64,000 nt of DNA from Rugalucina vietnamica (lineage: Eukaryota > Mollusca > Bivalvia > Lucinida > Lucinidae). Numbering within the stretch: position 1 is the stretch's first letter; every line of letters begins with the position of its first letter. Shown in pieces: positions 1-64,000 of this stretch. The stretch spans positions 18,595,957 through 18,659,956 of the forward strand of contig OZ024874.1 of assembly GCA_964017185.1 (NCBI GenBank), in the 5' to 3' direction. A program made the translations under genes and the position numbers. The notes under the pieces are model-generated. The model searched no databases and was not told the origin of the DNA. It saw only the letters and a program-made list of their open reading frames with translations.

Positions 1-1920
1 TCCTTCATTACAGTCACAGTAATACCGCCAGTCAGAGTCAGCTGACAATGGAATGCATCTACCATTGTCACATAAGGTGGTCAAACTGTCACATCCCTGG
101 GGTTCTGTAAGTTATATACATATACATTCACAGGAGGTAAAGTTCGTTTTCAAAGATGCAGATGACAATGACGTCGCGTCAGATGTTGAGGCACAATTTG
201 CGATTTGCGCATGTAGTTGGTGCTAAAATACTGCCATGTCAACATTATTTGAAGTAGCGGTATTATGCAAAGTACATCAAAATAAAGATCTTGAAACTAG
301 CTTTTAGACCATGTGCAAATATTATATGTCTTGTAACCTGTTACTGAATGAATGGCCAATGAATGATAAAAAAACGCTTAAAACGTCATGTCAGGCGTTA
401 CAAAATTAACCGTTACTTTGGACGAAATCAATCATAAAATTGCGATCTTTAGATTTTGTGCACCGAAACGACACCCATTTGCAGTAACTTTGTTGATAGA
501 ACGCCCACCAAAAGCTGAAGTCAGAAGACGAAATATTAGAGGCATAACTGAATCTTGTTAGGGAGGTCCGAAAATGTCAGGTTCAGGGTAAAAAGTTATA
601 GGTAGTGTGTTGTTTGTATTATAAAAATATTACAAAAATAGTAAATTACTGAATTTTTATATGGACATTTATTTCATAAAATGCGCATTCACGCTATATA
701 AAAATAAGTTCGATTCAGAAATAGAAAATAATCATAACATAAATTTTTCCGGATCTTAAAAATGTAACACTCCCGATCTTTTAGATAAAAATCCATACGT
801 CTTTTGTTCCGAATCCGAATTTTCATGTCAAAATAGATCTTTTAATGTTTTGGTTTGCATGACGTCAAAGTTCATAAACCAATCTTTCATGTGAAAATGC
901 TGCGCACTCGTGAAAATTCTGATGGTTTCAACTCATCCGATTAAATAAATTTGGTATTCACCGAAAAAAAAAGCAAATTTTCTTTTTATTTTATACAATA
1001 CATTGGCATTTTCCAATTCACAAGGCAGGCGGTGAAAATGGAAAAACCAAAATTTTTTGAAAACACAAACAATTTTGGTACCACATTGTTCCTTACGTTC
1101 TAACTAAGAAAATGAATATCCACACTTTATGTTTTCGTTCATAGTAGTTATAGGCGTTTGAATTTCTGAAGTGAGACATGTATTAAATGACGTCAAGTAA
1201 ATGGAAATGTCAGAAGTAATCCAAAATCTACAGAGAAGATATAGGCTTATATCAGTCACTAGTGACTTTTGATATCAAGTGAGATTTGATATCAGTGAAA
1301 TTTCATATCAATAAAAATACCAATTTTATCAAGTTTTGTGTACATTGGTTTTCACTGTAAAGTATAAAATAAAAAACGATTCTGCGTTCAAAAAATGTAA
1401 CATTTTGACGTTTTTGTCGATTTGACGTTATATTACGTGTTGTTCACAGGACCAGCCCGCCTATTTGAACTTCGGTTCGGTTCGGTTCGGCGACACGGAC
1501 ACAGAATTTTGAAAGAGAAGTGGTTTTTTTTTCTATCATTTTTCGAATTTCCCATTGTTTTTGTCTGTAAATAGGTCAAGAAGTTTGGGACCTGCAATTT
1601 CTCATTGTTGGTCGCTGTTTTCCCCCCAACTTAAGAGTCTAAGCATCGATTTTCTTAGTCATGCGATTTGCGCCAAAACGATTCGTACTTAACTTGAAAA
1701 TCTCTTTTCTTGAAACTTTTTGGCTTGAGAGCTGACAAGCTTTTGGACCAGAATTAGTTCAAGCTTCATTGACAGTGACATTGAACGGCTATAGCAGGGC
1801 TGCAACGATCTGTCATAAAAGTTAAAGAATGTTTTTTCTGGACTGACCTTCCCCCACCCACTTTTTTCATAAAGTGATTGAAGGTCTTTTTGTTTAATCA
1901 TTTGAATTGGAACTCATGGC
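1..1920. other. No gene recognised; AT-rich flank
   Basis: Both strands show only short unrelated open frames with no recognisable motif. The stretch has many A/T runs and one small local tandem repeat of GGTTC near 1472-1490. I see no promoter, RNA gene or mobile-element terminus that I can support. Confidence 0.5.
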
Positions 1921-2060
1921 TTCAGGTGTTGTCGGTCCAACTGTGGGGCGGTTGACTTGTCGGGGTGGAAAAAAATCCTATGCGTAGTTTCCATACACCG
2001 AAGTCTCTTGTCCGCTGCTCCTCAGGTTGGCTTTGTTGTTGGTTTTCGGACTATGTGTTT

Positions 2061-2148
2061 GGAAGTGGACAACATCAGGAGATATTTTAAATACAATCAG
2101 GACTGGAAGTGGACAACATCAGGAGATATTTTAAATGCAATCAGGACT
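2061..2148 (+). repeat. 44-bp tandem duplication in LINE 5' region
   Basis: Two adjacent 44-bp units (2061-2104 and 2105-2148) differ by a single base. They lie just upstream of the 2A-bearing frame and may be part of the LINE 5' UTR. Confidence 0.8.
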
Positions 2149-2909
2149 GTAGTATAGGATCTGGAAAATCATTTGGTGGAATTGCTCAGAGCTTGGCTTT
2201 CACAAGGAAAATTGGTAACCGAAGAGGCTCCGAAGGATTACGCAGTTTCAATCCTTCAAAGGGAACAAACTTGTTGATTCTTATTATTTTGGCTGGAGAT
2301 ATCAAAATGAACCCAGGCCCAAGATTCCAGTGCTGCACGTGCAAGAAGTATTGCAAGGCGGCCGAGAAAGCAGTTAAATGTGAAGATTGCGAGAAACGCT
2401 TCCATTCGTCTTGCGTAAATCTTGGTCCCGTTTAGTTACAAAAGATTGTGTCGGTTAATGATTCTTGGTATTGTTCAAACTGCAAAGCCGAGTGCAGCCT
2501 ATGCAGTGGTGCTGTTTTGAATTCCCATAAGGCTGTCCAGTGTGACAAATGTGAAATGTGGGAGCACAATAACTGTTCTTTTATGTCAGACTCAGAGTAT
2601 GAAACAATGCAAAACTCAAACTGTACATGGATTTGCCCAAAATGTGACTTTTTCAATATCTCAGCCTCTTTTTTCAATGAACAGATTAACTTGGAAAGTA
2701 AAAATAGGTTTCACCTACTTGCAAAAGGTCATGAGACCAATTCCACTGAAACCTTGACTAGCAAAAACAGTTTTATTAGTGGTCTGAAATTTTCCAGTAT
2801 CAACATAAACAGTATAAGAGGCAAAAACCTTGAGTTGTTGCCTTCATTGATTTTCATCAATCTCAGATTTTGGCGATTCAGGAGACAAAAATTGACAATT
2901 CCATATTAA
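2109..2909 (+). pseudogene. LINE 5' ORF: 2A-like leader and PHD fingers, interrupted
   Basis: The frame from 2109 runs to a TAG at 2433-2435 and continues in the same frame from 2448 to 2909, so a single nonsense change splits it. About 60 residues precede a hydrophobic run (LLILIILA) and the 2A-like core at residues 63-71. After it come repeated CxxC pairs and a His-Cys pair (FHSSC), then a second cluster ending WICPKC, the pattern of one or two PHD zinc fingers. Fingers of this kind occur in the first ORF of CR1-type LINEs. The last part drifts out of frame into non-homologous sequence where the endonuclease should begin. Presumed role in the intact family: nucleic-acid or chromatin binding by the ribonucleoprotein. 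Confidence 0.7.
2295..2321 (+). other. 2A-like ribosome-skipping motif
   Basis: The translated core is GDIKMNPGP, preceded by an isoleucine/leucine-rich stretch. The functional 2A consensus is DxExNPGP. Here the Glu position is Lys while NPGP is kept. 2A-like sequences at the start of LINE ORFs are known in several invertebrates, where they make the ribosome skip the Gly-Pro bond. Whether the Lys variant is active is unknown. Confidence 0.6.
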
Positions 2910-3527
2910 CGTCTGAATTATTTCCGGAATCTTTTCCATACAGCGTGTACAGAAAGAATAGAACCTTAAATAGTAATGGTGTTATGCTACTTGTGCACAA
3001 GGACATCCCACACATGCCCCTCAGAGAATTGGACAATGACTCAGAGTCAGTTTGGGTCAAACTTTTTGTAAATAAGAAACTCACTTTGTGGCTAGCTGGT
3101 ATCGACCACCTGTCGATGTCCATTTGCAAATGTTCCAGTATCGGACAATGAAAATGACTTACTGAATTCCCTGGAAAAGTTTGACAATTTATTTAGAGAA
3201 CAGCTTGACAAAATCAAAAATAGTAATAAAGGCAACAAACCCCCCTTAATTCACGTTTTAGGTGATTTTAACTTAAGAGATATTGTATGGCCGGACAGAC
3301 TCGGCAAATCTGGGTCATCATTGAGTCGGACGGAGGGTCAGATTTTGATAGATATCATGAATGACCATGGTTTGGAACAATTAGTCAATTTCCCCACCAG
3401 AGACAGAAATACTTTGGACTTAATTTTGACCTCTCTTCCTGGTCAGTTTGTAGACATTCATTCCCCGGATAAGCTCAGTGATCATGACATTGTTTCTGGC
3501 ACATTGAAAATTGCTATCCCCCTGTAA
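2870..3527 (+). pseudogene. LINE AP-endonuclease fragments
   Basis: The frame 2870-3151 starts with QETKID, the usual first active-site motif of AP-type LINE endonucleases (QET), and continues to a premature end. Between 3152 and 3320 the homologous sequence is split over other frames, where a GDFN motif can be seen. The frame 3321-3527 then resumes with the final endonuclease motif SDHD. At least two frameshifts separate the pieces, so no active enzyme can be made. In the intact family this domain nicks target DNA to prime reverse transcription. Confidence 0.75.
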
Positions 3528-4096
3528 AGAAACCTAGGAGAAAAGAGTATCGTTATCAGAAAGGTGATTATGAATCTATGAGAGCAGAAACACTTAAATT
3601 TGCAAAGGAAAGATAATTCAACGGTTACTCAGATACTCGGTCGGCCCAGGAAAATTTCAATCTCATTACATCGTTTATTCAGGAATCGGCAGATAAACAT
3701 ATCCCCTAAAAATCTAGTCGCTCAGTTTTCTCTGTCCCTTGGATAGCACCTGGAATAAGAAGGAAGATTCGCAGAAAAAATGCAACTCATGCAAAAGCTA
3801 AAAAGACTGGTATTGCAAAATTTAGATCTAAATTTGAATCTTTACGGAGAGAAATCAAAGCTGATATCAGGAAGCAGCATGATCTTTACATAAACAACTT
3901 GGTAGGAGATGTTAAGGCTAATCCTAGAGATTTTTACTGGTACATAAACAGTCAGAAAAAAGATACCCAAGGTATACCCCCGTTGAAAAAGAGAAATGGA
4001 TGTGGAATTGCACAATCCGAATTTGAGAAGGCGGAATAATTTAATGGTCAGTTCTCGGATGTTTTCACTAAAAGTGAAAACAAACAGGTCCCTCTT

Positions 4097-5107
4097 ATGG
4101 ATAGATCTGCCCCATTCATGCATGATATTGTGGTCACAGAGGAAGGGGTGACCAAACTTCTAAAAGGTTTAAACCCGTCTAAAGCCTTAGGGCCTGATGA
4201 GCTTCATCCCAGAGTCCTAAAGGAACTGGCTATGGAATTAGGGCCGGTATTCGCCCATCTCTTCCAGCAGTCAATTGATACAGGTGAAATTCCTAAAGAA
4301 TGGTCTCTTGCTAATATTTGCCCCCTATTTAAGAAGGGCGACAGGTCACTTTCCCGCAATTACCGCCCTGTTTCTTTGACATGCATTCCTTGTAAGCTTC
4401 TTGAACATATTGTATGCTCAAATATTATGGCCCATCTTGATGAACATGAACTCTTGTCGGACAGGCAACACGCATTTAGGAAATGGCGTAGCTGTGAAAC
4501 TCAGTTGACTACAGTGATAAATTTCTGGGCAAAAATCTTAGACACTTTTATACTCGATTTTGAAAAGGCTTTCGATACTCCTCCCCATGAACTCCTTAAA
4601 AGCAAATTGTTTAGCTATGGAATAGGTGGTACAACACTGAACTGGATAAAGACAACAAAGGTAGTGGTTAATGGAATTAAATCCGATTGGGCTCCAGTTG
4701 TGTCGGGTGTCCCTCAGGGCACCGTTATCGGCCCCTTGCTGTTCTCCTTGTATATAAATGACATCTCAGCACACATTGAGTCTGAAATAAGACTCTTTGC
4801 TGATGATTGTGTTTGCTATCATGAAATCAAGAATGAAGAGGATACGTTGAAACTTCAGAGAGACATTGATCGCTTAGGCAGTTGGGCTAGGAAATGGGGA
4901 ATGAGATTTCAGATAACCTTATCCCAAAGAATAGGCGTTGTAGAAATCAACACTCTTTGGATTTTCAGATACCTTCAGCTAGCTAAGAAGCGTACAAAAG
5001 TAGTTTCTTTCCATAGACTATCAGGGACTGGAATAACCTTCCTGATTCTCTTATCTCCTCTGCTGAAATGTCTGATGACTGTGTGTCCAAGTTCGCATCT
5101 CTTGTGA
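4097..5107 (+). pseudogene. LINE reverse transcriptase, internally deleted
   Basis: A 336-codon open frame. It holds the RT fingers and palm: NYRPVSLT near residue 93, LDFEKAFD near 157, GVPQGTVIGPLLF near 205 and the catalytic FADD near 235. After about residue 272 the thumb and most of the C-terminal region are missing. The sequence jumps to the last part of the ORF, which is then read out of frame and ends at 5107. The 53.9-54.4 kb fragment contains part of what is missing here. The remaining frame is open but the protein would be truncated. The upstream link 3528-4096 carries homologous but interrupted sequence. Confidence 0.85.
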
Positions 5108-5373
5108 GAGCCATGGACTAATTTCCCTCCTGGCGCAACCCCCCTGGTGAGGTATTGTCATTTTTGCGTGTCACCCGTGAACCATTCAAATTCAGATTCA
5201 GATTCAGGCATTCAGCGAGGTGTTTACTCACAGTCTGGCATAAACATACGTGACTGATTTTACTATACTGACGAGTACTTTAATGCTCGTAGCTGTCGCT
5301 ACAAATGCAGTTAAAGCGCATGTTTAAACGCGCATTGGGCCGCACTTTACCCACGATGCTATAATATAATGTT

Positions 5374-5504
5374 ATTAATCAAGTAATTTCGTATTGGCCC
5401 AGTTACAGGTCCGAGGTCTGCTGTATTGGCCCGAGGCGGAGCCGAGGGCCAATACAGCTGGCCGAGGACCTGTAACTGGGCCAATACGAAATTACTTGAT
5501 TAAT
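5374..5504. repeat. Long palindrome with CpG-rich centre
   Basis: Arms 5374-5412 and 5466-5504 are perfect 39-base inverted repeats. A second nested inverted repeat (5421-5432 with 5446-5457) lies inside, around a centre of GAGGCGGAGCCGAG. The same TATTGGCC core recurs at 6196-6266. It could be a small foldback element. Confidence 0.85.
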
Positions 5505-5828
5505 GACAATTTTATTAATTAACTTTTCTATTTGAATTGTGCTCTTTGACAAAGTGCACAACGCAATGGATAAAAATATTAGACACATGCATGTACATGC
5601 ACAAAAAATATAACAGCCGTCTTCTTCTGCTTTAAACACTGAAGCCACGAGTAGAGGCCTATAAACTACAGAGAATTTTCTGATAAAATCTCGAATGCAG
5701 GCCACTGTATGATCCAGTCTCATTGAAACACTGCGAAATTCGTGATAGCGAGTCAACACTTGAAGAGGAAGAAGGCCAATGAACATAATAACATAATGTA
5801 TTTTAACTATTTAGCTAGCCTAAAGTAA

Positions 5829-5831
5829 TAA

Positions 5832-5883
<52 letters not shown>
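5829..5883. repeat. AAAT tetranucleotide microsatellite
   Basis: About a dozen uninterrupted units of AAAT/TAAA. Nothing else is attached to it. Confidence 0.95.
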
Positions 5884-6189
5884 CATTTCATAAGATAAAA
5901 CAAAGTCAACAAACGCCTTTGAGACTTGGTGAGCCGGAGTAAAATGCCTACAAACCTTGTGTTTTCATATAAGATTGACTAGATCTAGATACAAAATAAA
6001 CCAAGCTTGTCGTCTGAATTCCGTTTTTCCTTTTTATTAGCGATAACTGTTGACGATTATTTCTACTTCTATAAATGCAACTGCAGTGTAAGTTTTATGT
6101 TATAAATACAACTGCAGTGTTGAAGCGGCGAAACGGAGGAAAACATGGCTGCCATTTTCTTTTGAAAAAGAACGTCGAATGACGTCATT

Positions 6190-6268
6190 TTCATATTGGC
6201 CTTGTTTTTCTGTATTGGCCTTGTTTTTCTCGTATTGGCCCAGTTATTCTCGTATTGGCCCAGTTTGT
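6190..6268. repeat. Short TATTGGCC direct repeats
   Basis: Four imperfect units of about 20 bp, each with TATTGGCC followed by a T-rich spacer. The core matches that of the palindrome at 5374-5504, so both may derive from the same element. Small minus-strand frames across it are low-complexity by-products. Confidence 0.6.
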
Positions 6269-6439
6269 CATCCGTATGATGTGGGCTGATTTGGTCATAC
6301 AAATACTAATATTAATGTAGTTAATTAATAATAGCGGCTTCATTTTTTTTCTTGTAACGTTATTGTGCACGAACATCTGACGCGACGTCATTATGAACGA
6401 TATAAGAATAAGACAAGCCGTCACATACCTCATTAGGGT

Positions 6440-6790
6440 TTGTGGTTAATGTTTGTCATCTCTCTGATGAGTTATAAAGAATCTACAATTAATTATCAAG
6501 TCAGTCAATGGTAACCTTAAATACGCGTTTACTTAAGTGTGTTTACGGCATGGTGTCTCGGGACCAAGATAATGTAAGCAATTCCTTAAAAAGATATTGA
6601 TATACATGTATCTAAAAACGCCTTACAGCGACATAAGATTCGTTAATTTTTACTGTCCTACCTTCCCGACTTTGGTCAGGTATAGCTATTCGTCCAAAAC
6701 ATGACTCCAGTAGCATACATACGCTTAACAACAAAACTACTGTTGACAGCATACTTTGTTCCATACCTGATATAGAGAAACAAATGCAAT
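6440..6790 (-). repeat. Duplicated segment, copy 1 (partner 55065-55345)
   Basis: The segment includes the signal-peptide exon and sequence beyond its donor. It matches 55065-55345 in several blocks, for example the CATCTCTCTG region, the GGGACCA region and AATGTAAGCAATT. Both copies run in the same orientation and each is cut at its upstream side by a different inverted-repeat element. Confidence 0.6.
6662..6764 (-). CDS. Possible first exon with signal peptide
   Basis: From an ATG at 6764 the minus strand encodes MEQSMLSTVVLLLSVCMLL followed by ESCFGRIAIPDQ, a textbook signal peptide (hydrophobic core, then Cys/Gly). A plausible splice donor (GGAAG|GTAGGA) follows at 6662/6661. A diverged homologous segment, same strand, lies at 55065-55345. 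If unspliced, the frame would end at 6612 as a 50-residue secreted peptide. No downstream exon was recognised, so this may be a gene fragment. An inverted-repeat element begins at 6794, 30 bp upstream of the ATG. Confidence 0.3.
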
Positions 6791-6793
6791 ATA

Positions 6794-8193
6794 TCCCAGC
6801 AGACATTTGACGTCAGTTGGACGTCAGATTGACGTCAGACTCCGACGTCATAATGACGTTAGAGTAAGGTTGATTTTGAAAGTTTGTTTGACGTCAAAAA
6901 CAGACGTCAATCTGACGTGCTAAAGCCAACGTCGGTTTAACGTCTGAAAGCTGACGTCAATCTGACGTTCTAAAAACGACGTTTGAATTTATGTCATATC
7001 AAAAGTTTAAGTACGTGTATATATTTTTTCGCATTTTTGAATATCAGTGCATTCAGAAGGGCAGTGATGCACTTTTGATAGTCCCTTTCACTCCTTTGAT
7101 AGAGTTTTTCGGGACATACAAAATGTTAAAGATATTAATTCAGCCTGATGTTGGTACATCTTATTTAAGCAAAATTTTATTGCTTTATGGTGCTAAAACC
7201 AATAAGACATTAGTGTAAGAAATAAGATTATTCTGAACAAATAATTATTTAAAATGGTGAAATTAAGAAATAGATCAGCTCTAGCAGTGAATTGTTGAGT
7301 AATAATTCACTGTTTGGAGGTCGGTTGTAAAGAAGATCAAATCACGAGCGCGTAGCGCGAGTGATTTATCTTCTTACAACTGACCGACAAACAGTGAATT
7401 ATTACTCAACAATTCACGCATTTGAGCTGGTCTATTTCGATTCTAACACACAATAAACGGAATAAATGTTGCTGAAACCGTCGATATCGTTCAGCTTTCC
7501 GCCATTGCATTGCAGATATCCCGCCAAATATTTGACTGTAATGCTGGTATTTACACACACTTATTACGTTTGTTGTGCGCTAAAACGACGTTTCACCGTC
7601 TAACGCTGCCTTGTGGGATAGCTGACGTCACAAATGCCGCAAAGTAACGTCACGCTTATTCGCCCAGTGAAATTGTTGCACAATATAACACGTTTTTTTA
7701 CCATTGGCTATATAGGCGAGGTGTGTTAGAATAAATATTTAAATATACAAATTTTATTTTCATATTAATTGAAAGTTCGATAATTTAGTGAAAGACTTTA
7801 ACTTGATTAATAAATAATTATTTTTTCTGCATTAATTAAGCATGAGGGCGAAATATGGGATTTCCCATACGAGACTCAGATATGACTTTTAAGTGGCAAG
7901 GTTGAAATTATTATTTGAATTCGATATTATTGCATAATATGTGTAAGAAATTATGTTAGTTTAAGGGCAGCTAACTCTGTCGACATATATGAAAAACACG
8001 CCAAGGTCTAAATCACGTCTTGATTACGACGTCTAACTGACGAACTAGTTTGACGTCAAAACAACGTCCAATCCAGACGTCCAAAAGACGTCAGGAAATG
8101 ACGTCTGATAGACGTTGGAAATTGGTTATATGACGTCGCGACCAAAATATAACCAATATCTGACGTCAAACAGACGTCAGGTGCCTGCTGGGA
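6794..8193. mobile_element. TA-flanked TIR element rich in TGACGTC
   Basis: Ends begin TCCCAGCAGRCA and close as its inverse (TGCCTGCTGGGA), flanked by TA (6792-6793, 8194-8195). Both ends hold clustered TGACGTC/GACGTCA words in inverted orientation (6806-6980 and 8030-8180). No transposase frame is seen, so it is a non-autonomous DNA element. It has a nested palindrome at 7267-7438 and possibly a second small inverted repeat at 7439-7732. A 108-bp relative lies at 59020-59127. The superfamily is not recognised. Confidence 0.75.
7267..7438. repeat. Palindrome nested in the TIR element
   Basis: Arms of about 75 bp pair around a CpG-rich centre (CACGAGCGCGTAGCGCGAGTG at 7343-7363). Directly to its right, ATTCTAACACACA (about 7440) and its inverse GTGTGTTAGAAT (about 7721-7732) bracket a further 290 bp, suggesting another small nested inverted-repeat element. 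Confidence 0.75.
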
Positions 8194-8439
8194 TAACTAC
8201 CAACTCGAGTACTCTAAAGTATATGTCTTACTGTTACTAAGAAGGTTTTGTTTTCACCCAAACAAATTAGTTTCTTAATCAATCAGATGTTGCTCTCTGC
8301 TGATATCTGGAACATTAACATACGCTCGTATATACTAGTACTGTTTCAAAATTGTTTCGCCTCCGACATTTGAATTTGTTGAAATGATAATAACACTAAT
8401 CACCTACTTACCACAAAAGCCAACTGTATTCAAAAATGA

Positions 8440-8830
8440 TAGACAAAATTTCCTTTACATGAGCTCACATCTGACAACACCTACAAAATTATGCATAAAA
8501 CTTTTCACACAAATATATACGCTTCACCTGGGCTGCAATCAGAAATATTCCTGTAATTATTACATATATGTAATATATGTTTTAGGAAAAATACAAATAC
8601 GGCATCAAATCGAACAGCAGCAGAGCTACGTCTTTGCTTGTCAGGTAGTATACGAGTGGGTTTTATAAAAACGTGACTGAGTCGCACGGAATCCGGTTTC
8701 AGTTCTTCCGTGTTATCGATAAAAGGTACGGAAATAACTCGGGTGTGCGAAAGTTTACAAAATTGTCTACATAAAACATTTTAAACATACTTACCTGCAA
8801 CCTACAGCCCCATTTCACTCGAGTTTGCCG
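8440..8830 (+). repeat. Dispersed repeat family R1, copy a
   Basis: Matches 63515-63950 in order and orientation, with blocks such as CACATCTGACA, CACCTGGGC, TCCGTGTTATC and CATTTTAAACATA. A shorter copy of its right part is at 13540-13690. No open frame is shared. It looks like an old interspersed element of unknown class. Confidence 0.6.
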
Positions 8831-8849
8831 TTCGAGCATTTAGGTCAAT

Positions 8850-9270
8850 CAAATTTGTGTGTAAATAATTCTATTTAGAACTGAAACAGTGTCCCAGGTG
8901 CCAAGCGTTCTTAAAATATATTCAGCATTTATGTTTAGGTAACGATGTCACCTCATCTGATAAAAGCATTGTAACTGTTTGGTTATTCATTTGTAACCAC
9001 GGTCCCCACCCCGGGGGAGGGCGGGGGATAGCCGTGGAAATGAGCGGGGCTTTGACCAAAGTTTTGTCACGACAGTGCGGGAGAAATACCCGGAATTTGC
9101 TGTATATAGGCAAAAAGGGCCGTGAAATGAAAAGATAGCAGGCTGGGGGGGGGGGACAGCAGTGGTTTTACCAACGAGAAGGGTGGGGCTTTTAGCAGGG
9201 GTTTGCTGGATTAAAAGTCAAACTCCCCGACAATTTACAACTGATAAAATTCTGTAATATTCTATTCAAT
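8850..9270. other. No gene; G-rich patches
   Basis: No coding signal. It includes a G/C-rich block (9001-9060) and a run of twelve G at about 9144-9156. Confidence 0.4.
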
Positions 9271-9279
9271 GTCTTTGCA

Positions 9280-10962
9280 TAAACACCATATTAGAAGTCA
9301 AATTAGAGTCATATAACACATAGAAGACTACTCAATAAACATTTATGCAAAAACAAATTTCAAATATCCGAAATGAGACTGCAGGAATAGCCAATTTCTA
9401 CTTTCCCATTATAAGTCTCTGCAAACTGAAAGTTGCTGTAGCAGCCAGAGTTCTTATCTGACTGGAACAAAAAAAAAACAATTTCTTTGTAGAGGCTAAT
9501 GCCAGGAACATGGATGGTAAGTGTCAGCTTCATATAGCAAACAGTTTCTGAGGAAAAGATTTTTAAAGATTTTTTTTTCTCGAAAATTTGTCCTTTTAGG
9601 GGCCATTAGCAACCAATCAAAGTAAGGGATTAGGATGAAGTTCAACTGACTGCAACATAGAAGACTACACAATAAACATTTCTGAAAAGAAAATCCAATA
9701 TCTCCAATAAGACTGCAGAAATAGGATTTTTTTCTTTCCCCATTATAAGTCTATGGAAACTGAAAGTTTCCTTAGTTCAGTTTCCTTAGCAACCAGAGTT
9801 CTTATCTGACTGGAACAAAAAGCAACTGTTTTGTAGAGTAGAGGCTAATGCTAGGAAGATGTATGCAAAGTATCAGCTTCATAACCCAAACAGTTTCTGA
9901 AGAGAAGATTTTATAAGATTATTTTCGAAAATTTACCTTTTTTGGGGGGAGCCCAGCAACCAATCAAGATAAGGTATTAGGGCAAAAGTAATATGAAACA
10001 TAGAGGACTACTAAATAAACATGTCTGCAAAAGCAAAAATCAAATATCTCTTAGACTAATGAAACTGCAAAATAGAAAATTTTTACTTTTCCCTGAAAGT
10101 TGCCATAGCAACCAGAGTTCTTGTCTGACTGGAACAAAAACAACTTTTTCGTAGAGGCTAATGCTAGGAACATGTATGCAAAGTATCAGCTTCATAAAGC
10201 AAACAGTTTCTGAGGAGAAGATTTTTAAAGATTTTTTTTCTCGAAAATTTGCCCTTTTGGGGGTCCAGCAACCAAACAAAATAAGGTATTAGGGCATAAG
10301 TAATATGAAACATAGAGGACTACTAAATAAACATTTCCGTAAATGCAAAATTCAAATATCTCCAATGAGACTGCAGAAATAGAAAACTTTCACTTTTCCC
10401 ATTATAAGTCTATGGAAACTGAAAGTTGCCATAGCAACCAGAGTTCTTATCTGACTGGAACAAAAACAACTAGTTTTGTAGAGGCTAATGCCAGGAATAT
10501 GTATGCAAAGTATCAGCTTCATAAAGCGAACAGTTTCTGAGGATAAGATTTTTAAAGATTTTTTTTTTTGAAAATTTGCCCTTTCTGGGGCCCCAGCAAC
10601 CAAACAAAATAAGCGATCAGGATGAAGGTTATCTGAAACGTAGAGCACTTCTCAATAAACATTTTTCTAAAAATTAAATTCAAATATTTCCAATATGAAA
10701 GCAAATATTTGCAATTTCCATTATAAGTCTATGGGACGTAAAAGTTGCCATGGCAACCAGAGTTCTTATCCGATCTGAACAAAAACCAACATTTTGGTCC
10801 CCCACCCCCTCCTGCTTTATGCCAAATATCAAAAGTTTTGGCCTCACAGCTTCAGAGGAGACGTCGTTTGAAATTGTCGACGGACGACGAACGGACGACG
10901 GACGCCGGATACCTGCCTATCTTATAAGCTCACCTTTGAGCCTTCGGCTCAGGTGAGCTATA
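9280..10962. repeat. Tandem array A, about 330-bp units, hairpin end
   Basis: Five degenerate units, with the repeated block CATAGARGACTAC at 9319, 9656, 9999, 10311 and 10639 (spacing 312-343 bp). The last unit runs into a GGACGAC-rich stretch (10865-10905). This is followed by a near-perfect hairpin at 10927-10959 (AGCTCACC ... GGTGAGCT with inner TGAGCC/GGCTCA). A tandem core, a GAC-rich microsatellite and a terminal hairpin recall Helitron-like/pearl-type elements of bivalves. Open frames inside are by-products of the repeat. Confidence 0.75.
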
Positions 10963-10969
10963 AATTCAC

Positions 10970-11690
10970 TTCAGTTTGTCGTTTTAGAGGTCATTTGGTT
11001 TGAAAGTGTCACTCAAATCAGCAGTTCAAGCAATCCAGATGCATTTGTGGACACTATGAAAAGAAACTCAGATCTTCAGAACACATGGTCTTCTTGTGTA
11101 ATGTAAATGCTCCAACGGCAAACTCGAGTGAAAGGGGTTGTAATATGAAATTTAGTCAGATGCATTTAATTCGAAATTGTTGGTGACAATGACATTCAAC
11201 TATTGTGCGAAAAAAAAACAACAACATCGAATAATAGCATTTTGCAAGGAATCAAACGAAAAAAAGAAGAAGAAGAAGAATACAACAACAATCGCAATCT
11301 AGATCTTGGCAGTGATAACGTGTATATAAATATTTGGTTCATTCACAAGTTATTGGGGCAGATGGTCGTTCGTCTCTGAACAGCCTGTTGTGTTAATAAT
11401 AGGCAATTTTGGATCTTCAAAAAACATCTGCAAAGATACAAAATGTACTACTAGCAAAGCTTAAATCTTTACATTTGCTAATGCACTGTGGAAGATGAAG
11501 GAAGCAATACATGTGTAAAAATAAATTATTTTTACATGTATCATGAATTACTTTGATTGATTTCCATCGTGCATAGTTTGATCTTTGGGGAAACCGAAGG
11601 CCTGATCGATGGCCAAATGCGGAAGAGTGACCAATCAAGTCATTCATAAGTCATGTTATAATATGCCACGGGGCTTCGTCATCTGATATC
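10970..11690. other. No gene; GAA microsatellite
   Basis: Contains an A-rich patch and a short GAA repeat at about 11258-11280. A minus-strand frame at 11417-11647 has no recognisable features. Confidence 0.45.
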
Positions 11691-11699
11691 GAATCAAAT

Positions 11700-11960
11700 A
11701 CTCATTTTAACAAACGAATACGGTACTGTTCAAATACGTACCATCGAGTTAGAAGCCAAACTTAATGTTTGGGACTGGAATGACCTCCCTGCCTCTCTGT
11801 TATCTACTGCTGAAATGTCAGATGACTGTGACCAAGTTCGCTTCACTCGTGCGTTCTATGGACTAATTTCTCCCCTATCCGAACCCCCTGGTGAAATAAT
11901 GTCATTTGGCGTGTCACCAGTAAACTATTCAGATTTAATCTTCTTGATACTGTTTTGTTT
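11700..11960 (+). mobile_element. LINE 3'-end fragment, copy 3
   Basis: Around 11777-11840 the plus strand encodes WDWNDLPASLLSTAEMSDDC, the C-terminal signature seen in the other two LINE copies (DWNDLP, SSAEMSDDC). The downstream UTR also matches (GACTAATTT, CCCCCTGGTGA, GTGTCACC). It is strongly 5'-truncated and its ATTCAG tail is reduced to one unit. Confidence 0.75.
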
Positions 11961-11964
11961 CACA

Positions 11965-12560
11965 TTGTAATATTATTGCTCTGTTATTCATGCAATGCGA
12001 AAAATAAAATTGATAATTAAAATTCTATTTTGTAATCATGTCGTGTTTAAAGGTCACTTTTGCTCCTTGTTCCGTTAACTAAACAATTAAAACGGGACGA
12101 TGCTGGTCACGGGAAGGTGACAATAAACAATGCGACCACTGTACCTTTATGTTGCTCGCTTTCTTGTCCGAGACACGGCGCCAGCAGAATTACTACACCG
12201 AACAGCAATACTGATGTCATCTCCAATATTCGCTCCACACCTGAATTCATATGGAGACACATGGGTGTAAATCACATATTTTTTGGCATTGACAAAAAAC
12301 TAAATGGAGTAGTCATCAAACCAAACAGCAAAGGATACAATCTTTTCAAATGAGGAAGACTGTCGTGATGTCCAGTACCCATACGCAAACAAAAACAACT
12401 GATATAGTAGCAAAGTCACTTCGTTTTAAAATACTTAATGTGGCTTTCGAAGGCATATTACTTATGTAAAGGTGCGGCATCGTTTCATAAAGTCACACAT
12501 ATTATATGTTTACTAGTTCTTATTTTTTAAAATAATAATGGTTTGATATAATAATGTTGT
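11965..12560. other. No recognised gene
   Basis: A 97-codon plus frame (12060-12353) is open but matches nothing I recognise and has no neighbouring exon signals. The rest is AT-rich. Confidence 0.35.
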
Positions 12561-12574
12561 ATGTAAAATTTAAT

Positions 12575-13045
12575 AAAAATAAAACTTAGTGATAACCTTT
12601 AAGAGCACCGAGCATATTAATGAGAAAAGGGATGGGTCATACCGCGGTTTCGGCTACTCAAGCCTCATTAGTGACCTTTTACATTTGGCAACATGGAGCC
12701 AAAGAGAATTATAGTAAATTTGAAACATTCAATATGGTAGTCAATACAAAGACTTGGATTATCCAAATGAGGCCGAATATATTAAATGTTGGTAAGAGAA
12801 TGAATCTAAACCGATAATAAATTTCTGATTTCTCAGAATACAACTGCTGATCTTAAAGGACCAAAAGGAAAATTTAATCTGCACTATGGATGATGTACGC
12901 GGAGACATTTTAGGGCCGCCACACGGCACAACACCAGCTGCAGTAATAACAAATAAAAATAAATCTGTTATCCTTTAAGAGCATCGCGCATATTAATGAG
13001 ACAAGAGATGGGCCATACCGCGGTTTCGGCTACTCAAGCCTTAAA
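12575..13045 (-). repeat. Hammerhead-repeat family, dispersed copy at 12.6 kb
   Basis: One full diverged unit (12595-12960) plus the first 85 bp of a second (12961-13045) of the family arrayed at 29.9-32.1 kb. The partial second unit shows the insert was once at least dimeric. Functional strand is minus. Confidence 0.8.
12634..12676 (-). ncRNA. Hammerhead ribozyme motif, diverged copy
   Basis: Minus strand: stem I GGUCA/UGACC, core CUAAUGA, stem II GGCU...AGCC, GAAA, then CCGCGGUA before the cleavage position. Stem I and stem II both differ from the array copies by paired changes that keep base pairing. The core has A in place of the essential G5 (CUGAUGA to CUAAUGA), so this copy is probably inactive. 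Confidence 0.65.
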
Positions 13046-13187
13046 ACACAAAACGGCGGTAGCCAACACTGAAAGATAACCGTATGTAATGTTTGTAATC
13101 TATCTCTACAATATTTTTTCTGCTTTGGGTTCCTTGGGCAGAATTAAGATTCTGATTTTATGAAGCCGTGGCTAGCAATTTATCATA

Positions 13188-13190
13188 ATC

Positions 13191-13222
<32 letters not shown>

Positions 13223-13235
13223 TAATAATAATCTT
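13188..13235. repeat. AAT microsatellite
   Basis: About a dozen AAT units with one interruption (ATGAT). Confidence 0.95.
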
Positions 13236-13539
13236 GTCATGCAACTTACCAAGTAGCAAGTCTTCAGCCAAATATGATATACTTTTTGTCATTTAATTTC
13301 CTTCTCATGGACCCAAATCAAACAAAACCAACGAGACTGTGTATGGATCTTAAACGAGATTCACATTATCGAATGGATCCACTTTGGAGACTACTGCATA
13401 TACATACGGAATACTTGTTCTAAAACGACCAAATACTGATCCAAGTCTTCGCAAGCGAATCGGTGACTTTGTAGATTTTGTGGTAGTCTTACTTTTGTAT
13501 AATCTTCAAGTTACGATACTTCCGCGTACCCAATATAAT

Positions 13540-13690
13540 TATTGTAAGACCGGTATATGAAAATATTTATCGAAAATAACTCGTGTGTGAAAAAGTTAAC
13601 AAAATTTTAAAAAGCATAATAATTGCAACTTAGTCATTGATATTTACATCCGCATGTATACGAGGGACTTCCCTTAATATACAAAGTGTG
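13540..13690 (+). repeat. Dispersed repeat family R1, partial copy b
   Basis: Matches the right part of the copy at 63515-63950, including GAAAATAACTC and GGGACTTCCCTTAA. Like that copy it runs into a GT/AC dinucleotide stretch. Confidence 0.6.
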
Positions 13691-13739
13691 TGTTTGTGTG
13701 TGTGTGTGTGGGGGGGGGGGGGTGTGTGGGGGGGGGGGC
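13685..13739. repeat. GT microsatellite with long G runs
   Basis: GT units followed by two runs of 9-12 G separated by GTGTGT. The plus strand could form a G-quadruplex. Confidence 0.9.
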
Positions 13740-13744
13740 TGATG

Positions 13745-15940
13745 CTTTGCCTTGGCGGAAACACCCAAACCGTATACTCAGAGACGTATCATGTATTAAT
13801 ATGATTTACATTCACCCAAAGTCGCTTAAAAAAATGCATTAATGTTTTAAATTATATATTTCTAAAATCACATTTTCATTGGGTGTTGCCTTCCAAAAGA
13901 TCACACAGAAATATATAGTCGTTATTATTTTATCGTCGGTAACGTAACGACACCCCACTTTACGAGTTCGCAAGTGAAGCTTGATATTCTTGTTTTACGT
14001 ATGCCCGCCATTTGCATTGGCCACCACTTGTGATTGGCGAGGTTTAGGCCAAAGGACTTCTAGATTGGTTTGGGATTTTTTAAAACATAATTCCTGTTAA
14101 AAGTTTTGTTATAACCGAACCAAGAGGTTTGTCAGAAAAGGATGTCATACGAGGCCAGACTTGCCATACAAGTCGTTTAGTAAGCCCGTGTGCGTTCTGT
14201 AGAATTTTAAAGCTTCAGAAGTATAACATGTAACCCTTCTATTACTTTCAGAAAATGATTTATATAAGCTTTAAGCTTTTTTATCAAATCCTGTACCATA
14301 TGAAAATTGTATATCTTGTACTTGAAACTTGGTGGAATAAATATGTTTAAACCAAATGTAAATGATCTGTGTTTTTGAAAGTTAAAATGTTATCATAAAT
14401 GCTAATTAAAGTACCCAAGAAATTGATTCTGTTACTTTGGCAACGCGTTTCACAACCCCATATGAGCGGTAACTGTCCGGTTACCATGCTTATTTCCCAG
14501 CACTGTCCTTCGATGGGCTTTCGTCCCATAATGATATTTGAGTGGCAAATTAAACTGGCACTGCAGATGTCCAAATTGGCACAGTTTAAGACTTTCTATC
14601 ATGTTTCACAACAAAATGGCGAAGTTCATTCGCCTGTTTATAACGGCAAATATATGGTAATTTGAAGGTGACCGCTTAGAACTTTGGGTGAGTGTACACT
14701 GACATTTATCAAGTTCCATTAGATTTTGCTGAGCACAGATGAACACTATGTTAAGAGTGAGAAGTGTTAAAACACCAGGGCATTTCTCCATTTTCGATTT
14801 ATTCACATGTGAATATATTTTGTGACTTGACGTCTTGTGACTGCATATTTTACATTTCAAATGTCACACACAATATGCCCATGTATATGAAACTTAATTT
14901 TTCGTATGAAATAAAGTGAATCTGATCCCTCTACAGCAAGCCTGACGTTGACTTGTATCGTAATTGAATACAGCCTTTATTCTTTGAACAAAAGTTAAAC
15001 ATCAACTGTTACAAGCGTCGGATCTCATAAATGACGTTGATTTTGATCGTTTGTTTACTTTGAATATGAAGAAAAGTGTACCCATGGCCGACTGCTCTAT
15101 GCTTAGTACGCGTTATGTCAAACATAGCGTTTAATAAAAACTAGTGAACCAGTCCATGCCGACTAGACAATTCACCGTAAGCAATTAAATTTATCCTGTG
15201 TTGACACTCTCCGTCAAAATGCGGTATTATGACTATTTCGAGCGTGACGACTTCTTATCATACAGCATATAAGCTTGGACCATAGCGTGGGGTACGGGGA
15301 CTCTATGTACTTTATAGGAATGGATTTTAGTTAATCACATCACATCGGTCTGTGTCCGAGAGTGGGGCTGTATGTTAAAATTCAGAACTCTGTAACAGCC
15401 TTCGTACTGAAAATTATTATAGTTTCTACAAATCGACAGATTGACTAAAATCATGTTCCCTTTAGAATTGGCTTTGTTTCCGTAACACCAGAAATCTTGA
15501 CCAACGCCTTTCGGGACACTAAGGTTTCAAAGATACACACACTGGTCTGTCTTTCATAAAATGAAAAGAATGGGGGTGTTACAGATGTGCCCACGCACGG
15601 ATTTTCTTTAAATTTTACACATAAGTAGGTCATCACATATGAGCTATGAAAATGTATATATTGACTAAAATAATTAATTATAGGACTCAGGAGGCAGCCC
15701 TGGCTCACTCCCACAATGACATGATGCCTGCCCTCATCATTGTGTGCCCTAAATTTTCAGTTTTATAATATTCTAAGTTTTGTCATGTGGATTGGCTCGA
15801 GAACATCCCAGGCATTATACTTATACCGTAAAAACATTTTACAGAAGTAGTTTTATATTGTTTCCCTGATTAAATAATTATAAAATTTCTCATTTTTTTC
15901 TCTAAAATTTACAAAAATTACCAAATTCAACTTCAAAGAT
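13745..15940. other. No recognised gene
   Basis: Overlapping short frames on both strands at 14347-14860 and 15451-15714 show no domain. The words GVSQGCLLSP (minus, about 15680-15712) resemble an RT motif but nothing around them supports a LINE. No repeats or RNA genes were recognised. Confidence 0.4.
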
Positions 15941-15945
15941 AAATA

Positions 15946-18052
15946 TGTTCCAGTCTTTGTCAAGATATCATATTTGCACAAAAATATGTCATATATATCC
16001 TTTTGATTTGAGCAAAATTTCATGATTTTTTAAAACCGGTAACATTGTCATTTTTTACATTATATACATGTAGGTCACTTTTCATAATTTTAACAAAATG
16101 TTGAAATTTCTCCAAAACATCACAAAAAGGTTTTGGATTATGATCATTATGCACATTTCTGACACACATTGTGCTAAGACAATCCTGAATGGCATACATT
16201 TAGTTACGTTAATGTAACTGAGTGGCCATCTGTTAGGAAATAGCCGTTCTTTTGGCATACTGTACATTCTCTTTATACAAGTAACTATTTGTTATTTCGC
16301 TTGTTTTCCCAATGGGAATTTAGGTTGAACCTTGGTTCTAACTGCAGCAGCTCCTGGCCATTGCTTACTTTTGCCAAGTTCTACCATCTGTTTTTCACAC
16401 TTCACTGTTTTCTTTAGGTTTAGAACCATATAAAGTAATTCTAAAATAGCAGTGAGACCAAATGGCTTAAAGTTTGCCTTCAGTTGAATCAATTTTAAAA
16501 GCTCTAAATTATTCTAATGAGGAAATAATAGATGATGTTTAACCTTGTTCAACTGATAATCAGATGTTATGCTTCTCATATAGGAGTGAGACAGGGAGAT
16601 CCATGTTGACTTGTCTAGTGATAAACTGAATCTGATATTAATATTTCTTACTCTTGAACTGATAGTATTTTATTGTAGAATGACACAAGTGGAAATATAG
16701 ACAAATGTTCACTGTATATTACTTTAACATACTAATTCCATGCTTTTAGTTTTTTAGGGTCCCTCTTATATCCCTTACTGTACTAAAATCTTAAAACTTT
16801 GATTTTCAACATACGACCTGATTTCGTCTTTACATGAGACTAAAACAGACCATAAATTCTGTAAAGTCATATGCCATGAGAAACTTTAAGCCTTCAGTCA
16901 AATGCAACATCATTGCATTTCATATGTTACCCACATAAATGCTTGCAAAATAAACATCAACCCAAAAGCTCCTATAAAGTGGATGCATTTAGGCTAATTA
17001 TGAAGTATGCTTCATCGTTAAGGCAAATCCACTTCCTATATTCACATTCCTATGAATCTTATTCAGCCTTTTAAATGTATATTGTACGTTACATACATTA
17101 CATCCTTCAAAACTGAATATTAATGTTAATATTATCTCAGTAAAAATAAATTTAGTAAAGTACATTCTGTCGTATCATGATAAACATCTTGTAGACAATG
17201 ATTTTCCTTTCATACAAATACAAACATTGATCTTTCATATTATGTGTTCTTATCGGTTACACAATCCTGCCAAGTACTAAGATAGGGTTTGCATCAAAAT
17301 AAAATATTCAATGATGAATAAATGTCAGAAAAACAGAGTAAGTAATGAACTTATAATCTTTTCTTAAGATTAATATCATGGTACATGTATTGTGATGTTC
17401 AATGAAATTTCTTAATTTGTGTTTTTGTATAATGCTAATTAAATAAGGATAAGATGAATGCAAATGAACAACCCCGTAGTTTATCACGTGTATTAACTAG
17501 TTACATATAACATCCTTTTAAAATAAGAAGAAAAAGTTCAACTCTTAAAGATCGTATCATATGATTTTTTACAGTACATGTTTGCGCTAAATGTAACGTA
17601 TGTAACAGATTGAAAAGGTTACTCAGACAACTTCTGAGTTCAGGAAGATCAATAATATTGCATTTTAAACCCTGCAGTCATACTAATGTGATGTTTAAAA
17701 CACAAAACTTTATTGAAATCTATGCATTCTTTTTAAGTCTGTCCAAACGGTAACTTATGTAACAGAGTATAAGGTCTGTAGCTTGGGTTTCATTAAAAGC
17801 ATGCTATATTAATATAGATTGCTTATAATAAGCCTGCAAGAAAAATCCTTCAGTCATAAATCATTTATTTTAAAAAGTACTTTGCAATTATTAGTGAACA
17901 ACTTCACATTTTGATGAATAAGGGTCATGTGTAATTAGTGTAACAAAGCACCATGTTACCGGTCCACAATTTTCGCGAAATTTCACGAATATGTTCCTTA
18001 CATATGTGGGCAGTTTTTACATTAAAACGGTGTCTTGACAAAGACTGGAACA
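15946..18052. mobile_element. Diverged inverted-repeat element, about 2.1 kb
   Basis: A 20-base word at 15946-15965 occurs exactly inverted at 18033-18052. Inward of it a second inverted match (CCGGTAACAT at about 16036 with ATGTTACCGG at about 17953) keeps the same spacing, so the ends are degenerate inverted repeats of about 110 bp. The interior is AT-rich, repeats GTAAC/GTTAC words, and has no transposase frame. Flanking duplications were not identified. Confidence 0.5.
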
Positions 18053-18059
18053 CAGAAAA

Positions 18060-18845
18060 TCTTTAATTCAAATTCTACCTCTTTTAAAATAAGCAGGTGA
18101 AAATTGGGGTTACATGTACATAACAATGACTGCTCCGCCACTATCTTGATACTTACGAAGTCATTTATAGTATCAGCAAGCTTACCAATGACTACTATAA
18201 TTCTGGAAAGATTTCAACATTTGCTTTATGAATCGTTGATCACTATAGAAATGTTTAAAGTGGGGTACCCTCAGCCATGGTTGTGACGTCATATATTACG
18301 TCATAATTTGCCAATGGAATTACATTTAAAAGGGAATACACCATTATTATAGCAGTCATAACTAAGACAATTAATGCACATAATTTCATAAAATTCCATG
18401 CGTCGGCAAACTTCCATGTTAATTTCCCATACCCTGTAACAGACCCTTTGCGTATATAAAACGAAATTGTACATACGAGAATCGAAATAAATGACGAATT
18501 AGGGAAACATCAGCAAAGAAAATCTAGCACAAAGAAGCTTCATTGGTAGCTCTGGTAGCTGCTGACTTTTTCATTGGGTTTCTTTTTAAAGAAGCCAACT
18601 TGTTATATACAGCCTTTGAAAAGAAAAAAAATTAGTTCAGTCGTCTCAGTGGATAATTGATGTTATTGTATTGTCCTCACCAGATCAGGTACCTTTATCA
18701 ACATTAGGGGCCAAGTTTGCTTCTCATACAGTTTCTTTTCGCTCGGACATTACGAAAACATGCACATGCAATAATCATTTTGAGCTTTAAAAATTGAAAA
18801 ATTTCAGCTGAAATAGTTTGATATATTGCTTATTTTTGCTCACAT
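18060..18845. other. No recognised gene
   Basis: AT-rich sequence with no motif, repeat or exon signal that I can support. Confidence 0.4.
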
Positions 18846-18849
18846 CAGA

Positions 18850-18913
18850 GATTTTGGGTACACGTTAGAACCGCCTCGTCGAGGCGCGGCGGTTCTAATG
18901 AGTACCCAAAATC
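18850..18913. repeat. Palindrome with CpG-rich loop
   Basis: Arms 18850-18875 and 18888-18913 are inverted repeats with few mismatches (GATTTTGGGTAC ... GTACCCAAAATC), around a loop of TCGTCGAGGCGC. Similar in style to the palindromes at 5.4 and 7.3 kb. Confidence 0.85.
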
Positions 18914-18919
18914 GATGTT

Positions 18920-20338
18920 TTGGAGCAAAAGTATGAAAAATAGGTATACACATGCATAAACAAAAGTGGGGTTTAATGGGATATACATTGCACAGACTTG
19001 TTTTCCTGATGGACTGAAGAAATAATACAGACATAGAATCAAGACAAAACATTATCTTATCCAATTACAACTTGTACCTACATATGAACTAAACTCGGAA
19101 CTGTTCAGAAGAACTCATGCCATTAGATTGTAACGCTGACCACTGATTTGCTTACAAAGACCATACCATTAATGACGAGGTTGTTAACAGGATCCAATAT
19201 GCAATTAAGAAGGTTTTCGAGAACATTCAAATGACATTTGTGTTCTTCACATGGTTTCAGGATCATTCAGAATTCGTGTACAATCCGGTAATATGTTGTA
19301 CCAAACTTTCTACGGTATAAGTATGGCTAAATTGCCTGTAGTTGTGGCAAATGGTGTACTCTGGAAAGAGCCTTGATTTTAATAACGTTTATTTCTAAAA
19401 GCAACAAAATCTCAAAAATAAAAAATGCAACATATCAAATGCATTCCAGCTTTTAGTAAATTCTTAAAAGAACACGTGATTGGTCTGTTCTTCACGAGGT
19501 TGTTCTGGTTCATTGACAAATGGCGAAAATTCAATACAGGAGGTTGTGCCATTCCTCAGACAAAGGGGTGTATATATAACTGCGAAAAAAACTGTTTTAT
19601 ACAGTTCTAAAATTTTCGTGTTGGCATTTACAAGAAAAAAATAATTGGTCGAAATGAACAAGACAACCAAAGACGTGTAAATATTCTGAAAAAAGATTTT
19701 AATGACAATACATACAGCAACAATTACTCGTATAATGTTAAAGCGGTTATAGAGTAAAACATATTACGCAAGAGTGTTTGATATGTAAGAACAGAGAAAA
19801 TATGAACCTATGCCAATGAATATTTTACCAAACTGAATGAAGAAATATATGATTTGTATGAAACCTGTATGGGGTCGTTTATCCTGCGGGATAAAATAAA
19901 TTGTGACTCTCTTTCAACTAGCTATAACTGTATGTCATAGGACTCCCCATTTATCACGTGTCGAGTGTCGTCGTTTAGGCAAACGATATGTCTGCAGTGC
20001 CAGTCCCGCTGAATCGTAAGCAATCGCGCCATTGTCTAATCATAAGTTTATTGATAAGACTGCGTATGCAAAATTTATAAAATGTTTTCCAACGTGTTTC
20101 TGTTTCATGATTTACTTATTGGGGTCAAAGAAACGACACCCAAATTAATGTTAAGACAATTGTATGGCAATATTAAGCGATCTTGAGCGCAGTGGGACTG
20201 GGGCTTAAGGTTATTTGAAACTGACCATTGAACCATTTTACTTTTTCGCCTAAACAATATATATCATGCACTACACGTATAACAAAACATACAAACAATG
20301 AATATAAAATCTCACATACAATCGTGAATTGACTTCAT
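18920..20338. other. No recognised gene
   Basis: Short frames only (for example 19425-19610), without recognisable motifs. This is sequence downstream of the receptor gene beyond the TTAA element. Confidence 0.4.
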
Positions 20339-20342
20339 TTAA

Positions 20343-21287
20343 GGATGTTCGCTGCCAATGAAAAAGTATTCAAACTTTTTTTCTAACCACTCTTTTTTGA
20401 TTCCAAAATACAACACAAGACATTTGAAAACAAAATAAATATAGGGTAGTGTGCATTTTTTCAAGCTACAGGCCTCTGAATGAGACATCTGAGCACCATG
20501 TTTTAAATTTGGTAAAATTAATTTAATTTTTAATTTTTTGAAACATACCTGTCTTGAACAAAGATGCACCTAGAATGCTTTCAAAAGTCATAATATTTAC
20601 GTAACGCAGACTATTTTGGACCAAAAGCATAGAAAAAAATGCAACTTGGAATGGATGACAAAATTTTACGATTCCTTTTTCAACCCTACCCCCATACTTG
20701 AAAAGTTGGAAAAAATCAATATTTTGAAATGTGCCAAATTCATATTTGTTGATTCAAACTTTTTCTTGTATTTTCACACAACATAGAACTTGGTAATATT
20801 GTTTGAATAAAAGAAAGAAATATATAGGGTAGTGAGCATATAAGAGAGAACCAACAACTTGAAAATCGCCGTTTTCAGCCTTTCTTCGGCTGTTTTGTTT
20901 CTAAAAGCCCATTTCATAAAACCACCTAAAATTTTAAAACCAGCACACTAAAGATACAAAGACTGACCTAGAAGACCATGTACACATATACTGCTGTTAA
21001 AATAAACATCGAACTAGCGCAATTAATTTTAAGATGTGTAATATTCAATTTTAATCTACCCTACCCCCTTAATTTTACTGACAACTAAAATTTTCTGAGA
21101 AGTTGCAGAAAATGGGGTGAAAAAAATGAAGTTTCTTAGATTGACAATTTTCATGGCTCATTCAATACATATCATCAATATGTATCCAAATATAAAATAT
21201 TAGGGAAATATCTGCAACCGTTTACGAGATATGCAAGAAAAGAAAAACCGGAAGTTTCGAAATGTCAAATGTTAGCAGCGAACATCC
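20343..21287. mobile_element. TTAA-flanked non-autonomous DNA element
   Basis: The ends are perfect inverted repeats of 13 bases (GGATGTTCGCTGC and GCAGCGAACATCC), each bordered by TTAA (20339-20342 and 21288-21291). The four-base TTAA duplication is typical of piggyBac- and Kolobok-type elements. At 945 bp with no transposase frame, it is non-autonomous. The interior repeats a TATAGGGTAGTG word at about 20440 and 20824. It sits about 110 bp downstream of the receptor stop codon. Confidence 0.85.
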
Positions 21288-21399
21288 TTAATACGGTCGA
21301 TTGATGATATGAATCGGCAGAACATGTACTGTTATGTGTCTTAACTTATTTCAACTTCAAATCTTTAGTTTCAGAACTAATTATGCGCATACTTATTTC

Positions 21400-22324
21400 T
21401 TAACCCTTCCCAATATGCGAATAGTCACCACTATCTTCAATCCCGCCACCTTCCTTATCAGCAGTTCCCAATGTACCATAGTTATGGTCTATGGTGCTTT
21501 TCCCTTTCATGTATTCATTCATCTCCTGTTTCTTCTTTGAGTCATTTCCAATATGAGAATATTCGCCGCTGTCTTCGATATCTGTAGCTTTTTGATCAAC
21601 AGTTTCTAAAGTACCATAATTCGGGTCTCTACTAACAGTAGCTTTTCCTGTCATGTTTATTACATTATACTCATTTTCTGGCAATGTCTGTATAACCACA
21701 TCATCTGGATCAATACTAGAGTAAGTATCTTGTGGCTCTACTGCAAACTCGTAGTTCTGGTTATTTTCCGGTGGTTCAACTGCAAACTCGTAGTTCTGGT
21801 TATTTCCCGGTGGTTCTACTGCAAACTCATAGTTCTGATTATTTTTTGTCTTTGTCTCAGACAAACCAGCCGTTCCTGTCTCTGTTGTTTTCTGTGGTAT
21901 CAAAGAATCAGTCTGGGGCTTCTGGGGTTCTAATACAAAGTAGTCATGATTCTGTGAAGCGTCTTGGTCAATTGGTGCTGATTTATTGGTCCCTGCAACT
22001 GTCGGATTCGCTTCAATTAGTTTTTGCCGTTCAAAAACAACGCAGCTATGTCCTCCTGAATTGTTGTCAGTGCTTTGATCTGCAGTATCACCACCATTCT
22101 TATAGTCAACTGTCTGTGTATTTTGTGCTTCTCCGTGATCTATATATGTATAAGCATTTTCTTGATCAAGCACAAAGTAATTATTTGCAGTTTTCATAGG
22201 TATTGTTTGTTGATCTGTATCATCATAAGCTTTGTTCTGTACAGCCCTTGTTGGTTGATTCCGATTGGGAGATACACGGTTTTCATATTCAACTGGTGTT
22301 TTAGATTCTGGTTGTCTTCGGTGC
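21400..22324 (-). CDS. Receptor exon 7: tyrosine-motif tail
   Basis: A 925-bp terminal exon encoding about 308 residues with no globular domain. Tyrosine motifs include VEYENR and YKNG (YxN, Grb2-type), YFVL twice, YTYI, YSSI, YNVI, YGTL twice and YSHI twice. NNQNYEFAVEPP occurs three times in tandem. A block joining NYGTL to IEDSG[ED]YSHIG occurs twice. The pairs YSSI/YNVI and YGTL/YSHI are spaced about 14-15 residues, longer than a classical ITAM, and the residues at -2 do not fit the strict ITIM. Stop TAA at 21402-21400. Confidence 0.8.
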
Positions 22325-25300
22325 CTGAAATTAGACCAAAAATGAAAATAGAGTAATAATAATAATTGATTAAATGTTAATTTAAAGGTATATGGTCCAA
22401 CAATGTCATGTTAAATTTTCCAAGGAGATTAGCAGTTGCATTGCTCCAAATCTGCTTTTCCGTTTAATACTTAATTCACTGAGATTTGCAGACAAAAAGA
22501 ACTTTATTTTGTTATGTTTTTTATTTGGATTAGAATTTCAGTGAACTTTGCATCCTGTCTGGCAATTTTGCCTGAATATCCATATATACATGTAGATGTA
22601 AGAGAGTTACCTTAACATTTCAAACCAAGGCCGCCGAAATACAACACACGTTTTAAAAAAAGTTAATGATATAATGATTATATAAAATATTTCTTACCAT
22701 CTTCTCCAAACAAAAAGACCAGCTACTACCCCGAGTAATATCAGTACTACAGGAATTATAACTGCAGCAACTGGAAAGGCTTCAGTCTGATTTGACTTTA
22801 AGAATCCATCTGACACGTTGTTTTTTGACGATGTAGATGTTGATTTTGCTTTTGTACTTGGTGACTCTGTTTTCGATACTGTCGCCGTAGTGTCTGGTAA
22901 TCTAGTAGTACCTAAAGGAACGAGAATGGAAAATCTAGACAAGATATGCAATATATACAATCGATAACATTTTATAGGTATAAACGCAAAACACGTAAGA
23001 ACCAAACGTATCAATGTCGATAGTGGCCGACAAAACTAGCTAAGTAAAAAAAGAAAAAAACAAACAAAGAAAATGATAACATTGTGACAATAGTCCAAAA
23101 GGAATGCAGACTGAAATCTTGAGTGATGAAATTCACTAACGGACGCCAGTTTCAATACAACGTTGGTCAAAATGAAGTGTCATGACGCAAACAACATCAA
23201 ATCTTTACGGAGATACTGATTTCACTAATATTAATAGCGTCGTCTCCTGAATGAAATGTGACGTGAAATGAGTGCTTTGACGCTACATTCCTGTTGATAT
23301 TACATGTATCTTCTATGTTGCACATGAAAAGAAAAAAAAAAACGGACACGCTGCACGTTGAAGGACAAGGTCATCTGCACGTTATAGGGAAATTGTCATG
23401 TTGAACGTTGAAAGACAAGTGCCATGGCAAGGGCCATGTTGCACGTTGGAAGGAAACGGCTATGTTGCACTTTGAATAGCAAGGGTCATGTTGCACATTG
23501 GATGGAAACGGTCATGTTGCACGTTGGAGGGAAACAGTCATATTGCACAGTGAATGGCAAGGGTTATATTGCAAGTTGGAAGGAAACGGCCATGCTGTAC
23601 GTTGAAGGCTAAGGGCCATGCTGCACGTTGAAGAAAAACGGCAATGTTGCACATTGAAGGGCAAGGGTCATGCTGGACGTTGAAGGGAAACGGTCATGTA
23701 ACCCGTTGGAGGGAAACAGTCATATTGCACAGTGAATGACAAGGGTTATGTTGCAAGTTGGAGGGAAACGGTCATGCTGTACGTTGAAGGGCAAGGGTCA
23801 TGCGGCACACTGGTGGGAAACGGCCATGTTGCACGTTGAAGGCGAAGGGTCATGCTGCACGTTGAAGGGAAGCGGTCATGTTGCACGTAGAAGGAAACGG
23901 CCATGTTGCACGTTGAAGGTGAATGGTCATTTTGCAAGTTAAAGACATTCAAGTAGGCAACGATCAGGAAAAGGCGCAATCAGAAAGAGAATCCCTCTCC
24001 AAAAACCGAGATGGGAATAAACTAAAAGAACAATCAGGCACTTATACCATGAAAACATATCGTAAGCCGAATGAGCAGTTATTTTCCCAATAGGTGGCTA
24101 CTCACTTAACTAAAAATATGAAAACATACATAAGGCGCAAACAGCACAAAAAGTTTTAAAAAGTTTTGAAACTGTTATGTAGCAAGTTTTTCATATCCTG
24201 AGTACTCATTCTGTGCAGTTTACAAAACGATATTTATAAATCATCAGATTCTGTACATTCCGTATTTTGTGAAAACTGATACATACATGTACGAAGATTG
24301 TATGAGTGCAACAAATATTCCCTTGTCACTTTTCAGACAGCTTCGCTGCTTCAAATCAAATCTTTCGTTACATGCACAAATCACCTACAATGTGACGAAG
24401 GTATTCGTGCTTTGTTTACGTCATACATGCATATTTTTAATGGAATATGGAGCGAAAGTATTACTTACCATCGTTGTCATCTTTCGATTGAAAGCAGCTT
24501 ACTTGGATCTCCCCTTCATCTGAAAAACGTAATGAATACATAGACAGATAATATATTACATACGTTTATTTCGTAACTGTCGGACTCGGATGTCAGTTAA
24601 AAGAATCAAGAATTACGTGTTAGTCAGCAGCATTAAAGTTCGAAACAGTTTGTTTTAATAGCACAATTACGTTATGCTACATGTTCTAACATATTTAGGT
24701 GAGCGGCAAAATACGAGTTTAAGTATGTATTAAACATTACACATTGAATAAGAATTGTTCGTAGAAAAGGAGCTCAGTGAATGCACTGACTCTACCTACC
24801 TATACATTGAATAAGTATCCATACAAATTCTGGTTTTGACTGAAATGTAAGCTGAAGCCGACTTTCCAAACGAAGATCGAAGTAATCCATTTGTGTTATG
24901 CTAGCGTTAAGTTCACTTGGTCCCGTTATTTGTACTTCCGAGTCCTTTCTCGTGGACGCAGTATCGAGACGGATATCCGGACCACTAACTCTGTAGCCAG
25001 CTGTCGCCGCTACTGTGTTCAACTGACAAACGCATTTGGCAGGAAAATCTGTTTCCGCACTCCCATTGAAAACAACACTGATGGAATTTGCCTCAATAGG
25101 CTTGTCTCCCCCACAGAAACTGACAACCTGTTTAACTAGATAGAAGATAAGATGCTATAATGTTTTAGGTTAAATGGTAATATGCGGTAATATGCGTTCC
25201 TATCAAACTCAATGCATTTGCTGACTTTTTATAATTAAGGCGAAGTTATAAATTATTTTAGAGAGACAGACTATATTTCAATTCATAACTTTCATTGCGC

Positions 25301-27894
25301 ATCGCCATTTCACGCGTTTCATTAAAAAGAGTCAAGCATTTGAAAAGCAAAGGCTATTCTACTAAATGCGAAGGACCACTAAGTGGGCAATAGAAGGCGG
25401 AATTGCACGTTTAGCTATTTATTAACTCAACACATCAAAATTACATTTTCTATTTAAAATGTTATTATGTAATTGGTACCGTTTGAAAATCGGCTCTAAG
25501 GTGTACCAACAATCTGCTTATGGTGTGGTTTCGAATATACATAAAGAAAATGTGTAACCGGGCCTGAAAAATAAATCTAACAATATGGTCAAAGCAAAAT
25601 GCAAACATATTACGTACCTGGTTGGCATACAGAATAGATAACTGAAAACAACGACCTTTCGCCGCTTCCATGGCCTAATTGGCCTATATCAGCTTGCAAG
25701 TCAGTACACTTCGAATTGAAAGAACATTTTGTTGCTACATTATTTAATTGTCCTTGACTAAGAGGCTGCATTTTATCGCCTTTAGTTTTGGTGCAGCATC
25801 CAGAATCTTGCGAGAGTCTACACGTAACTTCATCTACATTACAATCTTTATATTCTGTCTGACGAAAACCAAATAACGCGTTCTTGATGACAATGTGCTC
25901 TTCCATAAACTCACAGGATAAATCACCAAACAATATGCAGTCTCGGGAAATATTTACTGTTATTGAACACGCATAAGATTTCTGTAGTGTCAGCAAGTCG
26001 AATCCTGAAACGAAACGATAGACAGCTATAAATGGGCTCATCTGATACATGACCGCTTAGGACATATTGTTGAATGATGTTTGACCAAGGTCTAGATCAG
26101 GTGGAGAAAAGTGCCACATAATGCCGACGGAAGATTCTGTCTAGCCAAAGGCTACAACCATCATTGTCATACTTTCCTTCGGCTCGTCGGGTAAGCTAAA
26201 GTATGTCTTTGCAAGTCGCCATTAAATGATGGTTAAGGTTTGTTTTAAATCATGAATATAAGCAAGTTAAGTTAGAGCTTCATACCATGAGTTTCATACC
26301 ATCGTAAATGTTTGTGATGTCATCAGCAGAAGGGTATCTGCATTTTAGAATGATATGTCACTAACGCACATGTTTCGGACTACCTTGTTTATCTGTATAG
26401 AGCCGCACTGGTCACAAGTTATCAAGAAGCATATATTTAGGACAAACGGTAAGGACAAAGTATCAAAAGAAACTGTAATGATAATGGTACGAACGCTGTG
26501 TGGCTTATCTATTCTTTGAATATAAATTTAGACTTTTTAAAAGGAAGCCGGCTTCGCCAGATTTGGAAGTTCAATAAAATTTAGCCATTTCTCTTCTCAG
26601 TCCAGAAGGGATAACACCATGATATAAAATTATAGAGTGAACGCAAAATGATGCTTTGTAATTTTAAAGAGGAGACATAAGGTTGTTTAAATTTTAAAAA
26701 ACATGCCAAAATTCATTTTTACCGAAATGTAGGGCCACGAAAATGCATGTTAAAACATCCTATGCATTTAACATAAACGAAATAATGCGAAATAAAAATA
26801 GTTTAAATGTTACCATGATTATCATATTTACCTATAATATTATCATTTGGGATCTTATCTTCACATTCTTTAAGTAAGTCGTCAAACTGGTCTTTAGATA
26901 TCTTTGTGTCAAATATGGCAAAGCAGGCGACGCTTCCTTCAAAATGGTCAGAAATGTCAAAAGCTCCACCAAGTTTGATTTTAGCAGGCACGGTAACTCT
27001 TGCCATTTTTTCGTCGTCAACATTGTATTCATGCACTTTTGTTCCCTCTGTTAGAATTTTTATTTTCATATCTTTATGAACAATTGCTAGAGATACCCAT
27101 TCTTCAATTCTGAAGAAATTCTTAAATGATATACTGATATTGTTTTTTTTCTGTGATATATTAAGAACAGCACTTGCTCCATTTAGAGTCAGTCGGATTC
27201 TGCTATCAAATTGGCTGTTAGCACCTCTACTCCCCGCGTTGAAATGGCAATCAAAAACGGTTCCACGGCGTGGATCGGCCGAATATATAAACATTGCAAA
27301 TGACCACTCAGTCCCGATGGCATTCTGCTCTCCGACAGTCAATTCTACGAAAGACGAATTAGTTCCATGAAAGTGTATAGCCTTATGATCTGTTATGATC
27401 TGTTGGTCCACATCAAAAGAAGTCACATCTCCGAGACCATTGAATCCCCTTGTGCCACTGATATAGTTCACCATTTGTGCTGTACCTGTGGTGTCTGTTA
27501 GGGGAAACAAATACTTTGCAGGGTGGTATCTGCAGTCTGAAATTCCTGCAAAATAAAAAGCACTTTTAATAACAAACTGGACATAACAAAATATGACCAT
27601 CTGTATAATACCGAAACATGCAAGATACTTTAAGGATTATATTGCCTTGCATCACCAGTTGTATTCAAAATCGTACACAGAAGTCCAGCTTCAACAACAA
27701 AAACGAGACAAATACGGGCAAATCAGGTAAAATTGCCGACCCTTAGAGGTAGAGTAATATCGAAATTCGAGTATAGAATTCGTCTTATTTAGATAAGACA
27801 AAAACTTACCAAGTACGGACAGGACCAAGAATAACGTGTCCCAGCCATGCAACTGCTTCCAACTCCATGACGGATGGTCCTTCGTGTGAAGCAT
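21400..27894 (-). CDS. Lectin-domain receptor with multi-tyrosine tail (7 exons)
   Basis: Seven exons (27894-27810, 27545-26832, 26004-25618, 25135-24800, 24519-24469, 22911-22698, 22324-21400) join with GT-AG introns in one frame of 903 codons. Order: signal peptide (1-28), LamG/pentraxin-like (29-266), SUEL/galactose-lectin-like (267-395), CUB-like (396-507), linker and Ser/Thr-rich stalk (508-569), one transmembrane helix (570-593) and a cytoplasmic tail (594-903). The tail has repeated Yxx[I/L] motifs plus YEN/YKN. It is inferred to be a cell-surface sugar- or pattern-binding receptor that signals through tyrosine phosphorylation and SH2 proteins. It has no kinase domain and is not an orthologue of any named gene I know. 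5' untranslated exons, promoter and poly(A) site were not found. Confidence 0.8.
22698..22911 (-). CDS. Receptor exon 6: stalk and transmembrane helix
   Basis: 214 bp, entering in phase 1 and leaving in phase 2 (the Trp codon is split). It encodes a Ser/Thr/Lys-rich stalk likely to be O-glycosylated, an NQT sequon, and the helix AFPVAAVIIPVVLILLGVVA followed by GLFVW and RRW. The basic residues after the helix, continued by HRR from exon 7, put the C-terminus in the cytoplasm. Confidence 0.8.
23345..23941. repeat. 26-bp minisatellite in receptor intron 5
   Basis: About 22 imperfect units of 25-27 bp with the core CATGTTGCACGTTGAAGG followed by a purine-rich spacer. Frames on both strands across it are by-products of the repeat. 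Confidence 0.9.
23935..24135 (+). repeat. Dispersed repeat family R2, copy a (inverted at 33425-33640)
   Basis: The block is inverted at 33425-33640. Matching words include GTAGGCAACGATCA, AAAAACCGAG, AACATATCGTAAGCCGA and AAATATGAAAAC. It lies in intron 5 of the receptor, directly beside the minisatellite. Confidence 0.7.
24469..24519 (-). CDS. Receptor exon 5: short acidic linker
   Basis: A 51-bp phase 1-1 micro-exon encoding 17 residues (DEGEIQVSCFQSKDDND) between acceptor TTTTTCAG and donor GATG|GTAAG. Its single Cys may pair with one in the CUB-like domain. It can be skipped without changing frame, so alternative splicing is possible. Confidence 0.65.
24800..25135 (-). CDS. Receptor exon 4: CUB-like domain
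   Basis: A 336-bp phase 1-1 exon encoding 112 residues. It opens with VVSFCGGDKP, has CVCQL in the first third, alternating hydrophobic strands and a closing LQLTFQSKPEFVWILIQC. That is compatible with a divergent CUB domain or another beta sandwich. The domain call is weaker than for exons 2 and 3. Acceptor CTATCTAG and donor ATAG|GTAGGT fit the frame. Confidence 0.6.
25618..26004 (-). CDS. Receptor exon 3: SUEL/galactose-lectin-like domain
   Basis: A 387-bp phase 1-1 exon with about ten cysteines. The pattern follows the sea-urchin egg lectin (rhamnose/galactose-binding) family: LSCEFMEEHIVIKNALFGF near the start, a central Cys-rich loop, ATKCSFNSKCTDLQA, and the closing IYSVC. The galactose-binding residues of typical members (for example YGR) are replaced (FGF), so binding specificity may differ. 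Acceptor TTTCAG and donor CCAG|GTACGT are clear. Confidence 0.7.
26832..27545 (-). CDS. Receptor exon 2: LamG/pentraxin-like domain
   Basis: A 714-bp symmetrical (phase 1-1) exon. It encodes a concanavalin-like jelly-roll pattern: GTEWSFAMFIYS, then RIRLTLNG, a central FRIEEWVSLAIVH strand, LGGAF, and a closing FEGSVACFAIFDTKIS followed by a Cys-containing helix. This is the usual LamG/pentraxin order of strands. Several N-glycosylation sequons are present (NSS, NIS). The role is inferred as ligand or sugar binding. Frame continues through acceptor TTTTGCAG|G and donor ATAG|GTAAAT. Confidence 0.75.
27810..27894 (-). CDS. Receptor exon 1: signal peptide
   Basis: From ATG at 27894 the exon encodes 28 residues. 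A polar N-region is followed by the hydrophobic core DTLFLVLSVLG. The donor (CTTG|GTAAG) leaves one base, so the intron is phase 1. The N-region is longer than usual for a signal peptide, but the hydrophobic core sits right before the first domain, as expected. The 264-bp intron ends in TTTTATTTTGCAG. Confidence 0.7.
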
Positions 27895-28028
27895 TTTAAT
27901 CTACAAATAGTTAAAGAAATCATAGCTATGCATTAGCCCGCCTGTTTACTCAAAACATACTTTGAATTTCTTCATATTGTTGCGCCCTCAGACATACATG
28001 CATATCACATTGAAACTTGAAATAAAAT

Positions 28029-28996
28029 AAGAGCTGTCGCAGGACAGCGTAGCTCGCCTGACTTATGCTTTGCCACTAAATCTATTAAAATCTATGACCT
28101 ATGACCTTGACCTCAAGGTCTCTCAGGTTCTCCATGATGGTACAGCTTAAAACCAGTACATGTATATACCAACATGATCCATCAACATATTCAAAAGATA
28201 TAGACTTCAAAAACTTTAAACCAAAATATTTTTAACATAAAATTTCTAAGTCTGTGACCTTGACCTCAAAGTCACTCAGGTGGGCATGGTACAGCATAAA
28301 ACTTCAGACCAATATCTATCAATATGCAAAGTATCAGCTTAATCCATCTATATATTCAAGAGATACAGACTTACAAAAACTTTAACGCAAAATTTCTAAG
28401 TCCATAACCTTGACCTCAAGGTCACTCAGGTGGGTCGTGATGGTACAGCATAAAACTTCAGACCAATATCTATCAATATGCAAAGTATCAACTTGATCCA
28501 TCTATATATTCAAGAGATATAGACTTACAAAAACTTTAACCAAAAACTTAAACACAAAATTTCAAAGTCCGTGACCTTGACCTCAAAGTCACTCAGGTGG
28601 TCCATGATGGTACAGCATAAAACTTCAGACCAATATCTATCAATATGCAAAGTATCAACTCGATCCATCAACATATTCAAGAGATGTAGACTTACAAAAA
28701 CTTTAACCAAAAACTTTAACACAAAATTTCTAAGTCCGTGACCTTGACCTCAAGGTCACCCAGGTGGGTCATGATGGTACAGAATAAAACTTCAGACCAA
28801 TATCTACCAACATGCAAAGTATCAAATTAATCCATCAACATGTTCAAGAGATATAGCCTTATAAAAACTTTAACCAAAAACTTTAACATTTATAGCAACG
28901 CCGACGCCGACGCTAACGCCGACGCTAACGCCGACGCCGACGCCGACGCCGGGGTGACTGCAATAGCTCTTCCTGTACTTTCGTACAGGCGAGCTA
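28029..28996. mobile_element. Array B, about 160-bp units with hairpin end (pearl-like)
   Basis: Five units begin near 28102, 28255, 28405, 28572 and 28739 (150-167 bp apart), each with GACCTTGACCTCAARGTCA. They are followed by a (GACGCC/GACGCTAAC) microsatellite at 28900-28952 and a hairpin at 28965-28995 ending CAGGCGAGCT. The left end carries the inverse word AGCTCGCCTG at about 28050. Core repeats of about 160 bp next to a microsatellite match the layout of pearl-type elements described in bivalves, so Helitron-like origin is inferred. Not a gene: the Ala/Asp-rich frame at 28840-29064 is microsatellite. Confidence 0.65.
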
Positions 28997-28999
28997 AAA

Positions 29000-29930
29000 A
29001 CGATACTGTGTCTACAACAAAAAGGCGACCAAACTGGATTTCATTTAATACTGGGCATGGTTGAATCACTGTCTTGCCCGGTACATGTCTACATTGTGTT
29101 CTGAAAATGCTAGACAGGCATTCTTATCTAAAATGTATGGCAGTAATATGCAAAGATCTATTGGTGGACAGGAATAATAATTGCAAACCACTGTTTTTGT
29201 TGGTAAATGTCAAATTTCAGAATTTTAATGTAGGGTTTCCTTTTCGTTTGTAAATTATATTTAGTGTGCACTGCTAATTCACAATTTAATCCTTACATTT
29301 GTTTCGGATGGTCTGTTCAATAAACAAATTACAGTGTAATGCATGTGAATAGGATTGGAGCTAGACCGCTAGGGAGTAAAGGATCTCGGAAGATTGCTCA
29401 AGAATGTTTCAAAATCTCAAATTCAAGGCACTGAAACGAAGTTAATTGCAGTCGAAAAATATAAAAGTTTCTATTGTATTTAGACATGAAATGTTTTGTG
29501 TAACTCCAGTAGTGACTTCTTTGAAAATTGGATCATATTGGAAATAGGATTTTTTTTTAAGTCCATGTTCCCCACTTGCCCAATCAAAATATTTATAACA
29601 CAAATGTATTTTTGTAAATGACAAATTATATCAAAATGCCATGTTTGGGCAGAAGAGGGTCGGGGATGGGCTGTCAAAAAGCCCCAAAACCGATAAATGG
29701 GCTCAGATCCATTATTTGTAATGTACCAAGGCTGTGGAAATATACTGTATATGTATGTTCTACCTGAAAGAATAGAGTGCCCCATTTCAACAGTTGTACA
29801 CAGGTGTACACAAAGTGTACACGTTATGATGCATATACATTGTAAATAAAACTGTAAGGATCTTCCCTCGTATACTGAGCGAAATATGTTTAAGGAGGTG
29901 CGGACAAAAAATGTTAATCAATTTTTAATG
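29000..29930. other. No recognised gene
   Basis: AT-rich unique-looking sequence. The minus frame 29480-29785 has no motif or splice context. Confidence 0.4.
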
Positions 29931-30007
29931 GTTTATGTTTTATTAGATAATAAAAATTAAAACTGAGATCCTTTAAGAGCAGTGAACACATTAATGAGAA
30001 AGGGGTT

Positions 30008-30051
30008 GGGCCATACCGCGGTTTCGACTATTAAAGTCTCTTCAGTGACCC
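30008..30051 (-). ncRNA. Hammerhead ribozyme, array unit 1
   Basis: Minus strand order: GGGUCA (stem I 5' side), CUGAAGA, stem II GACU-loop-AGUC, GAAA, CCGCGGUA (two-pair stem III with palindromic CCGCGG), then UGGCCC (stem I 3' side, 6 pairs with one G-U). Predicted cleavage follows the A of GUA, between 30014 and 30013. All core positions are canonical. Confidence 0.85.
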
Positions 30052-30383
30052 TATAGATTTGGCAACATGGAGCCAAAGAGAATTACTGTAATTTTGCAAC
30101 TTTCAACTGGGTAGTCGATACAAAGACTAGTATTATCTAAGTGGGACCAAATATGTTAAACATTGGTTAGTAAATGAATCTTAACCGATAATAAATTTCT
30201 GATTTCTCAGAATATCTTCGCTGATCTCAAAGGACCAAAAAGACAATATAACCTGCACTGTGGATGATGTACAGGGAGACTTTTTAGGGCCGCCACACGG
30301 CACAACACCAGCTGCAGTAATAGCAAATAAAAATTAAAACTGAGATCCTTTAAGAGCAGTGAACAATTAATAAGAAAGGGGAT

Positions 30384-30427
30384 GGGCCATACCGCGGTTT
30401 CGACTATTAAAGTCTCTTCAGTGACCC
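30384..30427 (-). ncRNA. Hammerhead ribozyme, array unit 2
   Basis: Same sequence as unit 1 across the motif: intact CUGAAGA, stem II, GAAA, CCGCGGUA and stem I. Predicted to be active. Confidence 0.85.
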
Positions 30428-30760
30428 TATAGATTTGGCAACATGGAGCCAAAGAGAATTACTGTAATTTTGCAACTTTCAACTGGGTAGTCGATACAAA
30501 GACTAGTATTATCTAAATGGGACCAAATATGTTAAACATTGGTTAGTAAATGAATCTTAACCGATAATAGATTTCTGATTTCTCAGAATATCTTCGCTGA
30601 TCTCAAAGGACTAAAAAGACAATATAACCTGCACTATGGATGATGTACGGGGAGACTTTTTAGGGCCGCCACACGGCACAACACCAGCTGCAGTAATAGC
30701 AAATAAAAATTAAAACTGAGATCCTTTAAGAGCAGTGAATACATTAGTGAGAAAGGGGTT

Positions 30761-30804
30761 GGGCCATACCGCGGTTTCGACTATTAAAGTCTATTCAGTG
30801 ACCC
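30761..30804 (-). ncRNA. Hammerhead ribozyme, unit 3, core-mutated
   Basis: The core reads CUGAAUA rather than CUGAAGA, losing the invariant G8. The stems are otherwise kept. G8 is catalytic in hammerheads, so this copy is probably inactive. Confidence 0.75.
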
Positions 30805-31136
30805 TATAGATTTGGCAACATGGAGCCAAAGAGAATTACTGTAATTTTGCAACTTTCAACTGGGTAGTCGATACAAAGACTAGTATTATCTAAATGGGAC
30901 CAAATATGCTTAACATTGGTTAGTAAATGAATCTTAACCGATAATAAATTTCTGATTTCTCAGAATATCTTCGCTGATCTCAAAGGACCAAAAAGACAAT
31001 ATAACCTGCACTATGGATGATGTACGGGAGACTTTTTAGGGCCGCCACACGGCACAACACCAGCTGCAGTAATAGCAAATACAAATTAAAACTGAGATCC
31101 TTTAAGAGCAGTGAACACATTAATGAGAAAGGGGTT

Positions 31137-31180
31137 GGGCCATACCGCGGTTTCGACTATTAAAGTATCTTCAGTGACCC
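31137..31180 (-). ncRNA. Hammerhead ribozyme, unit 4, stem II mismatch
   Basis: The core is intact, but the first base of stem II is U instead of G (UACU...AGUC), so the pair next to the core is lost. Activity may be reduced. Confidence 0.75.
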
Positions 31181-31513
31181 TATAGATTTGGCAACATGGA
31201 GCCAAAGAGAATTACTGTAATTTTGCAACTTTCAACTGGGTAGTCGATACAAAGACTAGTATTATCTAAATGGGACCAAATATGTTAAACATTGGTTAGT
31301 AAATGAATCTTAACCGATAATAGATTTCTGATTTCTCAGAATATCTTCGCTGATCTCAAAGGACTAAAAAGACAATATAACCTGCACTATGGATGATGTA
31401 CGGGGAGACTTTTTAGGGCCGCCACACGGCACAACACCAGCTGCAGTAATAGCAAATAAAAATTAAAACTGAGATCCTTTAAGAGCAGTGAATACATTAG
31501 TGAGAAAGGGGTT

Positions 31514-31557
31514 GGGCCATACCGCGGTTTCGACTATTAAAGTCTCTTCAGTGACCC
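31514..31557 (-). ncRNA. Hammerhead ribozyme, array unit 5
   Basis: Canonical motif identical to unit 1. Confidence 0.85.
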
Positions 31558-31890
31558 TATAGATTTGGCAACATGGAGCCAAAGAGAATTACTGTAATTT
31601 TGCAACTTTCAACTGGGTAGTCGATACAAAGACTAGTATTATCTAAATGGGACCAAATATGTTTAACATTGGTTAGTAAATGAATCTTAACCGATAATAA
31701 ATTTCTGATTTCTCAGAATATCTTCGCTGATCTCAAAGGACCAAAAAGACAATATAACCTGCACTATGGATGATGTACAGGGAGACTTTTTAGGGCCGCC
31801 ACACGGCACAACACCAGCTGCAGTAATAGCAAATAAAAATTAAAACTGAGATCCTTTAAGAGCAGTGAACACATTAATGAGAAAGGGGTT

Positions 31891-31934
31891 GGGCCATACC
31901 GCGGTTTCGACTATTAAAGTCTCTTCAGTGACCC
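31891..31934 (-). ncRNA. Hammerhead ribozyme, array unit 6
   Basis: Canonical motif identical to unit 1. This unit is truncated further on, at 32113. Confidence 0.85.
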
Positions 31935-32129
31935 TATAGATTTGGCAACATGGAGCCAAAGAGAATTACTGTAATTTTGCAACTTTCAACTGGGTAGTCG
32001 ATACAAAGACTAGTATTATCTAAATGGGACCAAATATCATTGGTAAGTAAATAAATCTTAACCGATAATAAATTTCTGATTTCTCAGAATATCTTCGCTG
32101 ATCTCAAAGGACCATGTTTTATTAGAGTA

Positions 32130-33420
32130 TGTTTCCATGGACTTAAGTTCTAACGTCACATCAGCACCACACAACGACTGGTTTTACCGTTATTTGATAC
32201 ATGCAAGATATTGTCAGAAGAACTTCCCTAATGTCTTAAAACATATGCAGTCACTGTTCAAAGTAAAAGTTGCTTAATTTATAATGCATAGTGTATTTAA
32301 GGTACAAGTGTTAGCAAATGTGTTGGACAGTGTTTTTTGTAGTTATAAATCTGATAAAAATGATGTACCTGTTATTTGTGCATAAAGTTTCTACTCAAAA
32401 ATTTAGGTTGCAATAAGCATATTTGTGTATTTTCTTGATAGTATATGGCAAAACAAAATTGTTTTCTGACAAAACAATTTATTGAACAAAAATCTGACCC
32501 TCTCCCCCTTTGTGTCTTCCAAGGTAAAGTCGGTAAAGTCTGTAAATTTGGTATTGCCAGATGTCTGTCAATCCAATTTGCATTCTTCAGTTCGAACAGT
32601 TCTAAACGTATCTGCTCTTTTACGTCGATCATACATGAAGGTATCCCCTTTTTTGTTTCATAAGCTATGAAAGCCCGCCTCCAATACTCACACACACTTT
32701 AATTTAAACAGATATTTTAGAGGATGATAGTGGACTATTAAAGTCAATTTTAATAAATATCTCTGAATAAATATTTCGTAGAAAGAAACAAGAACTTCTG
32801 AAAAAAGAAGAGATCTTGAAATAATGTTCGGATAAAACCTGTGGAAACGGTGCACCGGAAAAGCTGAGAATCGTGATATATGAGTCAATTTTAATTTCGA
32901 TGTTGGTAGCTAGGTATATCCACATATAAAAAATATTGCTACCTAAACAATTTGCTACTTGAGAGCATATATTGTGTACCCAACCAACACAAATTGCTAC
33001 TTCAGTAGCATTTTGTGTAAGCATTGTACATACTTTCTTCAGTGGACGTACGAGGGTATACAGACTGCTCCACTTGGAAAAAGATTCATGATATAGTTTT
33101 ATATTCAGTCAAATTGACAACTCTTCTTGTTTTTGAACAATCGTCACTGGCAAGAAATGGACAACTGGAGGAATTTGTTCATATAATTTGTTAAGTATGA
33201 GGGTAAATATTTACTCTGTATATCGCAGGCAGCTTACTGTATCTGAACAATTAGATATTGTATACCACAACAGAAGCTGAGGATGAGGTTAGGCGCCTTT
33301 AAAACTAGTTTAACACCCCTCCCCCCCCCCGCCATAATTTTATTACTGACCGTTCCAATGCGATACTTCTATAGTTGCTTGTAATTGTTTTATGTTTTGG
33401 TGTTTAATTTTTGTGCTGTC
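32130..33420. other. No recognised gene
   Basis: A 107-codon minus frame (32372-32695) and a 106-codon one (32704-33024) are open. They have no recognisable domain, signal peptide or exon borders. A local repeat of TTGCTAC occurs at 32935-33010 and a poly-C run at about 33317-33330. Confidence 0.4.
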
Positions 33421-33424
33421 TGCA

Positions 33425-33640
33425 TCTTATGTACGTTTTCATATTTCTAGATAAGTTTGGGTATATGAGTGGCCGCCTATTATGAAATAGCTGTTCACTC
33501 GGCTTACGATATGTTTTCTCAGTATAAGCACCTTGGTGTTAATCTAGTTCTGTTTCCACCTCGGTTTTTGGAGAGGAAATTTCTTTTTTATCGTGTCATT
33601 TCTTGATCATTGCCTACTTTTACTTTTTCAACACTCAAAG
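33425..33640 (-). repeat. Dispersed repeat family R2, copy b
   Basis: Inverse of the block at 23935-24135 (receptor intron 5), with about three quarters of positions matching by eye. It ends directly beside the decayed gypsy copy. Confidence 0.7.
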
Positions 33641-36085
33641 GTGACAATGACTTTTCACCTTCAAGTTTAAGTGAACAAGGTCACAACCAAATGTAAAAGT
33701 CACTTTGTCAAGAATAGCACAGTGATCCTGAAATCTCGCCTTTATTTGAAAGTGCTTTAGATGTAAATGAAATTTTCCCAGGTTCCTGTTTGCTATTTTG
33801 TCAAAAGTGACATCTTAATGAGAACATGGCACCCTCCTGATGTCTCGACAGAAGAAGAGTGGATTATAAATCACAAAATTGTGGTTCTTAAGGCTTATAG
33901 CCCTTAAATCTTAAACTTGGCTCATGAAACCCCATGTCAGGCCATTTAGGGATAAATAAGACACCACAAAATTCTGAAATATTTCTACTGGTCGGGATGA
34001 AAGAAAAGCTGATGTTTTCCAACATTGTAAATCCTGTCACACTTGTCAAATGGTAGGAAAGCCTAATCAGACTATTCCAAAAGCTAATATTCCTGTATTC
34101 AATGAACCATTTAGTAGAATTATCATTGATTGTGTAGGTCCCTTACCTAAGACTAAATCAGGTTGCCAATATCGTTTGACTATCATGGGCGCTTCAAGGA
34201 AAGTTGAGACTAAAACAATAGTTAAGGCCCTTATTGTGAAGTTTTTCACATGTGTATGTCTTCCAAAATCTGTCCAACCAGATCAAGGTTCAATTCTTCG
34301 GTCAGGAACTTTTCAGCAAGTAATGCGTGAACTTGGCATTAATGCAAGTCATCAGCTTATCATCCTGAAAGTCAAGGTGCTTTAGAAAGGCTCCATCAAA
34401 CTTTGAAAAACGTGATCAGATCTTACTGCTTTGATGCAGAGAAAGATAGGTATCAAGGCATACATTTGCTATCATTTGCAGTCAGAGAATCTGTACAAGA
34501 GTTTCTTATATTTATTTTATCTGAACTTGTATTCGGGCACACTGTTCGTTATGAAAGGGAAGTTTGTCTCAAACAATGACAGTCATTTGAGCTTGCGTGT
34601 CTTATTTCTAAACTAGATTGTTAAAAACTTGCGAAGTTACTCGGTCCAATCCTAAGTCATTCATAGCAAAATGAAATTGCATTATGATGAAAATGCTACG
34701 AACAGAAAGTTTGACCCTGGAGACATGCTGGTTGCTCTTTGGTCTTTCATAGCAGGCCATTAAAGCTACAATACTGTAAATATACGCATGGAAATAAGTT
34801 AGGGAACACTTTTAGCTCTTCCTTAAAGTTGAAAAAAAAAATAAAAATCTATTTTCTTTTTTTCTGGCAATATTGAATTTTTTAACACATATATTTCATA
34901 TCTTGGCCTAGCTACTGACCAATTTATGGAAGTTCACAACATTTTGTCCTTTTGCTACGGAGGATACAATGTGCCATATATGAAAAACTCAACTTTTAAT
35001 GAATACGAGTTTGCCTATTTGCTTTTGCATTCCGCAAAGCTCAATTTTTGAAAGCGAAACAGGAATAAAATGTTAAATCGTATCGTTCTCAATGAATAAA
35101 TGACTTCGTAACTAAAACTTCATGTTTCATTTCCAAACCAAATAATCATGCAAAATCTGCAATTTGCATTGATTTCTATGGAAATCAAAATCCTAAGACT
35201 TTTTGCAAATAAAGCCGTAAAAGAATAAATCCGCTATTACGCTATGACCAGAACGTGCAAGTCCAACATTTACAGCCTGCAAAACGTGTAACTAAAGAAC
35301 AAAACGTGAGCTTGAAACCGACCCCCGGAAAAGTATGGATCTACCACCGACAGTCGGTAAGAAAATAAAGAATTTATCAGTAAAGTTCCACAAGCAAAGT
35401 CTCAGCTTGATGTCGACGAAAAACTACTACAATGCAAGTTTACAGAACGAAGTTATCGCAATGAATATCAGTGCTTTCCTTACATTTAGCAAACAAATTC
35501 TGAATCAACGATGGCCGCTGTCCGCCGCATTTTATGTTTGATGCTAACCATTTTAACATAGAAGCAACTTTTGATACTACAGATTCTGATAAAGTGTCAA
35601 AACAGTCTTCTTAATTTTTACAAAGAAGGATATATACAGTCTAAAGTTGGTAGTCACATTATTACAGGTGTTCACTAACTTATTTCCATGTGTATAAAAC
35701 ATTAAGTGACGTAAATTATATTATTAACACTCCTGGGAGGTACAATCAAAACAGTTTTGTATCATTGACATGCTTAAAAAGTAAATAGTTAGGGAAAGCT
35801 CTATTATTTAATAAGTAAGCATAGTTATTTCTGTCCCCTATGAGCAAAATCAGACGGACTTTGAAAAAATGAACTCTATGAACTGTGATCCATCATCGTC
35901 AGAAACTCCAGAATTGTGACATTCTTTATGATCTCGATCAGAAACTGTCACATCTACATCGGGACAAGAAACATGAACTGAAACAGTTAATTCTTATTTC
36001 CGGACATTCCACCCGGAACCGATAAAATCTATCATGATGTTGATGTTATCAAATGATCAAAACCGGTGAAACAGCATCCGTAGTG
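33640..36085 (+). pseudogene. Decayed gypsy-group copy (integrase region)
   Basis: Matches, on the opposite strand, the part of the intact 46.8-51.8 kb element from upstream of the integrase zinc-binding region to just before the reverse transcriptase. At 33.86-34.06 kb the H2C2 region is recognisable, and at 34.05-34.39 kb a 111-codon frame keeps FSRIIIDCVGPLPKTKSGCQ. Further blocks at 35.70-36.08 kb correspond to the linker before RT. It has many small indels and stops, with no gag, RT, RNase H or LTRs. It is split by an inverted-repeat insertion at 34783-35694. Confidence 0.85.
34783..35694. mobile_element. TA-flanked TIR element inside the gypsy relic
   Basis: Ends TACGCATGGAAATAAGTTAG and its inverse, ending CCATGTGTA, match over about 28 bases with three differences. 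They are flanked by TA (34781-34782, 35695-35696). The gypsy homology resumes directly after it, which proves insertion. TA duplication and size (912 bp) suggest a non-autonomous Tc1/mariner-type element. A 68-codon frame (35335-35541) inside has no recognised transposase motif. Confidence 0.8.
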
Positions 36086-36099
36086 CACATTATACAGTA

Positions 36100-36300
36100 C
36101 AGTCCAGGGGGATTTTCACCAGCCCGCTTAACCCCGCGGACGATTTTTCTGAGCCCCCCCGCAATCCCGCTCACATGTCCGCTTAAATTATTGCCGCAAA
36201 ATATTTTAATCCCGCCGCGGATTGCGGCGGATCCGCGGAGGACCCTCCTGTTACCTGTATAATCCCACCGCGGGTTTGCGGAGGATTGCCACACAAAAAT
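36100..36300. other. GC-rich CCGCGG-containing patch
   Basis: A local rise in GC with several CCGCGG and GCGGAT words in opposite orientations (36205-36285). It can form hairpins. Frames on both strands are open only because of composition. Function unknown. Confidence 0.5.
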
Positions 36301-36417
36301 ATGACGTCAAAATGATTGACAGCTGACCAATTGCCTAGGTTAACGTTGTGCCTGTTATTGTTATATGAAAATACGATTTTATGAGCATTTTCTTATTTGG
36401 CGTGGATCTGGATTTTA

Positions 36418-36500
36418 CAAGCGATATAGCCTTCGGCCCTCAGGCTGATATGGGAGTCTCAGGCTGATACGGAAGTCTCAGGTTGATACGGGGTATGATA
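36418..36500. repeat. Short CTCAGGCTGATA tandem
   Basis: Three to four units of about 19 bp with the core TCTCAGGCTGATACGG, preceded by a small hairpin (AGCCTTCGGCC...AGGCT). Confidence 0.75.
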
Positions 36501-36654
36501 TGAAAATTGCCATATGATAATCTCTTAATATTTGTACAACTAGTAAATTTTACCCGTCTCGACGTAGCAGTAAGATGATTGTGGCGATGAAGACAAATAA
36601 GACACACACATACACACACAATCTCAAAAAAGACATAACATGACCAACAGAAAA

Positions 36655-38140
36655 AAACAACAACATAAATTTGACCTTTGACCTCGATGACCTTTGACCC
36701 AATTGGACCCATAAATCTTAATCAGGGATCAACCTGTATACACTCACCAAGTTTCATGCAAATCGGACCAAGGACTGCCGAGATACAGATATTTGACCTT
36801 TGACCTCGATTACCTCGACCTTTAAGATCGGCCCATTGACCTAGGAGAAGTAGGGGAACAAACAGAAAAAAACATGACCAACAGAAAAAAAAAAAACAAA
36901 TTTGACCTTTGACCTCGATGACTTTTGACCCAATTGGATCCATAAATCTTAATCAAGGGTCAACATGTATACACTCACCAAGTTTCATGCAAATCGGACC
37001 AAGGACTGCCGTGATACAGACATTTGACCTTTGACCTTGACCTTTATAAAATGAACCCCTCAGCTAATATCCGGGGCCGCCCTCAACCTTCCCGCCAAGT
37101 TTGGTGAAGATCGGCCCAAGGACCTGGGAGAAGTAGGGGGACAAACAGAAAAAAACATAAATTTGACATTTGACCTCGATGACCCTGACCTTTCAAAAAA
37201 TGAACCCCTCAAGCTAATATCCGGGGCCGCCCTCCACCTTCCCTCCAAGTTTGGTGAAGATTGGCCCAAGGACCTGGGAGATACAGAAATTTGACCTTTG
37301 GCCTCGATGACCTTGACCTTTAAAAAATGAACCCCGCGAGCTAATATCCGGGGCCGCCCTCAACCTTCCAACCAAGTTTGGTGAAGATCGGCCCAAGGAC
37401 CTGGGAGAAGAAGGGGAACAAACAGAACAAAAAAATTTGACCTTTGACCTTGATGACCTTGACCTTTCAAACAATGAACCCTCAAGCTAATATCCGGGGC
37501 CGCCCTCCACCTTCACTCCAAGTTTGGTGAAGATCGGCCCAAGGCCCTGGGAGATACAGAAATTTGACCTTTGACCTCGATGACCTTGACCTTTAAAAAA
37601 TGAACCCCTTGAGCTAAAATCCGGGGTCGCCCTCAACCTTCCCACCAAGTTTGGTGAAGATCGGCCCGAGGACCTGGGAGAAGTAGGGAAACAAACAGAA
37701 AAACCATAAATTTGACCTTTGACCTCCATGACCTTGACCTTTCAAAAAATGAATCCCTCAAGCTAATATCCAGGGTCGCCCTCCACCTTCCCTCCAAGTT
37801 TGGTGAAGATCGGCCAAAAACCTGGGAGACACAGAATTGTGACCTTTGACCTCAATGACCTTGACCTTTAAAAATGAACCCCTCAAGCTAATATCCGGGA
37901 CCGCCCTCAACCTTCCCACCAAGTTTGGTGAAGATCGGCCCAAGGACCTTGGAGAAGTAGGGGAACAAACAGAAAAAAAACATAAATTTGACCTTTGACC
38001 TCGATGACCTTGACCTTTCAAAAAATGAACCCCTCAAGCTAATATCCGGGGCCGCCCTCCACCTTCCCTCCAAGTTTGGTGAAGATTGGCCCAAGGACCT
38101 GGGAGGAGTAGGGGAACAAACAAACAAACAAACAGACAAA
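36655..38140. repeat. Array C, about 130-155-bp units rich in TGACCTTTGACCT
   Basis: Around ten half-units share CCAAGTTTGGTGAAGATCGG, a CTGGGAGA[AG]TA block and TTTGACCTTTGACCTCGATG. Two alternating versions make a higher-order period near 290 bp. The minus-strand frames (37060-38139) translate the repeat itself and are not genes. The right end runs into a (CAAA)n stretch (38115-38140). In layout it resembles arrays A and B. Confidence 0.8.
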
Positions 38141-38144
38141 CGTT

Positions 38145-39255
38145 GCTCAAATTATAGTATGATTTTGAACAAACGTACGTATTACTTGGTCATGTGGCCC
38201 TAGTCTTTTTTAGTCTCGCAATGTAGGATATTTTGACGAACATTCTGTTCTAGTAACAGTTTATTATATAATCTTACTGGAGTCAAGGAGATTTTTCCTT
38301 GGCTCTATAAATACAGGTCTAAATTTAGACCGAGGCATTCAGAAATCAGAAGTCATTTAATAATAATACTTTCAATTGCTTCACCATGAGAGAAGAATAA
38401 TCTATTGCGACTTATCAACTATTGTGGACTTAGTGCTCATACAGTCTTAATTCTGGAAACTGCTGGATTAAGGACTTTGGTGAATTTAAATTCTGAGGGA
38501 AAAGTTTGGACATTTGAGTTTTAAGTTACTGATTTATTCATGTATGTATTTATTTATGTGTTTATTTATTTAGTTAGTTATTTGTATTAATTTCATTCAT
38601 TTATTTATTTGTTCACTAAAATATCAAGTTTGAAAGAGACTTGAATGGTTGTTTTTCACTGCACCTGTTTAAAAATTTAAGGTTTCCTCATTCATTTGTC
38701 TGGTTACGCAGCAAACAACAAAAGAACAACTTACTTAGAATCAATGGTTCTAACGTCGCACGTAGTTCTCTTTCTGATATTTGTATTATTTTAACCACAT
38801 CGTTATTTAAAATCAGGATAAATATTTTATTTTAAAAATCTAATTCAAGTCAGTCGCAGTTTACTTAAATCTTTTCTTCCTTGGTTTCATATGACACACA
38901 TGTAACGTGTAATTTTAGTATGCTAAAATTTGGATCCGTCTTTTGAAAAAAAAACATACATAATTATATTGGTAGCAAAGCTATTGGAAAAATAATGATT
39001 TATACTTAATAATTTTGGACCTTTTACACATTCATTCAAACAGTAAGAGTAACTTATTTTCATACAGAAAAAAATGAATATAAATTGTCTTTAATGTATA
39101 TTCCAGATACAAGTCAATTCGAATGGTGATACAGCCACAGACCTTTTACATGTACATTCATTTGTCGATCTCGTATAACAACTGACTGAATCTTTTTCTT
39201 TTCTTTTTTTCAATATCAACACATCTCGTGATTCGAGTCTTCTCCCATGTCCATA
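38145..39255. other. No recognised gene
   Basis: AT-rich. A loose TTTAT repeat lies at 38536-38615. No coding signal. Confidence 0.4.
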
Positions 39256-39261
39256 TTGTAC

Positions 39262-39375
39262 TATATGAGGGTCTGGATGGTGGGTCCTGGTATTCACTAA
39301 TCATTAAAAATTTAGCCATTTATTCGCTGTCATTTAAATTTTGGCTTATTCATTAAAATTAGCTCGATTATTCAT
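39262..39375 (+). repeat. ATTCATTA-rich element, left copy (inverted at 44420-44605)
   Basis: The word GAGGGTCTGGATGG (39266-39279) followed by clustered ATTCATTA words is present inverted at 44420-44605, where the ATTCATTA cluster precedes CCATCCAGACCCTC. They are either two copies in opposite orientation or the ends of one 5.3-kb insertion. Confidence 0.55.
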
Positions 39376-39379
39376 TAAA

Positions 39380-40230
39380 ATATGATAATTTCTAGTCACG
39401 CCTTCTTCACCAAGCTAATATCCATAAGCAAATACAGATGTTCCCCACCTAAGGCATCCCGTATCTCAAGCCACAAGGACTAGTTCTATTATATTAAATT
39501 GTAGACTGCTGAGTGCAACCTTGATATTAACATATTTAGAGAAGCATAAGTATATACTCAGCTAGACCACAAAGCCTCATAGAAACTTTCCAAAATACGG
39601 TAGTATACCGATTTTTTTTAGCAAATTCCCTTTTAAATCTGTTGGGAGTATAATCCCCTCCACCTTAAATACTGAATACGCCCTATGTTTTACCATGAAT
39701 CTTTCTCTTCAATTATGAATACAAAATGTTAAGAAAAATTGTAACTTCAGGGGTAAAAGTTATAATAAAATGCTGTTGTTTTTATTTAGTAAACTATATA
39801 GTTAGCATAGGAGTACTATGTGATGTATGGATTTGTGCTTATGCCTAATTGTACAATACATTTTATTAATGTCTTAAATACCGAGCGAGCGAAGTGAGCG
39901 AGGAAAAAAATTATGTAGCGCCATAAGCTAATATGAAATAAGGCACTACCTTTGTCGCGATGCTCTACTCCCATTGCGTAGAAAATTTCAAAATAAGCTA
40001 CATACAACTGATCTCTAAATCTAATGACTTTTCCTGTTGCGGCCATTCACAATTAGATAACTGTCACGGAATGGGGATTTATGATTATGTTACTTTATAT
40101 ATCCGTGTACATATCGTGAGTCCTCATTGGAAGAGAATGAACAGCGAGACCTCTACTGTGTTGATGATTTAATATGACGATGATGATTCTATTTACAACA
40201 TGATGATTTGATTCTCTCCAAGATGATAGA
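39380..40230. other. No recognised gene
   Basis: AT-rich. A small GAGCGAGCGAAGTGAGCGAG repeat lies at 39883-39902. No exon signals recognised. Confidence 0.4.
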
Positions 40231-40233
40231 CAT

Positions 40234-40366
40234 CTGTAAATATATAAATCATAGCCTGAATCAATGTCATTTACAAGATAGACATGTAAATAGACTTAAT
40301 AACAAGTGTGACAAAAATACACAACTTCACACTTGAAACTCTGGCGTAAATGTGCGGTGAATTACT
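40234..40366 (+). repeat. 133-bp direct repeat, copy 1
   Basis: Identical, as far as I can read, to 40543-40675, starting CTGTAAATATATAAATCATA. The two are 176 bp apart. Perfect identity points to a very recent duplication or an assembly artefact. Confidence 0.9.
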
Positions 40367-40542
40367 TAATTCTGTACTTCAATACAATTCATATCTAAGT
40401 AATTAACAACTAATTAGAGGTAAAAATACTAATGCATACAAGTAATGGACTAGATTGGAAACAGCTAATTAAAATAATTGATTGTTACCAATGATAACAA
40501 TGTGACAAATGAATCCTAATTAATAATAAGAATTCAACTAAC

Positions 40543-40675
40543 CTGTAAATATATAAATCATAGCCTGAATCAATGTCATTTACAAGATAGACATGTAAAT
40601 AGACTTAATAACAAGTGTGACAAAAATACACAACTTCACACTTGAAACTCTGGCGTAAATGTGCGGTGAATTACT
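40543..40675 (+). repeat. 133-bp direct repeat, copy 2
   Basis: Second identical copy of the 40234-40366 block. Flanking sequences of the two copies are unrelated. Confidence 0.9.
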
Positions 40676-40679
40676 GAAG

Positions 40680-41985
40680 CATGCAATTGACCATACACCA
40701 GTGAATACTGCAACGGGACCAACTGGTCGAGTGTATACTCTCTTTATATCGTTGTCAGGATAGGTGACCAGTCACAATTGAATTCACTAGGAATTCTATG
40801 TGGATCCGACCTGGGCTGATAGCTCTGCTATTTGGGAGTGAAATAACACCGAGCCATTCTTCGGTTTTCTTAATTTATTCCATATTTCCCTTAACAAGTA
40901 GATGGTTGAATCATGAAGACATGTAGCAAATAAAATTAACGATTGACGTGTTATGGATACACCGTGAACTTTACTTTACACTTAATAACCTTATTACACA
41001 GAAATTTATTCTTAGATGTACAATTATACATATAGTTTCAGTCATATAGTAAATGAATCAAATTGACTCGATACTTGAGTGTAGTTGCAAAGTATGTCAA
41101 GAAAGTTGTATAACTTAGTCTATGACTCCTTAGTTTATGGGCTTAACCTTGTCGATTGCAGTTATACAACTCAGCGTCCTAAATGTGTAATCATACTAAA
41201 TGATTCAGTAAAAACTACAATTCTTAATAATGAGTAATAATTCAAGACTATGCTTCAGAATACAGATAGGTCTACTTCCAATACAATTACACTCTCGTGA
41301 ACATTCATATGGAAAAGACTTAACTTTACACTTATTCTTTTATAGGATGACAGTAACCAAATTTTTAGGTTCAGTATTATAATGCCGAAGTAGGGAAAAT
41401 CACCACTATCCGACCAACTCAGTCTAACGTCATCATTGAGTCCATTCTGGCACGTAAGACTTCCAACACAACAGTCTGTTGGCATACTGTCTTTATCTGC
41501 CAAGGTGAATGTCCCCTACGTACATGTAGGCTGAATACGGAACGCTAAATTGTCTATATAAATAATACCTATCCGACAACAGGCAACGCCAATCAACATT
41601 CATACAGCCAGGCGCGTACCAAGGCGCGCCTGGGTTATCTCCTAGGTTGACGCCCTGATTGACGTAGTCAAAGTTGCATTATTCTTTAACAGGCGTAAGA
41701 ACATGGTTTCTAACAAAGGTCAATTAATACGTTAAACATGTACCTGAGATGCAATTTATTAATAAATCAAGTGTTCGTTTTGTTATCTTAGTCTTCGTAT
41801 TGAAAAAGAAAATTATCCAAGTTAGGCTAAGCTAAATTCATCTAATTAATGCATCAGACTCATAACACGTAAATCTGAATTGTGTTCACAGCTCGTAGCT
41901 AATACTATTGACAATTTGCAAATCATCATCAACACGCTTTAGATAAGCCAACAGCACTATAACAAACCAAACTGTCAATGCATTT
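40680..41985. other. No recognised gene
   Basis: No coding signal. The 82-codon minus frame at 41255-41503 starts at a non-ATG codon and has no motif. A GGCGCG-rich palindromic patch lies at 41609-41630. Confidence 0.35.
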
Positions 41986-41989
41986 GTGC

Positions 41990-42108
41990 TACGCCTGGGG
42001 CTACGCCAGAGTCTACGCCTGGGTCTACGCCAGTCTACGCCTGGGTCTACGCCAGGGTCTACGCCAGAGTCTACGCCTAGGTCTACGCCACAGTCTGTGC
42101 CTTACTTG
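41990..42108. repeat. 12-13-bp tandem of TCTACGCCWGGG
   Basis: About nine units of TCTACGCC followed by TGGG or AGAG/AGGG, with a GC content far above the neighbours. Confidence 0.9.
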
Positions 42109-42109
42109 G

Positions 42110-43680
42110 CTGATCGAGGCGTGTAGCGTGGCGCAACCGTTTTGAACACTTAGCATGGCAAATAATCTAAATATAAATTATGATAAGAAATATTCATTAG
42201 TAAACATGTGCCAAGTTCGCCTAAGAATTATTTATTTGTACGGTAAATATCAAAGGGAGTAAAGTTTCCATCCCGGGACCCATCCAAAATGAGAGAACAT
42301 CATGCACCAAGATCGACACCCATATTGACTCATTCTGTCTACAAACTCGTAAGTTTGTACACCAATGCATATCAACAACGATCCAGGCGCAGACGCCTAA
42401 TCATTTCAGGTGGAGACCCTTCAGCGTGAGTTGCCAGCAAATTCGCAACTGCCGCACTGCGCCTAGGATTTCCTATTTATACCCACGACCAAACAAGTGC
42501 CTCGCGCAGTGACGTCAGAAATGCTTTCGTCAAAATAACGTTCGGAACACTCGGATATCTACGTTCAACACGACTAAAAATGCGGCGAATGACAGCTTAG
42601 AAATCGAGTTTTGGAACGGGAATCGATGCAAAATACAGCCACAAAACATAATTTAGCAGAATAAGAACGGTATGCTTAGATTATTTAGAGTATGCTTGAT
42701 TTATTCTAACCGTCAATAACCGATGTCATCGCGTATTTACTTGGGAAAACCGATGCGAAGTTGGCACATATTTGGTTCGGCCCTGGTTCGTTTCAGGTTC
42801 CATTTTGATACTCGTAAACAAATAAAATACAAAAGCTTCTAAAATAATGGTGTATCCATACGAATTACAGAAAAATAGCCAGTGCCGTTACAATACTGCT
42901 TAAGGCATAGGTTAGTTATAATGTTACTGTATTGGAGAATGGACAGTGGGAATTGGGAAAGACGAGCATTTGAGTAAAACCAGGGAAATTCTATGAAATT
43001 AAACGCATTAAAACACAATTAACATAAAATATATTGTTTGTTTTAATGACCTATGACATAACGCTCACATTGTCAAAGTTTGACAAGGGTTTAAATTTCA
43101 AAAGAAACAGATGCGACAGTTTATCTTTTGATCATCACCTTCTCAATTTTACATCACAACAATGTACTTGAATTCAGGAGGTCAAAATTAAACATCAAAC
43201 AAATTATATTGATTGAAGTATTTTTTACCCTAGGATGTCTATTTTTGGTACTATCACCATCCTCTCACAAGTGGCCATGTCCAGAGAAAAGGAAGAATAT
43301 GTCATAATTAATATATTGATGTATTATCTTTATAAACATCATAATCATATCATTTAGAAGAAGACAGATTATAATGTAGATTTATTATAGAACATTGCAG
43401 CTGAATGAAATAAACTGTCCAGTCAAAAATGGTTATTGTCCATTTCAATGTCTTTTCTTGTGACAAAGCTCTGTACTGCTTATAGGACAAATGACATTTC
43501 ACTAAAAGTAGATGTGCTAACTGAGGTCATTTTTACTACAAAGGGTTTACACATCCTTTGAAGACAGATTTTACTGTTGGAAACAGGATGAAAGTTTGAG
43601 AAGGGGGAATTGAAAAAGTCATTAGATTTAGGAATGAGTTGTATATCCCTGGTGACCATTTCCAACCATTTTCATTATGG
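42110..43680. other. No recognised gene
   Basis: AT-rich with no domain-bearing frame. A slightly GC-richer patch (42400-42620) contains one TGACGTCA word but no gene start that I can tie to it. Confidence 0.35.
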
Positions 43681-43685
43681 AAAGT

Positions 43686-43810
43686 TAATTGATCAATTAG
43701 TATAATGCAGCGCGTGTTGAAACGTCACGATGACGTCAAACTATGTCGAAATTTAATTGTCAATTAGTATAATGCAGCGCGTGTTGAAAACGTCACGATG
43801 ATGTCAAAAT
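43686..43810 (+). repeat. 67-bp tandem duplication
   Basis: Two units starting TCAATTAGTATAATGCAGCG at 43693 and 43760, with few differences. Confidence 0.9.
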
Positions 43811-43814
43811 TAAC

Positions 43815-44415
43815 AATTCCGGTTCCGGTTGACGAAAGATTTTTTTCTCTATCAATGTACAGAAGAACAGAATAGAACAGAACATTCCCACATTTTACCA
43901 CGGTTCTACCACATGAGCGACGCAGGAGCGTCGCTACAAATTGCCAGATAGATTTGAATAAACGTTCTTAGCGCTGCCTTGTTTCTGATTGCAAAAGACA
44001 CTATTATGTTCTGTCATACAAAAAAAGCAAGATGATGTCCATCCATAGAAAAGATTATCATTATATGATTGGAACATACATAATAAGGACAAAGTGGGGT
44101 AATAGAATAGAAGAAAATACATATACATAAGCAAACAAAACAGTGAAATAGTATCTGGCTCAGAAAACATCCAGAATGATTTATTTTTCTCTGCCTTCAA
44201 ATGACACATTTCTTTTTCAATTGGTCCATGAGGTGAACCCCTACATGCTTGTCTTCCAGACATATACATGTCTTTCCAAACATCCAAGCATTTCTGAAAT
44301 ATGAATATAACATCTGAACTAAATCGGGTCTGGGTGCAGAAAAAAATGAAACTCTGGAATGTCAGGGAGGCCATCTAAGACAATTTCATAGCCACATTTA
44401 GCATATTCATTATTC
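43815..44415. other. No supported gene
   Basis: A 146-codon minus frame (43934-44374) includes a short stretch of normal-looking composition after a possible acceptor (TATTCATATTTCAG), namely KCLDVWKDMYMSGRQACRG. No donor or neighbouring exon supports a gene, and I do not recognise it. Confidence 0.3.
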
Positions 44416-44419
44416 TTTG

Positions 44420-44605
44420 AAGTGTTATTATTCAATATTCATTATATTACTCTGCTATTCATTAAAATTTTACATTTATTCATTATTCCTTAGTACCTCA
44501 TTATTTACTAATAATTATTTTTTTTTCTCTTTATTCACTCTCATTAAAAATTTTAGGACATTATTCATTAATCATTATACCCCATCCAGACCCTCCTATA
44601 TTCAC
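44420..44605 (-). repeat. ATTCATTA-rich element, right inverted copy
   Basis: Inverse partner of 39262-39375: many ATTCATTA words, then CCCCATCCAGACCCTC at 44581-44596. Confidence 0.55.
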
Positions 44606-44689
44606 ATCTGCAACGTGACCAAGCCAGCAAAAAGCCTATTATTATACCTCATTAATATTCATTGTCTGAGTGTAAATTTTGATTGGTCC

Positions 44690-45025
44690 AGAGCAGATCA
44701 CGCGGAGGGTGCTATTCTGTCAAGTCGCATGATCATATTACCCTCTGACGTCATATCTGCCTAAAACGTGCAACTGCATTTTAAGTCGCATGCGTCTGTT
44801 TACAGTGCACGCGGAGGGTGCTATTCTGTCACGTCGCATTATCATATTACCCTCTGATGTCATATCTACCTAAAAACGTACAGCTGCACTTGTAGTCACA
44901 TGCGTTTGTTTACAGTGCACGTTGAGGTCGCTATTCTGTCATGTCGCATTATCATATTACCCTCTGACGTCACATTCGCCAAACTGATGATGTGCAGTTT
45001 CACGTGTAGTCACATGTGTTTATCC
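44690..45025. repeat. Three-unit 110-bp tandem repeat
   Basis: Units start near 44701, 44810 and 44920. Each holds GCTATTCTGTCA, ATCATATTACCCTCTGA and GTCACATGYGTYTGTTTA. Confidence 0.9.
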
Positions 45026-45200
45026 TGTGGTATGTCGCTAATTTGTTTCAAAAAGGGTTCGGTATAATAAAACAATTGTTGCCCTTCAGTGAGGGTGGTA
45101 TGACGATTTGTTCCACCTCGTCTGGTTATATTGCCGTCATGTCATCCTTACTCAAGGGCAACTATTGTATATTGTTACTGCCACCCATTTATAAGGCCTT

Positions 45201-45277
45201 GCCACACCTTAGCGAATTTCTATAACGCAGGCTTGCGAAAATAGTAAAACTGTCATCTTTTGCGTTTTATTGACGAA
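45201..45277 (+). repeat. Direct repeat flanking receptor-tail relic, left
   Basis: Matches 45763-45851 with a few changes: CACACC, GCGAATTTCTA, ACGCAG, CTTGC, TCTTTTGCGTTTT. The pair brackets the receptor-tail relic and a palindrome. Confidence 0.75.
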
Positions 45278-45404
45278 ACATTTTGAAAATGTGTTATGTG
45301 ATCAATCCTTTAACGAAAGGTTGCGAACTGTTAAGAATCGTGACTTTGATGAGGAAAATTCATTGGGCTGCGCAAGTAGTCTTTGTTTATTCCTGTCGCA
45401 TTCG

Positions 45405-45720
45405 TATTCTATGGGTTCGTAGGTTCGATTTGGTAATTCTGATGTTCCAATACAAAGTAATTACGATTCTTCGCCGCTTCTACCAGTGAATCATCACCAA
45501 AAGACATATAAACATCATATTATGATGTTTATATGTCTTTGGGTGATGATTCACTGGTATCTGAAAATATCGGCTTTGCTTACATTTGATTTTGTGGTTC
45601 AAGAACATATAGTTAAATCTCTTCCTGAACTGTATTCTGAACTTTGATCTACAGAATTACCACCATTCTTGTGGTCAACTACGTGTGAATTTTAGGATTC
45701 TAAACAATTGATTATGATTT
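45405..45720 (-). pseudogene. Relic of receptor tail exon (exon 7 paralogue)
   Basis: Minus strand, 45700-45580: VDHKNGGNSVDQSSEYSSG matches the receptor tail's VDYKNGGDTADQSTDNNSG. Nucleotides such as TTTGATCTACAG and ACCACCATTCTT are almost identical to 22075-22100. Farther on (45470-45410) comes NRNYFVLEHQNYQIEP, matching NHDYFVLEPQKPQ. The order equals that of exon 7. In-frame stops, missing sequence and a 79-bp palindrome between the two blocks make it non-coding. It shows that a second gene or a partial duplicate of this receptor once lay here. Confidence 0.75.
45481..45559. repeat. 79-bp near-perfect palindrome
   Basis: Arms of 39 bases around 45520 with one mismatch. The left arm begins TACCAGTGAATCATCACC and the right arm is its inverse. 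It sits between the two homologous blocks of the receptor-tail relic. Confidence 0.95.
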
Positions 45721-45762
45721 CGACATTGTGTATTCAAGGGTAGCCTTTTCAACATTAAGGGG

Positions 45763-45851
45763 TCGTCACACCTACTGCGAATTTCTAAAACGCAGACTTG
45801 CAAAAATGAAAAAAAAAAAAAAAACTGTTATCTTTTGCGTTTTCTTGATGA
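45763..45851 (+). repeat. Direct repeat flanking receptor-tail relic, right
   Basis: Second copy of 45201-45277, with a longer poly-A insertion. Confidence 0.75.
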
Positions 45852-45937
45852 TAGTGTTTGCAAATAAGTAAGAAAGTTTATTGAACAAAGTCCAGTGAGC
45901 TGTAAAGCTCATGAGTATACAAGCAATACAATATCAT

Positions 45938-46737
45938 TGTTACGACCTAGCGTAACTAGACAGGTACAGCGAAAAACAACCAAGTAATTTAAACTTAACA
46001 ATATTTAATCAAACAAATAAATGCTGCAAATACATACAAACAAACAAACAGATAAGTAAATAAATAAATAAATAACTTACAAAGTTAATGTCAAATAAGT
46101 CCTTGTCCCTCAAATGTAAGTCCACAATCCAGTAACCAGAATATGAGCACATGTATATTTTAATCCACACTTTTATTCTAATCCAAAACACTAGTGAAAC
46201 AACCAAAATTATATACTTTAAATCACTTCAAATTTCTGAATACCTACGACTGAATTGGGACCTATATTTATACATCTAAGGAAATTCTCCAGGTTTCTAG
46301 AGAATGATATAATAAACTTTTCTCTAGAAAAGAAACGAACTAAACGAAAGTTCTTTTAAATTCTCCAAAGAGAATTTAGAATTCTCCAGAGAGAATTCAA
46401 GGCAGACTAAACGAGAGTCCACTAGACCCTTCGAGATCTCAGTAGTATACATAGTCCAAATATATTTTTAACTTATGGTAAAAAAAAAAACACTCACTCC
46501 ATTTTCATCTGGAATTATCCACAAAGTGCTCATAGAATTTTCTATACTTCTAAATTATATAACAGTGATAAAAATAATCAATGACATTCTTCTACAAAGT
46601 TCTAGATAATAAATTGTAGAAACATAAAAAGAAATATATATTAATAAATTGGGTTACTCCCCTTTGATTATATATATATAAATTATAAGTAATAGCTTTT
46701 AAAAGAATCAATATTATTGAATCAATTATATATAACA
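45938..46737 (-). repeat. 3' LTR of gypsy-group element
   Basis: 800 bp. In element orientation it starts TGTTATATATAA and ends GTCGTAACA. It lacks about 15 bp found in the other LTR near 52335. Otherwise I noticed two substitutions and small A-run and TA-run length changes. It holds AAATAAAT-type microsatellite and inverted AATTCTC/GAGAATT words. Confidence 0.95.
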
Positions 46738-46749
46738 CTTCCCCTCTTC
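46738..46749 (-). other. Polypurine tract
   Basis: In element orientation GAAGAGGGGAAG lies directly before the 3' LTR, where plus-strand DNA synthesis is primed. Confidence 0.85.
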
Positions 46750-46821
46750 AACGAAAAGAAAGTTTTGTGAAATAAAACTTTCTTTTGCAATACTCATATG
46801 CAAACATACAAGGCAAAACTG

Positions 46822-49800
46822 TCAAGCTCTTGAAAGGGTGTCTGGAATTATGTTATCTCTACCTTTTATGTGTCTAATGTCAAGATTGTGCTCTTGCAAC
46901 ATGAGACTCCATCTGAGCAAACGCTGATTCTTGTTTTTCATTTTGTGTATGAAGGTCAGTGGATTGTGATCACTGAAGACGACAATTGGTGAATTTGCAG
47001 AAGACAGATACACTTGAAAGTGTCGAAGGGCAAGAATAAGAGATAGACATTCTTTCTCTATAGTAGAATAATTTCTTTGATGTTTGTCAAACTTCTTTGA
47101 AAAGTAACAAACAGGATGATCAACACCATTGTCATCTTCTTGTAACAATACACTGCCTGCACCAACATCACTTGCATCCACCGCCATTTTGAATTCTCTG
47201 TCAAAGCGTGGTGCTGATAGAACTGGAGCACTCTTAAGTATGGCCTTTAACTGATCAAAAGACTTCTGACAAGCCTCAGACCAAACATACCTGACCTTCT
47301 TACCAAGTAAATTTGTCAAAGGCTCAGCTATAACTGAAAAATTATTACAGAACTTTCTGTAATATCCAGCCATACCCAAAAAGCGCATCAGTTGCCGTTT
47401 TCCTGTAGGTACAGGAAAATCTGATATAGCCTCAACTTTGGCTTCTACAGGTCTGACCTGACCTTGTCCAACAATATGTCCTAGAAATGTCAAATTAGCA
47501 TGGCAAAATTCACTTTTCGGTAAGTTTATTGTCAGTTTAGCATCACTGAGTCTTTTGAAGAATTCTCTGATGATCTCCAGGTGTTGTTTCCACTCTTCAC
47601 TGTAGATGATGGCATCGTCGATGTAAGCTTTACACCCATCCAGACCGAAAATCAAACTATTGACCAAGCGAACCAAGCAACATTTCAGCGCTTTCAGTTT
47701 ATTTCGAAATTGTCTTTCTGTAGTAACAAATTCTAAAATCTCCTTTGGACTGTCTGTAAGTGGAATCTGCCAAAACCCTTTCAAAAGATCGAATTTCGTC
47801 ACATATTTGGCGTGACCAAAGTTGTCGATGCAGTCATCAATTCTTGGTATGGGAAATGTGTCAGTTTTTGTGACAGAATTTACTTTTCTATAGTCTGTGC
47901 ACATTCGAAATGTCCCATCAGATTTTGGCACAAGTATACAAGGAGAACTCCATTCACTTTGACTAGGTTCTATAAAGTCATTGTCCAGCAAATACTTAAC
48001 TTCTTTCCTGAGATATTGTTGTCTTTCAGGATGAAGTCTATACGGATGTTGTTTCACCGGTTTTGCTCCTTCAATAATGTCTACATCATGGTAGATTTTA
48101 TCGGTTCTGGATGGAATGTCCGGAAATAAGTGCTCATATTCAAGAATTAATTGTTTTAGTTCATGTTTCTTGTCCGGATCTAGATGTGACAGTTTCTGAT
48201 CGAGGTCATGCAGAATGTCAGAATTCTGGAGTTTTGAGGATAATGGTTCACAGTTCACAGAGTTCATTTCTTCAAAGTCTGTCTGATTTTGTTCATGAGG
48301 GACAGAATTAACTATGCTTACTGAGGAAATAACTGAACTATCATTATCACTATCCCTATCAATGTACTTTTTAAGCATGTTAATATGACATAATTGTTTT
48401 TGCTTGCGCCTCCCAGGAGTGTTAACAATGTAATTTACATCACTTAACCTTTTCTCAACAGTATATGGACCATAATATCTAGCTTGTAATGGCCTGCCAG
48501 GAATGGGCAAAAGAGCAATCACCTTGTCTCCAGGGTCAAAATTTCTGTTCTGAGCATTTTCATCAAAATGCAACTTCATTTTGCTCTGAGCTGACTTAAG
48601 ATTGAACCGAGCAACTTCCCAAGCTTTTGTCAATCTAGTTTTGAAGTCAGACACATACTGAAGTAAGTTCAAAGGACTGTCATTACTTGAAAGAAACTTC
48701 TCTTTCATAAGTTTTAAAGGTCCACGAACAGTGTGTCCGAAAACAAGTTCAAACGGACTGAACCCAAGAGACTCTTCTACTGACTCTCTGACAGCAAATA
48801 ATAGCAAATGTATGCCTTCATCCCAATCTTTTTCGGTGTCAAAACAGTAAGATCTGATCATGTTCTTCAAAGTTTGATGGAATCTTTCCAAAGCACCTTG
48901 ACTTTCAGGATGATAAGCTGATGACTTGTATTGTTTAATGCCAAGTTCATGCATTACTTGCTGAAATGTTCCTGACATAAAATTGGAACCCTGATCTGAT
49001 TGGACTGATTTTGGAAGACCTACAAGTGTGAAAAACTTTACAAGGGCCTTAACTATTGTTTTCGTCTTGATATTCCTGAGTGGAATTGCTTCAGGAAAAC
49101 GTGTTGAAGCACACATTATAGTCAAGAGATATTGGCAACCTGATTTAGTCTTGGGTAACGGACCTACACAGTCAATGATAATCCTACTAAATGGTTCATC
49201 AAATGCAGGAATAGGCTGTAAATTAGCTTTTGGAATAGTCTGATTAGGTTTTCCTACCATTTGACAAGTGTGACAGGATTTGCAATGTTGGGAAACATCA
49301 GATTTTAATCCTGGCCAGTAGAAATGCTTGAGAATTTTGTGGTAAGTCTTATTTATCCCTAAATGACCTGACATGGGAGTTTCATGGGCCAAGTTTAAGA
49401 TTTCAGGACGATAAGCCTTAGGAACCACAATTTGGTGATTTATGGTCCATTCGTCTTCCGCTGAAACATCAGGAGGACGCCATTTTCTCATTAAGATGTC
49501 ATTTTTGACATAAAAACAAACAGGAACCTGAGAAATTTCATTTTCATCTAAAGCCCTTTCAAATAAAGGCGAGATTTCAGGATCACTGTGCTGTTCTTGA
49601 CAAAGTTGTGACCTTGACATTTGGTCGTGACCTTGGTCAAAAATTGAAGGTGAAAGGTCATTGTCTGACCTTTGATTGTCGAAGTCAGTTTGACTTGGAG
49701 AAAGAGATTTTGAAATCTCATCATGAAAAGACTGACCTATAAAAGTGTCAGTTAAGTCAATATCCTGTATCCCATCATTCAATTTGACTTTCTTTGCCAT

Positions 49801-51768
49801 AGCCCTTGTAACGGCACATGAAGGGTAAAGATCAGGAATTTCCTGCTCAATGGGATCAGGCAATTGATCCTCACAAGGTGTATTGGTCAAAAGTGGGTTT
49901 ACCACAACCTTATCTCCGGCTAAGTCATTGCCTAATAGCAAGTGAACACCTTTAAAAGGTAAAGAAGGCCTAATACATACAGCCACAGGACCAGAAACTA
50001 AGTCTGAAGACAAATAAATGTTATGGAGCGGTACATTAACAAATCCACACTCTACTCCCTGAATAAGGACACTTGTCCCAGTTGAAGTCTTCTCGGAAAA
50101 AGGCAGGGTATCTGCTAAAATAAGAGACTGAGAAGCTCCGGTATCTCGTAAGATTTTAATAGGGGTAGACTGGGCAGAATCACTAGTAAGTGACACAAAA
50201 CCTTCTGATAAGAATGGTTCATAAATCTCCATAATACAATCAGTCGCAGACGTTTTGGCCAAAATAGGATTTTCATCCTGAATAATCGACTGTGGTTTTG
50301 ACCTTAAAAAAGTAAGACCTGTTGGTCTAGAATTATTTTGATTTTGTCTCTCTTTTCTTCTTTTCAAAGTTTCACATTCAGAAATGACGTGACCGTCACC
50401 TTTACAATAATTGCAAAACAGCCGGGGTGAGTATGAGGATCTTTGACCTTTGTTTTCACTAGTATCTTTATTTTTAGGATTATGTGAAGGACTGGAACTA
50501 TCAGCTGTTAGTCCAGCTTGTGGTTGTGGATTAGGTTGAGGAGAATTATTTCTCTGTTGAGGGTTAAATGGTTTTGACTGAGGTGTATTAGGTTTAAATT
50601 GAGGGTTAAAAGGTTTCTTGTAAGGCTTATTTACAAAAGACACCTTATGAGTCAAAGCATAATCATCAGCTAATCGTGCTGCTACATCTAAAGTTTCTAC
50701 TTCCCTTTCGTCAAGAAAAGATTTGACATCAGAGTGTATGCATCGTTTGAACTCTTCAACAAGCATGAGCTGTCTTAATTTTGCATGATCAGACTTTACA
50801 TCCTTTGAAGAACACCACCTATCAAATAATTGCTCCTTAGTTCTAGCAAATTCTACATGGGTTTGATCATGTTCTTTCCTACAATTTCTGAATTTCTGCC
50901 TATAAGCTTCAGGTACTAACTCATAAGCCTTAAGAATCAGATTTTTGACTGTGTCATAATCTGAACTTTGATCAAGTGGAAGCTGAGTGTAAATTTCTCG
51001 AGCTTTACCAATAACAACACTCTGTAGAAGCAAGGTCCAATGCTCTTTTGGCCATTTCAAATTTTCTGCTACCTTCTCAAAATGTAAAAAGTACTTATCT
51101 ACTTCTTTTTCTTGAAATGGAGGAACGAGCCTGATATGTTTTGTAACATCAAATACTTTACTAGGATCAAAAGACACAGGAGGCAATGATTTACTGCTTA
51201 ATTCAAGCTCTTTCATTTTTATCTCATAATGCATTTTCTCTTTTTCAAGTTCTACTCTTTCTAACATTTCTCTGTGTTTTTCCTTCTCTCGTTCTTCCAT
51301 TTCCCTTTGTTTTTCCTTCTCTCTTTCTTCCATATCTATTTTTTCCTTTGCAAGCCTTTCTTCTAACTCTCTTTGTTTTTCTCTTTCCCTTTCTTCAAAT
51401 GCTAACTTTTGTTTTTCAAGCTCTAACTTTTCTTTTTGCATTCTTTCTTCCCTTTCTTCCTTATCTGCCCTTCTTTTTTCTTCAAATTCTAATCTTAATT
51501 TTTCCAGTTCAAGATGCCTTTTTAATTCTAACTCTTTCAACTGTATGTCGGTTTGTGAGACCATAATTAGAGATGTAGCTGAGGGTTCAAAAAATTCCTC
51601 ATCAACAAGAAACTGAATGATAACATTCTTAATTTCACGTTTTAACATAGATGTTTTGACATCAGGTATGCTATAATGACTAGCAATGTCTAAAAGATCA
51701 CTCTTTTTGGCCAAGTTTAACAGCTCTTGAGAAGGCGCAGCAATGAAATCTTCAAGTTTGAATGACAT
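46822..51768 (-). CDS. Gag-pol polyprotein of gypsy-group element
   Basis: One open frame of 1648 codons from ATG at 51768. An upstream in-frame TTG at 51792 was not used. Approximate order: Lys/Glu-rich coiled coil (80-195), capsid-like region (210-395), one CCHC knuckle CNYCKGDGHVISEC (about 451), protease DTGA (about 543), H2C2 integrase zinc finger (795-835), integrase D-D-E (about 863, 923, 959), a GPY/F-like module with YYGPYTV (about 1099), reverse transcriptase (1255-1435, YIDD at 1382-1385) and RNase H (1520-1648). The protein supplies packaging, cDNA synthesis and integration. Oddity: the conserved RT motif around the FG-x-x-NAP-x-x-F region (about 1345-1365) is absent and about six residues short, so RT may be inactive although the frame is open. 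Confidence 0.9.
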   Translation of the reverse strand: MSFKLEDFIAAPSQELLNLAKKSDLLDIASHYSIPDVKTSMLKREIKNVIIQFLVDEEFFEPSATSLIMVSQTDIQLKELELKRHLELEKLRLEFEEKRRADKEEREERMQKEKLELEKQKLAFEEREREKQRELEERLAKEKIDMEEREKEKQREMEEREKEKHREMLERVELEKEKMHYEIKMKELELSSKSLPPVSFDPSKVFDVTKHIRLVPPFQEKEVDKYFLHFEKVAENLKWPKEHWTLLLQSVVIGKAREIYTQLPLDQSSDYDTVKNLILKAYELVPEAYRQKFRNCRKEHDQTHVEFARTKEQLFDRWCSSKDVKSDHAKLRQLMLVEEFKRCIHSDVKSFLDEREVETLDVAARLADDYALTHKVSFVNKPYKKPFNPQFKPNTPQSKPFNPQQRNNSPQPNPQPQAGLTADSSSPSHNPKNKDTSENKGQRSSYSPRLFCNYCKGDGHVISECETLKRRKERQNQNNSRPTGLTFLRSKPQSIIQDENPILAKTSATDCIMEIYEPFLSEGFVSLTSDSAQSTPIKILRDTGASQSLILADTLPFSEKTSTGTSVLIQGVECGFVNVPLHNIYLSSDLVSGPVAVCIRPSLPFKGVHLLLGNDLAGDKVVVNPLLTNTPCEDQLPDPIEQEIPDLYPSCAVTRAMAKKVKLNDGIQDIDLTDTFIGQSFHDEISKSLSPSQTDFDNQRSDNDLSPSIFDQGHDQMSRSQLCQEQHSDPEISPLFERALDENEISQVPVCFYVKNDILMRKWRPPDVSAEDEWTINHQIVVPKAYRPEILNLAHETPMSGHLGINKTYHKILKHFYWPGLKSDVSQHCKSCHTCQMVGKPNQTIPKANLQPIPAFDEPFSRIIIDCVGPLPKTKSGCQYLLTIMCASTRFPEAIPLRNIKTKTIVKALVKFFTLVGLPKSVQSDQGSNFMSGTFQQVMHELGIKQYKSSAYHPESQGALERFHQTLKNMIRSYCFDTEKDWDEGIHLLLFAVRESVEESLGFSPFELVFGHTVRGPLKLMKEKFLSSNDSPLNLLQYVSDFKTRLTKAWEVARFNLKSAQSKMKLHFDENAQNRNFDPGDKVIALLPIPGRPLQARYYGPYTVEKRLSDVNYIVNTPGRRKQKQLCHINMLKKYIDRDSDNDSSVISSVSIVNSVPHEQNQTDFEEMNSVNCEPLSSKLQNSDILHDLDQKLSHLDPDKKHELKQLILEYEHLFPDIPSRTDKIYHDVDIIEGAKPVKQHPYRLHPERQQYLRKEVKYLLDNDFIEPSQSEWSSPCILVPKSDGTFRMCTDYRKVNSVTKTDTFPIPRIDDCIDNFGHAKYVTKFDLLKGFWQIPLTDSPKEILEFVTTERQFRNKLKALKCCLVRLVNSLIFGLDGCKAYIDDAIIYSEEWKQHLEIIREFFKRLSDAKLTINLPKSEFCHANLTFLGHIVGQGQVRPVEAKVEAISDFPVPTGKRQLMRFLGMAGYYRKFCNNFSVIAEPLTNLLGKKVRYVWSEACQKSFDQLKAILKSAPVLSAPRFDREFKMAVDASDVGAGSVLLQEDDNGVDHPVCYFSKKFDKHQRNYSTIEKECLSLILALRHFQVYLSSANSPIVVFSDHNPLTFIHKMKNKNQRLLRWSLMLQEHNLDIRHIKGRDNIIPDTLSRA

Positions 51769-51838
51769 GGTTGCTTTTTGCTGGTATGACAAACAATAAA
51801 TATCTTTTCAAATTCAGAATAAAATAGATGCACAAAAT

Positions 51839-51863
51839 GTTCAATCCCGGCTCAGAGCCCCCA
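51839..51863 (-). other. tRNA primer binding site
   Basis: The plus strand reads GTTCAATCCC...GCCCCCA, the 3' end of a tRNA with T-loop and CCA. The element strand is therefore complementary (starting TGGGGGCTCTGAGCC). It lies five bases inside the 5' LTR. The tRNA species was not determined. Confidence 0.85.
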
Positions 51864-51868
51864 AAATC

Positions 51869-52685
51869 TGTTACGACCTAGCGTAACTAGACAGGTACAG
51901 CGAAAAACAACCAAGTAATTTAAACTTAACAATATTTAATCAAACAAATAAATGCTGCAAATACATACAAACAAACAAACAGATAAGTAAATAAATAAAT
52001 AAATAACTTACAAAGTTAATGTCAAATAAGTCCTTGTCCCTCAAATGTAAGTCCACAATCCAGTAACCAGAATATGAGCACATGTATATTTTAATCCACA
52101 CTTTTATTCTAATCCAAAACACTAGTGAAACAACCAAAATTATATACTTTAAATCACTTCAAATTTCTGAATACCTACGACTGAATTGGGACCTATATTT
52201 ATACATCTAAGGAAATTCTCCAGGTTTCTAGAGAATGATATAATAAACTTTTCTCTAGAAAAGAAACGAACTAAACGAAAGTTCTTTTTAATTCTCCAAA
52301 GAGAATTTAGAATTCTCCAGAGAGAATTCAAGGCCGCAACGACCATCAAGACTAAACGAGAGTCCACTAGACCCTTCGAGATCTCAGTAGTATACATAGT
52401 CCAAATATATTTTTAACTTATGGTAAAAAAAAAAAACACTCACTCCATTTTCATCTGGAATTATCCACAAAGTGCTCATAGAATTTTCTATACTTCTAAA
52501 TTATATAACAGTGATAAAAATAATCAATGACATTCTTCTACAAAGTTCTAGATAATAATTTGTAGAAACATAAAAAGAAATATATATTAATAAATTGGGT
52601 TACTCCCCTTTGATTATATATATATATAAATTATAAGTAATAGCTTTTAAAAGAATCAATATTATTGAATCAATTATATATAACA
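51869..52685 (-). repeat. 5' LTR of gypsy-group element
   Basis: 817 bp, TGTTATATATAA to GTCGTAACA in element orientation. It should carry the promoter; I could not fix a TATA box or start site. Near identity with the 3' LTR implies recent insertion. Confidence 0.95.
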
Positions 52686-52690
52686 ATCAT

Positions 52691-53035
52691 GACGAACAAA
52701 CACAGTGCACAGCATAAATCGCGGCGGGTATCCATAACGGAATCGACGGGATCAAATCGCTTTTTCCGGCGCCTACGGGACCAGCAACGGAGCCTACGGG
52801 AATTCTGTTGATGAAGTTGACCATAAACGCTACTTCAGCGGAAGATTTGTTTTAGATAAAAAGTAAGGTTATTGTATATACTAGTCCTCGAGACCCCGAA
52901 CATATCAGGCTTATTACTTTTGTACAGAAAACTGCTGTTTAAGACGATGAACCAAAAACGGTACTTTTTCCACCCTACATGTCTACAGGCTAAAAGAAAG
53001 GTCCTATAAAACATTTTTTATTGCTTTTTATCCCG
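52691..53035. other. No recognised gene
   Basis: A GC-richer patch (52715-52805) with repeated GCCTACGGGA words. No open frame of note. Confidence 0.4.
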
Positions 53036-53044
53036 TATTCCATC

Positions 53045-53310
53045 CATAGTGCAGGTTATACTTTCGTTTTGGTCCTTTGAGATCAGCGAGGATATTCTGA
53101 GAAATCAGAAATTTATCATCGGTCTTACCAATGTTGAATATATTTGGTCCCATTTAGATAATACTAGTCTTTGTATCGACTACCTTGATGAAAGTTGCAA
53201 AATTTCAGTAATTCTCATTGGCTCCATGTTGCCAAATCTAAAGGGCCACTGAAGAGACTTTAATAGTCGAAATCGCGGTATGGCCCATCCACTTTCTCAT
53301 TAATGACCAA
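53045..53310 (+). repeat. Hammerhead-repeat family, single copy on plus strand
   Basis: About 265 bp of one unit of the 29.9-32.1 kb family in opposite orientation, ending shortly after the ribozyme. Confidence 0.85.
53243..53286 (+). ncRNA. Hammerhead ribozyme, plus-strand copy
   Basis: GGGCCA, CUGAAGA, GACU-loop-AGUC, GAAA, UCGCGGUA, UGGCCC. Stem I is fully Watson-Crick here (GGGCCA/UGGCCC), where the array copies have one G-U pair. The core is intact. The first stem III pair next to GAAA is weakened (U opposite G). Predicted cleavage after GUA at 53280/53281. Confidence 0.8.
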
Positions 53311-53539
53311 ATAGCGTGTGTGTGTTTTTCTTCTCAGTTTGTTTTATTATATATTTAATATAAAAAAAACGTTCTTTTTACATATGCGATACAGACAAGA
53401 TATACACTTGCACATATCGTGGCACAGTATCTCAGCTAAGAAATTGTCAAAACCCATATCACTAGACTACATCCTGAAATGATCCATATGATCAATAGGG
53501 AAACATAGGCTTCGGAGCGCTCGATTCTTATTGTATCGA

Positions 53540-53815
53540 GTTCATAGGTAGTGGGCTGCCTCAATCAGTCGATCAATCAATCAATTGATCATTCAATCAA
53601 TTTATCAATCGGTCTATCAAACAAATAATCAATAGATCGATCGATCAATCAAAAGATACCAATCGATCGATCAATCATTCAACAGATCAATTAATCATTT
53701 GATCGATCAATTAATAGACTAATGAATTGATCTATCTCAATCGATCAGTCAATCATTAGATCGATCAATCCATATCAATCCATCGATCTATCCATGAATC
53801 ATTCGACTGATCGAT
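53540..53815. repeat. TCAATCGA simple-repeat block, left arm
   Basis: Degenerate repeats of TCAATCAA/TCGATCGA running 5' to 3'. The complementary orientation (TTGATTGATCGA) lies at 54366-54605. Confidence 0.9.
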
Positions 53816-54380
53816 CTGAATCTGAATCTGAATCTGAATGGTTTACTGGTGACACGCAAAATTGACAATACCTCACCAGGGGGGTGCGCCAGGAGGGAAA
53901 CTAGTCCCTGGCTCTCACAAGAGATGCGAACTTGGACACACAGTCATCAGACATTTCAGCAGAAGAGATAAGAGAATCAGGGAGGTCATTCCAGTCCCTG
54001 ATAGTCTGTGGAAAGAAACTACTTTTGTACGCTTCTTTGCTAGCTGAAGGTATCTGAAAAGCCAAAGCGTGTTGATTTCTACAACGCCTATTCTTTGGTA
54101 TAAGGTCATCTGTGGGTATTCTCTCTTTACCCTTTAGACATTTGTACAGCAATATAAGTCCACTATCCTTCCTCCTTTTCTTAAGAGATTCCCATTTCAG
54201 TTGACCTAAAATGCCAGTCATGCTCCCAGTTTCAAAAACATAATTTCCCGTCACAAACCTTGCCGCACGATTTTGGACCTTTTCTAGTTCTTCCTGGAGG
54301 CCTAGAGTGTGAGGGTCCCAAACTGAGCTTCCATATTCCAAGACCGGTCGCACCAGTCGATTAATCAAAAGACCAATCAA
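53816..54380 (-). mobile_element. LINE 3'-end fragment, copy 2
   Basis: The minus strand encodes the last 159 codons of the LINE ORF (54380-53901). It begins with RLVRPVLEYGSSVWDP, which is typical of the region after RT, and ends IRDWNDLPDSLISSAEMSDD. The 3' UTR and ATTCAG tail (53816-53843) follow. It is truncated at its 5' end where simple repeats begin. The frame is open and close to copy 1, so this is a fairly young fragment. It has no RT catalytic motif. Confidence 0.85.
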
Positions 54381-54605
54381 TCGAGTGGTTGATTGATTGA
54401 TGAACGGATCGATCGGTCTATTGATTGATCGATCGACCGAATGAGTGATGGATCGTTTGCAATCGATGAGTTGATTAGTCGATTAGTCTTTCGACTAATC
54501 GATCGAGTGATTGATTTATCAAATGATTAATCGCGATCGATCAATTGATTTGTCTTTTTACTGATTGATCGAGTGATTAATGGATCAAGTGATTGATCGA
54601 TATGT
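54366..54605. repeat. TTGATTGATCGA simple-repeat block, right arm
   Basis: Same simple sequence as the left block but in inverse orientation, so the two blocks could pair around the LINE fragment. Confidence 0.9.
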
Positions 54606-54609
54606 CGAA

Positions 54610-55060
54610 TGTTTCTGATTTTATAATATTGTGTTATCAAAGTTGTTTTATTGTCAAACTAAAAGAGACATTTTGACTTGTTGCAACTGCCAACCGAATG
54701 CTCCTACACATGACACTAATGTGTAAAAGCAATCAACTGTAAATGAATTTTGTGAGTAGGTAAGCAGGTTGTTGCGCTGAAGTGGTTTTGACTTTTTTCA
54801 ACTGCCATCCAAAAAGAATGCCTTTCGTGTGCTCCTTCAAACTTCTTTTGTGGTAATTTTGTCATAACATGACACGAATGCACAAATAAATCCGATTACC
54901 AGAAAACATGCAATATACTTACATGTACCACTTTCTCGCAAATTTTGCCAAAAAATGAGCTCACAGCACATTCACTGGATTTAGAACTGGCGAGAAGTGG
55001 ATCTGAATGGTGAATGTAAGGAAAACAACACTACTTGTCACCTTTCATACCATCCCAGGG
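54610..55060. other. No recognised gene
   Basis: Two related stretches (54660-54730 and 54785-54875) share CAACTGCCA and AATGC words, suggesting an old duplication. No coding signal. Confidence 0.4.
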
Positions 55061-55064
55061 GCTG

Positions 55065-55345
55065 TGGTAAACGTTTATCATCTCTCTGGTCAGATAGTTA
55101 GCACTGAATTCGTGACGTACTGTGAATATGTGTTTGCTTAAAGTGTCAGCATCGGCAAGGCGTTCCGGGACCATCACATTGTAAGCAATTTCTTTAAAAA
55201 TTTGGATATGTCTAACTGAAATTCAATCACGCCTTGCAAAGATCATATATATAAGACAAACCTTAATTCTTATTGCCCAGCCTTCCTGATTTTGCTCGAG
55301 TATCGCATTTCTCCGATAGCAGAATACACTGAACAACTAAGCTAA
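55065..55345 (-). repeat. Duplicated segment, copy 2 (partner 6440-6790)
   Basis: Diverged partner of the segment containing the signal-peptide exon at 6.7 kb. The exon part is no longer an open signal peptide here. The segment is interrupted at 55346 by an inverted-repeat element. Confidence 0.6.
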
Positions 55346-55801
55346 GGCTGCGTTCACGTAGAAATATACATATACGAAATTCGCTATTCGCTATTCGGTA
55401 TTCCTTATGCGTACATACGGGTAGGGTGGTTCACATAGGTAGCATCCTTTTTCAATGCGTTCCTTTCGTATGGAAAATGAAGATTCCTCATAAGAAGATT
55501 ATTTTGTTTTGCTTTTACTAGCCGCCGAGGAGATCGCCCCAACTTATCTAACTTATCTTTCAATAAAAACACTCAACAACTTGTGTACAATAGGAATTTA
55601 GATCAGCATAATCAGTTATCACACGGTGCACGGTGAACGAAAATCGAACATGTACGATTCCCAATTTGCTATACTATTCTCATACGACCTTTTCGAATAG
55701 TGCCCTCTTATGTGAATCCTAGTGTCTGACTTCAGCTATTTGCGTCCCCTCAAAAATGTGCACCATATACCCGAATAGTATACTCCTATGTGAACGCAGC
55801 C
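55346..55801. mobile_element. TAA-flanked MITE, PIF/Harbinger-like
   Basis: Ends GGCTGCGTTCACGTAG and its inverse CTATGTGAACGCAGCC, flanked by TAA (55343-55345, 55802-55804). A three-base TWA duplication with GG-starting ends is typical of PIF/Harbinger elements. 456 bp with no transposase. Contains TATTCG tandem words near the left end. Confidence 0.8.
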
Positions 55802-55912
55802 TAAGTGAACGCAGCATTTTTGGTCGAATTGCAAATATTAAAAATGTTTTAAACCCGCTTAATGGTGTCAAGCTAGATCTATATTGTAATTTCACTTGCG
55901 TTGTCGGACATA

Positions 55913-57962
55913 GTTCACTCATTCTAAAATAAGCAGCACACCCCCTGTCTCGGGGTGTTAAATAAAAATTGGAGTGACATTGTTCAATATATCACCAAGG
56001 TTGGCTGATTTTCAAAATTTGGTACTATCTCCATTTAAACCGAATAAAGTATGATTCCCAGTTATGTTTTTTAAGATCTCTGGTAGTAGTGAATAATATG
56101 TGACCCCACCAAAAACGGCATGTCACAAACTAAAATGCAAAAATTCAAAATGCGATAGAATGAACAAAGTCTATTTTCACACGAAACAACATCGTTCGAT
56201 TTACTTAATTTGACATTATCTTTTGGTAAAAGAAATCGTTCTTTTATATCTTGTAAACAAACAAAAATATCAAACATCAAAAATCGAAAAAAGCATGTCA
56301 CAGAGTTTCTGTAATTTACATGACGCTATAGAAGATTGTCCATATCTTAATACTGCTTTCTCTTATTGCAGACCAAACTGTGTCAATTAAAAAGTTGAAT
56401 ATGTCCTTTATATGGATAACATATAGATTTTTTATGTTGCTTTTCTATTTTGGTCAAATATATTCAATCCCCCTGCTTAACCATTGCGCCCCTTTCAATA
56501 TGTAATCATACGTGACACCATTTTTCTACAAATCCAACATGGTATTTGAAACAACGTTATCTGAATATGAAAGTATGGAGGATGAATACATCTCACAAAA
56601 AATAAAGTTAATATCAAACGACCCTAAGGTGTTTTTTTGGATGCTAAAGTTGAAAATGTAATAAACGTGACAGTAATTTACGTGACGGTACTTACTTTCA
56701 AAATGCCAATATGACATGTTATATCGCTAAGATTGTGCCTTGAATCAGCGTCAATAAATGTTTTAAGGTCCATTATGTACTTTTCAGTAGTTAAGTTTAC
56801 GGAATATGATGTTTTTTTCAAGCAGTGTCACGTAAATTACGCACTTGTCACGTAAAATACAAAGGTAGTGTAAGTCTATTTATCAGTTATAGTTGAAAAC
56901 AGTTGAATCTCAAAGGATCACACCTCCTTCAATCAAAGACATAGCAATACTACATTTGTTATTCGCATTTGTCCATTCCAAAATACTGACCAACAGTAAA
57001 ATATCGGCCCTGAGATTAATATACATTTTTATCAATATAAAACAGTTTGTTTTACTAAATAATTACATAGTTAATAAATCGAAGGATTTACTTCTTGTGC
57101 AGACTGGTTCAAAATCCATGCTTCATTTCAAGTTAGCAAAAACTCAAACATATCTAAGTTTAAAAATAATGTAGGTGACTTAAATATTACCGTCACGTAA
57201 ATTACAGTATTCTGTCACGTTTATTACATTTTTATCGAATGTTGTGCAAAAAGTAAAACAATATTAAAACATGAAATTGGATCACCCAAGATTGTCTGTT
57301 TGGAGTAAACGTATCTTGATAAAGTCTTTCAGATAACATTTAATGCTATTGTGTATCTGTATTGCAAAAATAATTTATGTTGCGGTTTGCAAGTAATTTA
57401 CGTGACGCTGAATAAAAAAGACCTGCCATATAACAAGATGTATTTAGAAAAATAATTATAAGCTCCGTCACTCATGTAGGACAAATGTAATAATCATTAC
57501 ATGTTTTGATATAATTCTGATGTTCAGATCAGATGTTATTATACTTGCAATTTAACAACACTGAAAATTCTGAATCAAGAAGCCTGCAGCATACACATAT
57601 TATCTAACATTTTTCGATAGTAGATATGATAGGACGTTTATTGTTTGATTTAATCTACTTAATATTGCTCTTTATTTGAGAAACTGAAGTCTGCAAGTCA
57701 GAGATATACGTTGAGTTTGTGTTATGGTTACATTTAGTTCATATGTAGTGCGTCACGTTGATTACCAAATTGGAATATACCTATCAAGTTTCAAAATGAT
57801 GTAGAAATTGTAAGAATCGCGTGAAGGTGGTGAAATTTTACAGGATGAAGCCTGAATGATCCACAATAGTGATGGTATGTCGAAAAAGTGTAATTCTAAA
57901 AGTTTATTTTTCTTCATTTTTTTTTCTCCAGGATTTGCACCTTATTTTAGAATGAGTGAGTG
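55913..57962. mobile_element. TIR element with repeated TCACGTAAATTAC
   Basis: CACTCATTCTAAAATAAG at 55916-55933 recurs inverted at 57943-57960. Between them, TCACGTAAATTAC or its inverse occurs about seven times (near 56315, 56672, 56828, 57193, 57395, with variants near 56855, 57218 and 57755). No transposase frame is present. Target duplication not resolved. Confidence 0.6.
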
Positions 57963-57969
57963 GTAGCTG

Positions 57970-59015
57970 TAGTAAAAGACCCGCACGCATGCGGGTCGGT
58001 TCTATTTGTTCTTTTTCCGTTACACCAGGAGAACTATAAGTATTGCCAATATAACACTTTAGGTCTTTCTAATGTTAAAAATGCATAAATATTCTTTTCA
58101 AATTTGATAAACTATTACCAAGTTGTTTTTGAGGTATAAATACATTTCATAAATGGTTTCATAACTTCTCAAACAACTTTAAGGAACTTCCCAAAGGGTG
58201 TTGACATGACAAAAGGTTCATGATTGTTTTCTATTGTGATGAAATTATTTGGAAGATAAGCTTCAAAATCTCATGAAATGAACTATGAAATCCTTTACGA
58301 AGTTGGTTATAAGGAACATAGCAAGTTACATTCCATTATCTTCATTTTGTTCTTCAAGTGATAGGTTTACAGAAATAAAATGATTAGTATATCAGGGGTG
58401 TACTTTGTAAACACTCAAGGTTTTGCCACTTTCTATTGAGAAGCAATCATGTTCCAAGATTTTATATGGAGATTAGTTTCAGCTTCTTTCTTAACATGCA
58501 AAACTATTTTCCAATGAGTTTGTAGAATATTGGAAGGCCATCAAGAGCTTAGCAAAGCACTCAGGTGATATGCTGGTCATTGTTTCAGTTCCTCGGCTGT
58601 AAGAGAATTAGGAAGCGGATTTTGGTCATCAGCTAAGCGACTGCGCATACCTCTATAATGGTCAGGACTCAATCCCCGTACTATGGGAAAAGGCTAGAAA
58701 AATGATCAAAAGTAGAAATAGTTATCATTAAAATTGGCTGCTTCAGTCCCTACTACCTGACCGGTTAACCTCGGTCAGCGGTGATCCCTGTAACTGGCCA
58801 AAATCAACAGAAAACGACAAAACTAATTTCATGGAGGATTGGCTCATGGAATGTACGAACATTGATGTACAGCGTTTGCCTCGTAAGCTAGTCCGCAGCA
58901 TAGATCTGGCCTTTTTGGACGTGGACTTTGGGTGGTATGATGTACATGTAACTGCACTAAGTAACATGGTTTGCGCAGGTTGGGAGATCAAAGAAGTTGG
59001 TGCTGGCTATAAGTT
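57970..59015. other. No recognised gene
   Basis: Opposing short frames at 58743-59046 have no recognised domain. The rest is AT-rich without repeats I can name. Confidence 0.35.
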
Positions 59016-59019
59016 CTTC

Positions 59020-59127
59020 CCCAGCGGGCACATGACGTCAAAATGACGTCATATCAACGTCGATACGACGTCATGACGTCGCATCAACGTCGATCTGACG
59101 TCATTTTGACGTCATGTGCCTGCTGGG
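59020..59127. mobile_element. Short TGACGTC-rich TIR element
   Basis: A 108-bp near-palindrome with ends CCCAGCGGGCACATGACGTC and its inverse GACGTCATGTGCCTGCTGGG. The same terminal words occur in the 1.4-kb element at 6794-8193, so it is a deleted relative. Confidence 0.85.
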
Positions 59128-59129
59128 TC

Positions 59130-59565
59130 TGGAGTGGACGCATGAGTGAGGAGAGGCGTGGAGAAGGAGTTTCGTCGATATGAACTGGTAAGCTGTTATG
59201 ATTGCCGAAAGGCATCAATGACCGCCTAATGACATCGCGACTTCCAATGTCTTGTAAGTAGTACGAATCCGTCGTCGGTGCTTATTCACCTTCTATGACA
59301 TATCCAGATGGGGCGAAATTTAATGAAGGACTAAGACAATGACGGATCTCCAACACCCGGTACCTGGGTACAGATAGGCTTTGCAATCTTAATGACAGAG
59401 TTGGTACATACGTTGCAAACTAAACCTATGGTGTATATGAATGTGCAAGATATACTCATCTGAGCCGAAGACATGGATAAAAATGCCTGGAGACAAAATG
59501 CAATGGGCAATGAATCATTTTTCACAATTATGACTTTGTCATAGGTTGCCCAGCACATTGACAAC
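59130..59565. other. No recognised gene
   Basis: No motif, repeat or exon signal that I can support. Confidence 0.35.
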
Positions 59566-59569
59566 CGTA

Positions 59570-62500
59570 TAGTCAATGTCGAATGGGAATCTCGTGCGAT
59601 TTTTTAACGATTTATGACGACCTATATAAAACTTATCTATGGGGTATATGTATAACATTAAACCTGTTCGTCGCACTTACAGCCGCGTCAGAGTCGATTT
59701 ATGACGTCATCAATATGGCGGCTACCTGACTATATGTGACAGTATTTGACATTTTGGGTCTTGTGGAGTCGAAGTCGGAAATTTAGTTTTTAACACGTTT
59801 ACAATTTTTATTATGTTAATAATCCATGTCCAAAAACTTTAATAAATAGCGCTAACGATTAATAAGACAAATAGAGAAAACACGCACCACCCATACTTTG
59901 CATCATAGGGTTCTTAATTGGTAACGAAATTAATTGGCCTTGGAAAATCGTTTGTTACACAGAGTTATAGTATCCCGTTCAGTTGTCCTTCACAGTGAAT
60001 GTTGGCTTAATATTATAGAATCGGAAATTGTGAAGGTCTTGCTAGAAATATCCAACCTATCTTATAAGGCGGCGTTTTGAAACTAATGACTGAGTGTGCA
60101 AAAATCCAATTAACGTCGCATGTAGTTTTGTGACGTCACCTTTAGTTCACGTTTTGTGACGTCAACGTCGTACCTCCACAAGACCGAAAATCTCAGAGAA
60201 CGTCACATATATGAATTATTCGTATATCCATCAAAATCAATTGAAAACATCGCATTATTGCCTATTTTGCGAAGAAAATGTATGAAATGCATCTGATTAT
60301 ACAGAAGATAGACGCATTAAGTCGATGGGTTAAAGGATATTGCTTTATCCAGTCATGCGTTCGTTCGTGCATACGTTCTTCAAAAAACGCCCACAACTGA
60401 GCCTATTTTGATGCACCCTCAGGACAATTTTTCATAGTTGCCAAATCATTCCCTGGGTCCCCAGAAATACAAAACAAAAATCGTCCTCAAAGATAAACTC
60501 AATTGTACTATGAAAACATGCATGGTTTCCATGGCAACCTTAACGAGATTCTTGAGCACTGGGGTGTACATACAAAATTGATCATATCTGTTACTTATCC
60601 TAGACTACTGTACTTGGTCTCATTTTAAAGATTAGACATAGTCCCTGTTTATGGTAAGTAATGCAAATTATCTAATTTGCATATTCATTAATTTTAATGA
60701 AAATATGAAAAATGGCAAAAAGTTGTTGAAAATCCATAAATTAACTAATTTCAGGCCAAACTGCCATTGTGACACATTGTTAATGAACCAGTAATATCAT
60801 TTGACAAATTTATCGATGAATTGGCCCTATATGAAGATTATCTCATTTGCATATTCATGATATTAATAAAATGTAACAAAAGTGAGGAAAAACGAGGAAA
60901 CAAAAAACTATAACCATTGCAAGTTATTGCATATGTTATATGGCCTAACTTGCATCTCTGGGACAAATTCTCAAGGCTGTTACTGTTGTAAGAGGGACCA
61001 CATTAATGCCATCAAATATTGTTCTCAGCAACAAAATCATTTGCATGATGTAAAATTACTTAGTTTTTACACCACCTCTCATGCGATTCTAAAGAATAGG
61101 GTGTACTTACAAAAAATACTCATATTCCACCAATAGAATGCTCTAGGATACTATAATTAGTCTGATAGTGATGCATGAACTGAACAATTCATCCTTTATA
61201 CCTCATCATATTTAAAGCACTGAATTCACTTATTCATGAAAATTAACAAAATAGAAAAAAATAAAAGAATAGATAAATAAAAATGAAAACAAATTGTGGA
61301 ATTATATGGGGTATATGTGCAAAATTCGCTTGTTCCAGAGCTGTTTATCAACCCAGGATGCTCGTAAAAGAGGTGTTCAGTGATTGTTATGGCAATGGAC
61401 TATGGTCCTGAAGTATTATATAAGAATAATCTGATTTCCAATATCATGAATTTTAATGAAAACTAAAGAAATTTTAGAGAAAAGACAATGAAAAAAATGG
61501 GTTAACCTACAAAATGACTTGTATTATGGCAATCAAAAGTCTTAAGTGCTGAAAATGGCATCAAATGGTGTCTAGGGCAATATTATTACATCCTGAACTA
61601 CAATTTACGTGTCATTTGGTGTTAGTTTCTTGAATTTTAAGAATATCAACAAAACCTTTTGAATTTAGTGGGTTGGGAATACGGAAAAAGTAAGGGGGTA
61701 AACGTAGAAGAGCTATAATTGGCATTAAATGATTGCTAGGACAATGTTCTGTAACGATATAATCGGCTATTTTTGTTGTATGGATATTACTAAGATCTTC
61801 ATAAATAAGAGAAAAACGGGTGCACCAAAGAAAATCGCTCATATCTCAGCTGACAATATCATTAGAATGATTAAAATGGTTACATTAGAATGATGGGAGA
61901 ATGTACTAATGCCATGCAGTACGATAGCTCAACCACGTGTTATTAAATTTTCTGAAAGTTACATAAAGTTTCGAAAAATATGGAAATTGAAGGATGTGCT
62001 TCACCAAAATTTATTAAATCTTGCTTGCCAGAAAGCATGATTTATACATCTGAGCACATGACAATAAAACATTGTCCTAGCAATAAATTGAGACCATTTT
62101 GAGTTCTCCACGGCTATTGGCAGCTGAGATATAAGCAATGTTGTTGGTGTAGCCCATCATTTTTCATTGATGTTGCTATTATTTATTAAGATCTCATTAA
62201 TATCAATAGATCTAAAAGAAAATAGCAGGAAACCGCGGTATGACCCATATTTCTCATTTATACGTTAACTGCTCTTCAAGGATCTCGGATTATATGGTTA
62301 CAGAACATTGTCCTAGCAATTATTTATTACTAATTATAGCTCCCTAGGTCTTACAGTAACCCGGGCACGTGCGTTTTTCTACGCATACCCCAGAATTGTT
62401 CTGTATAGTTTCTCTTAAACCAAAACGTTTTGTTAATATTCTTAAAACTAAAACACAAATGACCCATACTTTATAGTACAGGATGGTATAACATTTGATG

Positions 62501-63366
62501 TCATTTTTCAGCACCATATGACTTTTGATTGCCGAGATACAAGTCATTTTGTAGGTATAATTGTTTGGTTCATGTATCACTATCATACCAATTATAGTAC
62601 TTTAGAGCATTCTATTGGTAGGATATAAGTATTTTGGGAAGAACATCCTATTCTTTAGAATCGCATGAGGAGTGGTGTGGAAACTATGTAATTTTACATC
62701 ATGCAAATCAAAGAAGGGGCTATGTCTAAGCTTTAAAATGAGACCATGTTCAATAATCTAAGATAAGTAACAGTCGAGTTATGATCAAATTTGTATGTAT
62801 ACCCCCATTCTCAAGAATCACGTTAACGGTTGCCATGACAACCGTGCATTTTTTTTTTCATAGTGCATTTGAGTTTATCTTTGGGGACATTTTTGTTTAT
62901 ATTTCTGGGGTGCCAGTAAATGATTGGCACCCATAAAAATGTCTTGGGGGTTGCAAGCTAGGTCAAATTAGCTCCCGGTGTACTATGCATAGTTTGGCAC
63001 TTTGTATGCAGCTTTTGTCGTGACGTGGCTCATATTTTAGTGCTATACTCCTTGTGAGAGATACGTTTGTGCTAAAATAGCGTTTATAAATACATTTGGT
63101 AAATTCCACCCATATAAAACCAGCGAGAAGCTGGAAATCAATTTTTATTTGACAAGCATAGTATGAAAATGGTTGTTTGAAATGCATATTATGAATGCGC
63201 TGGTCGCCATTTTGATGACGTCATATTTCAGCCCAGACGCGGGTCTCAGGGCGACGAACTGGTTTAAATTGTTGCATATGCCCCAAAGTTTGATTTAAGG
63301 TAGGTCGTCACAAATCGTCATGAAATTCCCACGGGAAGATTTTTTGTGCCCATTCGACATTGACTA
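59570..63366. mobile_element. Long imperfect foldback element, 3.8 kb
   Basis: The outer ends TAGTCAATGTCGAATGGG and its inverse are followed by about 170 bp of inverted homology containing TGACGTCATCAA. Homology continues inward almost to the centre. For example, GCATGATGTAAAATTAC (61043-61059) pairs with its inverse at 62690-62706, ACAAAATGACTTGTAT (about 61509) with about 62550, and GATTGCTAGGACAATGTTCTG (61731) with 62300-62320. Left arm about 2.3 kb, right arm about 1.25 kb. GTA flanks both ends (59567-59569 and 63367-63369). A 65-bp piece of the hammerhead-repeat family is inserted in the right arm at 62230-62292. No transposase frame. Confidence 0.75.
62230..62292 (+). repeat. Fragment of hammerhead-repeat unit
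   Basis: Inverse of the first 65 bases of the array unit (GAGATCC... to the ACCGCGGTTTC part). It keeps GAAACCGCGGTATGACCC but no CUGANGA or stem II, so it is not a ribozyme. Confidence 0.65.
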
Positions 63367-63448
63367 GTACAACGAACCAACCATCACTGTGGATGGACAA
63401 ACACAGAAAAGAAATATAAATTTCCTATCAATGGCTATTAAAAGCCTA

Positions 63449-63449
<1 letters not shown>

Positions 63450-63483
<34 letters not shown>
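63450..63483. repeat. AAT microsatellite
   Basis: Eleven uninterrupted AAT units. Confidence 0.95.
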
Positions 63484-63514
63484 GTCTACTTACCAGAAAG
63501 TCAGGATATTCATT

Positions 63515-63950
63515 GAATGACAGAAAAAATATCCTTAACCCACATCTGACATTACCAACACAAATACGAACAGGAGTTCTTCACAGAAATGCATTACACC
63601 TGGGCAGCCATAAGAAAAATCCCTGGAATTCATTACATGTATGTTTTGAAAAAGAAAAGAACGCAGGTACAGCTTCAAATATAACAGCTGCCGAGCTAAG
63701 ACTTCACTTGACAATGCGGATGAGTTTTACGGAAGACAAACTCAATAGCATACAATCCGGTTTCATAACTTCCGTGTTATCAATAAAGGGTATTTGGATT
63801 ACTTTCAAAATCGAAAATAACTCATGCATACATAATATTATCTTTATGAAATATTTTAAACATAATTACCACTGCAATTTAATATGAAAATTCAATGGCA
63901 GTTTACTTCCGTACAGCATATTGGGACTTCCCTTAACATTCAAAATTGTT
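63515..63950 (+). repeat. Dispersed repeat family R1, copy c
   Basis: Longest copy of the family also seen at 8440-8830 and 13540-13690. The 124-codon frame across it (63513-63887) is not conserved in the other copies, so it is not called as a gene. Confidence 0.6.
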
Positions 63951-63982
63951 AGAGGATGAAAGCATTCAGCTGATTTATGACA

Positions 63983-64000
63983 CACACACACACACACACA
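63983..64000. repeat. AC microsatellite, cut by window end
   Basis: ACAC units run to the last base of the window. Confidence 0.9.

Follow-up and report, generated by a model that had tools for sequence, protein, structure and literature searches.

A hammerhead retrozyme array in the bivalve Rugalucina vietnamica and the internal 3' end shared by its sister copies

A stretch of 64,000 nucleotides of the lucinid bivalve Rugalucina vietnamica, referred to here as the window, contains a short tandem array with a hammerhead-like motif in every repeat, and the locus raises the question of what kind of element this is and how it came to be copied and inserted there. TRF placed the array at 29949-32114, with a period of 377, 5.8 copies and 97% matches, and its five complete units measure 376-377 bp each; the original prediction was right in counting six units and set their length slightly too low, at about 375 bp. 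The GC content is 0.385 (over 30001-32000) and none of the stop-to-stop frames of at least 120 aa reaches into the array. With unit phase 1 defined as the first base past the predicted ribozyme cut, the array runs from an RNA 5' end at 32113 to an RNA 3' end at 29949, which is unit phase 65 (Table 1). Elsewhere in the window, a 1661-aa stop-to-stop retrotransposon frame (46822-51807, minus strand) has SCAN, H2C2 and integrase ahead of reverse transcriptase and RNase H, an order inverted relative to that normally seen in Gypsy, and presumably belongs under the names Gypsy or Gmr1-like; LINE-like remnants with a PHD-finger frame and a reverse transcriptase frame lie at 2436-5107 on the plus strand.

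Table 1. Positions in the window of the array, its flanking repeats, its ribozyme cores and a second copy
Feature	Position	Strand	Remark
Left target-site duplication ATGTTTTATTAGA	29935..29947		13 bp; single in 10/10 empty-site paralogues
Retrozyme array	29949..32113	-	5.8 laps of the 377-nt unit
Terminal 17-mer CAGTTTTAATTTTTATT	29949..29965	-	RNA 3' end, phases 49-65; putative start of reverse transcription
Unit 1 core	30008..30051	-	Intact; predicted cut between 30014 and 30013
Unit 2 core	30384..30427	-	Intact
Unit 3 core	30761..30804	-	G8 changed to U
Unit 4 core	31137..31180	-	Mismatch at stem II base
Unit 5 core	31514..31557	-	Intact
Unit 6 core	31891..31934	-	Intact
Right target-site duplication ATGTTTTATTAGA	32114..32126		13 bp; second copy of the same 13-mer
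Partial, diverged second retrozyme copy	53032..53305	+	Core intact by motif

On the minus strand, each unit carries, exactly or as a near match, the order GGGTCA-CTGANGA-GACT-TTAAT-AGTC-GAAA-CCGCGG-TA-TGGCCC, a 44-nt core with GGGTCA/TGGCCC as stem I, CTGANGA, GACT/AGTC as stem II, GAAA, a tiny palindromic stem III (ACCGCGGU) and TA at the cut. By motif, a type I hammerhead core is present in 6/6 units, as had been predicted for every unit of this strand, and is intact in four. The unit-by-unit reading given at the outset also holds, since units 1, 2, 5 and 6 were found with a complete core and with every pair of stems I and II, unit 3 has lost G8 by a change to U, and unit 4 has its stem II mismatch at the stem base. 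A chance origin of the core is excluded, because the full core pattern occurs 1,742 times (875+867) in the 1,089,854,562 bases (47 contigs) of the genome searched and never (0+0) in a reversed control; a tighter core pattern had 0 matches in viral contigs. Within the window, the loose motif CTGANGA-N6-30-GAAA was found 13 times against 4.87 expected, the largest of 100 shuffles giving 12.

The covariance-model search, which the original prediction had itself named as capable of refuting it, came out against it: the Rfam hammerhead models gave no match at the gathering score across the window and none up to E=10 across 29900-32200, where the eight weak matches belonged to other families, six of them to the hairpin-ribozyme model (17.1 bits, the cut-off being 65). 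By analogy with mussel retrozyme hammerheads, which according to the available part of the study of Cervera and de la Pena (2020; PMC7229834) are without most conserved loop nucleotides, the miss may be explained by the absence of such nucleotides. The predicted fold of the unit 2 core region was not better than shuffles (z -1.10). Stem pairing across the collected cores (L018, L067 and L102 left out) was little above that of shuffles, 0.948 against 0.941, a value reached by 6 of 2,000 shuffles with relatedness uncorrected, and compensatory change was confined to one stem II pair, in 7 of about 212 cores. Selection on the hammerhead was considered and rejected: in the best-matching copies it shows 3.8% mismatch against 3.0% elsewhere (rank 251 of 377 windows compared) and is no less variable than the remainder, and its low rate in core-selected and high rate in tail-selected loci are selection bias and count neither way.

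The 13-bp repeat flanking the array is a true target-site duplication, since the 13-mer position is found once in all ten empty-site paralogues fetched, and the original claim that these repeats are an insertion duplication is in this way borne out. The joined flanks with one 13-mer match at least 38 other places of the genome across the junction (43 matches, comprising these 38, the window's own two flanks and three short pieces, with 40 of 1,253 candidates scored). Both window copies of the 13-mer carry an A (TTAGA) where the ten paralogues have T (TTGA); this A, present in both copies and absent from all ten paralogues, suggests that the target probably carried it before it was duplicated. 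Satellite DNA formed by unequal exchange is not known to have insertion ends or a target-site duplication, and the present locus departs from that expectation. The possibility that the array is ordinary satellite DNA produced by unequal crossing-over, with an incidental hammerhead, would agree with the copying at two- and three-unit lags seen in the window array and in a second locus (L012); we nevertheless regard it as very improbable, given the true duplication, the one common 3' end of scattered copies and the existence of sub-unit copies down to about 20 nt. Unequal exchange is thus refuted as the origin by the empty sites and stands as a later modifier.

At other loci, flank match scores of at least 8 were obtained in 26/94 cases against 15.35 expected, and of at least 10 in 11/94 against 1.69 expected (94 of 101 loci used), so that clear duplication is confined to a minority. 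Several of the strongest flank matches are insertions into tandem repeats, and five retrozymes of this sort (L059, L077, L047, L094 and L087) mimic very long target-site duplications; a long duplication as a general rule was rejected, because the long matches are tandem repeats around the insertion. Over the 20 nt that directly follow the insertion in the 3' flank, the AT content is 0.671, compared with 0.625 at 51-200 (77 insertions, being 77 of the 88 loci kept after 13 of 101 were left out). A weak target-site signature was noticed in the same 77, with G at +3 past the insertion in 1% against 18% in the background and T enriched at +1. Two copies (L012 and L089, of 8.1 and 1.3 laps) occupy nearly the same site of paralogous sequence with different 5' ends. 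With a 377-bp low-GC tandem unit (the class range being 150-450 bp), dispersal in many copies and a duplication longer than 4 bp, the element is almost certainly a metazoan non-LTR retrozyme of a known kind, and the initial reading as a retrozyme array is sustained by the 1,742 genomic cores together with the 13-bp duplication and its single-copy empty sites.

How such elements are copied can be read from the ends of sister copies, for which four samples of loci were used: the 39 best-matching other loci; 60 loci taken by the core pattern, in listed order, from the first 47 Mb of contig 1 (L035 passed over); 16 loci with a 23-nt tail and no exact core nearby; and 12 loci with a 17-nt tail that were missing from the 23-nt list. 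The core-selected sample requires an intact core and leans toward longer copies, and the make-up of the two tail samples (16 + 12 loci) differs from that of all copies. For ends and lengths, six of the 60 were dropped, two as segmental duplicates (L067, L102) and four for odd ends or a cut at the fetch edge (L065, L080, L106, L103). The 3' end falls at phase 61-70 in 53/60 contig-1 loci (50/54 with the six dropped) and at phase 61-73 in 36/39 best-matching loci, the window array included and L018 and the partial copy dropped. The terminal 17-mer CAGTTTTAATTTTTATT, which forms the 3' end of most sister copies, has 2,715 copies in the genome against 3 for the reversed control. In two samples the tail varies a little less than the remainder of the unit, with 1.6% mismatch in the best-matching copies against 3.0% elsewhere and 5.1% against 8.3% in the core-selected sample (ranks 77 and 66 of 377 windows). 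About the last 17-50 nt alone were kept in 9/28 tail-picked loci (5/16 + 4/12), the shortest of which (17-18 nt) could partly be chance, the control count being 3 against 2,715. That the tail was borrowed from another family was considered and set aside, as the tail-only loci look like 5'-truncated retrozymes. One diverged retrozyme (L139) matches the common tail in its last 18 nt and differs in the preceding stretch.

The 5' ends, by comparison, are spread round the unit with no departure from uniformity (KS p=0.21, 54 loci); 4/90 lie within a few nt of the cut against 1.67 expected, and from this slight excess some linear templates are possible. Copy lengths, from 93 to 1413 nt in 53 loci, are consistent with an exponential (KS D=0.061, Monte-Carlo p=0.956). 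The stop rate, counted per 94 nt, is 0.24-0.32 for the first three bins (to 379 nt) and 0.21-0.27 for the three that follow, the bins past the sixth holding eight copies or fewer each; it shows no jump at the end of lap 1. Copies range in size from about 20 nt to 10.5 laps, and in contig 1 the loci under one lap (37/60) outnumber those over one lap (23/60). We have little doubt that reverse transcription has one fixed internal start. A fixed 3' end with 5' truncation is a LINE-like feature too, and the LINE-like remnants in the window include a PHD finger and a reverse transcriptase, so a LINE-type reverse transcriptase recognising the RNA tail, as in LINE-dependent SINEs, has to be weighed; it seems unlikely to us, given that copying begins within the unit, 65 nt beyond the cut, and not at the 3' end that the ribozyme would make.

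A fixed internal start leaves the form of the template to be considered. A linear RNA cut by the ribozyme would span phase 1 to 377, and the copies run back from phase 65 through the 1|377 junction, which means that the template was either uncut there or rejoined. Units diverge by 1.15% within arrays (128 pairs) against 4.38% between arrays (3,527 pairs), as computed from 86 units of 36 loci with one segmental duplicate included. In the longest array (L027, 10.5 laps), nine variants are present in every lap that covers their position, four others being private, and its ten units differ by 0-2 positions among the 28 of 45 pairs listed. In a BLAST of 400-nt flanks from 101 loci, only three pairs had a common 5' flank reaching a junction of equal phase, and in all three the 3' flank was common too, so that the 5' junctions gave no sign of a source flank carried along. 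A flanking repeat shared between loci was rejected as a possible helper, as it lies on either side of the insertions and in either orientation. Near-clonal units and the lack of a source flank fit what the copying of one circle would give, and a circular RNA is the probable template.

The same internally starting enzyme could also have used, with no circle, a linear uncut multimeric transcript of an existing array, which would likewise give a fixed start and several laps. In the available part of the work on the Anolis Penelope-like element (Frangieh et al., 2024; PMC11167929), the RNA that serves as template in vitro is mainly unprocessed and hammerhead mutants leave insertion unaffected, which favours such a template. 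Several features of the present copies weigh the other way: since 37/60 contig-1 loci are under one lap, a copy of 10.5 laps would need a rare source; there is no common source flank at the 5' junction; the arrays are near-clonal; and 4/6 window ribozymes look intact by motif, so that a multimer would be expected to be cut. We therefore hold the uncut multimer to be a rather doubtful alternative to the circle.

The window array itself is not an untouched record of copying. Its five full units differ by 1-10 substitutions in 377 between pairs; four variants are common to laps 2 and 4, a fifth is common to laps 1 and 3, all being absent from the other laps, and a 378-nt stretch is identical at a two-unit lag. 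These lap-shared variants and this identity suggest that part of the array was probably copied later at the DNA level, and the six window units are not six untouched laps. The insertion itself stands, and the wording "recently inserted" in the original prediction has to be taken as relative, given the 1-10 differences in 377 among the window units against 0-2 in L027 (28 of 45 pairs listed). The 8.1-lap copy (L012) shows an imperfect three-unit-lag pattern, and in two further loci (L040, L015) a few variants are common to some laps only; the lag patterns of the window array and L012 are read as later DNA-level exchange. Dimeric or trimeric circles were rejected as the source of the periodic units, since in the window array the pattern stops short of the ends and in L012 it is imperfect, which later DNA-level copying fits better. 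A related retrozyme array at C7:49699657-49704050 has matches alternating at about 365 and 1,004 bp (period of about 1,367), as if made of two unit kinds.

As for the enzyme, an internal start past a hammerhead has been described in vitro. According to the available part of the same Anolis study (PMC11167929), the Penelope-like element starts reverse transcription inside its RNA, at a site without homology to the cut DNA; initiation is mostly 111-118 nt into the ORF and the hammerhead cut 26 nt into it, which by subtraction places the start about 85-92 nt past the cut against about 65 nt here. From this internal initiation past the hammerhead of a Penelope-like element, we propose a Penelope-type enzyme for the retrozyme, an analogy that we favour only slightly over the contrary. 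The internal start past the hammerhead that such machinery would be expected to leave is what the genomic ends of the retrozyme suggest. The genome itself has at least 150 GIY-YIG matches (150 of 451 candidates scored), several in long frames and in tandem at about 3,892-bp spacing; Penelope-like open frames reach 977 aa, and some occur in opposite-strand pairs. In one of these elements (L146, C15:424900-430100), two laps are 99.6% identical over 1,178 nt, a 951-aa frame contains reverse transcriptase and GIY-YIG, and a hammerhead-like motif with palindromic GCGCGC precedes the frame. Of the copies of this family, three end 48 nt and two 157 nt past the predicted cut, all five in (TA)n, and a further fetched piece, the sixth, stops short of its end; a second Penelope-like family ends in a TA run in 6/7 copies. 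Internal starts past a hammerhead-like motif thus seem to exist in both kinds of element of this genome.

Apart from one neighbouring retrozyme array, no sequence common to the retrozyme was found in 20 fetched Penelope-like 3' regions, and 0/77 retrozyme insertions have a (TA)n target, whereas the visible Penelope-like ends lie mostly in (TA)n. We infer both the circle and the enzyme, and because of these two results our claim is limited to a class of mechanism and does not extend to a partner. The neighbouring retrozyme and Penelope-like element (L159) were considered as a template-switch chimera and read instead as nested, since the element ends in (TA)n like the run inside the retrozyme unit and no further Penelope-like 3' region follows past the retrozyme, a reading based on one side of the Penelope-like element. 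At another locus (L166, C3:70914559-70917859), a Penelope-like element seems to have entered a diverged retrozyme unit at a TA run.

Considering these observations together, we hypothesize that the ribozyme would cut the unit RNA, which would then close into a circle or stay as an uncut multimer; that a reverse transcriptase, possibly of Penelope type, would be primed at the nicked target DNA and begin each time at one internal site, about 65 nt beyond the predicted cut; that it would travel round the template, equally likely to fall off at every point; and that its product would be joined to the target. Later DNA-level copying would have altered some arrays, that of the window included. As a whole, this explanation (retrozyme, internal start, RNA circle or uncut multimer, and Penelope-type enzyme) appears to us reasonably likely. 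Its extension to animal retrozymes at large, as elements moved by rolling-circle target-primed reverse transcription with a Penelope-type enzyme, a fixed internal site and constant fall-off, each array being a clonal, self-dating record of a circle, is more tentative, and we would not yet favour it.

Part of this scheme has been put forward before. The available part of PMC7229834 proposes that primed circles give tandem cDNA and names Penelope-like elements as a strong candidate helper, so this idea is not new here; the available part of PMC7761336 describes metazoan retrozyme repeats as having no conserved motif that would reveal a helper retrotransposon. Among the papers listed by the literature searches, no title or displayed abstract was found tying retrozymes to internal initiation, and the words retrozyme, circular and circRNA are absent from the main text of PMC11167929. 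What is new here is the fixed start, together with the length law and the near-clonality of the arrays. As far as the accessible portions of these papers go, mussel-type non-LTR retrozymes (Cervera and de la Pena, 2020; PMC7229834) have the same type I hammerhead and short low-GC tandem repeats (350-390 bp in mussel), likewise thousands of copies, and duplications longer than 4 bp when present. For them expression, circles and cleavage were demonstrated, all three being putative for the window element; the fixed 3' end, the length law and near-clonal arrays, described here, do not appear in the portion of that paper available. Penelope-like elements with hammerheads (Frangieh et al., 2024; PMC11167929), as far as presented there, have the same tandem arrays, hammerhead and internal start downstream of the cut, but encode reverse transcriptase and GIY-YIG, and the window retrozyme has no long protein. 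The hammerhead repeats of axolotl and newt, as outlined in PMC7229834, share the very short stem III with a palindromic loop and work better as a dimer; the window core differs in having CCGCGG between GAAA and UA. Plant LTR retrozymes, in the parts of PMC7761336 and PMC7229834 at hand, also have hammerhead circles as proposed intermediates, but differ from the present element in their LTRs, tRNA primer site, type III hammerheads and 4-bp duplications.

For the retrozymes of this bivalve, the 3' end that the copies have in common, about 65 nt beyond the ribozyme cut, is a feature of the kind from which a helper could be deduced, and it names a testable RNA site and enzyme class. Both the memoryless length law and the near-clonality of the arrays are marks that copying round a template has left in the genome; the divergence between laps could date insertions, as the divergence of LTRs does, where later DNA-level exchange has not blurred it.
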